This document shows positions 1 to 64,000 of a stretch of DNA of 64,000 bases, one piece after another. The stretch's first letter is position 1, and each line of letters opens with the position of its first letter. Position numbers and translations under genes: made by a program. Source of the DNA: Beroe forskalii (taxonomy: Eukaryota > Ctenophora > Nuda > Beroida > Beroidae); contig WFMF01000091.1 of assembly GCA_011033025.1 (NCBI GenBank), positions 1 through 64,000 of the forward strand. Reading direction: 5' to 3'. The notes under the pieces are model-generated. The model saw only the letters and a list, made by a program, of their open reading frames with translations, did no database searches and was not told the DNA's origin.

Positions 1-355
1 TGAGTTAACTAGTAGGTTTAGTAGGACGACCCCCCCCCCCCTTCTCCCGAGACACTGATCAAAATTGAGAAAATCACCTGACACACTTGGACTTGGGTAA
101 AATAATGCATCATTATTTGGTTCTAGTGCATGGGAATAAAAAGTTTTTTTGGTCCGTGTGGCTGATTGATGTGGTCAGATTATGACATGTTATCTTCCTT
201 TTTTCTTCCAAATATGCTTAAATTCGGCTGTTCGGATGAAAATGATTTGAGTAAATTCTGATATTCCTCTCATATCAATTGAAACAATGCGGCTCTTGAG
301 TATAACCCCACTGAAGCAACTGAATTCGGATGAAATTCCATCTCTTTCTCCCCAG

Positions 356-3300
356 GATAAACTGGTTGAAGACGAGGTAGCCCTGGAAAACAAGGAACTA
401 GCCTCTCTCCTTAAAGACGCTGTATCTGACGGTGAGACTGAGAGTATCATCCTATCTCACGAGGAGAAAGTGATAAGGATCAGGTGTGATTCTTTATCTC
501 TAGACCCCGCGTACGGGAAATAGGCGGGTATGATGACGTTATTATCATGTAGTGAGTTGATGACGTTAAACCGCCTATTTCTCTTATTACGCGTCGTTAT
601 TAGTATGATTTTATTTGCTAGAGGTATGTCATTGTACTTGTATTGCTAGTGGGGTCTTATACCTTACCCGTTATTTCATTGCTTCCACATCAGGGAGGAG
701 GGGGAGAAGAAGAGGGAGTGTGCGTTACTGGAGCTGGAGGAGAGCTTACTGAGGGAACGAGAGGACAAGTACAGGTATGTGGGGCTGGCAATGTGCCAAG
801 ATAGCAAGATCTTGGCAATGTGCCGAAATTTTTATTGACAATAGCATAATTCATCATAGATTCCCTTTCACAGTGGAGCGATAATGAATCCATTTATTGA
901 AGACGAGAATGGTAAACCAAGTGGTTATCCTTTAATCTTCAAAGTATAAATCTGTAGAATTGCTAGTCGATATAGATGATAATAATCATTTGAACAGGGA
1001 AGCGATATCTGACTCTGACATGCCGGAAGAAGTGAAAGAATTTGTGGAGGAGAATCTGATCAAAAAGTCTTCTATAAACTTCAAAAATCACATCAATACG
1101 GCAGCCAGTAATCACTCCATTGTAACAGGTAATTGGACCTCTTAATGCAATCAATTACTTGCTATTTTTGGTCGAATCGTCAGATCACTGCCGAAAATGA
1201 ATGCGTTCATGGCTTAAAAACCAAGGTTAGTCTGAAATAGACTTTTCTGATTAAAATAAACCTAAACTTTAACAATTTCACATTCCAGACGAGGCTGTGC
1301 TGGACAAAGTCAGTGAGGATCTCATCCTAGCTCAAGATCTGTCCACTGAGCTAGAGGGAGTCCTGGATGAGAAGATGGAGTCTGCTCTGATCTCACTTGC
1401 CCAGGGGGAAATGGGAGTTTTAGATAAGGAAGATATGGAAATTTTTTAGAGTGTCCTCCGAAGCTTACTTTTTCTCCCAAGCTACTGTACATTTACTCAT
1501 TTCCGTCCAAATAGTTGCTAATCGATAAAACGATTCCTCAATCCTCGCTCCTGAAACCTAAATTAATTCTTCTTCTTCGCAGATAAGGAAGAGAAGACAT
1601 CATCAAACGCTCCCGACTTGACAAACAAGCCCTCCTGCGGCAAATGATAGAGGAGAAGAAGGGTAAACACAGTGACATCATGAAGAAGAAGATGCAGGAC
1701 CGGAAGAGGAAGAAACTAGCTGCTCTTCCTCAGAAACATGACCGCGAAATTGCTAAGGTGGGAGCTGGGTGTCTTGTTACTAAGGAGTTGGGTTTTGTAT
1801 GAATATCTGTCAAATTGGTCTTGTTATTTTCTAACACCGAAGAAGGAACCGTATGAAAATATTATTGAATGAGTGAATGTCTTGGTATCATACCTCGTAC
1901 TCTGTTGCTTTTGTTCGTTGATTTGATCTCACCTTCCTCTCTCACAGCTGAACGCTGAACTGAAGCAGAAAGTAGCCAGTGGGCAGATGACAGAGGAAGC
2001 TGCTACTGAGATGATGGAAGCGCTCAAGGAGCAACACAGGGCCGAGAAGGAACAGGTTTGGTTGAATGGTTACCAACGATACCAGTCCTCGGTTACCATG
2101 GTAGCCATAGCTTGGTTCTCAGCCCTTCCATGATTGCCAACTTTCATAGATTTATTGGATTTGCTAAGTTAGACTGCTACGAAATCTTTATATTGTCTAT
2201 TTTGTCTTGTGTCTCTATGGTTACCTTTCATATCCTTTTATTCCAGACAAAGTCTCGTCTGGACGCAGAAGAAGGAGTAGAACTAGGTAAACTAGACAAA
2301 CTTCTTGAGAATGAGTACAAGGAGGGAGCTGTAAAGATCTGCGAGGAGGCAATCAGTGATATTGTCAGCAGAGGAGTGAGGAAGAGGGCTAGTATCAAGG
2401 GGGTGCCGGAGGGGAAGGAGAAGGAGATCATAGAGGACTTCAAGAAACAGGTTATTTTATGTTTAGTTTCAAGGATTGGGGCATAAAATTCGAAGTTCGA
2501 ACACTATAATTCCTGGATTATAACAGTTTGATGAAACCCTGTTCCTTGCTCTGAACTTTTAAATTTTGACTTCTCTCTCATATTCTCTCATAGCCATTTC
2601 TCTTACTGGTATTTTCATTTCATGACTAAATCCTAAATCTCGTATCTTTTTGTCAGATGGATGGTCTGCGAGCGCAGCTGAATCTGAACGAGGCACAGCA
2701 GGCAGCTAGTCTAGACAGTAAGATAGCTGAGAGAAGGAGGAGGAAGAGACTTAGTCTCAGACAGGATGCTGAGAACAAGAGGATTCAGGAACTCATGGTA
2801 ATCTCACTTTTCAAGAACCGTCGTCTATGATTGTATCAACGATTTATTTTTTTTTCTTAATTTGGAGGTTTTAATTTTATCAAACAGCTGTAACAACCAA
2901 CTACAGGAGACGAAGGATCCATGTCTTTGATTAAAAAATTTGTCTCAAGACTTGATTTACTGTAGACAATTCAGTTTGTTTTTCGTCTATTAACATGCAC
3001 CCAATTTCAACTTCAAACCCTTCCTCAGTCAGCGCAGAACCTTGTTTCTTCATCCAGCAGCTCTGCAGTACCAATCATTGATGTTCCTGTGGTTAGCGAT
3101 AACATGCCATCGGAATCCGAGCAGGTTTGTAAAATTGAATGATCCAATGGGCAATGTACATTCTGGTTCATCTTTCAGTGTCGTTTATTTGCGTCTCCCC
3201 ATAGGTATCGATATCATCAAGATCATGAGAGTAGGCTCGTCGATCTCAGGCCAGATCTTTCGAGTTTTGAATCTGAAGATTTCAATTTCAGAACAGAAGA

Positions 3301-6300
3301 TGGCGTCCTGATTTAGTTTCCTATGGCTGCAGATATTCAGACCGTGTCAATCCTATTCTCAATAATCAATATCCCCATTTCAGGCCCTATCTCGACAGCA
3401 CGCAGAGAATCTCTCCTCCCTGGAACAGGAGCAGCAGGAGGAGTTGGAAGCCCTGGAGGAGAGATTAGCAGCAGACACTATGAGTGAGGAGGAGAGGAAA
3501 CTTCAGGAGATAGCCGGCTCCAATAATCAGGTACAGGAGATTAAAGGGGGTAGCCGGGTCTAATAATCAGGTAAAGGAGATAGCCGGGTCCAATAATCAG
3601 GTTTTTCTTTTCTGAATTTGCATTTTTTTGTTTTTCTTGGCTTCCTTTAACTATAAAATTAGTAAATTGTAACTGGGCCCATAATTCGTAAAGAATACTG
3701 GATCTAAAATGGTGATTTTCATTCCTCAGTTCTTCTCATCTTCTAATAAATCATGTTATATCTCAGGAGTTACGAGAAAGAAAGAAGAAGCTGGAAGCCG
3801 AGCTTGCAGCCCGTATAGATCTGACTCCTGAAGAAGCTAAGAGACTTGCAGCAGCTCATGCTAAGGAACTAGCTGCACTGAATGAGAAGCTGAATGCTGA
3901 GAAGGCCAGACAGGGTCTCAAGTTGACTGAGGAGTTGAATAGAAGGAAGCAGCAGAGATTACAGGATCTGAGGAAGAGACAGGACGCGAGGAAACGTCAG
4001 GTTTGATGGGACCAGCAGTTGTAAATTCTTTGAAACTTGCGCAGGTTGAATGACAGTTTTTAGAGAAAAGATGGTAGAATGGCAGATGAAATACTGACCT
4101 TCATCGCTGGAGCCCCTGATATTTTCTTATTCGTCTCATGACTCTATTCCAGGTCTCAGTCTGAGTTATCATCTCCGTAGTCCATGTCATTCATCTTCAC
4201 CCCAACCTTCCCCAGGAGTTAGACGAGCAGGAAAAGGAACGTCTAGCTGCCCGGGGAGACAGACTCCACCATTCTGAGGGAAGTGCTATCAAGCTGGGGA
4301 TACAGAATAATGGGGCACAACTAGGGGGACAGGTCATCAAACAGGTAACACAATATTTATCCCTATAATTTCATTCTGATCAGCTGCAAGCATTTGCTTT
4401 CTGGTCATGGAATATTCGAGTATTTGAATTCTTAGATTTACCCTCATATATGATCTGTAAAAAGAGAAAAAGGGGGCCTTAACCGATTACCGAGGTTGAA
4501 ATGAGCTTGTACATCAGTCCCTCACTTATAGCACTCCTTTGTCTCAGGTTCTATCAGGTCGACACGATCAGGAGCATCGGGATCTCATCCAGAAGTTCGA
4601 GGATGAGAAGCAGCAGATTGTGGATCAGGCTATTGCTGCCCTTCAGAATAGGTGGGAATGGGCAAACATTTGGTGTGTATACATCAATCAAGAGATGAGG
4701 GGCTGAAATGAATACCTCCAGAAGTTTCCCAAGTTTTCGAATCTTCAATGAGTTTACAAAATACAAGCTCGATCCCCGGCATTATTTGATTGATTCAATA
4801 AGTGATTAAGTTGGTCAGCTCATCTGCTCACCTGCTCCTCTCTCCAGACTAGATTTAGATCGTCGTGCGATGACAGACAGGCATGCTGCTGAGCTGGCTG
4901 CATTGCCTGAGGATGATGAGCAGGGCAGAGCAGCACTCCTTAACCGACAACAACAGGTAAGACTACAGTGTTGCTTTGGAATAGCATGTGAGCATGTGCT
5001 AGTCCCGTTCAAAAGATTAGAATTTAGATGTGGCAACTTCACAGATTACAGTGCTGCCATTCAGCTATTTGCTCATTCGGTATGTTGACGAGTTTTTCCT
5101 TGTTTTTGGCGGTAAATTGTTGCTTCTTTTTTCGCGACCCCGTGTTATTGCTTCTTCCAATAAATTATTACTGATAGATACTTAAAAGTAATATCATTCC
5201 ACTACTTTCTTCAGGAGTTGATGGAGTTTGATAAGAACGCTAGTTTCGAGTTGGCAGCCTTCACTCAGGATGCTCTGTTAGATTGGGAGACGAGGAAGAG
5301 CGATGCGTTGCTGGAGCTGAAGAAGAGACAGCTGCAGGAGATCGCGAAACATGCTCAGGTGAGATGAACGAGTGGTTCAAACTCATGCCATAAGAAATTT
5401 AAATTGGTCCAGACTGCTAAACTGGATCAAGGACGGAAGTTCGACAACTGAAAATTAAACTCTCTCATTGCTTCTATAGGGTGCTTCGACCCACTCAAAA
5501 TGATTACTAAAGACCATTCTATGCTCAGGATGCCAACCTAGCAGCAGCTAAGGAAGAAGCTGAAGCTAAGCTCCAAGAGTTAGAAGGAGTGAGGTTACAG
5601 ATACAGATGGACAGGGAACGTACTCTCCGGGAAATGGACATGGAGAGAAGGTAGATAACTTTGCGAAGGAAGTGTGAATAACTTTGCAAAGGAGGGGAGG
5701 GAGTCAGTTGATGTAGAGAGAAGGTAAAAACCGTTGTGAAGGAGAAGAGTGAATGAGTGGGTATGGAGAGAAGGTTTCAATGTCATTTGAATTTGTTTTC
5801 ACTTCTCAATCTGTTGTGTTTTTCAGGTTGTTTGAAGAACAGCAAGAAGAAGAATTAGCCGCTGAACTAGCTGAGTTTGAAGACTCACTCGCCGACCAAC
5901 GAGAAAAAGAAAACCTGAAAACCAAGAAAATGATGGACGGATTAACCAAACGCAAGGAAGAGTTACTGGCTGAAGCAGAGAAGAGGAAACAAGAGAAGCT
6001 GGACGCTTTAAAGAAGTCAGGAAAAGCTTCAGCAGAAGACACTGAGGCAATCATCAACCAACATCAGGAGGAAGTCCAGAGACTGGCAAACAAACTGGAC
6101 GCTGACAAGTTGCGACAGCAGCAGAAGTTGGAGGAGCAGTTGAACAGGAGGAGGAGGAAGCAGCAAGCTCAGACAATCCAACAGATAAAGGAGAAACACA
6201 GTCAGGCAGTGGTGAGGAAAGACTCGGAAATCAGTCAGAAGTTAGTGACTTTAGGAGCTGAGTCTGCTGCTAAGATAGAGAAAGTCATAGCTTCCAGTAT

Positions 6301-8700
6301 GGGAACAACTTCGAAGGATGATGTGGTCCCCATTAGAAGGGTGATGTCTGCTGATGACTCCATGGAGCTGACAGTTCCACTCTCAGAGACTCAGTTACAG
6401 GAGCTGCTGTCTGCCTCTCCGTACTCCAGCAAGATACAGGGGATATCTGACCTGATTGCAAACACTCAGCAAGGTTTGTAAACGCTCTAACACGAGGATT
6501 TTGTATTCTGACTGAAATGAGTTTTGCATTTCTACATCTCATGGTCAGGAACCTTTTGCAAGTATTTTATCATCTCCCCAAATCCCATCTCAGGCGGTTA
6601 CATCAGTTCCCTCAACGCCCAATACGAGTCAGACACAGAACTAATCCCTGTAGATCTGAGTGATCTGACCCCGCCCCAGTTTGTGGTGTACAAGTTCGGG
6701 TGTTATGTGACCCAGGTGTCAGATGTCGGGCCTGTCACCCTGCTCATTGCATCCTCTATACCGCCAAATACTGACTTTACTCAGAATGCGTACCGGTACG
6801 TTTGGGAAGATTTTATACGTTTCTTATTTTTGTCGTACCCTATATAATTTATCCTCTTCTTCCCACCTTCTATTGTCCCGTTTCCCTTGCCCTGTCACTC
6901 TAACTGAAGTGATAAATGATAAGAGAGATGAATGATTAGAGTGAGGAATGATTATTTCTTTTCTATTACCTTTTCATATCACTTGGGTTCTATAAAAATA
7001 AGAAATGTAGTTCTAGGAAAGATGGTTATTATTATTAAACTCATTCCTCACCAGGAATCTGTTCTACTACGACACACACAACCACCACCTCTACCTGCGA
7101 GACTGCCTCGCTTCTGACGTGGGGCACTTCACTACAGTTCTCATCCACTGTCTAGGTATGTCAGACATGTTACCGAGTTTGAGTTATGTCACGGATCCCA
7201 TACCCATTTGTACCCTAAACCTAAAATTTACCCTAACATTTACAATAACCCTTACCTTTTTAAACCCTACCCTTTACCAAACTCTACACATAACCCTAAC
7301 CAAATTCTGACCCTAACTCCTTTCCAGCGCACGTTAAGATAGAGGAGTTGAGTAATGACGAGAGACCTGAGTTCGTGGAGGCTCTCTACTCTCTGGTATC
7401 CCGACTCTGCAGAGAGTTGTATTGTAACAGAGTGGACAGGTTACAGGAGGTCGACAACCATCTACTCGATATTCAGGTTGGTGGGAGTGTGACATGTGAA
7501 ATCTTTTCTCTTTTTCTCTAGGCCCTGATTGCTCAATAGTTAAAAACTCCGATTTTTAGGAATGGATTTAAGCTTTCTAGCTACTGTTTATCGCAATCTT
7601 TCTGTATGGGAGATTAAAACCACTAACCACCAACTCAGGAGATATTTAACTTGACCCTCACCGGCACAGAATCCCGTACGGAGTTCAGACTCAACTCCAG
7701 AGTTGCTTCCTACCAGAAGATAGCTCGACACACTGAACTCTGCCAGGATATGGATAAGAAGGAGGAGATCAGAGGTCAGGGAGGGAGCTTGCTTGTTGAG
7801 CAGTGTATCACAGAATATCTGAATAGTTTCATGCTGATTGAAAGAGATTTGGAGTATATTTTCTGAAATTTCCCCATGAGTCATACAATTTCTATCATAA
7901 GTCATGTAATTTCTATCATCGCCAATCTCCATCTTTACCCAGGTACAACGGGCAAACTGTACGAGTCAATGCAGGGGACAACCACTGCTCCCTCAGAAAA
8001 CATGATATCTCACCAGCTGCAGATGTCTAACAAACAGCCCGGGGACTCTGCTTCACGGTACACCGTCAAGACGTACACTCACCTCGCGCTACAGGTTGGT
8101 GGAGGGGGCTTGTTAAACACAAGGAAATTTCTTCTAAACACCAGATGATCGTACCCAAACACAAGGAAATATCTTTTCAAACACTATATATTTCCCAGGA
8201 GCTGGAAGAGGAGGAAGAGATCCTGAACTCTGAGTTCCAGTCCCTGTGCACTGAGTTATCAGGAGTTCAGGAGGAGGTGGATTCCCTCAGTCACGAACTG
8301 ATCACACTCACTGCTCTGCTAGAATCAGGTAAAGTAGAGTCAGGTAATCTTCTATCCATTGTTTGTGTTAGGTACTTAACATTTCAGATTACCGTTGACT
8401 TGCTGGAAGATGATGGAGTAAAGACTCAGACCTCAGTTGCTACTTGCAGCGACTGAAGTCGGCCGATGTTGTCATTTAATCTTGTATTCTATCGTCCCTT
8501 TTTAGGAGAAATTATGCGTAACGTATTTTTGCGATTTAGGCGAGAACACGGACGAAGTCCAGCGTAACAAAGAAGCGACCCTGCGCAAACTTAACGCTCA
8601 GCGACAGAAAGTTACGCTTCTAAACGCGAAGCAGACCGAGCTCAATAAGAAAATACAGGAGGTCAACGCAGAAATCGCGAATAAAACTGCGAACTTGTAA
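356..8700 (+). CDS. Large coiled-coil protein, 5' partial, about 24 exons
   Basis: I do not recognise a named family. Exons read in phase: 356-483, 694-774, 998-1128, 1289-~1425, ~1585-1757, 1948-2055, 2247-2450, 2657-2797, 3029-3124, 3384-3530, 3767-4000, 4216-4344, 4548-4651, 4848-4956, 5215-5358, 5529-5650, 5827-6473, 6594-6795, 7055-7155, 7328-7476, 7639-7774, 7943-8094, 8199-8328, 8540-8700 (TAA 8698-8700). The first exon opens at a strong acceptor (TTTCTCCCCAG), so the true start lies upstream of the window. The N-terminal two thirds is Glu/Lys/Arg/Gln-rich heptad coiled coil with Arg runs such as ERRRRKR. A globular segment (6594-7476) holds YYDTHNHHLYLRD and VLIHCLAHVKIEEL, and a last short coiled coil closes the protein. 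Similar large invertebrate coiled-coil proteins with an 'LVH-LAH' segment come to mind from memory, without a function. The junction between exons 4 and 5 could not be resolved: no GT donor keeps the frame. A cytoskeletal or ciliary role would be a guess. Confidence 0.85.
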
Positions 8701-8816
8701 ATAATATCAGCTAAAATTGAATGACCATTTGACCTAACGTATGTTTTAAGTTCTTCACTGTGACCCTGAAAAGGAGCTGAGTTCAAACTTAAATTACATG
8801 ATCATGATTGAATAGA

Positions 8817-8822
8817 AATAAA
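8817..8822 (+). terminator. Polyadenylation signal AATAAA of the coiled-coil gene
   Basis: An AATAAA hexamer lies 117 bp after the TAA stop and is followed by T-rich sequence. It is the first canonical hexamer downstream of the stop. Confidence 0.6.
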
Positions 8823-10668
8823 TTTTATGCCCTTGGGCTTACCATCAAAATTAACCTTTTTATATGTAAAAGAGGACTATTTAATTTTGTACTTGGTTTT
8901 TTTAGTTTTTAAAGTAATATATTTTATTAATTTGTAGATTTTGTAGTATTTTGATTATTTAATCAGAAATAAATTAAATTTAAAAATAAATATTCTGATT
9001 TTTACATTAGGATGCAGGTTATTCATAAGTTTGAAATTTCATTTCTCTTGAAGTATTGACACTACATTAGACAAGTTAATCAGTAAAACTAATCGATAAG
9101 CAATATAATAAAAGTAAAACATGCGTGTAAATACTTGAATATCAAAATTTAATGTTAAATTATTGTTTAATCAATGAAAACGTATTCAGAAATTGACAAC
9201 ACTTTCATCAATTTGAGTTTTGAACTGTTATACTAAGCATCTATTAATCTGAACTTTTTCAAACTCAAAATCTAGTCTCTCTGGCTGCTATCAATACAAC
9301 CATGCCTATTGCATATTGTCAATTTTTTCCATTTATCCAACGCGATTTATACTTAAGCATAATATGTTTGCGTTGTATGTGCGATGCAATGTAAAAATGC
9401 GCGGCGCATCATTCTTTGCAGCATTCAAAGCCGATCCTTCCTTGCCATGCGTTGCTTGGCCCCCTCGCGCGCACAGACTGGAAGGGCAGACAACTGCAAC
9501 GTCGGGCAAATCCTTCATACACATACAAGAAATGTATCTTTTGTAACGAAGAAGGCGCGGCGTTTCCCTACTTTCCCTATGGAGCAGAACAAAATGCGGC
9601 CGCTGACAAGGGATATAAATAATCAATCGTGGACCGGATGTCCGGATGCACGGCGCGGCACTCGTTCGCGTTCGTAGGATGTTGCCCTATTAATAAACAT
9701 CCAGAAAGTTACCCTATCTATATCCCGGGACCGCAACGCGAACGTTCCACATTTACCATCACGGCCAAAAAAGACGGCATGGGTATTGGGTAAGGTCCGT
9801 GTTCCGTACTTGATGTGATTGTGCGCGGCGTCACTGTGCATTGCATAGTGACGCTTCGCAATTCGCTAATGGCTAAACACTGTTTGCATTGCGCGACGCC
9901 TTTTAGCTTTCTAAAAAAGAATTGCTGTGCGCGCGGCGTACGCACACCTATACGGGCGTAGGAAAGTGAAAATAAACCGCGCAATGACCCAGTTCACTAA
10001 TTCAGTCATCACGTTATATCAAGCATGAATATGAACTCGTATATCCTCTGCATAGTACATCTGCAATAAGTTGTTTAGTACTTTCAGTTGAATTGCTGAA
10101 TTAGGTTGCTAATTAAATGTATTACATCTAATCAGTCACAAATTGGTCCATAATGCAATATGACAAACTTTATATTTTTGTCATGTAGGCATTCTTTCTT
10201 TTTTACTGTTCCATCAAGTCTTGCAATCATTCAAGCAATTTATGACTTATGTCTTGAAGAATCCTTTCCTCATTGTTTATCTATATTACATCATGTTTGA
10301 TGTGATTGATACATCATGATGCAATTCCATTGCATGGCTGCTTTTCTTTTGTTGAACATATTTTCCGTATATACATGGTACTTATTTAAATTTTTTAATT
10401 CTGTTCTATATTTGGATTGATATTTTAGAGTCATAATGTATTCCATTTTACTTCTCATTGTTGAATGTATGCCCAATGCTTTGGTCATGCAGACTGATGT
10501 TACAGAAATTATTTTATTCACTCAAGATTGATAATGTTTAAGACTCAATGTGTTTCAAACAACTGAGAATGTTGTCTAGCACCATTCAGAGTTCCCTTAG
10601 AAAGAAATATATCTTGAAACTTTCCATAGAGTAGTGCTACATGAGTGTGCATGAGTTAGAATTCATTA
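8823..10668. other. Spacer with CpG-rich island at about 9375-9975
   Basis: Most of this spacer is AT-rich and without recognisable genes. From about 9375 to 9975 the composition changes: CpG is frequent (GCGCGGCGC, CGCGCGCAC, GTGCGCGGCG) and several short overlapping open frames appear on both strands, as expected by chance in GC-richer DNA. A TATA-like GGATATAAAT lies at about 9611. The block lies about 0.7-1.3 kb upstream of the ceramide synthase start codon, so it could be that gene's promoter with a non-coding first exon, but I see no definite donor to prove it. It could equally be an old mobile element. Confidence 0.35.
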
Positions 10669-13600
10669 ATGGGATCCTGTGTTACTGCAATGATCAAAAT
10701 GTTCAAATATCTCTCATCGAAGTTGTCTTTTGTCTCAATAACATTACAATCAAATTTGAGGATGGGTGACTATTTGAGGATATTTATGCATCCATGGGAT
10801 ACTATATGGTGGCTAGGAAGGAACTACTATAACAAATATGGTGAAACCTGGCCTGGACAAGATGAACCTGAACCTGGTTTCAAGCATCCCTCACCACAGA
10901 AAGATTTTATGGTAGTTCTCATTATGGCTTTCTTTCTTATCTTTGTTAGGAGATTGTTTGAAAGGTAAGCAAATTATATTTGACATTGATTCAAGTTTAA
11001 TTGTTGGTATACCAATAAGAATACCATTATCATCAAAGACATTCTTATAGCATTATTAGAAAAGCAGTTGCAAACATCTTTCTGGCTCAAAATTACAATA
11101 GGCATCCAACATTTAGATCAAATATTGTACCTATTTTACATCTCCTATACTCAGCTTGGTGGCATCACCTATTGCATGGGCACTTGGCATCAAGCAATGT
11201 AAGAGGAAACCTGTTGATCCTGTGCCTGTGCTTGAAAACTATCTCAAAGCAAACAGATATGCTGCTCCTGATGAGTCAACACTGAAGGATCTCTGCAAAG
11301 AATGTGGTATGTAGCTTTTATCTTACATTGAAAGCATTGCATGTGATGGGTAATCAACTTTTGACTAGGAGTCAACAGCTAAATTGACATTTGAGTTCGA
11401 AATTTGGATATTATGTAGATCTACAAATAATTGATTTTATAAACTAGTTCACCTTATTTGATTGAGTATTTCCTTCACTCAGGTTTAACAATAAGACAAG
11501 CACAAGTGTGGGTAAGAAGGAAACAGCAGTCTGTTCTTTCAACTCGGCACACTAAATTTGTTGAGAGTTTGTGAGTTACTTTTAATTCTATGATATACCT
11601 AACAATCTGCAATAATACATAACAGTATCATTTATTGTGTGAGTGTGGACTGACATCGTATGAATTAGAGATAAATAAATTGTTCTTTTTATTAACTTTC
11701 ACTGATGCATCTACACCCTATTGAACCCATTGTGTTTTCAGCTGGAGGTTTGTATTCTATGGGGTAATGTTCTCATTTGGTCTGGTATGTTTGTGGCCTG
11801 AGAAGTATCTGTGGGATACAAAACACTGTTGGTATGGCTACCCAGTCAGTATATGGGCTATGAAAAACTCAATTTACTGGTTAGTTTGAGTTCCTATCAT
11901 CGTCATCTCTCCTAACACAACTCCTTAATTGATATATGATTCAATTTCAAATCTAAGCTGTTAATTGGGTGGAATATAGGTGATATAAATATAACCAAAC
12001 TGTTATATACACCTTTAAATCGCCTTGTCTAGGTACTATATGATTGAGATGGGTTACTACACCTCTTGCCTGATATATCAGTTCTATGAAGTGAGGAGGA
12101 AAGACTTCCTGCAGATGTTCATTCACCATGTGGCTGCAGTTTGTCTAATAGGGTGGGTAAATCATTTCAATTATTTCTTAAATTAGTGTCCCTCTACTCC
12201 TCTACAAAGGCTGTTTGAATACTGGTATATTGTAACTAATTTTGATTATAAAAGTCGCAATGATAAAGAAGTTATTTATTCGCTTTCAGGATATCCTTTT
12301 TAACATCTCGCACACGTATTGGTGCCCTGGTGATGCTCCTTCACGATTTCTCAGACATAAGTCTAGAGGTAAGGAAGTAAATATAGTTTATTCTAAACTT
12401 CTGTTTTTCAAAAGTGGGACAGTGTGATATAGGAAACTGATGATTTTATTCTTCTACTAGGGTTTCAGTCATTTCAAAGTTCTGTATATTTGTTCAAATT
12501 TCAATAAATGTTCATCAAACATTTTCAGGCATGCAAAATGGCAAGATATGCTAACAGAATTGATTGGGGGAACGTTTTATTCGTTGTCTTTAGCCTCTCA
12601 TTCTTCATATCAAGAATTGTATACTACCCTTACAGGTAAGACTTCATCATCTCATTCCTTTCACATTTCCTTGTTAATTTCCGTTATTCTCCCATAAAAT
12701 ACGCATGTAGGTTTTCGTGTAAGTGCAAATATATTTAGAAATTAGATGAAGTGTCAACTGTCAAGTGTTTCACACTCTTTTACTGTCTGCCGTTGCATGT
12801 ATTAAAGTCAGCGCATGTCATATCTGCATGTATGTCAAGTGATGTACATGTATGTCACACTTTTATCACGCGATATTAAATTTAATGCTCATGTTTAACT
12901 TTAGATAAGTAGGTATCTTACAAAGTGTGTTTCACAACACAACCCCAGATTATGTCATTCTTATCATGTGATGTAACTTGATGAGGATGGTTCCTCATCA
13001 CGTTTAAATATAAGCTCAGAATGAATAGGCTGATGAAATGGCGTCATAAATATTGTGTGTTCTTCAGAATTAAGCTAGCCGCCTATTATTCACGAGGGGC
13101 TTACATTAAAACTCTGGCATAATATTTCAATGACTCTTAACAATCCCATTTCAGGAGTTACTTTTTGCAGGGTGACTGTCTAAACCATTGGAAGACGGCT
13201 CGAATTTAATGATAATTATGTATTGATCTGGTCACCCCTATTAACCCCATCTAGTCTGGAGTACTCTTCATATCTCGTATAATTTGTAGTAATTACCACA
13301 GTAACCTAATATACATGAATTGTACGAATGCCATGGCAACGGATCATCGTAGAATAAGGTGACCGTATGATATTTACCCCTCATGATTATTTCATTAGTC
13401 TGACGATATGTACAAGCCTTGTATGGAGTAAATACCGGTCACGAGAGAGTTAATACACTACTAAAAGGTGATAGCACCGTAATGTCAGAGGATATGCAGA
13501 CTATGCATTGCATTATGTCCCATGCAAAGACTAAAATTTGGAGAAAATATTATAATCATAGATGGTGAGGCTTAATTAACCTTTCAACTGCATAAACTGA

Positions 13601-15086
13601 GCATAACCCGGTCTCAATCTCTGGCTGTATAACTGTGTAATGCCTCGTGAATGGTGGAACTTTGGTCTTTGTCAGAAATTCCTATTTTCTCGCTTGTACC
13701 GACACGGAACAGCTCTGATTTTAGAGCGCATTTTCCGCGTTATCACCATGCTTTTTAATCATATTATTCCTATACGTGACCAAGAGTTAATCTGATAGAA
13801 AATGGGAAATTTTGTGAAAATTCGGAAATGCAATTTGAACAAAAATATGTTAAACCTGTTCCCCAGTTCTTAGGTTCTCTGAGTGAAACTTAACCCGTGA
13901 AATGTAGGTGGTTTAAATGGTAATGAAGTAAGTTGAATAGATTTTTGGCCCCTTCGTTATCTGCTGATTTGAGTGGTATTTGATATCAAAGACAGGGTGG
14001 TATTATTCCATAATAATTAATAATATTCTGAATTAATTATTTCAGCTAGACGTAAGGAGAGACATGGTGAGTGTAGTACTGGATGGATCAAATTTCCTGC
14101 CGAAGCCTGCCCTCCTCCAGTTTACCCAGATTTCTGTTTAACATTCACAATATTCAGAGATTAGAAAGTACATTCAAGCAGATTCAAGACGTTTTTGGGA
14201 CTGAATTTTGAACATGATTTTTAAACATGATTTTAACCCCTTCATAAATCATAATGTTAACCCCTTCATAAATCATAATGTTAACCCCTCATAGATTTGA
14301 AAAGCTTCTACCATCCTTTGCAGTGTACTGTACAGTGTCCTAACCGCACCATATTCTCTTGCAGTGTTCTGTACAGTGCTCTAACCATATTCTCTTGCAG
14401 TGTACTATACAGTGCCATTGTTGAGACAAGGACGATTGCAGACCTGGATGGTCCCAGTTTCAACATCCTCTGTGCGCTCCTAGTTGTACTTTATGTGAGT
14501 TTGGTTATTGAGGTTGAATGCGAGTTTATTATAATATATTCGAGATCTTCTGGGAAAACGGAAAAAATCGTACTATTTCTGCGTCAGAATCTGCTCACAA
14601 GCAGTACAAATAAGCTGTGCACAATGATTAGAATTAACGTCCCTCTACTACACCATAACCAACAAATTAACGTCATAAGAATCCAATTGAAAGTTTTAGA
14701 ATGACAAATTCCTCTTTCCTCCCAGTTGCTGCATTGTTACTGGTTCAGCTTGATTCTGAAGATAGTAGCTACCTTCCTGAGGAATGAGCAGCCGGACAAG
14801 GATGTCCGGTCCGAGGAAGAGGTCAGTTTGTTATTGTTTTTCTTTCTTTTTTCCTTTGTTTTTTTCTTCTTTAAACCTCAATGTCCCAAAAAGCACTGCT
14901 TAATCTGAAATGGTTATCTGTTTTACCCATCCACCAATCCAATCTTTAACGAAGTGACAACTTGGTTACCTGTTACCTATAGTTGGTATAAATTTGTCAC
15001 TGTCTAAGTTGTGACATCATAATATTTTCTCTCTCCTCCAGGCTCCATCCTCATCGGGGGAAGACGGTGACAAGAAGGCAGACTAG
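10669..15086 (+). CDS. CERS: Ceramide synthase (TLC domain with Hox-like insert)
   Basis: Ceramide synthases N-acylate sphingoid bases with acyl-CoA in the endoplasmic reticulum membrane. Ten exons read in phase: 10669-10964, 11155-11306, 11483-11570, 11742-11879, 12033-12152, 12290-12368, 12529-12635, 14401-14494, 14726-14821, 15042-15086 (TAG), giving 404 residues, or 373 from the second in-frame Met at 10762, which fits the family start (MGDYLRIF) better. An N-terminal membrane segment (FMVVLIMAFFLIFV) is followed by a truncated homeobox-like region ending in QAQVWVRRKQQS, then the TLC domain. The Lag1 motif is intact: MFIHHVAAV (His256, His257 in 404-residue numbering) and LLHDFSDISLE (Asp284, Asp287). 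The tail is acidic (EQPDKDVRSEEE), typical of CerS. Intron 7 is 1.8 kb and ends in three tandem copies of the 3' splice site (14324, 14365, 14401). The second would add 12 residues in frame. Which vertebrate CerS it matches best is not decided. Confidence 0.95.
14300..14415 (+). repeat. Triplicated 3' splice site before ceramide synthase exon 8
   Basis: The block (T)CTTGCAG|TGT(A/T)CTGTACAGTG is repeated three times, so AG acceptors end at 14323, 14364 and 14400. The last joins in frame to exon 8. The middle one is 36 bp upstream and stays open (adds SVLYSALTIFSC). The first is a further 41 bp upstream and meets a stop. Confidence 0.85.
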
Positions 15087-15127
15087 CTGAATTTATATTA
15101 CTCTTAGAGATGTGAAATGGAGAATAG

Positions 15128-15328
15128 TATCGGCAGCGTATTAGCTTACCAACATGTCTTTAAATTGAAATTGGTCAATCAGTGTAACTGTTACTATACC
15201 TATACGGTCTTAGTAGCGTCCCGAAATTGTCAGGACATTGTCCAATCAGCACGCAAGTTTATGTTCAACTCGCGCGCTGATTGGTCAATGCCAAATGGAC
15301 ATATGGGTAAACTAACACGCTGCCGATA
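15128..15328. mobile_element. 201-bp inverted-repeat MITE with ATAG duplication
   Basis: Ends are inverted repeats: TATCGGCAGCGTATTAGCTT at the left and the near-complement ...AACACGCTGCCGATA at the right. The 4 bp ATAG flanks both ends (15124-15127 and 15329-15332), consistent with a target-site duplication. Inside lie inverted ATTGGTCAATCAG and CTGATTGGTCAATG motifs. No coding capacity. Fragments with the same core recur beside splice acceptors elsewhere in the window (for example 21456-21480). Confidence 0.75.
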
Positions 15329-15730
15329 ATAGCCATTTAATTGGGCTGCAAATAGCTGGTTTGATGATGTATCAAATCGCACATGAAACTTGTATTAACC
15401 GCTCTTTTATGGAGCAAAATATGAATATCTAGTAGGTTCAAATTGTTTTGGCGTCACTGCTACTGTAATAGTAATAGCTTAATAGATTATGATACAGTTT
15501 TGCTGAATCCAATTTTCAAATATCACGTCCTCGTTTATAATTGATCGAATAATATTATCTGGATTGAAAATTGGGTCGGTTTGAATACACTGTTACACTA
15601 GAATAGGTATTAGGTAGTCTGGTTTTAGGAAGTTAGGAATAAGGTGAATTTTATTGACTGGAAGATCTATCCAATTATTGTTGTATTTGGAGCTTATTAT
15701 TTGTGTGTCAATTAATGGAGTGGAGTTATA

Positions 15731-15850
15731 ATGTCCGCAGCGTATTAGCTTACCCACAGACCCATTTGACATTGACCAATCAGCGCTGATTGGTCAATGT
15801 CGGACGATTTTAAAATTTTACAGGTGAGCTAATACATCACGGGTAATGGT
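15731..15850. mobile_element. Short relative of the 15.1 kb MITE with perfect 34-bp palindrome
   Basis: The left end GTCCGCAGCGTATTAGCTTA matches the MITE at 15128, and the right end is a diverged inverted copy (GGTGAGCTAATACATCACGG). The centre, 15768-15801, is a perfect palindrome built on ATTGACCAATCAGCG and its complement. Confidence 0.6.
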
Positions 15851-18154
15851 TTAATTGTTCGGTTGTGTGTACTGTGTATGGTATATGATTATGTAATTTG
15901 TTAACCGATGACACTGGTTTGGATGTATTATTGGTGTCAAAATGTATTATTCTGACTAGGTTGATGTATACTTATACTTATAATATGATTGGGATGCTGA
16001 ATTATCGTGTATTTAGTTAATGAAATTATAAAGTATGGAATATACTTATTATGTTAAATTCGTCAGTTGACTAGCACATTGAATAGGCGTATACATATCA
16101 GTAGAAATTTAAAACCACTCTTATCTCAGCATGATATGGTATGAATATATTAAATTATTATTTTAGCTAAGCCATTCTATTGTATCATATTTTAAAACGC
16201 CTTATCGGCACGCGGCATTCGACTTACTGATTAGTGACGTCGCGGCAATATCTGGTGTACATCTTGGGTGTGTCTGTATTCGCTATTGGTTAACTTCAAT
16301 CACGTGACAGTCGTACTACCCTCTGATTGGCTGGATTTACAATATGATGTGTATTGGGCGAGGCTAAGTAGTAAGTAAAGTAGCGGTAGCATGCAAAATA
16401 CTCTGTAATCGATATGAAATTACCCGGCCATCAAATTCATGTATTCAACACTGCGATGAGTGAGCTACGAAGTCTTTTACCACCCTGATTTAAATTACCA
16501 ACTGATGAAAAGTTGGATTGATGTTTCTATAGAATGTTGAAAAGTTACTTAGCTTTGCTTATTGATAACTATAAAATGAGCAGAGCTTAAAAAGGAATAA
16601 TGCCCGGGAAATTTTATGATCTACAATAACTCCGGAAATTTGCTTTTATTCAGTTCATTATACATTATATTATTTACGATTTACTCTTTTATGTTAATCA
16701 TTTAACTAATTTTATGTGATAGTAAATTTCATTATTTTAATATGTATCGTAGATTTAAATAGATTGAAAAATCGTATGTATGTATATGTTAGATTGGGTC
16801 GCTGTTAATTGTCAAATACCTCAGTACAGGAAATTAATTAAGCCAAAAAATTAAGCGCTCGAGCTGCAAAAATGCCGAATTTGGTGTAACTTTACAAACT
16901 GATTTGGCATAAAATGAAGCACTGGCGGTTTGAAGAATGCTTTGATCGGCGTTGCTTAATTTCCTGTAGTGAGGTTTATGCTTTTTTGTTATTATCTTGT
17001 ATTTACCGTTTATATAATCCTAATAGTGGTTTTATTCGATTCAAATAGTCCATAGAAAACACGAACTAGATTTGTAAAGAGTTGCACATCATTTTATAAC
17101 TTTTTCTTGAGAAGACTTCAAGTAATTCTTGAGAAGACGTGTATGAATATTCTGTGGGAAATACTTTGTTTAATTTACACACGTTCTTATTTAATTTGGC
17201 ATACAATAATTACATGACCTACCTACACATTAGCATGTTTGTATATATTCATGAACAAATTAATTGTTGGCATAGTAGGTACACACTATACAACTTCGCT
17301 ACATCAAATGTACTTTTAATATCAACAAACTGTTAAGGTTTAATTATCCTAACTATTGAAAGCATTGTTAACATAACGAGCAATTAAGACTATTAATAGC
17401 ACAACTCACGTAAATTGTACAACCGAGTCTCATACGTTTATTGTTGTATTTACACCTTTTATTTGAATTAATTGCCTCAATTAACCCTTTATTTAATTAG
17501 GTTTTATGGTCACGCAGGGAGACGAATTGGCGTGAGTATGTTTGACAATACTTTGGGGGCGGCAACACCAAATACCCCGAGTGGACATGAAAATCATAAA
17601 ATTGGGTTCTATTGTTCTGCCGCATGGTTTGTCGCGGTCAGTTGGCTATTTCTTGTGACAATTTGGGGCTGACACATCCAATGAAGTGGAGAAATTTGCA
17701 CACGTATTTGTAGGGCGCGGAGCTTTTGCAAAATAACAAATTCAACTTTTCAGCGGAATTTGATCACGTGACCATGCGCGCGCGGGCACCGTACCGCGCG
17801 CACAGTGGGCTTTGAAATTATGAATTCGCCTTGAGTCATTCGCCCATAATATGAGGTGATTCTATTCATGAGGTGATTATGAGAACAGACTTCAGAGTTT
17901 TGCAATCATCAAATTCAATGAAAGGTCAGAGAACAATTATTCGTTGAAAATTCGAAAACCAGGATTTAGCAAATTTCACGTTGAGTCGTTCGCCACAGTT
18001 CATTCTATCTGGTGATTCTACGATGCAAGAAAGTGAGAATGAGAACAAAGCTTTGCAATTATCATATTTAATGAAAAGAAAATCTTATAACAAGTATTCG
18101 TTGAAAAACAAATTTCACACTCCGAAACCACAAATTCTTTTTGACTGTTTTTTC
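15851..18154. other. AT-rich spacer, no gene seen
   Basis: No exon could be supported. Points of note are a CACGTG/CCAAT-type cluster near 16285-16335 (ATTGGTTAAC, AATCACGTGACAG, CTGATTGGCTGG) and a GC-rich inverted block near 17765-17805 (ATCACGTGACC followed by GCGCGCGGGCACC and its near complement). Either could be a promoter element. No flanking first exon was identified. Confidence 0.4.
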
Positions 18155-20201
18155 CTACTGTCTGTCCACAGCACACTCGCAGCCCGCCCCTATCTTGTAA
18201 GGTGTTATCTCCCACATTTCGTAGCCCTGTTCGTCACAGCGACTCGTTCTTTTCTTCTTCAGCAGGTTTATGTACGCGTCAACCTAGGTTAACAGAATGT
18301 TGAAAGCTCCTGATTTAAAGTTTATCGTATCATTTAAACGTTTTAACTTGCTCTCTAAAATGTTGAAGGTAGTCTTTTCCATAATTGATTGCAACCAAAT
18401 AAGAAACAAGAGTCTTTACATTTATGAATGAGCGGTACAAATAACGTAATAATCAGAGGCGTGCCGTGGAGGGTCTAGTCAGCATATTTGGGGTGTGTAT
18501 GATTGATTGACTCAGGGGTTTGGGGGGCGGGCCCCCAACTGCTGGAGGCTATGCGCCGCAGGCGAAACCTCTGAAAATAGCTGAAAGAAGCACTCAAAAG
18601 TGCCTAAAACAAGTCTCATTTTACAAATTATACTATGTTTCAAAAGTTGTATTTTTTGCAAAATTTTAAATGCTCATATCATGTTGATGTACGAAATTCA
18701 TTATTCAAAGATCGCGAATACAAGGACGTAGGTATAACACTTCTACACGAGATCATTGGACACATTTACATCGGATCACTGGATCGAGAACACTGGAACG
18801 TCACAACACAAGATTATGGGACACAGGTACATCGGATCATTAGATCGAGAACACTGGAACATCGGATCATTACATCATGGAACACAGGTACGTCGGATCA
18901 TTAGATCGAGAACACTGAAACATTAGAGCACTACATCTTGGGTCACAGATACATCGGATCATTAGATCAAGAACACTTGAACATCAGAACACAGGTACGT
19001 CGGAATGTCGGATCATTAAATCGAGAAAACGGGAAAAATCAACAATCAATATGTTAATTAAAACTTATTTGTCACTATATCAATTTTGGCCGATTTCAAC
19101 CCCCCCTCAAAAATCCCAAAGAAAAAATCAGTCGCAAAACATTCGAGACGAGTAAAAAGTGACCGCGAAATCTAAAAGACAATGTTGAAATGGTACGTGT
19201 GCACTGCAAACTGAATGCGCGAAACTGAAAATCGGGGTGTCACGGGCACCCCATGCAATTAAAATACAGTAGGCACCCCGATTTCACGGCACGCCTAGGG
19301 AGATTGCAATTTTACAGTAGTACGGGGTGTATGAGAGTTTTACGACGCGCAGCGCGCGCTAGTTTTGCGGAGGAGAATTCAGTAAGATAAATGACAAAAT
19401 GCGCGGCGCAACGTTGACTAAACGGGGCATTCAGCGATGGACGCTAGGGCAATGATCGCGCGTGCGATCACCAAAATGATAAAAATAAAATTTGATTTTC
19501 TTAATTTTAGCGGGGTGTACATGGACACCCCAACACCCCCACGGCACGCCTCTGGTAATAATCAGAAGTATATTCACCGTTTGGCAGATTTTCCCGAACA
19601 TGCACTCCCTCAGCTCATCCTGACATTCCACAAATCTGAGATAGCGCGGGAAATACGTGTCTGAAAGAGCGTTAATTTAGTGGAAAGCTTGACTAGAAAT
19701 GTCAAGCGCGAATATAGCTAAAAAAGATTGGGCATAAGACCAGATATCGCTTTCGAAAGCATCAGCTTTAGAGTAACGCCGGTTCATTGTGAATTAATAT
19801 TCATGCCTCCGTATTTCATTCAAATCAGGCCCTTCCCATTTCACGATAGCATGGATATATTCCTGACCTGGTAACTGCACGAACTTGAGTCGAGACTGGC
19901 AGATTCCGTGTTCATTGTACTTGAGCGGGAACTTGGAGTTGAAGTTCTGATTCCAACTCATGTACTGTTCCAAGTACCCTGGGAAGGAAACCAGGGATTG
20001 AAAAAGGTTAAAATTACCCGGGGGATATGGCGATATTTCGTCAAAATTTGAAAGCGTGCCACTTCAAAGCTACATTGCGTTTCATTTCTCCAAACCTTTT
20101 CCGAGTTTTCCCAGTAAGCTCCTGTCATCTCGCTTTGTACACCGTTGCAGTGAGGCTTGTGCAAGGAGCACGAATAAGATCAGTACTGATAGTCTGATCA
20201 T
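18155..20201 (-). CDS. Small secreted protein with C-terminal GCEC motif, three exons
   Basis: Unrecognised family. On the minus strand: exon 1 20201-20096, exon 2 19978-19845, exon 3 18283-18155 (TAG), predicted 122 residues. Exon 1 starts MIRLSVLILFVLLAQASLQ, a clear signal peptide, followed by RCTKRDD and donor AAAAG|GTTTGG. Exon 2 follows acceptor CCTTCCCAG and includes NEHGICQSRLKFVQLPG. I chose donor ATC|GTGAAA because it is phase 0 and joins exon 3 (acceptor TAACCTAG), which encodes VDAYINLLKKKRTSRCDEQ and ends GYEMWEITPYKIGAGCECAV. The closing GCxC after a beta-strand-like stretch resembles the end of cystine-knot cytokines and growth factors (IL-17 or Spaetzle type), but this is only resemblance. 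If exon 2 is not spliced there, it runs to TAA at 19794 and gives a 96-residue secreted protein. Intron 2 contains a complete hAT-like element. Confidence 0.6.
18454..19554. mobile_element. hAT-like non-autonomous element, copy 1 (1,101 bp)
   Basis: Terminal inverted repeats CAGAGGCGTGCCGTGG at the left and CCACGGCACGCCTCTG at the right (one base differs). An exact 8-bp target-site duplication GTAATAAT occupies 18446-18453 and 19555-19562. An 8-bp duplication with CAG-type ends is characteristic of the hAT superfamily. There is no transposase frame. The interior has a GC-rich subterminal block (GGGGGGCGGGCCCCC) and a degenerate minisatellite (about 18765-19020) built on ATCGGATCATTAGATCGAGA. 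A near-identical copy lies at 33491-34603. Confidence 0.92.
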
Positions 20202-20718
20202 TGGAAAATTATAGCAGAGTGAATGACGAAAAGTTTAAAGATCGCTACTGGATTGAAGGGACCAAAAATTTATGAAACGAATCGTGGAGAATTCAAATAG
20301 GAATGCAAACACTGTGTCATGGTCTAGTAGAGCGAGCTTAATTCATTCTGCACCTTTACTTTCGCTTCTTTTTAGTACCTTAGTCTCATTATCAACACTT
20401 CAGGTTGCCATGGTAGTAAGAGTGCTGTGAGAGGGCTCATAACGGTTTAACAGACTCTAGAACACTTTCCAAATTCCAGAAACATTATCACTTTATATTG
20501 TCCATTTTCTCTTTGAGTTTTAGCCTTTTTAAGTATGCGTTTTAGTCTAGAGGTCCTCCATCTGTTGCACAATGGGAATTATTTTATCTTAGTAAATGCA
20601 GACTGGCATAATTATTAACCTCCTTGAAAGCGCGATTGTCCATTTGCACTTTTCGTTAAATATAATTTTCACAAAGTCAGAGACTAAGGTATTAAATAAT
20701 GATTGAGTTTAGAGTTCC

Positions 20719-23443
20719 ATGGCTGCTAAAGGTGAAGGGAAGAAACCCACTCCTCCACCAGCTTCTTCAGAAGAGAAGAAGGTGGAAGTTAAGACTGAGG
20801 AGAAAGAAGATGTCAAATCCGATGAGGCAGAAGCCGAACGATTAAGGTTGGCTGAAATTTGTCAACTGATTGGAGAATAACTTCTTATTCTTGGTGCTTG
20901 TTAGTGAATCTGAATTTTCCCGATATTAACGATTATATGTTTTTATTCAGTAGTTTTTATATAATTTTCATGATAAACCTTTTGAGGCTGGAGAAGGAAG
21001 TAGCTGATCTTGAAGCGGAAAAAGAGAAAGTCGAAAAGGAAAAAGGTAAGTTGCTGATAGTCTTTCATTACTTATCGTAAGGTTATATGAAGTCGAACCT
21101 GGCCCACTTCCATAATGGACTGAGTGATCCTAAGTGAAACCGACCAAATCTCACAATGATATAATTTCAGAGAAAGAAGAAGTAGCGCGGAAAGCTGAAG
21201 AGATCAGCAAGTTGATAAACCCAGATAGTTCAGATGATGAGGGGGATAAGAAGGAGAAGGTTGATGCTCCACCTGAGAAACCCAAAGTTCCCTTCTGGGT
21301 GAGTAACAACTAGCAGGTGTTACTGGTTTATTTGGTTGCAACAGTACGGACAGTAGATGAAATGGGCCGGTTAAATGGGATGGGCAGAGATTATCTACGT
21401 TAGATTGAACAATGTTAGAATGTGTTAGATCAGTGCGTGATTTCAAATCGACTCTCGCGCTGATTGGTCAATGCCAAATGAATCCTCAATTCCAGGATTT
21501 CGCTCTGAACCACTTGCTGGTTGGTCTGGGATCCCTGGTGATAACCGGGTCTGCAGTAACCTGTGGGAGCTGTCAGAAGGACTTCGAGTTGGCGGCCCTC
21601 AAGACCCATCTGGAGGGGGATGGACACAAGCTAAACGCTCTCTGGAACTACGACAGGTGAGTTACTGGGTGATGGATGACTGGTGACGGTGATTGGTCTA
21701 AGGCGCCCATTTGATAAACGAACATACTATCAATAGGTTTTATAATACTAATATGGTTGGATGTGCCCTTCAGACAGATTGATAAATGAATTATCTAAAG
21801 ATAATATTATCTATAGAAACTTTACTAGTCAAAACATAAACAAATAATTCTTCGCTAGGAATGTGGAAGTCGGTCTGAGTTGGTATGGTAGCTGCTGTTT
21901 GCATTTGGAATGGTCATTTTCCAAGTTAAAAGACAGGGAATGTCCGTCGGCCCATATGCTGGCAGTGGGTATTGTGCTGACTTAGCTGGCTTCCTGCATA
22001 GTGTACCCTTGCGGTATACCTACTTGGCGCTTGAAATTGATATTCAAAAACAGTCTGTTGTAAAATTAGCTGATTCGGGCACACCAACTCCACATGTGAC
22101 ATTTCTGAACGTGAAAATGTAATCTTGTGAAACAAATCTTTACACTGAAGGGTAGCCTATCATTAATATTTATAAATATATTTCATATGATTTGATTGTA
22201 AAGTGCCGAAAAATTTATTAAACGTTGTTTCTCTATTAAACGTTGTTTCTCTAATTGTGAAATGGTTTCGCATAACTCGTAATCGTCATGACATGAACCA
22301 ATCAGGATGAGTGCAGAGAGTTTACGGTCACCTTGCACGCTGATTGGTCCATATATCACCTGTTATCTCCCTCAGATCCCTGGCTGAAGTGACGGGTAAG
22401 CTGCGGGATTACCCTCAGAAGTTCGAGATGGAGATGTTCAAACACATCGCAGTCCTCAACCGAATGGAGAAACGGTGAGAAGATTTAACCAATCTAAACT
22501 GCTCATTTAGTGACGACTAGCACATCCGCTTCGAAAAATCGAAAGCTCCTGTTTTTAAAGTTTCTCGCATCATTAAACGTTTTCAACTGACTCCCAAAAT
22601 TGCCCATAAAAGGATTAACTCCCATCCCAGTTACAACGTGTTGCCGAGTGTGGAGTGTGTTATCAGAGACCTCTTTAAGAACGAAGAGGCAGGCAAGGCA
22701 GATGTGAAGGAGGAGAAGAAGAGACCAGAGATCCCGCCAGAGGAATTAGCGGAGATAAAGGCGGAGTTCATAGGTTATTATTTATTACCTAGTTAAGTTT
22801 TGGCAACCCTCCAATCCCGTAATTTCAAGTTTGCACTTTTGCAGCAGTGATGAATTTGATCGAGCTCAGAGCTGTCCACATTGCTCTTTCCCCTCTTTTA
22901 ATCTCCACCCTCTCAGGATCCTTCCCACACGAGGAGGAATCCATCTTGGTGCAGCAGGCGCTGATGGGGGAACTACACGGGTACAGCAGTGCTAGCAGCG
23001 CTATCTCAGCACTCAAGGTGAGTTAGGACTTTCAGTGTTAGAAACTGTCAATCATTGCCTTTCAGTAGATATTTCTTTTATATTTTGTGGAAATCTATCT
23101 TTATTTTCTACCTTGTACTCTTGTAATGAAGTTCCATGTTGAGTGCGGATCTAACCAGATCGCTCTCTTGTGCTATACTGCATGCGCCTTCGTTTCACTT
23201 GAAATTTCATAGGCCAAAGCCTTATTGCTGTACCAAACTGATGAACTTATCAATGGGTTCATGAACCTCACCCCAACCCCCCCCCCCCAGGTAGTCACGA
23301 TGCTGGGTAAGCTGATCTGCAGCTACCAGCGTAAGAACTTGAGTAAAGGATACAGGGTCAATGAGCAGTGCATCAAGGAAATCAAAGAACACTGCACTGT
23401 TCTGCTGAAACTGGTGGACGAGTCCAGGTTACTCAACCGGTGA
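20719..23443 (+). CDS. Coiled-coil protein with a single C2H2/U1-like zinc finger, eight exons
   Basis: Not recognised. Exons: 20719-20846, 20987-21045, 21171-21298, 21496-21656, 22376-22474, 22631-22773, 22917-23017, 23291-23443 (TGA); all junctions are GT-AG and in phase, giving 323 residues. Residues 1-95 are charged (Lys/Glu) with a short coiled coil (LEKEVADLEAEKEKVEKE). A zinc-finger-like motif C-x2-C-x11-H-x5-H (Cys128, Cys131, His143, His149; CGSCQKDF ... THLEGDGH) follows. The remainder (KLRDYPQKFEMEMFKHIAVL; SFPHEEESILVQQALMGELH) is predicted helical and holds no motif I can name. The finger spacing recalls U1-type or RNA-binding C2H2 fingers, so nucleic-acid binding is possible. 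Two introns end in CTGATTGG hairpin fragments just before the acceptor (21456-21495 and 22295-22375). Confidence 0.88.
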
Positions 23444-24273
23444 CATCTGAGGACAGCTACCTAACCAGCGACATCCGAGGACAGGCGAGTGAGCTGGTGA
23501 CTGTCAGCTGCTATCAAACTAGATGGGTGTTACCCATTGCAACACTAAATGTGAGAAGTCGGACATTTGGACGGGTGGCTACTGTGTCAACTATCTGGTC
23601 CTACCAAACCGAATGTTCAGAGCTTATGAACCGATGAATGGAGCTAATTCTGCGACCCGGGTAGCACAATGCCCACTTTTGCTAATCAGTCAGTGAATTT
23701 TGCTACTCGGCCGGTGATATTTCTACCTTACAACCGGTGATATAAACCGATGGAGCTCTTCACTCTGCTGGCACACACGTTGCTCAATCCACGTCAGAGC
23801 TAGGAAAGTCAAAGAACACACACGTCACCTATGTTTGTATTCAATGAGGGCAGTGTTCAGTACTGGAAGAGTATGTTTGTAGACTTGTACTGCTGTTTCC
23901 ATCGTGTTATTTATTATAAGGCGTGGTTTCTTTATTTTATTTTTATTTGATATGTCATTCTTCACACGAATATATTATGAATTTATTATTTTAATTATGC
24001 AAGACAATAAGACATATATTTTATCAAGTTCATGTGATGCCGTATGTTGTTTAACTCGTGTCAATTTTAGCTTATTTTGAATGTCAATTTTGAGTGGAAG
24101 GAACACTGCCAAAGTTCGAAGTCTTCTCTTCATTCTCTCTATTCTAATTTTTTAGAAATATTCATTTTTATTCAGCAATTTGCTGACCTTTCAAATTTAT
24201 TAAACTGTACCTTTACCGTTGTTACTACTAGAATTTGCAATACTATAATCACTTATTCACTCACTGAGGAGTC
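23444..24273. other. 3' UTR of zinc-finger gene and spacer before GALE
   Basis: The stop is followed by short imperfect repeats of GACATCYGAGGACAG, then AT-rich sequence with no canonical AATAAA (nearest AATAAG at about 24006). The GALE start codon at 24274 follows directly, so its promoter must lie here. I see no TATA box I would defend. Confidence 0.4.
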
Positions 24274-28884
<4,611 letters not shown>

Positions 28885-29660
28885 GAGGAACAAATGAACA
28901 TCTTTTCACATGGACATCTTTTCACATGGACATCGTTTCACAATGGACATTGTTTCACAATGGAAATCTTTTCACAATGTCACGGATTCAATAGTCACTC
29001 TAGCTGCAATTTCAGTGTCCAGATAAACAAATAGATATGGTTTAATATGAGTAAGTGAGGTTTTGATAAAGTTTGAACTGGTTTTGGCAGAGTTTTTTAG
29101 ATTGGTGGATAAAAGTTTTTACAGAGTTTTATTAAGCATTTGGGTTGACACATTGAATTTAGTTACGTTGTTGTTAAATTTGTGCAGTTATTTTTAATGA
29201 TTTGATCTATTTTTAAACTGGGTTCTAGGTTTAATATTAACGAACTGGTTAAATAATGAATAAGTTATTTGACATATTTTTGAATTGAGACATATTATTT
29301 AATTCACATCATTCTTGGCAATATGAGGCAAACAAATTTATCCAAACTCTAATCGTTTGGGTGAATATAAACTTGCTCTACTGTTCCCATACACATTTCT
29401 CACCTCTCCTCACCAGTTGAATTTTAAATGGAGTTTTCAAAATGAAGTTGTTAAAACGTTATGAATGAATAGAGTTAAAGTTTTATTGAACATTTTGTCA
29501 ATCAGATCTTGTTTTTGAGGTTACCTGCATGCATTCCGTTCTCAAGTTAAATTTACTGCAGATTTGACTTTGTATCATGAGTCATGACGTAATAGATTCT
29601 ATAAATACAGTTATGAAATTTATTGTAATTATCATTATCAATTGAATTTGAAGTTGTGCA

Positions 29661-29666
29661 AATAAA
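29661..29666 (+). terminator. Polyadenylation signal AATAAA, probably GALE
   Basis: AATAAA lies 777 bp after the GALE stop, immediately before the tandem array at 29691. Several weaker AT-rich hexamers precede it. Confidence 0.4.
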
Positions 29667-29690
29667 CGTGTTTACTGTTTATTGTTGTCT

Positions 29691-30205
29691 CTTCCCTCTA
29701 AAATAAGGGGTCAATAAGGGTCTAAGGGGTCGAATTTTGTTTTATCCGATTACCTCCCAAAAACCATCATTCCTAAGGTACTTTTGAACGAGGATTTAGA
29801 TTTTCGAGGTCTCGAAAACTGTAAACTTTCCCTTCCCTCTAAAATAAGGGGTCAATAAGGGTCTAAGGGGTCGAATTTTGTTTTGTCCGATTGCCTCCCA
29901 AAAACCATCTTTCCTAAGGTACTTTTGAACGAGGATTTAGATTTTCGAGGTCTCGAAAACTGTAAACTTTCCCTTCCCTCTAAAATAAGGGGTCTATAAG
30001 GGTCTAAGGGGTCAAATTTTCTGTCGGCCGATTACCTCCCAAAAATCATCATTCCTAAGGTACTTTTGAACGAGAATTTCGATTTTCGGGGTCTCGAAAA
30101 CTGTAAACTTTCCCTTCCCTCTAAAATAAGGGGTCAATAAGGGTACACGGGGTCCAATTTTCTGTCGGCCGATTACCACCCAAAAATCATCATTCTTATT
30201 TCGTC
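29691..30205. repeat. 141-bp tandem repeat, 3.6 copies
   Basis: Units begin CTTCCCTCTAAAATAAGGGG at 29691, 29832, 29973 and 30114 (last partial). Copies differ by a few substitutions only, so the array is young or homogenised. No long open frame crosses it. Confidence 0.95.
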
Positions 30206-30915
30206 ATTTTGGCCCAAAATGGGTTGGGGATGGTCTGAATTGCCTTTTTATGTCATTAAACAAGTATTTGGGTCCTTCTGGATGAATAAGAGTCCGTATA
30301 ATTAAATTTTCAAAACTCATTTTTTAAGTCTAGAATTCGTTTTCTTTTTTTCTAGGCAAAATGTCATATTCTGAAATTGGTTTAGAATTATTTCTTGATA
30401 CCAAACAAAGTTCAATCGGTTTCGGGAATTTCGAGAAAGTCGAATTTTTGACCCGAAAAACCCCTTACTATACACTGGGACTTTTTCGGGTCAAAATTCG
30501 ACTTTCATGAAACCGATTGCTCATTGTTTGGTATCTCAGTGCGACCTCGAAACCAAAGTTCAGGCAAATCAGTAATTTGTGGCCTCAGGGCCAGAAAGGG
30601 TACTTTTTCGAAAAACGAAAATTTCGTCATTTTGGCCCAAAATGGGTTGGGGATGGTCTGAATGCCTTTTTATGTCATAAAACAAGTATTTGGGTCCTTC
30701 TGGATGAATAAGAGTCCGTATAATTAAATTTTCAAAAACTCATTTTTTGCCCAGAATTCCCGTTTTCTCCCTTTTTTCTGTAGGCCACAAATCAAGTTCA
30801 TATTGGCTGAAATTTGGTTTCCGAGATTATTTCTTGATACCAAACAGTTCAATCGGTTTCGAGATTTCGAAAGTCAAATTTGACCGAAAAAACCTGCCTA
30901 TACACTGGGACTTTT
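30206..30915. repeat. Direct duplication of about 290 bp with an inverted segment between
   Basis: The block CATTTTGGCCCAAAATGGGT...CACTGGGACTTTTT occurs at about 30212-30485 and again at about 30630-30912 with small indels. Between them, 30400-30530 forms an inverted repeat around CACTGGGAC (ATTTCTTGATACCAAACA against TTGTTTGGTATC). It looks like a nested or rearranged repetitive element. No gene is seen. Confidence 0.8.
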
Positions 30916-31339
30916 TTAAATTACATCTTCTAAGGATCATACTAAAAATACATAAACGAATTAGTATAACAGAATACAATATCAAATTTGAAAAGTCAAG
31001 TGGTGACGTACGGTCAGAGCACAGTTAAAAGGTTGAATTGTTACAATTTCAATGGATCATAAATATCTAAAAGAAAGTTTACATTATCAATGGGTAACAT
31101 ACATCTGAAAGAATACAATATCAATAATAATACATCATAAAAACATCAAACTGAAATACATCTGAAAAGTATAAACAAAATTCGGGTAAAATGAAGGAGA
31201 AGATTGAACAATGCAAAATAATTCAATACACCGACTAGTACACTCCTGGTAATAAATAAAACATAGAACTGACTGATAGAAGGGATTTGGGAATGCTCTA
31301 GTGCCTATTTAAATTCATGGGATTAATTGACTTGTGCTC

Positions 31340-31986
31340 GCTTATTGGCTATTATGCGCTCATTAGGATGTTCAGCCCTCCATCTGATTCAAAAGTTTTA
31401 AGTTGGTGTTGCCAATAAGCTTCTTTCTTACTTAACTTATTTGTGATGCTTTCAGGGGGTATCCCATGGCTCAGGCTTAACCTTATCTACAAGTGTGACC
31501 TTTAATTCTTGTGCTAGAGTGGCATTAAACTGGGCCTGACTATCTATCCTAAATTTATGAGCCTTATTTGGTTATAATGTACTGCCACTCTACAACTGCT
31601 GACCTTTTTTCTTAATGTGACTTTTGTGGATGGAGAAACGAAGTTTCATAGTGCTATCAGTGCTACCTACATTCTGTTTATTACATACTAAATCAGTTAT
31701 TACATATATTACATGTTCATCTTCACAATGAAATAGACTGATAAATATTATGAATTTGTTTGGTAGTTAAAGACTGAATTTTAACTGTATTGTCAGATAA
31801 AAAGAATTTACATAAATTACACTTACCACAATTGATGTTACCTAGGGCTATACTATTGTCTGTGCTATTGCGTGAATAACGGGAATGAACAAGAGAATCC
31901 CCGATAGTCTTAGCCTTTCTGAAGGTCACAAAGATCTTGTCTTTGGAGACTACATATATATATATATATATATATATTAACAACAC
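31340..31986 (-). pseudogene. Decayed 3' end of a retroelement with GIY-YIG-type endonuclease
   Basis: The minus strand from 31986 downward encodes a fragment with IFVTFRKAKTIGDSLVHSR and CGKCNLCKFF, then EHVIYVITDLVCNKQNVGST, then after several in-frame stops WDTP and near-WQHQLKTF-like remnants (LLATPT*NF). Order and spacing match the C-terminal zinc-knuckle/GIY-YIG tail of some animal retroelement polymerases (Penelope-type or similar). Stops and lost reading frame make it inactive. The polymerase domain itself is not in the window. A short TA microsatellite (31951-31977) sits at its upstream edge. Confidence 0.6.
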
Positions 31987-32116
31987 GCATTATATATAGT
32001 AAGATGGTAATATTACTCAATAAAAATCTCAAACACGGTCAAATAATCAAACTATTGTAAAACTTTCCCAATTGACAAAGTGCCCTTTTGCAAAGCTCTC
32101 ATCTTTAACGTTTCAG

Positions 32117-35100
32117 ACTGGACAGGTGCATCATGTCCCTCCTGGCTCCGTCATTTTCAGGTTAGAGAAAAGATATTTTTCGATTACAATAAGAGATTCA
32201 AATTTCCTTTGAAGACTAAAAGTAGAACAGAGAAAAAGATCTCGAAATAAATCATTAATGCTCAGTGAGTTGTCGAGTTGAACAAAACATCTATAGATCA
32301 ACTTCATGTTTCAGAGAATCGGGTACTGTTTGGAAGCGCAGGATCTACACCAGTGTCTACCAGCAGCCTCGATTCACAACCGTTATCTCAGATAAACTGA
32401 AATGTGAGATGTCCACCTTAGCTCAGGTTAGGAGTTGACGTTTCATGATGACTCACTTTTCAAGAAATCGCCACGATCTTTTTAAAATTTTTAACTCATA
32501 TTTGCGCGATCATACGTCGACGAGTATCATATCTGAAGGGAAAGTAAAAAGGACTCAATAAAGGCCCCTCATGGCGGTCAACAAATAAGCCATTGATGAG
32601 GTCATCTTCAGATGCGGCAAAGGCTGAGGAGCGTCATTAAACAGAGCATCGAGTGCAGGACTAGGTCCTGTGAAACCCCGGGAAGGATCGGACTCTTACT
32701 CTCAGGGGGGCTCAACTGCAGAATAATAGGACATGTGCTGCAGGAAATCAAGGTTCGGAATAATGGGGCATGTGTGGTAAGAATAGGTGTGAGAGGAAAC
32801 CTAAATCTCACCAAATTTCCCAAGAAATTAACAAAGTCAGCCTTGAGCTACCTAAAATATTAGCTCTTCAAAATGCGTCATCGCAGTCGAACGAGGGGCG
32901 AGCTTCGAAATGAACAAAAAATAATTCAGACAAAGCTTATTCTCCTCTTATCTCAGTAACTCTGCAGGTGGAGCGAATAAAAACCTTCTTCATCGGCACC
33001 AGGACAGCTCATGAGCGGGCCTCCAGTGCTCAAGGTGCACGGAGTATCGGGTCAGTGCACCACGACATTAACCTGGATACCAGGACAGCTTTCCAGGACA
33101 TCACACCGGTTATAGAGCTGATTGAGACCTACGATACTGCCTCGGTCAGGAAGGTGGGTGTTGGGTGACCATTGTCATTTGTTAGGTTATTAGGTGATGT
33201 GACTCATTTGTGCCAGGACTCGGTGGCCCGCCTTTGTAAATCGTTTGTGTAAGAACAGACAGAAAAATATTGCTCAATCTAAGGAGACAGTCAATGATCC
33301 TCAGTCAAATTAAACAAATTCCGAGTCTGGAGTTGTGAGGTAACGACAGGAATCACCAAGTCTGAAGGAAGTAACGCCATCCCTCCGTTAAGTGTGCGCG
33401 GGAAGCAGAAAAACGCCCAACATATCGATATATTAATTGATCCTCTGCCAAATCAACAAGAATTGCGCCTGCACCGACACAATTGTTGTTCAGAGGCGTG
33501 CCGTGGAGGGTCTAGTCAGCATATTTGGGGTGTACGGTACCGACTGACTCAGGGGGTTTGGGGGGCGGGCCCCCCAACCGCCGGAGGCTATGCGCCGCAG
33601 GCGAAACCTCTGGAAAATAGCTGAAAGAAGCACTCAAAAAGTGCCTAAAACAAGTCTCTTTTTACAAATTATACTATGTTTCAAAAGTTGTATTTTTTGC
33701 AAAATTTTAAATGCTCATATCATGTTGATGTACGAAATTCATTATTCAAAGATCGCGAATACAAGGACGTAGGTATAACACTTCTACACGAGATCATTGG
33801 ACATTTACATCGGATCACTGGATCGAGAACATGACTGGAACGTCACAACACAAGATTATGGGACACAGGTACATCGGATCATTAGATCGAGAACACTGGA
33901 ACATCGGATCATTACATCATGGAACACAGGTACGTCGGATCATTAGATCGAGAACACTGAAACATTACAGCACTACATCTTGGGTCACAGATACATCGGA
34001 TCATTAGATCAAGAACACTTGAACATCAGAACACAGGTACGTCGGAGTGTCGGATCATTAAATCGAGAAAACGGGAAAAATCAACAATTAATATGTTAAT
34101 TAAAACTTATTTGTCACTATATTTGTTCCGTCTTGAATCTTAGAAATCCGTCACAAGAAAGAAAAAATCAGTCGCAAAACATTCGAGACGAGTAAAAAGT
34201 GACCGCGAAATCTAAAAGACAATGTTGGAAATGGTACGTGTGCACTGCATGAATGCGCGAAACTGAAAATCGGGGGTGTCACGGGCACCCCCGCGCAATT
34301 AAAATACAGTAGGCACCCCGATTTCACGGCACGCCTAGGGAGATTGCAATTTTACAGTAGTACGGGGGTGTATGAGAGTTTTGACGCGCAGCGCGCAACA
34401 ATTGCGCGCTAGTTTTTGGAGGAGAATTCAGTAAGATAAATGACAAAATGCGCGGCGCAACGTTGACTAAACGGGGCATTCAGCGATGGACGCTAGGGCA
34501 ATGATCGCGCGTGCGATCACGGAAATGATAAAAATAAAATTTGATTTTCTTAATTTTAGCGGGGTGTACATGGACACCCCAACACCCCCACGGCACGCCT
34601 CTGTTGTTGTTGTTCCCGTAGGCTGTATGCAGGCGCTTAATTTCCCTCCCCCGCGATGCTTGATGTAACCTTAGCATCATAATACAAAACGCAATCGTAG
34701 TAAGAGTATAAATACTGTTCCGATGCACGTGCTGCGCGCGACCACCGAGAACACGAATTGGCACGTGCCATTTCTTCTAAAATTCTTGCGCGCGAGTTCG
34801 TTGTTGCACTCAGTTCGTTGTAGATTTCGCGCCATTTTGTTGAATTGGTTTACGTTTCGCATCAAATTGTGTCAGCGTTTATTCACGCAATGTATTTTCT
34901 TGAATGTTTATACTAAGTTGATATCACTTTTTATCTGACTTTCAAATTTCGTGCTTGTGTTTTCTGTTTTAATGCTGTCTCTTGTTCCAAAAAGCAATAT
35001 CTGTCTTTCACAGCGAAAAATATTTCTCAAACTTAGTCGAATCCAGCAGAAACTCTAAAGGTTATGCATTTGGTACTAATTCTAGAACAAAACCGAAGCC

Positions 35101-37067
35101 TTTTCCTCAAATCTACCGCCCAACTCACACCTAAGATTTTAACTTTTTAAGACACGAATTCTTCAACAGCCTAATCAAATTTAGAAATTTTCACAATTTA
35201 ATTTTGGAGTTCGAGCATGCGGCACGGTTGGGCTAGATCAACCTACAAGATTTATACTTTTGAATTAAGAAATTCGTTATTTTGAAGATTTATGTGACAT
35301 GGGGACGGAGGGACGGAGGGAGGGACATTTTTGCGACTGATATTATAAAGGAGCAATCCGGGCACTTTCCAGAAATTACAGTAGTTGTATTGCAAAACTG
35401 GACCTGATATACACATATCCTATTTCTCACCTTCCCAAACCACGATCTCTGCCAACCCTCTCATTTGCCTTTTTGTATTCACAAATAGGCCAATGAACTC
35501 ACCCAAGTCTGAAGTAACGCCTTACACCATCTCTTCCCAGGGCCTCCTGCTCTACACCATCTGTAAGCACATCTACGAGCGAGAAAAGGTGGATATTCTG
35601 TTCTGTGGAGAGGGGTTGGATGACATTGCAGGTACCAAACTACCGGCTACCATTTCTCAAATAAACCCAGTTATGGTTTCGGTTGGCTAAATACGCCACT
35701 TTGACCGGTTTTTTGGTTTCGTTCGGTTAACCGACCGATTTCCCCTAAACGGTTTATTCTGAAATTAACGTAGTATTCGGTAATGGTTTCGGTTTCGGTT
35801 GGCTGAAAGCGCCCGGTTATCCGGTACTTCGGTTTCGGTTCGGTTAACCGGTTGTTTCCTAATCGCAGGGAGTCAGATCTTCTTCAAGCAGGCGCGGGGG
35901 GATGCTGAGTACCAGGAAGCTGTAGACAACCACCTCAAGAGACCTATTGGGAGGGACGTATACGACAAGATAGCGAGCTGGTTTGGGATTCGGATCGTGT
36001 TTCCCTTCCTGGACCCTCTCTTCACATCGCACTATCTGAGCTATTCCAGTGAGGAGAGGATGCCGAGGTTCGGAATAGGTAAGAGAATTGCACCAAAAAC
36101 TATCTTCTATCAAATCTCTTCTTTTATCAATTTCGTCATCAATTTTCCACTTTAAACCCTGATAATGACGCCATTTACTTTCCATTCTAACCCCTGATAA
36201 TGGCGTCATCAACTCCCCCACTCTAACCCCTGATAATGACGTCATCAACACCCCATTCTAATCCCTGATAATGACGTCATCAACTCCCCACTCTAACCCC
36301 TGATAATTACGTCACCAACTCCCCACTCTAACCCCTGATAATGACGTCACCCTCAGAGAAGTACTTCCTGCGGTCCTGCTTCCACCACAGCGGGATGCTT
36401 GCGGAGGAAGTGGTGTGGAAGAGGCGGGAGGATTGGGTGGACTCTGCGAGTAGTTACGAGGCGTCCTGGGTGAAGTACCTGCAGAAACTCTGTCAGAGTA
36501 GGGTGGAACAGGCGGAGGGATTCAGTCGCAGAGAGGAGGTATTTGAGAAGACTAATCAATGCTGCTATTCGAGATGGTATTTGACAAAACCTTCTCAAGA
36601 AGAAAAGATAGTTGATGCAAGGGTTTAAAACCTAGACAACGGCTTTTCAAATCACTAATTTTAATGCAATTTCTTTCAAAATAGCCATCATTTCTGCATG
36701 ATTCCTCAATACAACCGCCTGCAGGTTTACACACACAACGTGCCACTAACAGAAGAGGAGTACTACTACCGCACTATATTCGATGCTCTCTTCCCTAATC
36801 AGTTCTCCCTGGTCCCAGCAGTCTTCAGACCTGCCTTCCAGGTGCGAAGATCAATGATCTTAAGCTGTATTGCCATCAATTTTAGACGTTTTGCGCTTTT
36901 TTCCAGGTTTATTTGTCGATCAGTTCCTTTAGTACAACAGCTATTTTCCTACCATATTTTTACCATGAAATTTGCAGGTAGGCACGGACCCCTCGCCTCG
37001 ATCCTGGAGCATTTACCCTCAACACCTGTGTGTGGACTTTCTGGGGACTGTCAGAATGATGGTGTGA
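32117..37067 (+). CDS. ASNS: Asparagine-synthetase-like protein, visible C-terminal part only
   Basis: The family makes asparagine from aspartate, ATP and glutamine. Exons in phase: 32117-32160, 32315-32426, 32612-32752, 32968-33153, 35541-35631, 35869-36078, 36357-36538, 36725-36841, 36978-37067 (TGA). The first two give the end of the amidotransferase half (HHVPPGSVIF); exons 3-9 are the synthetase domain: RIGLLLSGGLNC, RIKTFFIGTRTAHE, IELIETYDTASVRK, ILFCGEGLDDIAG, IRIVFPFLDP, FGIEKYFLR, LTEEEYYYRTIFDALFP. Two oddities: the pyrophosphate loop reads SGGLNC where family members have SGGxDS, and the glutaminase exons with the N-terminal cysteine were not found between GALE and 32117. This may be a catalytically altered paralogue, a 5'-truncated copy, or a gene with unrecognised 5' exons. 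Exon 4 has an internal coding repeat ACCAGGACAGCT. Confidence 0.82.
33491..34603. mobile_element. hAT-like non-autonomous element, copy 2 (1,113 bp)
   Basis: Same terminal inverted repeats as the copy at 18454 (CAGAGGCGTGCCGTGG ... CCACGGCACGCCTCTG), flanked by an exact 8-bp duplication TTGTTGTT (33483-33490 and 34604-34611). It lies in the ASNS-like intron between 33153 and 35541, same orientation as copy 1. The copies are nearly identical over most of their length, except for a block of about 45 bp near 34120-34165 that is unrelated to the matching position in copy 1 (about 19080-19125). Confidence 0.92.
35680..35868 (+). repeat. Duplicated GGTTTCGGTT block ending at an ASNS-like acceptor
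   Basis: Two roughly 95-bp copies share GGTTTCGGTTGGCTRAA, GGTTTCGTTCGGTTAACCG and similar. The second runs into the acceptor of the exon starting at 35869 (CGGTTAACCGGTTGTTTCCT, then AATCGCAG). Confidence 0.7.
36158..36356 (+). repeat. Tandem 34-36 bp repeat with TGACGTCA, ending at an acceptor
   Basis: Six units of the form CTCTAACCCCTGATAATGAC followed by GTCAYCAACTCCCCA. Several contain the perfect CRE/ATF palindrome TGACGTCA. Each unit includes CTAAC, a branch-point-like sequence, and a C-rich tract. The last continues as GACGTCACCCTCAG, the acceptor of the exon starting at 36357. An inverted, diverged copy lies at about 38160-38190 (GTGATGTCATCATCAGGGTT). Confidence 0.85.
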
Positions 37068-37345
37068 GCTGATTGAGTGATTGGCTATCGCGATACGGTA
37101 CTGTCAGCTGATTGGTTATCGTGATACGGTACTGAGATGTGATTGGCCATCGTGATACGGTACTGTGACGTGATTGAACTCAAGGGATTGAAGCTTAAAC
37201 GAGATAACTGATACGAGAGAATTTTTCAGAAGCTTTCGAAAATCATTTGATTATCGTCGTCAGCTGTTGTGATTGGTTATCGTGATCTGATATGGTACTG
37301 TGAGGTGATTGGCCATTGTGATACGGTACTGCTCAGATTTGTTCA
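37068..37345 (+). repeat. Tandem ~43-bp repeat in 3' UTR of the ASNS-like gene
   Basis: Units GTGATTGGYYATCGTGATAC followed by GGTACTG occur about five times right after the stop codon, interrupted by unrelated sequence at 37180-37260. The GATTGG core recalls the CTGATTGG motif of the window's hairpin elements. Confidence 0.75.
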
Positions 37346-37366
37346 GATTTGCTCGGATTTGCCGAG

Positions 37367-37372
37367 AATAAA
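37367..37372 (+). terminator. Polyadenylation signal AATAAA of the ASNS-like gene
   Basis: AATAAA lies 300 bp after the stop, just downstream of the 3' UTR repeats. It is the first canonical hexamer. Confidence 0.5.
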
Positions 37373-39729
37373 CTTCTCAAAATGAACCACTTTACGTTTT
37401 TGTGGGTTTAGAATTAGGAATGAACTCTGAGACTCCTAGTGAATCCTGAAAGCTGCTCTATGATAGGTAGACTCAGCTGACTCATGGTTCTTACCAAAAC
37501 TTAGTTTTCTGATGGCATTCAATTTATTTGTTTCTTGATGGACAGTGCTTTATTGGCTATCTTGGACAGAGTTTTTTTTCGACTTCAAATAATTAGCCAA
37601 TTATGATGTGTTCTGTCTTTTAGCAATATGGAGAAAAATTGGCTTTTATGTATTTCTAAATTTTAATATTGCGATACTTTGTCTTTTTTCAAATGAAAAT
37701 CATTTTTATTTTGCTTTAGTTTTATTTGCTTTAGTGATATTTATAGGATTTGAGAGAAATTTATGATTTATGAGTAATATTTGTCTTTTTGAGTGTCAGT
37801 TTCGTTATTTTTGAATAAATTACGCTATGTATTTCTGAATTTCTTCTCTAAATCTACGCCTTTTACTTTTCGTTCATTATTTTATTCACTGTGTTCATCC
37901 ATCACATCGATGAATCAAAAATTAAATCATTACAGGTACCTTTAAAGCAGCTGATTTGACATTATTTCTTCAATTTTAAGTTCGCGCACAGTCACACCTG
38001 ACCACAACTAACAAACAATAAGTCTCGAAATAATATTTTTGTCGAATGTACGTTTACTTTACTGCATAATCCTAGCATGCTCTATTCACAACAATGTTCT
38101 AGCATGCTTTGTTGTGTTGCACGCTATTTGAGGGTCAGCAGTAGAGCATAAACTATTCCTGTGATGTCATCATCAGGGTTTAGAATGGTGAATTGATGAC
38201 GCAAACTGTTACTTCGTGGCAGCTCGGAATAGTGCACCGCATACGCAATGAAAGGCTTTCTAGCTTACATGCTTTATTTCTTACTTTTTAGTGTGACCTG
38301 CCACTTTAAACTTGATATTTTCTTATTTGTAGCACCGATTAGTGATGCTTTAATCTTTTAATGGTTAACAACTCGTCTATTAGCATATTAGCATATTGTT
38401 TTAGGTGCCGTGGTGGCCATTCTTTGAAACAATAGGAGCGCGGTTTTCCAACACAGTCAGATAGTAATATGTCCTCCCGGGTCACTTTCGTTGTGTAATG
38501 GTCAGGTTACGTTTTGTCATAGAGCTCCACTGAGCACAAGTTTGAGGAAGGCCTTTGGTTTCAAAATTGCAGGATAGATTAAGTAGATTGATAATAAATA
38601 CACGTCTTCTATGCTTTGTAAATCATTTCTGATTTGATGCTCTCAATAAAATTGATAATTTGATACTTTCGGGGGCAATAGGTACCGAAAAAGCCCAAGA
38701 AATTAAACCTCGATTTGTTTTTGTTTTTTTTTCATATCCAGTATCCACTGGGGGCTGCAGGAAGAAAATTCTCAACAAAAATGACACCATATCTCAAAAT
38801 TATCAACCGAAAATCATCAACTTCAACGGGTTTTTGGGGGCTGCCCTTCCTTACCAAGGATGAGTGCTTGTTCCAGAAAATGTGTTTAAACTTAAATAGA
38901 CTGAAGCTGATTATTTTCACATAGCCTTATGCATTCGAGAAAGATATTAATTCTTGTTTTAGATTTTTCTCTCGCGTCGAATATATGCAAACTCGTTAGA
39001 TTTTAAATTTTGCATATTGATCGACGCTTTTATGCCGTCAACTCCAGGTTAATTAGAAGTGTTTTTGAGGCCGAGGAATAAAACTTTGCCAACTTCCATG
39101 TTTCATAATCTCATATAGTCCCTCAGTGGTGAAATTTCAATCTATAAATAATCACTGTGACTATTTAAAGACTTTACATATTATGAAATATCGTTTTCGT
39201 CGATAGAAAATATTCGCAAGTAAATTTTAACTCAAGTGAAATGTCCAGAATAGTGTCTTGTGACAAATCCATATGCCAGTATAGCGCCTAGGGTTTAAGA
39301 TAAGTTGTAGCTTTGTAGAACATTGACAAGCTTGTTGCATTTCATCGCTGATACATCCTTTATGTGATCAAATTTTCAGAATGATTTCGTGTATAAGATC
39401 AGCGTTTTAACTCTTAAATTAAATCACCTCACTTGTTACAGAAAACTGAAAACAGATATCAGATATCTGTGCTCTGTTTGAAGTTTTGAGCCTTTGATGT
39501 GAATTGTGATAGACTTCTGTGACTGTTTCATTGTAACTCCTGAGTGGGGCTTCAAGCTCATTTAACTTAATCCGTAGTTAAAAGATCTTGTTTTGGCTTC
39601 GCTTAATTAACGATTCCCGACTGTTTAATCCGAAGGTCATTGTGCCCAAACTCCTGACTCCTGACTGTTTCATCTAAAGGTCATGTGCCCACACTCCTGA
39701 CTGTTTTACCCGAAGGTCATAGTGCCCAA
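37373..39729. other. AT-rich spacer, no gene seen
   Basis: No exon could be supported on either strand. It contains the inverted CRE-repeat fragment (38160-38190), and immediately before the next gene three degenerate copies of CTCCTGACTGTTTYAYCYRA with AGGTCATNGTGCCCA (39610-39730). Confidence 0.45.
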
Positions 39730-42700
39730 ATGACTGCTGGTCGGAGAAGCGGCAGCTTGAGCCACCACGGCGGCAGTCTGAGCGGCGCAAACCATCACCA
39801 AGGCGGCAGTGTGTCGGGGGAAAAGGATGAAGTGGACCCCATCACCATGCTCCTTTATCAACTTCACAACCAGTTGTCTCTCAAAGAGATAACGACCATG
39901 ACTGCTATTGTGGACGTGCCCTCTCAAATCAGGTATACTCACTTAACACGACTTTTTCAGAATCTTAATTTAAGATCACAATTATAGAATACACAGCAGC
40001 CTAATATAAAACCTAGAGCTTAACAAACTGTCTTATCCAAAAATCTCGTTTTCCAAGTTATCAGGCCTGACCCCCCACACGTGGGAAACTGAACCTTCAT
40101 CCCAGGTGCTATATAGAGGATGGAATAGACCTGTTCACCTACCTGACTAGTAAAGACAAGCTACACTCCGCCTACCTGGAGATGCTGCTGAGCAGCATCA
40201 GACGACCAGATCTGGTGGAAACTGTACAGAGGTTGGGAGAACCGAGAAATTTGAAATAAGTTATTTTTCTATAGACGGTAACATGCTACCCATTCGTCGA
40301 TGATGCGGCACTTTGCGCCTGTTCAAACAATCCAAATAAATGCATGGCAAACGCATGGAAAATGAAGATGGGGAGATTATACCTCATTTCGAAACTAAGC
40401 TTATATTACCCTTCTGAAACCACGTCATACTCAGACCACACACTCAACTTATCTCTTCACATCAGGTTTTATCAGAACGAGTGGCAGTACTCTGCATACG
40501 CCTACACGATAGAGACCTTCCGCGAAACAGGTGAGGTGCACAGTGCCAGTGCACAGCAAAACCTCGGGGAGAATAAACATGTTGCTTGCGATTCTATCAA
40601 ATCCTCACTGTCCCCGCACTTTCCCCTTATTCAGTCATTTTCAAGAGAGTGAAGTTATCAGGGAACCATATTAAGTAGCGACATCATTCAAATTTCAATA
40701 ACCATTGCTATTCTCAGGTGAGGTGCCCGTGGTGCCGCGCACGGCCTTCAAAACCGTGGAAATCACTGAGAAATACGCTTTTGACGTGTTCGTCCATCAC
40801 GCTGACGCAGACAGGGAATTCGCAGAGGAACTCATCGAGGTGAGTCAGGTGACGAAAAGAAGAACCTGTGAAATCAGGAAATCCAAGCCAATTACCACTT
40901 TTTTGGCAGCTCCCTCTATATATGAAATCTCCCAAATAAGATATTGAGACACTGCAGTCTACACCACTTCTCCACGATTCTGAACTCCCCCGCCCCCCAT
41001 TTGCAACCCCATCCCCCCCCCCCGATAAGAAAACGATACATAACACTACATATTTTCAACAGCGGTTGCAAGAGGAAGGGGTCACTATTCTGTACGGGGA
41101 TTTCAAGGACATCTGGACAGCGGATCCAGTGAGGTGCAGGTACTGCATTGCTATCATCAGTAAGAGCTACGTGCAGCTAGACTTGGCGGAGGAACTCGCG
41201 CTACTACTGGTAATTATATCAATTAGTCAATTAATTAAATAATTATTAATTTTTATTTTGATGAGGCATTTCTCAGAACCAGGAAATTGAAACTAAAACC
41301 CCCTTAGAACAGTAAATTAACCCTGACTAAACCCACCTCAGAACCAGGAAATTAACCCGGGCTTACCACCTTACTAACCCCCCTTAGAATCAAGAAATCA
41401 ACCCGGGCTTAAAATTAACTCTTCAAACCCCCCCAGAACCAGGAGATTAACCGGGAGCGTCCCTGAAGAACATCATCCCAATCCTGAGCGGGATGTCTCC
41501 GGACTTCCTGGCGGAGATGTGTCCTTCCCTGGAGCAGGTCTCTCAGTTCAGCTTCATTGGGGGCATTGGGGAGTATCTCAAGCAGACCGTCAACATCATC
41601 CACAAGGGTAACGATTCCTAATGTGACATAATGTGGATTCTTTGATTCCGAAATTTGAAATAAAACTTTGTATTTTTGTGAAAGCATAAATTTCGAAATG
41701 TGCCTTGGTGATACCACTGTGAGACCACTGTATAGTGTATATGTAATGAGTAATTGAGTAAAGACTCAATATAAATCAATTAAAGCTTTTAACGCCTTGA
41801 TAAATGCCTGCAGGACTGAAAACCTCCATAAACAACTGGTATAAGCCGGCTGCAACCCTGCACTGCACTTCCAAACACCAATCAGGTTTCAACTTCAAAA
41901 TTAAACACCAATCAGGTGTAGACATTTCTACAGCCTATAGATCTCGAATTTATTCCAATAAATTTTATAATCTGGCGTTGCTTACAATCACACACTTTGT
42001 AAATAACAACATTTGACACAATAGCTGCTCGGACTGAACATCGTGACGTCATTGTGACGTCACTACAAGCTCTGCTACGCGCTATAAGTATAAAATATGA
42101 CTTAACCGTTTAGTTTCTAATGTTTACTTGTGATTGTTCTGAATGCTTGTTCACGCTGTTCATATTGGTCCTCGCTCAGGCAAAAGTCAGAAGTTTGACG
42201 TGAGTCTGGCCTCTGTGGACAGGTTTACCGTGGGGAGAAGTGAGTTTAGTGTACTCTTCAGAGGGGATAAAGGTAAGCACTGATTGGGTAAAACGTTCAT
42301 ATAGGGTAACTATTGGGTCACGAGGATTTGATATCTGGAAATCTCAATGAATCATGCTCGTTACAAGAAAATAAGCAGTTTTAAAAGTTTATGTACTCAA
42401 GGTCCTAAAGACTTATTAAAGGTCGATTACAGAAAAATTGAAAAGAACTATCAAATTACGTCAGAACATGAAAATTTATGCAAAGACGTTAACCGTGACA
42501 GAAAACATGATATAGACACTCTTGCGCAGGAATCAAAGGGCTGCGTGACACCTCTCAGAACGGGCACTGCGTGATAGAAACGGATGTGAGGGAGGGAGGG
42601 CGGCAGTGCGTGTGTGTTAGAAGCATGGGGCACCCTCTCACCTTCGTAGCAGTAACTTCTCCTATCTACATACCCCATGGTAAGTAAGAATGGGGCACCC

Positions 42701-44229
42701 ACTCACTTTCGTAGCAGTCACATCCCCCATCTACATACCCCATGGTAAGTAAGAATGGGGCACCCTCTCACATTTGTAGCAGTCACTTCCCCCATCTACA
42801 TACCCCATGGTGAGTAAGCATGGGGCATCCTCTGACTTTCGTAGCAGTCACTTCCCCTATCTACATACCCCATGGTGAGTAAGAATGGAGCACCCTCTCA
42901 CTTTCGTAGCAGTCACTTCCCCTATCTACATACCCCATGGTAAGAAGATGATGGCAACCAATAGTCCTTGAAAACTAGAATCTCCTGAAATCCTTAGAAT
43001 TACAGCTCCTAAAGAAGCAGGTAATGATTCTTACTAGGTTTTCCAGGTGTTTCTAACCTCTTGATAGTCCTTAATTCCTTTAAGACTATCCTTTTTCAGG
43101 TGTTTCTAACCTCCTGATAGGACGGGAGTGGATCAGTATTGCGTCTAAGAGGAATGCCTCACAATGCAACGCTAAGATACGGCTAACGTGAGTTTCTCAT
43201 GTGCTGAGAATCACAGAAATCAGGAAATCTTTAGGAACAGATCATCAAACCTTAGCGAATTAGATTTTCTTTGGTTGACAATCCATGATAGTCAACTATC
43301 AAAAATGTAGTTCAAGAAAAATGTGACCGTTTAAAAGAAACAAATTCTAATATTCCATTTTCACGTATAACAATGATGTGGACGGGCTGGAGATAAAGAT
43401 AGTGAACCCCAACATAAAGGAAGAGGCCTGTTTTGTGTCGTCAGTGATCATTGGGTCCGGGGATGGGTCCAACTTAAAACTAACAGTAAGATACTTTGGT
43501 ATTGTGTTAAACTTACTTTTATGGTGAAATGCTTCAAGAGTCAAATCAGCAATTCACGGGCGCAGAGATTTGGCAAATACCGCGTAATGATCGCAAACTT
43601 CAGTGCACTCCGGCGGCGAATAGTCCGAGGTCTTCTATAGAATACAGAACTCCTGATTCACTTTATTGCCAGGAGTTAGCAAGGAATTGACCAATCAGCG
43701 CTTGAATAGCCCGTTAACTCGTTGCTCATTGGTCCACACAACCCTCCCCCGCAGGTTCCAGGAGTTAACATAGCGAAGCAGCACTGCAAACTGACAAGGA
43801 CGGAGGCAGGCTGGTTGCTGATGCCGTGCGGGCCCGCCTGCCATATCTTCCTGCAGCTTCCCAGGGAACCGGGGAGTGAGAGGGTTTACGTGCCCTCAGG
43901 GGGAGAAATCTTAGTCGGTGAGTCTATTATCCAACTTACACAGCCTCGGCTTCGCCTCGACCGTGTGGGTTGCGGTATACGGTCACCATTTCGCCATGTA
44001 CCCACATTGCAAGTATTGACTGTTTGGCAGTCACTATGATATGCTATCAGCTGATTCATGCAATTTGGTTGGGTTGAAACGGGTCATGAGACATTGCGCA
44101 ACATCTCCCCTTGCAGGAACGCACAGCACCATCAGAGCGGTGATTAACGAGGAGGAAGCCGAGGGGAATGAGGACGAGGGGATAGGGCTCTCAGAAACAC
44201 TCTCCAGAATGTCGGGAAAAACTGCGTGA
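39730..44229 (+). CDS. DED-TIR-FHA-like multidomain protein, eleven exons
   Basis: Exons: 39730-39932, 40106-40231, 40466-40530, 40718-40839, 41063-41209, 41437-41607, 42180-42272, 43100-43187, 43371-43485, 43755-43917, 44117-44229 (TGA); about 468 residues if one base lost near 41460 is allowed for. After a Ser/Gly/His-rich head, residues ~37-112 match a death-effector domain: MLLYQLHNQLSLKEI, DGIDLFTYLTSKDKL and the hallmark RPDL at 101-104. Residues ~151-279 are a TIR domain: YAFDVFVHHADADREFAEEL, VTILYGDFKDIW, CIAIISKSYVQLDLAEEL, with Glu215/216 where NAD-cleaving TIRs have their glutamate. Residues ~355-460 resemble an FHA domain (VIIGSGDGSNLKL, IAKQHCKL, GGEILVGG), but the phosphothreonine-binding Arg of 'GR' is Ser. 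DED and TIR suggest innate-immune or cell-death signalling; that is inference. The acceptor of exon 9 lacks AG (ATAA|CAATGATG). Confidence 0.85.
41270..41460 (+). repeat. Exon 6 start copied four times inside the preceding intron
   Basis: The motif (C/T)(T/C)CAGAACCAGGARATTAAC followed by CCGGG, which begins exon 6 at 41437 (AACCAGGAGATTAACCGGGA), also occurs in diverged form at about 41274, 41306, 41338 and 41385, each preceded by a pyrimidine run and (C/T)AG. Confidence 0.85.
42612..42945 (+). repeat. 65-bp tandem repeat, five copies, each with a consensus 5' splice site
   Basis: Located in the intron between exons 7 and 8 of the DED-TIR gene. CATG|GTAAGTAAG or GTGAGTAAG recurs at 42679, 42744, 42809 and 42874, and a final CATGGTAAGAAG at 42939. 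Each unit also contains TTTCGTAGCAGTCACTTCC, acceptor-like, so every unit reads like a miniature acceptor-exon-donor cassette. Confidence 0.9.
43035..43125 (+). repeat. Duplicated acceptor of DED-TIR exon 8
   Basis: CCAGGTGTTTCTAACCTCYT followed by GATAG occurs at 43044 and again at 43097, 53 bp apart. The second is used for exon 8. Use of the first shifts the frame. Confidence 0.85.
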
Positions 44230-44244
44230 ATTAGGGCTCTTAAA

Positions 44245-44350
44245 GAGGATACTCTTCAGAAATCACTGTCTCGAAGGGACGGGTTGAAGAATTACTCTCG
44301 AGGGACGGGTTGAAGAATTACTCTCGAGAAGACGGGTTGAAGGATCTGGG
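44245..44350 (+). repeat. ~31-bp tandem repeat in 3' UTR of the DED-TIR gene
   Basis: TCTCGARGGGACGGGTTGAA followed by GAATTAC occurs three times shortly after the stop codon. The first canonical polyadenylation hexamer afterwards is AATAAA at 44603-44608. Confidence 0.75.
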
Positions 44351-45373
44351 TTTGATGTACCTTCACATTTAGAAATATTTCCGCGGGCCCGCATCCCGTT
44401 TTGCGCTCTACAAATCATGGAATATGAGGGATAAGTGTTATATGCTGAACTATTGCAGTAATACCAAACTGGTGATCGATAATTCGAGGGAGGTGAATGA
44501 CTAGAAGGCCGAATGACGTCTATAACGACCGATTTTTAGCTATTCTCAGGAGAGGAATATCCACATTTCCTTGAAATGGTGCATAGTAAAATGGCACACA
44601 AAAATAAATGCAACTTCATGCACCGTCATTATCATGAGATAAATATGAAAGTTGAGGGAATTGAAATGTATGTTGTTCGAGCAAGGCTCTAGAGTCATTA
44701 CGGTGATCCGATAGGGGCGGACGAATGGGAACAAAATGAGGGTAATTTCTGAGTACTTTTTATGGTTAACCATTGAATTGTGATAATGTATAAGCCCTGT
44801 ATTCGAAGTCTCGAATGATTGCAGCGAAACCTTTGTCAAATCGTATTAGTAATAAGAATTTAGCTTTAATTCTAGCCGGAAAACCATCAGTAACAACATT
44901 ATCTTGTGGGAAATATTGCGTTCCCAACAGTTATATAGTCGTTTATACGTGCTTCAAAAGAAGAATAGAGCAATAACAAGCATATTAAGAGACATCGATC
45001 CGTCATATAATGGTTCATTCGAATGATAACGAATACCGCATATTTTTTTTCTCGCTCTAACCGCGCCTATATTACTCGATCACAGTTTTCATTTGTTTTA
45101 CATGACTACTTATAATCGTGTTTCAATTTGATTGTCTGTCTCCAAGCCATTTGATTATATTAGCAAATTGAAGCTGGCTCTCATTTGACGGCTTCGGGCA
45201 ATTTTTAATCCGTCGGAATTAACTTCTTTTGCAAGTTGACTCGACTTCTCTAAACAGTTCATAGAACACATTGCAGCTCTAGTGGCTGGTAAGTCGTGTT
45301 TAGTCCTGTAATCTAACGTGGCCGTCCAGCTTTTACTAATAAGCTAATCAAATCTCATTACTTCGTTAAGTCA

Positions 45374-45832
45374 TTAGGAACATAAGCCTACTATAGTACT
45401 ATTTACTAGGCATATAATATAGGTGGCTACTGGCTTGTGTCTATGAATACTACCAGAGGGCATGCAGACTGCACATTGCAGATTCAGTCCCTGAAAATGT
45501 CCCTCACTCCCTTGCAAAGTCTCAAACTTTGAGGAAATAGGTAGGTATCTAATCATAGCTGATTAGGCTTAATTTACCAAAAAACTGTTAAAATTTACAT
45601 ACTCTAGAAGTATTTGCAAACCCTGATCTCAAACCCGGGGTACGTTTCTGTTTGTGTTTCGGACGAGAGACTATCGCACTCCTCAGTCGAGTAAATTACC
45701 CAAATTCTTACGTACTTACTTAGCTCGTTGTAAAATAGTCGAATAATGTTAAATCAAAGAATGAACAAGATAACTCACGGTTGATTGTCCACAAGAAGCC
45801 GGCATGCTATCTGCAGTAGTTTGGTCAGTCAT
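45374..45832 (-). CDS. Possible two-exon small open frame at the end of a minus-strand unit
   Basis: Speculative. A minus-strand exon, 45898-45779, has acceptor GCACTTTTCAG and donor ACC|GTGAGT. Its ATG at 45832 begins MTDQTTADSMPASCGQST in phase 0. A second exon, 45490-45374, has acceptor GGACATTTTCAG and stays open to TAA (GLNLQCAVCMPSGSIHRHKP, then a hydrophobic end ATYIICLVNSTIVGLC). The joined product would be 56 residues and matches nothing I know. The C-x2-C followed by H-x-H spacing is finger-like but unproven. It sits downstream of the repeated exon cassettes at 46135-48087, so it could be the coding end of that transcript, or the transcript may be non-coding. Confidence 0.3.
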
Positions 45833-46129
45833 CAGGTTACACTTCCCTTCTTGTAGTCCACCATGGTCCTCTTCTGTTGTTGATGGCCATTGGGCCTACT
45901 GAAAAGTGCACACATAAGAATCTATAACAGTGGTTGAGCTCTTTGAGCACTTCATATGCTGAAAACGACTACTGCGCGCATTGCAGCAACACCATGTCAA
46001 AATCTTTAACCGAATCTTTGCTTACGGCGGGGTTCTGGGGGCGCAGCCCCCTGCGGAGGTTAAGGGCCAGACCCCCAGAAATATCAACGGTTAGATGATA
46101 AAGTCAAATTTTCAAAAATTATTACATAA

Positions 46130-48600
46130 CATACCTTGTTAGAGGTCCAAAATTGTGTCTCTGCAGATCCATTCTCCATCTTCTACTGACCACCATCGTA
46201 TCGGTATATGAAACAGGTTATGTGAATGGTTATAGAGAATTCGGATATTGAGAAAAAACTATGGTTTAAGAAACTCAGTCCTAACAGCCAACGCGACGAA
46301 AACACAACGAAAGAACGAACAGGTATAAATGAAAAATATTTCTGATTTCGTGGCTGAGATCTCCAGACTATCAAAGTGATTCATTTTACAGCAGCCAACG
46401 CTGTTACTGTACCTCTAACTCATGAGACAGAGGTTTTGGCTAAATCCTTCTAACAGACCCGTCACTGCTAGACATACAGCGACCCTGATGTTTCAAATTG
46501 ATAGCCTGAAGACCCCGACCAGATGCGAACTAGATTTTACTTCCAAAAACACAATAATACCCAATTCTATCGCACGAAAATTCCAGAAGATAAGGTAGGA
46601 CACATTTTAGAAAATAACGCGGGATCTAGATTGGAACAAATTCAAAAAATTGGCACAAACCTTGTTAGAGTTCAGACTCGGAAAGTGGAACTTCTGACTT
46701 CACAAAGAGTAAGAGAGTTAGGGCTTTCGAACTCCCAAATTGTGTCTCTGCAGGTCCATTCTCCATCTTCCACTGACCATCATCGTATCGGTATATGAAA
46801 CAGGTTATGTGAATGGTTAAAAAGAATTCAGATATTGAGAAAAATGATGGAATGAGAAAACTCAATCGTTACGGCCAACGGGAAGAAAAATGCATTGAAT
46901 GAACGAACAAGTGCAAATTGAAAATATGTCTGATTTCATGGTCGAGATCTTCAGACTATCAAAGTGATTCATTTTACAGCAGCCAACGCTGTTACTGTAC
47001 CTCTAACTCATGAGACAGAGGTTTTGGCTAGATCCTTCTAACAGACCCGTCACTGCTAGACATACAGCGACCCTAATGTTTCAAATTGATAGCCTGAAGA
47101 CCCCGACCAGATGCGAATTAGATTTTACTTCCAAAAACTCAATAGTACCCAATTCCGTCGCACGAAAATTCCAGAAGATAAGGTAGGAAAAATTTCAGAA
47201 AATAACGTGGGGTCTAGGAAATACTAAAATAAGAAAAAGAACAAATTCCAAAAATTGGCACATACCTTGTTAGAGTTTTGACACGGAAAGTGGAACTTCT
47301 GACTTCACGAAGAGTAGGCGAGTTAGGGCTTCCAAACTCCCAAATTGTGTCTCTGCAGATCCATTTTCCATCTTCCACTGACCATCATCGTATATGAAAC
47401 AGTACAGGGTTAAAGAGATCAAATCGATTGAAAGATTTAGAGGAAAGTTATCAAGCCATGAACGAGAAAGAAAATATCGATACACTTGATATTAATGGTC
47501 TTTCATAAATTTGTTCTAAGGTACCTAGTACCTAGCTACATAGCATAAAATAAGGCAGGAATTTAAAAATAGAAATTCAGAAACGATTTAAGAAACCTAA
47601 GTTCTAACGGCTAACGCGACGAAAAACACAACGCACGGACAAACAGGTGTAAATGAAAAATATTTCGGATTTCAATTTCAAGGCTGAGATCTTCAGACTA
47701 TCAAAGTGATTCATTTTACAGCAGCCAACGCTGTTACTGTACCTCTAACTCATGAGACAGAGGTTTTGGCTAGATCCTTCTAACAGACCCGTCACTGCTA
47801 GACATACAGCGACCCTAATGTTTCAAATTGATAGCCTGAAGACCCCGACCAGATGCGAATTAGATTTTACTTCCAAAAACACAATAGTACCCAATTCCGT
47901 CGCACGAAAATTCCAGAAGATAAGGTAGGACAAATTTCAGAAAATAACGTGTGGGAACTAGAAAATAAGAAAAAGAACAAATTCAAAAAATTGGCACATA
48001 CCCTGTTAGAGTTCAGACACGGAAAGTGGAATTTCTGTTTCTCAAAGATTAGGGGAGATAGGGCGTCCGAACTCCCAAATTGTTTCTCTGCAGATCCATT
48101 CTCCATCTTCCGCTGACAATCATCGTATATGAAACAGTATAAGGTTAAAGAGATCAAATCGATTGAAAGATTAAGAGCAAAGTTATCAAGCCATGAACGA
48201 GAAAGAAAATATCGATACACTTGATATTAATGGTCTTTCATTAAATTTGTTCTTAGGTACTTAGTACCTAGCTACATTACATAAAATAAGGCAGGAATTT
48301 AAAAATAGGAATTCAGAAACGATTTAAGAAACCCAAGTCCTAACGGCTAACGCGACGAAAAACACAACGCACGGACGAACAGGTGTAAATGAAAAATATT
48401 TCTGATTTCAATTTCATGGCTGAGATCTTCAGACTATCAAAATGATTCATTTGACAGCAGCCAATGCTGTAACTGTACCTCTAACTCATGAGACAGAGGT
48501 TTTGGCTAGATCCTTCTAACAGACCCGTCACTGCTAGACATACAGCGACCCTAATGATTCAAATTGATAGCCTGAAGACCCCGACCAAATGCAAACTCGC
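46130..48600. repeat. Four tandem copies of a 0.6-0.74 kb unit
   Basis: The anchor CAAAGTGATTCATTTTACAG recurs at about 46372, 46962 and 47703, with a diverged fourth copy at 48438. Copies share GAGACAGAGGTTTTGGCTA and CATACAGCGACCCTRATG and, in the last two, ATCGATACACTTGATATTAA. Divergence is low outside indels. A diverged fifth piece, with only the exon-like segment, lies at 49196-49270. Confidence 0.92.
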
Positions 48601-49560
48601 TTACGTGATAACAAAATTCCGTCCCACGAAAATATAATTTTGTGGAGAGACTGAGAAGCTGAAATACTGTTCACAAATATGAAAATGAATAGACAGACAC
48701 GTAAAAATCTTCCATGTGACGCTGGCAAAACTGATTAGGCGTAGCAGATAAACGAGAATTTGCTAAGATTTATCATAACTGTCGGGTGGTTAAGGGGTTG
48801 AGGCAGAGCCCCCAATAAAGAAATGAAAAAGCAAAAAAGTTGGATTCAATAAAAGACTGTCTTTCGCAATAACTCAAGGAAATGAACAGGAAAGCAAAAA
48901 CAAGAGTCAAAATATCTATCAATTACTCACGCAAGTCAAGTCTGGAAATCACTACGACTGCCTCAGCATCCAGGGATGTTGGCAACCAAATACTGTATCA
49001 ATCTGAATGAGATTAAACGGATAAAAAATAATCATTCAAAATACTGTTAGTGTATTTGTCGAAATAAAACTTAATGGGAAGTTCCTATTTTACCGGGGGT
49101 GCAGCCCCCCACGGACCCTTGGCAACTAGCCTGAGTAGTGAGTGCCTGACTTAAACAAAAAAAGCGGGAAAAAGATATAAAAAAGTGGCACATACCTTAG
49201 ATAGCGACAGAAGTCGGAAAGTGGAACAGGGAACTTCTGACTTCACGATAAGTACGGGATTACGGGAGTAAGGGCTCCTTATTACAGGAAATTAAGTCGG
49301 AACAATAATTAGAAATCAGAAATCAAGAAAAATGAAAAAAACGATCAAGTCCTAACGGCGAGACGAAAAACACAGCACAAGAACAAACGGTCGAAAAGAA
49401 ATGAATCAGGCAAAGCACAGCGTGCACGTGCGCGCGCGCTCACCTCTCTTATCTCTTACTCTAATTCTCTTCTCTGATTGGTCCAGGGAAATGTCACGTG
49501 ACGCGCGCATTGTCACGTGACACTGTCACATGACAATGCGCGCGTCACGTGAATGAAACA
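46135..49560 (-). ncRNA. Putative minus-strand transcript with repeated exon cassettes
   Basis: Inference from splice signals only. Read on the minus strand, each tandem unit has acceptor GGATCTGCAG| (GGACCTGCAG in one), then an 86-87 bp segment (AGACACAATTTGGGAGTT...TCTAACAAG) and donor |GTATGTGCC (one GTTTGTGCC): 48087-48002, 47352-47266, 46747-46661, and a shortened 26-bp version 46160-46135. A further donor of the same type is at 49196. A candidate first exon ends with donor GAGAG|GTGAGC at 49444, just downstream of the CACGTG palindrome. One cassette is open in one frame, but the others contain stops, so the cassettes are more likely 5' UTR or non-coding exons. An intergenic tandem array with chance splice signals is the alternative. 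Confidence 0.35.
49470..49556. promoter_or_regulatory. Palindromic CACGTG cluster with CCAAT box
   Basis: Arms 49494-49520 and 49526-49552 are 27-bp inverted repeats with a 5-bp spacer and one mismatch, built from TCACGTGACGCGCGCATTGT and its complement. They hold three perfect TCACGTGA (E-box/CLEAR-type) sites and one TCACATGA. An inverted CCAAT box (CTGATTGGTCC) lies 10 bp to the left, and the surroundings are CpG-rich. This combination looks like a promoter, possibly for the minus-strand unit to its left. Confidence 0.5.
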
Positions 49561-51764
49561 GCCTGGTGTAGCACGACATACGAGCTTATAAGCGGGTAAA
49601 ATCACAGCACTTCTGGGCAGACTGGCAAGTAACTAAGTAAGTAGTTAGGTACGTTGAAAACCTAAATAATGACTGAACTCCTGAATGAGTTGAAAACCTA
49701 CTACTGACTTATTGAAAAGGTATTGACGGCTATAAATACTTAAATATAACCAAGAAACGTAACATTTTAACATTATGATCTTTGGAAGCTGAACAAGATC
49801 TCTTACAATTTCCTTTCAAATCACACTTAAAATATTGAAGTGGTGAAAGTGGTTGCCAAATTGACAAATCAAGCAAAAATCAATCCTTAAATACTTGATT
49901 GATGAAAATTTGATGCCTTAAGGGCTTTGAAACTTTATTACAAGCCATGGATCCATAATTGCAGTATCAAAAACAAAGCAACTAACGGTTTTCGCCCTTT
50001 TAAAATCTAAGCAAACGCCAAACATCGGTTTTAGAAAGTTATTCTGGGCTCGTGAAAAACATCCTGACTAGTGGAAAAAAAACATCCTGACTAAAGAACT
50101 AATACTCCAATAGCTAAATGATACAGAAGAAATGATCAGCACAGAAATTCGGAGCAGAACATGTTGAGCTTTACAGCATTTCAAAAGTTCGAAATGAAAA
50201 CGTCCGGCCATTACTGGTAAATCAAACGAACAACGTTCCAGAACATTCTCTGTGAGAAAAGGAAGTGAATCCCCGTGGGTAGGAGACAATGCGCGCGCTG
50301 AATTAGCAGGTCACATGACCAGAGGACCAGGAAAAAGCCACCGCGCCGCACGCAACAAACTGCCTTTGTGCTATACATTCGACAGAATGTACATTTCTAG
50401 TATTTCGTTCTGCGTTTCGTTACACTCGATCCTTCCTGCCACATTTTTACGTTTGAACATCATTTTTGATAAATGCTGGGTGTGATGTCTTGATGTGTCC
50501 AGCGGTGAGGAACAAACGCCTGACGCCAGTGCCCCTTACCTTCTTTAGCACAAAGAAGCAAAGAGAAATGCGTACACTTTTGATTCTAACAGGTACTTAG
50601 TACTTCTGAATGTATAATTTTGATTATCAAAATAGCTGTGAACTTTCGAGCATGAAACAGCGAATCACCAATTCAGAAACGTGTTCCTCTTAAGTTAACC
50701 TCCCTACATTTCTTCCAATTCCACTGAACTCCATGTCCAATCCTCCATTCTCCCAAACTGTGAACTCAGAATTACGTAGTTCTGGGTGGCCCAGCCTTTC
50801 AATTATAATTTTATAAATTGTGAGGGTTAAAGTGGACCTAAACCTCTCCGTTCTCTCTTGTTACCTGCTGCAATGAGACAATGACTGTGCACATGACTTG
50901 GGGAGACATTAAATTATTTTCAAATTCAAATTCAAATGAGACTTAACATATTACGTAGGGAAACCAATGATGATTCCCAGTTTAGATTTAGTTTAGTTTT
51001 AATTAGTTAATTTAAAAGATAGTTTCATTTAGATTCTTCCTCGTCTCTTGTAATTAAAACGCTTGGAATTGGAAATCGATTTGCAGTAGGTAGGTATTTT
51101 GTTTCTGCAGTATGTTTTTCATACAGGAACCTGTTTACCCATGTACCCTTACAAATAAAACCTTGGATTTGTCTCAAAATCTTCCCGTACGAAATGATTC
51201 TAGATCAGTTTTATGCTCTTCCCAGGTCTATATGATTTCTAATTGGTCGTCCCCAAAAAGTTAGATGGACGTCTTAATTTTTCATAATTCAATTAATTAA
51301 GCCAATAACAGTAGGTCACATTAAACGGCACTGGTAACCAGTATGGCGTACGGTTATGTCAAACCCCTTTATGTCAAACCCCTTTTATGAGGCACTGTGG
51401 AGTATACAACGAACAGAATTCAAGCAAGACGTCAAGACAAAGGAAAAATATTACCATTTGCCTACCACTTATTATATCCGGATACAGGATACTCGATACG
51501 GATAACACGGATAAGGTATATGGTTCAACGTCATCAACTTACAACATAGTGATTTGGTTATCACGAATTTTGTAATCGCCAATTTATCCTGTGGAAATAT
51601 CAAACCTTGTAAATTACAAGCCGTCCATTCTGCTACTTCTTAACATGCAGTACTTGGAGCCTCGCTGATCACGCCGTCCCTTCAATTTGATTATCTCGCA
51701 CCTTATTGTAAGTTGGGACGGCCCACGACGCCAAGTCGCCAACCCCAGATTCACAAAAATTCCA
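49561..51764. other. Spacer, no gene supported
   Basis: A CpG-richer patch at 50270-50365 and a minus-strand donor-like GCTAAAGAAG|GTAAGG at about 50545 could mark another 5' exon of the minus-strand unit, but the sequence upstream of that donor has stops in all frames. Otherwise AT-rich without recognisable content. Confidence 0.35.
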
Positions 51765-51768
51765 TTAT

Positions 51769-52985
51769 ATATGATAGGGGAAACGTGGGTCAAATGATCC
51801 TATCGGGTCAAATGAGAAATTGCCTTTTATCACTTCCTGTACATTGTAAACGATTGAAATCAGTGTAATACGTATTGAAGATAACAACATCATGTCCTGA
51901 CTTAATTCCAATGGCTGTGATAGCTTTAACTCTCAGAAACCACATACATGCAACTGAAAACAAGAATTCCTAGGATATTCATGCAATTTTTGGAGGCTAC
52001 TAGTATTGTCCCTATTGAACGACTTCTCAAAATTTTCGGCCTAAGCATAAGTTTACACATCCATTTTCACTCTTACAACGTTGTTTATGATGAACATGTT
52101 TATGATGAACATGCATCTAATTAGGTGCTAATTGGATTTTTGTCCAGCCCCACTGTTTTGCCCAAATGATCAATATTGAATTTTGACCAAATGATCGCAG
52201 ATCATTTGACCCTGAACGTGATCATTTGACCCAATTTTAGTCGATTTTAAAGGCTTTTTCATCCCTTTCACTAAATTTGTGGCTATTAAATGCATTTATA
52301 AGTTTATCATGTTATAGATGTACCTACTTATGATCATAGGCGATCAAATACTTTCAATAATGCCTTTAAAATAACATAATAGGTAAAATTAATTAAAAAC
52401 CAATAAATTACATCGGTTTGATCCTGTCTTTCTAATTCTTTTGTATACATAAAGATATGTACTTTTAATAGATCTATTGCATTAAATAACTAACATTAGG
52501 TTTTAAACAGTAGATTTTGCTTGCATTTGTTCAATTTTAGGGATTATTTTGTTGACTATAGATTAAATGCATCTAAAGACAACATTTTATACTCTTGTGG
52601 TCATTTTATTCATGTTTTAATCCATTTCATTAACATAGAACACAAATTACAGCCGGAAAAATTATTTTCGGCTAAAAATTGCAAAATTTAGGGTCAAATG
52701 AGTCTACTTAGAGTCAAATGATGCGATCATATGACCCTAAAAAGGCACAGATCGTCAGATCATTTGACCCTAGCATTTGGAAAGGGGCCTTTTTCATGGG
52801 GTCAAATGATCATATCATTATTGGCCATTCTGAACTTTAAAATGTTACTGGAGGTATCCGAAAATGAGGTAAAATCTATTTAAATGGAGTTTCAATGGAA
52901 AACGGAGCCATATATTGATTTACGACGAAGTCATTACAAATTACATAAACTAGGATCATTTGCCCCATGTCTCCCCTATATCATT
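51769..52985. mobile_element. ~1.2 kb non-autonomous DNA element with repeated TCATTTGACCC
   Basis: The ends are imperfect inverted repeats: left ATGATAGGGGAAACGTGGGT then CAAATGATCCT, right AGGATCATTTGCCCCATGTC then TCCCCTATATCAT. The interior repeats GGGTCAAATGATC and its complement at least ten times in both orientations. There is no transposase frame. The flanks are AT-rich (ATTATATAT), so a short TA-type duplication cannot be read with certainty. Superfamily unassigned. Confidence 0.75.
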
Positions 52986-53467
52986 ATATATTTTTATCTA
53001 CTAACCACAGTACAGAATTGCTGTACCCTGATCAAGCCATGTCTCTAGAGTTAGTAGGCAAAAAAGGATGAAAAAGAATGAATTAATATGATGATAGGAT
53101 TATATGGACAATATGATTTGGATTCTTATCCCGGCATATATTGCATAATCTGATTTTTGTTTAGTCTAGATACTGCGTAGGCATTGTTAAGTTGTAAGTA
53201 CAGTAGATCGGAGTACCTATTTATAGAGTAATACTGTTAAGTGATCGAGCTTGATTTAAATTTTAATTCCTGAGGACAAATGAGGACAAGAATTAATTTT
53301 TTAAATAAATCTTCTCGATAGTCGATTCTCGATTTGTACGTCCTGGGCCTCATTTTGGTCGTCCCTATTTATGCCTTCGTGCGCAATGATATATTAGTCA
53401 ATGGTGAGATAGGTTGTCTTAACTTCTTAACTGAAATATCGGATAATTGTTTATGAGCCGCATAATA

Positions 53468-53746
53468 GAATGAATAATTTTCTTTATTCTCTTCTTAGCT
53501 CAGCGAAGTGAAACGAACTTTTTCTGAAATTCAATTAATTTCGTCGAATCTTCAATGTCATCAGGAAATCTCAAATTTAATTGTATAAAGTAGTGTTGTA
53601 AAATTTAAAACTTTACAACACTACTTTATACAATTAAATTTGAGATTTCCTGATGACGTTGAAGATTTGACGAAATTAATTGAATTTCAGAAAAAGTTTG
53701 TTTCACTTCGCTGAGCTAAGAAGAGAATAAAGAAAATTATTCATTC
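53468..53746. repeat. Long near-perfect palindrome, arms ~135 bp
   Basis: The left arm from 53468 (GAATGAATAATTTTCTTTAT) to 53602 is matched by its complement ending at 53746, around a 9-bp spacer centred at 53607 (GTTGTAAA...TTTACAAC). Only a handful of mismatches are visible. No open frame of note. Confidence 0.92.
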
Positions 53747-53759
53747 ATTATATGAGATA

Positions 53760-54800
53760 GGTTGGTATACTAAGTATCTAGGCTTATTGGTACCTAATTC
53801 GAGAGATCATCAATTTCTTGCCCCTTCACTTAATGAGAACCATTACCACCGCAACTCGTCGAGTTTTATTACCAATATTATACCTTATCTCCTTGAGAGC
53901 CGTGCTATTCTCTCGCATGGTTCGGGCTTGCTCTTAATGCTCGGTATTATTCTGGTAAGCACTGAATGGGTCAGTTAATTAATCATTCCTGAAAGTCCCT
54001 CATAACCAATTTCTCAGCATCAATGCTCTCTGGCATCCATGTCGAAATTAAATACAAACAATAAGCGGTTACATGTCGAAGTGGTGACCGTATACCGCAA
54101 CTTACATGGTCGAGGCGACAGCCGAGACTGTGTAAGGTGGATAATGGACGAGGCGTGCCGAGTTCATTATCGAAGGTATACGGTCACAGCTGAGATCATG
54201 GAACCGGATTATACCCCGACCGGAAACAGCTAGGACCGACTTTTCTATAACCAAACAACAGTATTTCTTCCTACTCGGGTCTGACGACCCTCGTCCGGAT
54301 TCAACGCTTAAGTAGATTTTTGAGTGCTCCTTTATAAAATTAAATTTCATTTTCAGCTTTTTTGCACTGTAATTCAATGGAGACCGTATAACCAAACTTA
54401 TACGGTCGCCAAAACAAGCTTGGGAGGGGTATAATGTTTCTTAATTTCACTTTACATAAGTACATAGGTAATAAAGTTTGATACTCTTCATGGAGAGCCG
54501 TTCTATGCCCTCACACGGTTCGGGCGTTTAGCGAACGCTGAAAACGGCTCTCGAACGATGGTTGTTTTTTAAATTGTAAGCACTGAATGTGATAATAAAT
54601 TGAGAGAAGTAGCTCACAAACTTCACCATGCATCATCTTTCTAGCATTCATGTCGAACTTACAGTCAAATTCTCAAATTATTGGATAATTTCACACATTT
54701 CACTATAGTTTGGTCTGTACGATCTGTGCAAACACTTTTCTTATTTTCACTTTAAATAGGTAATAAAGTTTGATACTCTTTATGGTGGATGATGGAGGAC
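53760..54800. repeat. Diverged direct duplication (~620 bp) with inverted GACCGTATACC motifs
   Basis: GAGAGCCGTNCTAT...TCRCANGGTTCGGGC and TAAGCACTGAATG occur at ~53895-53970 and ~54490-54590. CATCCATGTCGAAATTAAAT and CATTCATGTCGAACTTACAG follow at 54030 and 54645. AGGTAATAAAGTTTGATACT recurs at 54466 and 54758. Within, 54087-54186 is bounded by inverted GTGACCGTATACC and GGTATACGGTCAC. The same motif appears at 43971-43985 in a DED-TIR intron. Confidence 0.65.
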
Positions 54801-57800
54801 AAAATCATGGAAAATGGCATTGGATTCTGAGTTGTGACCCAGAAAAGTGGAATTCCCAGGTTTTTGACATTTCTGATATTGCTACCATAATTCTGCCGTT
54901 CTCTTACACATTGAATCGCTGAATATTTTTCCTATCTGCAGCTTCAAACTTCAAACTTCTGTGCATGTTGCTGCCAAGTTTTGCGCTATTTTCTTATTTT
55001 AATATTTTTTCAAGAGGTATTTGATATAAGTGCTGGTATCTAGTTCAGCTGGAAGCGCCGGTTTTTCTAATGTAGGAATATACTGAATGTAGCTCGTAGG
55101 CATATACTAAAGTACTATAATACTTTAATGTAAGGTCATCAGAAGCAGGTTTGGTTTATTTCTGCGTCTGGAAGTGTCTATTGAACGACTATTATTTGGC
55201 CGCCAACAAGTTTTACAAAAAAGGAGGCAAAAATGAAGCAAAAAATCAAAAAAGGTTTAGTCTTATGAAGGATTTTCGGCAAAAAACTACTGGAAATCCT
55301 ATTCCGTGCTTTATAAAATTATTAAATCATGAATTTCATTTTTGAATAATTATTTGTATGTCGAGTCGTTAATTTCGCGTGGAAAAGTATAAGTAAAAAC
55401 GTAGAATGTAAGTTTGCTTTCTGTTTCTAAAACTCACCTGTATCTCAAAAGCTAAAACTAACCGTAACAGTTGAAATATAATTATTGTCAAAAGTTGAAC
55501 TTGCCTCGTGCGAAAAGCGGTGGAACGTCACTAACGTGCCACTTTGTGGTAAATACTTACATCACTCAACAAATATTTCTCTTGCGCGCTGGTTTTAGAA
55601 GAATATTCAGTATTTCTGCAACAGATACCGAGTTATATTATCCTGATTCAATTTTAATTTTAAGCCACTGTCAATCGCCAGGCACAGAGTTTATCGAAAT
55701 AATTACTCGGTTATAAGTAGTAAATTAGTAACATATTAGTAACTTACAACACAACACATATTAAATTAACTAACTGAGTAGGTTGTGTCACACTTTGTGG
55801 AGTTCCTGAAGAAGAGATATTTTATCTCGAAACTGACAGTTGAATAGCGGTGCAAAGTGTATGGGTTCGATTTCATATTTGAGAATTTTTGTGTTTCACT
55901 GAAATGATCAATCACTTCAAACATATTAGTAACACAATATTATATTGTGTAAGTATTGGATTATTGAAAAGCCAATGTTCTGCATATCATTAAAATGGAA
56001 CTCGTAAGTTTTGTGTGGAGATATGGAGTACTCACTTTCTCTTACCAGTTTTCTTATATACCTATGAAAGTGTTTGAAACTAACCTATAAATCGGTCAAC
56101 ATTAAAGCATACAGCTCAATGAACCATTAACTTTGGAGTTTGGTATGTTAAGGTGATTTAATTGGAGGGAATTTCGTTTCTTCTTTCTTATTCTCAATCC
56201 TACCAGCTTTCCAGCAACTCTGAGAGCATCATCATGAAATTTACCTTATTCCCTCATTAATTGACTCCTTCCCGATGAATAATGCAAGTATTCATAGCAA
56301 CTAATCAGTAGATGATGATTTTGTTACTTTTTATGGGAGAATTTTTATTCGATCAGAATCAAGCAATGAATTTCCTGTACTCCATTCAATATCTTAATAT
56401 CACCATGAACTTTTGGTGGTCATAAATATCATTCATTTCAATAACTACCAAAAAGCGACAGCTGGTTATAGGATGGTATTCCACTGCAACAGCTTTGCAT
56501 TTCTTTTGTTGAAATTTGTGTCAAATTTGTATTAATTTCAGATTCAAGAATTATCTAGATTATCTAGATGATTTAAATAATCGCGAAAAAATTATCAGTT
56601 TAAGCATTTATCTATATATAAAAGATTTCGAGTTGATGATGGAAACCCTAGTTTCGATAACTTCATCCGATTCCCTTATAGTCCAAAAATGAACCTTATG
56701 CCGACTGACGATATACCGACTTGTCCATAAAAATCAAATATCGGCATATAGTCTGCTGCCGGCATATAGTCCGGATTCTACTTCATCCGTGTTATAGATG
56801 GATCCATGGGTTGAAGACATTGAAACCGGGAGGGATAAATGCCTCCAATCCATTCAGCACCCTCCTTAGTCCTTATTCAGCGACACCCAGTAAATTTAAC
56901 TATTATCATTCTGTGTTTTTTATGTTGTCCCGTTTTTGAGTTCATATATTTAGGATCTGTACCGACACGATACCCATCATTTGATCTCAGAACATTTTAT
57001 TTATTCACAGAAAATTTTATTATTTGAAGCCTCTCATTCAATAAACTCTTTGATAAATATTCTTCTGGGAGATATCAAGTTTTGTATGGTTACTAACGAG
57101 AATATATTCCATTGTAGAATTCTGATGATATATAATATGAAACGTGTCAATTCCTCCTTTCAGGTCTCTTACTGTGTTATGTGGACATGTGGAACATCGC
57201 CAGTTTCTTCTGGGTTTAAATTAAAAGCAATATTATATCAATGTTTTCTAAGTTATGGTGGTTTCCTAGGGGCACGAAGTGCTCAAAATGTATCCGTGCT
57301 TTACCAGTGATGTTCTGTCAACTTTAATTACAGGCTTTGATTTTACAAGATATTAGTGCAGCCACCATAACGTGCGGTATATACGGTAGGGTCAAAAGAC
57401 AAATAGAGATAAGAAACACTATCGTATAAAAGTGGCGCCACAAAGATGCGGTTTATTACTCCATACGTTTTTCCGTGTCAGATCTAAGGATGGAAATAAA
57501 GAGAACGAAGACTTGTGGCGCCATGATTTTAGTGTTATGATTTTGAGTCAATATTATATTGCTTTTGCTGCCGTGTTACATGTATCAGGTTTTTAATCGA
57601 GGCACTTTATACTATAGACTCCGCTTAGGTTTACGATAATCGTGTAAACATGTTTTTATGTAATTCTATTGTTATCATATGGCCTATTAGTATCATCATA
57701 TGTTATTATTCTTATTATTATCATATTTAATCCTATTATTTTCATATGGCCTATGTAATTATTCGTTGAATGGACATAAAACAACACTTATGCATTATGT

Positions 57801-60800
57801 GGCTAGACTTTATGAATCCACGGATGACCTCCGGGGCTATAATTGATGAGTCTTTTTTGCAGACATAGCAAATCTTTTAGTTACTATGCTCTCATATTTT
57901 TCATGAAAAATATAATACAATTTTGTATATTTTATGTTTATTCAATCTCAATTGATAGTGATTGGGTAATAACTTGATGATATCAGTAGTTTGTAGATTA
58001 CCTTTATTTATACCTTTATTTAACCGGCCTTTTTTAACTGGTCATTTTTCTTACCGGCCTATCGACAAAAATCGAATCATTTTTGATCAATTTTAACCAG
58101 CCCATTGAACAAAAAGTTTCTAGTGGTTACCAAATCAAGGATATTATGCTCTAAAATGACCACTAAAACCCATTTATACTAAGTAGATTGCATAAAAAGA
58201 TCCAAATCTCAGTCTAATCTGATGATTTAGGTCATTTTCATGTTATAAAATGATGTTCAAGTGAATTAATCACATCTTCCAAAATCACACTAATAAAATA
58301 TAAAGCTGGTTACCGATAGTTAGAAAAACAGAATAATACTTACTTACTTAGTTCGTCATGATTATTCGAAATATCGACCTTTGAGTAATTTGATTTAACC
58401 AGGATATCATTGTAATAAATAGTTGATTTACACTCGATCTTTGTACTGGCAACAGCTTGGTGTTTGGGAGACAGACCGTCTATTTTCTACCTTTGTGAAT
58501 TGTGGCTTACAAAAATTATCTTATTCAATTTCCCTCTTATTCCAGTAGTAATTTTATTACCTTTATCATTATTTTATGCTTTGATTTGCTTTCCATAGAA
58601 ATTACATTTTATTCCATTTAGCTGCATCCCATGATCGTTATTTCTACTTCTCCCTATTTCCCTTCGCTTACACTTACTTCTTTTGATTCTATTTATTACG
58701 TAATACGTTCCTTATTTGTTTTTTTGGCGAATGAGTACAAATTGAGGTAAGTTTTGTCACACTTTAAATGGCATGATTACTTAATTATATGTTTTTCTAT
58801 TCTTTGATTTCCATTAAATCTTTTCATTGAACTGCAGGAGCTTTTTATTAGTTTGGTTACGGTTCGGGGTACATATGGAATGGTTTCACCTTCTATATGT
58901 GCGGCCTCCGGGGTGTAGGTTTCTTGGGCTTGGAGGCCGAAAAATCGTGTGTGGTACACTTTGTGCTGCACAACCACCCTTGCCCAACTGATGACCCATG
59001 ATAGCCCTTGAGCACTAACTTTCACTTTCAGGCCTTAAATTATTATTAAAAATCATATAATCCTTTTAAGCATGATTTACTGGAATGATATTACATAAAT
59101 ACATATGAATTGACCTTGCATAGTTACGTTGTCTAGGAATACACGTATATTCGTTCATTTTATATTGCCATTTGTAACCCTGAGATATGGACTGATCGGA
59201 CTACAGCACTTCTGTACTGTAGTTCGTAGATTAAAATACCTATCGTGACTTTATAATTTCCTTCTGTTTTGATCCTTTGCAATTCGTGACTTTTATTTGA
59301 CCAATCTATTCAGTATTCAATTATTTATTGATTTATGCTAGGTTCCTTTATTATTAAGATGTTTGCACTTTCGTACCATACAAGCTACTACTGGGTACCA
59401 CTATTACTATGCTATTGATCGTAATATTTGGATATTTAAGCATCATTATCAGTCATATAATTCAAGAATAATATACTGTTGTCATGGTTGACACCAGGAA
59501 CCATCTTTACACGGTGTAGAGCAGTGATTTTAGAAGTCTAGAATAGGTATTGTGTCAAAATTACAATACTTATTTCCATATCATTTGAATATTTGATTTA
59601 TTCATTATTGAAAGCTCCATAGATATTCTTCTTTCTTAATCCTTTCTTCTGCTTTTGTGGCAATTTTGTATTGTATTTTCTTAATCTATTTGCATTGTCC
59701 CATGTCTTTGCTATCGTATGACCCCTTTTCAATTTTCATTAATGATTGACCATCTCTAGGCCCTATCGTTTTAATTAAATAAAAAAGTAATGAGAATTAT
59801 CTGTTGTTTCTGACATAATATTGTGATACCTGCTTACAAGTTAATTCTTGTCCCTTCGGTTGCATTCACGCGTCTTATAACTTTTGAATGATAATGTAGG
59901 CACCTACAACGTACAATAGGTGGTTAAACAGATAGGACAACAGTCCTTGACACCACTGTACAGTGTACTTGACACCCATGTCCTTGACACCACTGTATTT
60001 TCCGAATTTCGGAAAGCAAATTATAGTAGAATGTAGGCAGGTATGGTGTGTAGAATAGGGATTTCTTCGTCAATTTAATCAGAAATTGGACGGGTAGAGT
60101 GGTTACGAACATCTTCAATTGTAACAATTTAAACGCCGTGTTCTTGTGATATTTCAATGAATATATCATTCATCATAGTCATACATTCTGAGAAGTTTAT
60201 TGGTTAGAACATACAACTGACACACAACACTTACCTAGTTCTTATCTTAACTAAATCAATAAATAATTGAAATTCAATCAATTAAATAAATTAATTTAAT
60301 TTCAATTATTTTATTGATTAAGTTAAGATAAGAACTAGGTAAGTAGGCAGGTACTATTGTATTAAGGTGTTCTGTACATGCTTACAAGCCTGAGTAGATC
60401 AAACATTTCGTGTACTCTTAACTGCCCCATTCATTGTCCTTTTGCTGCTAATGACAGATGACACCCTTTAAGTCAGGTCTTCAGTATTGCTCCTCTAAAT
60501 TATCTCTAAAAATATTTTCTTTTTTAAAGCGCCCTTAGCTGCATAAATCGTTAAACTGTGAATTCTGCCTGAAGTGGTTTAAGAGCTCACACCACTGTCC
60601 AACTGTTCCAGCTTCCCCCACATTTCTAACCTGTATGTAGTGTGCCCTGTGTGGTGTAATTCTGGTTGAAGGGGGCACTAGACTGTGACGATAAGTTCAG
60701 AGTCCCAAATGCTCAAGCAGTGAGGTCAGCAAGCTCTGTTATGATGGTTTTCATGAAGTCATGAGGTAGTCATGCTCTGAGAGCGATCTCTCTGCACTCA

Positions 60801-61711
60801 ATCAAAGCATCAATACATTACATATCATATACCGTCTGACACCATTCTTAGTGGAATGTGATCTCCCGACTCAACGCCACTTCTCTGTTGATATAACCTG
60901 AGAAATATGCCATTTGAAGGCTTTAACGTGACTGAATTAACCTTCATTCTATTAGCTGAACGTGACCCCTGTTTATCTCTTATCCAATTAGTTTCATTAT
61001 TCCTGTAATTACTAATTAGAAGTGATTATGGCCCTTGTGGTCTGGGTATCGTCTGTTTAAACTTAATACTGGGCTTAAATTAGCAGTAATTGTTATAAGC
61101 AAGATAACACAATATTAACGAGATGATGATGAAAATCATTTGTTGAAATTTATCTTTATTTCCTAAGATTCGAGGCATCAAGACAGTGAGATCCTAACTC
61201 CATAGAGGTAACTATGGGATGATGCACTGTCCATTTAGTTGTGATTTCCTGCAATCCAGACGTTATGCACCTCATAGTCAGGCAGTGTATTTACTATTTT
61301 CAAGCCTTGTTCGCTCTGCTAAGCCGTGAAATTTCCAAAAAATATTTCCTTGTGTTTGAATAGACCCTCATTTTAACATGTAATAAGGTCAGTACCTATA
61401 TAAAATCAGTTAAATAACCCAGCAAACATCAGCCTCGGCAATAATGCAATATGGCACACGACTTACCGAAGGCCAGTCGTGTGCAATATCACGGTTCACA
61501 CTTTTGATCGTAACTAAACTGTTCATTATAAAATTCCACAATACGCATTGCCTAGCCCAACGACCCATCTTGTCTCGGTAATTATTGTCAATCTAATTGA
61601 ATTATTAAATACCCATTATTAGATTCCTAGCAAATTTTATAGTACCGTTTATCGCGGGAAATAAAAATGCTTCCTGTGAATGGCCTATAACCCAATGGCC
61701 TATAATCCAAT
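54801..61711. other. Gene-poor AT-rich region
   Basis: No gene could be supported. A minus-strand open stretch at 59025-58777 holds an exon-like segment 58965-58890 (acceptor GGTTGTGCAG, donor GAAG|GTGAAAC; HKVYHTRFFGLQAQETYTPE), unrecognised and without partner exons. At 57432-57525 an inverted pair GTGGCGCCACAAAG / CTTGTGGCGCCAT bounds a short block. At 55440-55870 there is repeat-like sequence ending near GAAGAGATATTTTATCTCGA. Everything else looks like neutral AT-rich DNA. Confidence 0.4.
60229..60344. repeat. 116-bp palindrome
   Basis: ACTTACCTAGTTCTTATCTT at the left is complemented by AAGATAAGAACTAGGTAAGT at the right. The arms continue inward through AATCAATAAATAATTGAAAT and its near complement to an AT-rich centre near 60287. 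Confidence 0.9.
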
Positions 61712-61719
61712 TTGATTAT

Positions 61720-63996
61720 CAGTGGTGCAAATCCCGGGGGGGATGGGGGGGATTTATCCCCCCCAAAAATTGAAGTCCATCCCCTCCAAAAATTTCAAAT
61801 TTCATCCCCTCCAAAATTTCTCAAAATATTTTCAATAGCCGAAATCCCTCATCATGTTATTTTCAAGATCAGAAAGTTATTATTGGATGTAATTCCCACT
61901 CCACTGCGGTCTTTAACACAATTTCTGGGGTGTTTATGTAAGTTCTTCGACTTCATAGCATTACATGAAATGATATTCTGTTCTAATTGAGCTCACACAA
62001 CCTCTGTTACAAAACCACATCAGTGATCAAGGGCAACCAATGCAGATCATTATCCCTCGATGCTCCTTGATATTGTTTGTGTAGGGCGGTGTTTATTGGT
62101 GATTGAATTGCTGGTATAATGTCAATCAGATAGATTGAGTGACGATCAAATTAACATGTCGTCTCAATTTGCTAGGTGCCTAATTATCTACAGTAGTAGA
62201 GTGTATAGGTGCTGGGTGAAAGTGGCTTGAATAAACAATCAAATTCACTCAGTTCTAGGTACCTATACCGTTTTGCTAAACATCTTTACTTGAAACAGCA
62301 TAACATCTTTGCGACATTTTGATGTTAATTACCTACTACAACTTTTTTCGTCTTTGCTACCGTTTGTCATTGTGCATATTGCATGTGTATTGTACTCTTG
62401 TTGGACAGTATTCAGTAAATTCCATGGCCCATGGCCCATGGGGTCTGCACCACTTTCTTAAATTTCATAGTCATGCCCACTGAATGCTGATTTTGACTAA
62501 TTAGGTACTCGACATTAATTTCTATAACAGTAGGTAGGGCGGTCTACTTTCCGACGTTTATTCACAACTCTACCAAATAGTATTGTGCCCAAGGGTAACT
62601 TATGTAGCGACTCAATGAAAATTGAGGCATTTAAGTGTGTACACTGTCATTTGTGACTGCCAATAAAGCAATAAGGAGTCGATTCACATCATCAATGTAG
62701 CAATCTCAACTGCCTATCTTTTGTGATTAGTAATTACGTAATACTTACCTCCTACCTAGCCCCATTCTTCTAATTGTTTTACCTTTTGTCCTTTGGTCCG
62801 AGCTAATTGAAGTAATCATCATTAGAATCTGAAAATAGGGACCTGACATGATAGCCAATTCATAAAGTTACCCAGTATTTCTTAGAGCTAAGATCAATTA
62901 TCGTATGATTGTTGAATTTTAATTTGGGACAGTGTGATTTGCAACTGTACCGTTTGTTTTTTAATGACTTAGATGATAATTCATAAGTACCTACATTTGA
63001 AATTAGCACTGCTAATTTCAAATGTCCTTGCCCCTTGGTACCTGCAGCCTGTGTCTATTCTAAAATAGACTTTAGATTAACAATATGATTAACCAAATAC
63101 CAATTCATAATTATTAGTGCATTGTAGTGATGTAGCAACTACAACGCCGTCAGCAATCATGACATAATTGCTTTGTTGAATGTCAACTTGAAGGGTTTAG
63201 TAACGAGTAAAAAGTACTAAACGTCATATTACACACGAGGGCCGAAGGCCCGAGTGTGTAATATGGCATTAAGAAACCGAGGCCGAAGGCCGAGGTTTTA
63301 AATGCTGAGTTTAGTACTTTTTACGAGTTATTAAACTGAATTATGCACCGACTTTACTCGAAAAAATGGCAATATTTTCAAACACAAGGAAATGTTTTAA
63401 ATTAAGATATGGAGGTACAGTTTGCTCAACTGTGCGAAATAAATTATTACGCACTGTTCCCCTGCACCATAATAAACTATTATGACCTACAGTGCGTAAT
63501 AAATCCGGATTTCGGCACTACAGTGTGTAATAATTTATTGCGCACGGTACCCTGGTGCCTATAGGGTTTTTAAATACAATTAGCATAAACATGCCTGGAA
63601 GGTGCATAATGCATACTTATGCGTTACTGTTATTTGATTTTGATGTTTATTAATTAGTTAATTAGTTAATGCTTGGGTAAAATTGAAACTTTGGATAATT
63701 TTTGGTGAGTTTTCATATAAAATAAATTACAAGATAAATTACAAGATTAACTTGTAATTATAATGCAAGAAGCACTTCACTGAATATAATGTGTGTCACA
63801 CCGCAAATATAGGCCAAAAATTTGATGAAATGGTCGCAGACATGGGCCAGAAACAAATTTTGTTTCTTTAATTTAGTAATTTAATTAAGTAATTAGTGAC
63901 AATTTTAATCATCCCCTCCAATTTTCAAAAATGCCAAAAATTAGCCTTAAAAGCCGAATCATCCCCTCCAATAAAAAATACGGATTTGCACCACTG
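61720..63996. mobile_element. hAT-like non-autonomous element (2,277 bp) at the window edge
   Basis: Perfect terminal inverted repeats CAGTGGTGCAAATCC and GGATTTGCACCACTG. The 8 bp before the left end are TTGATTAT; the window stops 4 bp after the right end with TTGA, matching the first half of the expected 8-bp duplication. Both subterminal regions carry TCATCCCCTCCAA in the same orientation (near 61785-61825 and 63911-63972). No transposase frame. It hosts a nested palindromic element at 63194-63336. Confidence 0.85.
63194..63336. mobile_element. Palindromic MITE nested in the 61.7 kb element
   Basis: Outer arms GTTTAGTAACGAGTAAAAAG and CTTTTTACGAGTTATTAAAC with two inner hairpins, ATTACACACGAGGGCCGAAG closing on CCCGAGTGTGTAAT, and AACCGAGGCCGAAGGCCGAG closing on GTT. 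GGCCGAAGGCC hairpins of this sort are dispersed in several invertebrate genomes. Small, non-coding. Confidence 0.7.
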
Positions 63997-64000
63997 TTGA

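Follow-up and report, generated by a model that had tools for sequence, protein, structure and literature searches.

The question raised by this locus is whether one gene of a ctenophore encodes, in a single chain, a death-effector domain (DED), a TIR domain and a C-terminal FHA-like fold, and what a protein built in this order would do. The locus lies in a 64,000-nucleotide stretch of Beroe forskalii DNA (the window) from contig C1036; the whole assembly (216 Mb, 1134 contigs) was searched. A preliminary description had proposed that such a protein couples a phospho-signal to NAD loss or to death-fold assembly. The three domains and their order are borne out by the present analysis, the FHA-like part as a degenerate fold that scores below the Pfam cut-off; in the functional reading, death-fold assembly is the best-supported part, since the DED retains its Glu and its RxDL motif, whereas phospho-sensing is unlikely and NAD cleavage doubtful. 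We propose, with an even chance of being right in our own estimate, that the gene encodes a cytoplasmic scaffold adaptor arranged like MyD88, with a death fold ahead of TIR; a DED takes the place of the death domain, and a further module follows at the C-terminus.

Gene model and its two irregular junctions

The gene lies on the plus strand; it starts at an ATG (39730) and stops at a TGA that ends at 44229, and its 12 exons give a spliced product of 518 amino acids, with an X at one frame break. Exon 1 (39730..39932; GC 0.547) opens with the ATG, closes with a GT donor and encodes a low-complexity N-terminus followed by the start of the DED (residue 41 at 39850); most of that domain, including its RPDL motif, is in exon 2 (40106..40231), and exon 3 (40466..40530) holds its end and a linker. 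Linker sequence also opens exon 4 (40718..40839), in which the TIR domain starts (residue 155 at about 40786), while exon 5 (41063..41209) holds the core of that domain, including the LDLAEEL glutamate, and exon 6 (41437..41607) its end. Exons 7 (42180..42272), 8 (42530..42679) and 9 (43100..43187) form a further linker, after which the FHA-like domain starts in exon 10 (43371..43485; residue 414 at about 43453), has its main part in exon 11 (43755..43917) and ends in exon 12 (44117..44229), together with an acidic tail and the stop. The GC content of the exons (n=12) is 0.47–0.59 and that of the introns (n=11) 0.32–0.49, and GC3 over all exons is 0.65 versus 0.47 at codon positions 1 and 2, with values of 0.53–0.77 in the 12 individual exons. 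The ten open frames found elsewhere in the window match no family above its cut-off.

That the exons join in phase, as first described, is true for nine of the 11 junctions, which are GT-AG and phase-consistent: those on both sides of exons 2, 3, 4, 7, 8 and 11, the 5' sides of exons 5, 9 and 12 included. With random phases, nine correct out of nine would be expected once in 19,683, a flattering figure, the exons having been picked for their open frames. The claim fails at the other two junctions. The exon 5/6 junction is GT-AG and yet out of phase, because the TIR end in exon 6 needs frame 2, whereas the first residues of exon 6 and the exon 5 junction need frame 0, the shift falling within 41437-41460; the exon 9/10 junction is in phase solely at a site that lacks the AG of an acceptor. 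A script that paired donors of the GT or GC type with AG acceptors, over these two introns and the nearby exon ends and as single introns, returned five in-frame splices for exon 5/6 (two from GT and three from GC donors), every one into the acceptor at 41458, a poor site devoid of a pyrimidine tract, and four of the five delete the LDLAEEL helix; for exon 9/10 it returned none. Assembly error, allelic damage or unusual splicing may account for both irregularities. As the FHA-like exons depend on the irregular 9/10 junction, this part of the protein is in doubt and, with two junctions affected, the gene may be broken or its protein may be made without the C-terminal part.

The main rival to the adaptor takes these irregularities at face value: the locus would be a decaying or allelic non-functional copy, in which the exon 5/6 break and the missing exon 10 acceptor are real and the full-length protein is never made. 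Tandem repeats speak for it as well: a 65-base array at 42621-42948 repeats the 3' end of exon 8 and duplicates its donor, and other repeats lie in intron 5, shortly upstream of the exon 6 acceptor. However, the frames used contain no other break or stop across the 12 exons, GC3 stays within the range given above throughout, and the DED and TIR domains, when scanned alone, still score above their cut-offs. Nor was a second copy found in the assembly, and therefore there is no intact twin of which this gene could be the pseudogene: a genome search with the whole protein gave 16 matches at E <= 1, all of them within the window gene, and the best match of a tblastn search against 39 other loci of the genome (window loci excluded) had E 3.6. 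The two defects could equally well, or better, stem from assembly error, and we consider a non-functional copy unlikely.

The missing splice from exon 9 to exon 10 would also fit two genes or alternative transcripts, with exons 1-6 or 1-9 giving a DED-TIR protein and the FHA-like exons a product of their own, and AATAAA sequences resembling poly(A) sites are present in introns at 40335, 40572, 41659 and 41957. Against this, the chain of phases continues through exons 10-12, and in the part checked AATAAA shows no excess over chance (two found versus 3.4 expected). Two products are quite unlikely in our judgement, and we discuss the three domains below as parts of what would be a single transcript.

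The DED, TIR and FHA-like domains

In the joined protein, the Pfam DED profile (PF01335) matches residues 41-111 with E 5.6e-8 and 33.3 bits, under the curated cut-off of 35.9, which is just exceeded (36.1 bits) when exons 1-3 are scanned alone. The best relatives among solved structures are FADD (E 3.5e-5) and PEA-15 (E 0.0026). FADD consists of a DED followed by a death domain, and PEA-15 has a single DED. The RPDL motif aligns to RHDL of the FADD DED, and hence stands at the place where it had been expected, and the Glu of LSLKE aligns to a Glu of FADD. The RxDL motif and the Glu that precedes it are thus shared with the DEDs of FADD and PEA-15, whereas Ala replaces the Phe that FADD has in its hydrophobic patch; the charged Glu and the RxDL motif are features by which a DED is recognized.

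The TIR domain is recognized as TIR_2 (PF13676) at residues 155-240 of the joined protein, with E 7.7e-7 and 30.1 bits against a cut-off of 28, and reaches 33.9 bits when cut out alone, with positions 1-92 of the 122 in the profile covered. Among solved structures its nearest matches are three entries of the bacterial TIR type (E 0.00042, 0.00088 and 0.0019), the second being AbTIR, whose entry is annotated as an NAD(+) hydrolase; a cytochrome at chance level (E 0.018) outranks further TIRs, which come at 0.088 and worse, and MyD88 chains appear at chance level only (E 0.47 and worse). The domain is therefore of the TIR_2 kind and nearer to bacterial TIRs than to that of MyD88. The NCBIfam profiles gave a retron-protein TIR (E 0.00042, 19.2 bits against a cut-off of 600) and a chance-like match to serC_2 (E 0.21).

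In the alignment with AbTIR, the second Glu of LDLAEEL falls on the Glu of the helix that follows betaC, with the spacing of the EL...E(M/I)N pattern retained, so that the retained glutamate of the preliminary description stands. This residue is presumably the catalytic one in NAD-cleaving TIRs. Such TIRs are marked, in addition, by an aromatic residue before the Glu and by a full BB-loop region, and the window gene has neither: the Trp found in AbTIR four residues before the Glu is a Leu, and the betaB-betaC stretch lacks nine AbTIR residues and has one extra, which makes it eight residues shorter in net terms. The earlier alternative, that the domain either scaffolds or cleaves NAD, can be narrowed accordingly, since the glutamate speaks for cleavage, and the substituted Trp and the shortened stretch, by which the domain differs from NADases of the AbTIR/SARM1 type, make it doubtful. 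A catalytic effector, in which DED-driven assembly would gather the TIRs and trigger NAD cleavage in the manner of SARM1 or bacterial TIRs, could draw on the aligned Glu, its conserved spacing and the bacterial nature of the best solved relatives; besides the two features just named, it has against it that the Glu helix is lost in all except one of the GT/GC-AG splices available at exon 5/6. SARM1 carries SAM and ARM domains, and neither family appeared in the Pfam scan of the joined protein. Catalysis by this TIR domain is possible and less likely than a scaffold role, and as an account of the gene we find it distinctly improbable.

The FHA-like domain is the least secure of the three. The FHA profile (PF00498) matches residues 414-480 of the joined protein with E 0.019 and 15.8 bits, and three cuts of the region score 17.7, 18.4 and 19.4 bits, all under the cut-off of 20.7; the best cut (exons 10-12; E 0.0015) nevertheless covers the whole profile, 1-67 of 67. 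In that cut Yop-YscD_cpl, a family of the FHA clan, comes second (E 0.16). When compared by hhalign with a profile of seven FHA pieces from the same genome, the region aligns over 66 columns with a probability of 51.6% (P 1.5e-4), a result that none of 150 shuffles equals, and the TIR stretch, used as a control, reaches 0.3%. The first-named of these seven pieces is kinesin-like, a naming that is our own assumption. Among solved structures no FHA was found, the best match being an aldolase at E 0.049. A C-terminal FHA-like fold is thus upheld by the full coverage of the profile and by the match to FHA domains of the same genome, although not at the Pfam cut-off.

As noted from the start, the usual Arg is missing, GSG standing where GR is usual. 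The His is kept; three residues before it there is Ala instead of the usual Ser, which is also missing in two kinesin-like FHAs of the same genome, and the Asn is not in place. As the phosphothreonine contacts (the Arg of GR, the Ser and the Asn) are all replaced, what is left is a fold devoid of the known reading chemistry, which is unlikely, judging from these residues, to read phosphothreonine; the suggested coupling to a phospho-signal is therefore not sustained.

The linker of exons 7-9 contains a series of motifs (VGRS ... GHCVIE ... LLIG) that could conceivably mark a second FHA unit. None of these exons gave a family above its cut-off: at E <= 10 the only Pfam match was ANKRD13_C (E 0.008, 16.1 bits against a cut-off of 25, over 29 residues), which is chance-like in the whole joined protein (E 0.077), and a shorter cut matched no Pfam family. 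Solved structures yielded no FHA for this stretch. In pairwise alignment of exons 7-9 with the C-terminal unit, 769 of 3000 shuffles were as good in local mode and 2511 of 3000 in end-gap-free global mode; hhalign gave an alignment of just 13 columns for this stretch, with a probability of 3.1% (P 0.014), although 0 of 150 shuffles scored as high.

Related families in the genome

The family inventory was made exon by exon, at E <= 0.1 for DED, Death and FHA and at 0.001 for the others, and its counts are lower bounds. TIR_2 gave 10 matches from 15 candidates on eight contigs; the window gene is absent from them, probably because of its short exons. The classic TIR family (PF01582) matched two of four candidates, at sites already found with TIR_2. 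Five of seven death-domain candidates matched, on none of the eight TIR_2 contigs, with a profile that also matches two bacterial controls, under the cut-off; as death-domain and TIR_2 matches share no contig, no rival gene combining a death fold with TIR was seen. For FHA there were 18 matches from 24 candidates and, in other families, 13 of 29 candidates matched for innexin (eight contigs) and 11 of 13 for Wnt (six contigs). The innexins argue against a sponge or a placozoan, and the small number of Wnts, together with TIR_2 alongside scarcely any classic TIR, against a cnidarian; such a gene content is best matched by a ctenophore. All five caspase-family candidates matched, on three contigs, and three stretches within one gene gave E 3.8e-28 in a joint scan, so that the genome contains a caspase gene, a point in favor of the adaptor.

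The DED search returned one match among three candidates, namely exon 2 of the window gene, and hence no DED partner from elsewhere in the genome; given the weakness of an exon-by-exon search, this is no proof of absence. Two neighborhoods were inspected for such domains. In the three minus-strand frames of the caspase gene on contig C313, caspase was the sole Pfam family, and separate pieces gave none, so no DED was seen there; in the three minus-strand frames of the TIR_2 gene on contig C415, TIR families alone were present, with neither DED nor FHA.

A possible death-effector adaptor

Like MyD88, the window gene has an N-terminal domain of the death superfamily followed by TIR. It differs in having a DED where MyD88 has a death domain (Death, PF00531, is not the family found), and in its long C-terminal extension with the FHA-like fold. 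In the scaffold adaptor that we favor, the DED would nucleate or join a death-fold assembly, the TIR domain would take up or pass on a signal through contact with other TIRs, and the C-terminal fold, FHA-like but degenerate, would dock a partner without reading phosphothreonine; a role in immunity or cell death would be consistent with such an arrangement.

Comparable proteins have been described in other early-branching animals. Placozoans have CARD-TIR and SEFIR-DD MyD88-like proteins, which likewise join a death fold to TIR or SEFIR; they use CARD or DD rather than DED, and FHA is unmentioned in the available text of PMC6321704. Closer at hand, a TIR_2 protein with a death domain from the ctenophore Mnemiopsis leidyi "might be considered as Myd88-like" (PMC11797021) and thus shares with the window gene a death fold and TIR_2 in one chain. 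It is described with a death domain, no DED being mentioned for it, and FHA is absent from the available text of that report; it may be an ortholog of the window gene. The same source counts 15 TIR_2 genes in Mnemiopsis, reports no PF01582 in three ctenophores as well as one or very few DED genes, and presents a tree in which no ctenophore TIR groups with MyD88, which might suggest that MyD88 is absent.

The preliminary description knew of no protein with this domain order, and we likewise found no description of a DED-TIR-FHA architecture in the literature searched, which covers few subscription journals; the accessible parts of PMC8195603, PMC5094078, PMC6321704, PMC2575513, PMC12909245 and PMC11797021 do not describe it, and an earlier report is possible in the survey of bivalve and metazoan TIR proteins that PMC6321704 cites. 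On a bolder reading, which we offer as a conjecture and think unlikely, the DED-TIR-FHA-like protein would be a separately assembled stand-in for MyD88, whose single chain couples TIR signaling of the bacterial type directly to death-effector assembly. Both MyD88 and Toll-like receptors have been suggested to be absent from this lineage.

If one transcript holds all the parts, the window gene would encode an animal adaptor that bypasses the usual relay of FADD and MyD88 by carrying DED and TIR in one chain. Being a ctenophore gene, it is relevant to how TIR proteins are linked to cell death in animals believed to be without MyD88 and, as it holds the sole DED that the exon-by-exon search found in the genome, the question of its partner is directly testable.

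Tandem repeats within the DED-TIR-FHA-like gene

A 65-base unit, present in about five copies at 42621-42948, duplicates the end of exon 8 (42530..42679, linker region) together with its splice donor, so that several donors lie in series; as read from the sequence, each donor of this array would shift the frame. In intron 5, tandem copies of 34 and 46 bases (41292-41411) are similar to the acceptor and the start of exon 6, and they are found a short distance upstream of the frame break at the exon 5/6 junction.

Other arrays and an open frame in the window

The stretch 27150-28453 is a satellite with a 20-base unit in about 65 copies (87% match), and the arrays of a 61-base unit at 18745-18993 and 33806-34034, 15 kb apart, seemingly share one and the same unit. 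The start of an open frame at 24320-24673 resembles, by eye, UDP-galactose 4-epimerase; Pfam gave no family for this frame at E values up to 0.1.

A TIR_2 gene and paracaspase- and metacaspase-like exons elsewhere in the genome

Neither DED nor FHA was found in the scanned stretch (L053) adjoining the TIR_2 gene L004, which lies on another contig of the assembly (C415:43153-43422). The end of this gene (ILPLW..V) appears by eye similar to that of AbTIR, a bacterial TIR annotated as an NAD(+) hydrolase. The genome also contains paracaspase-like and metacaspase-like exons (L028 and L031), named by visual inspection, and the former include an Ig-like stretch that, by eye, is reminiscent of MALT1.
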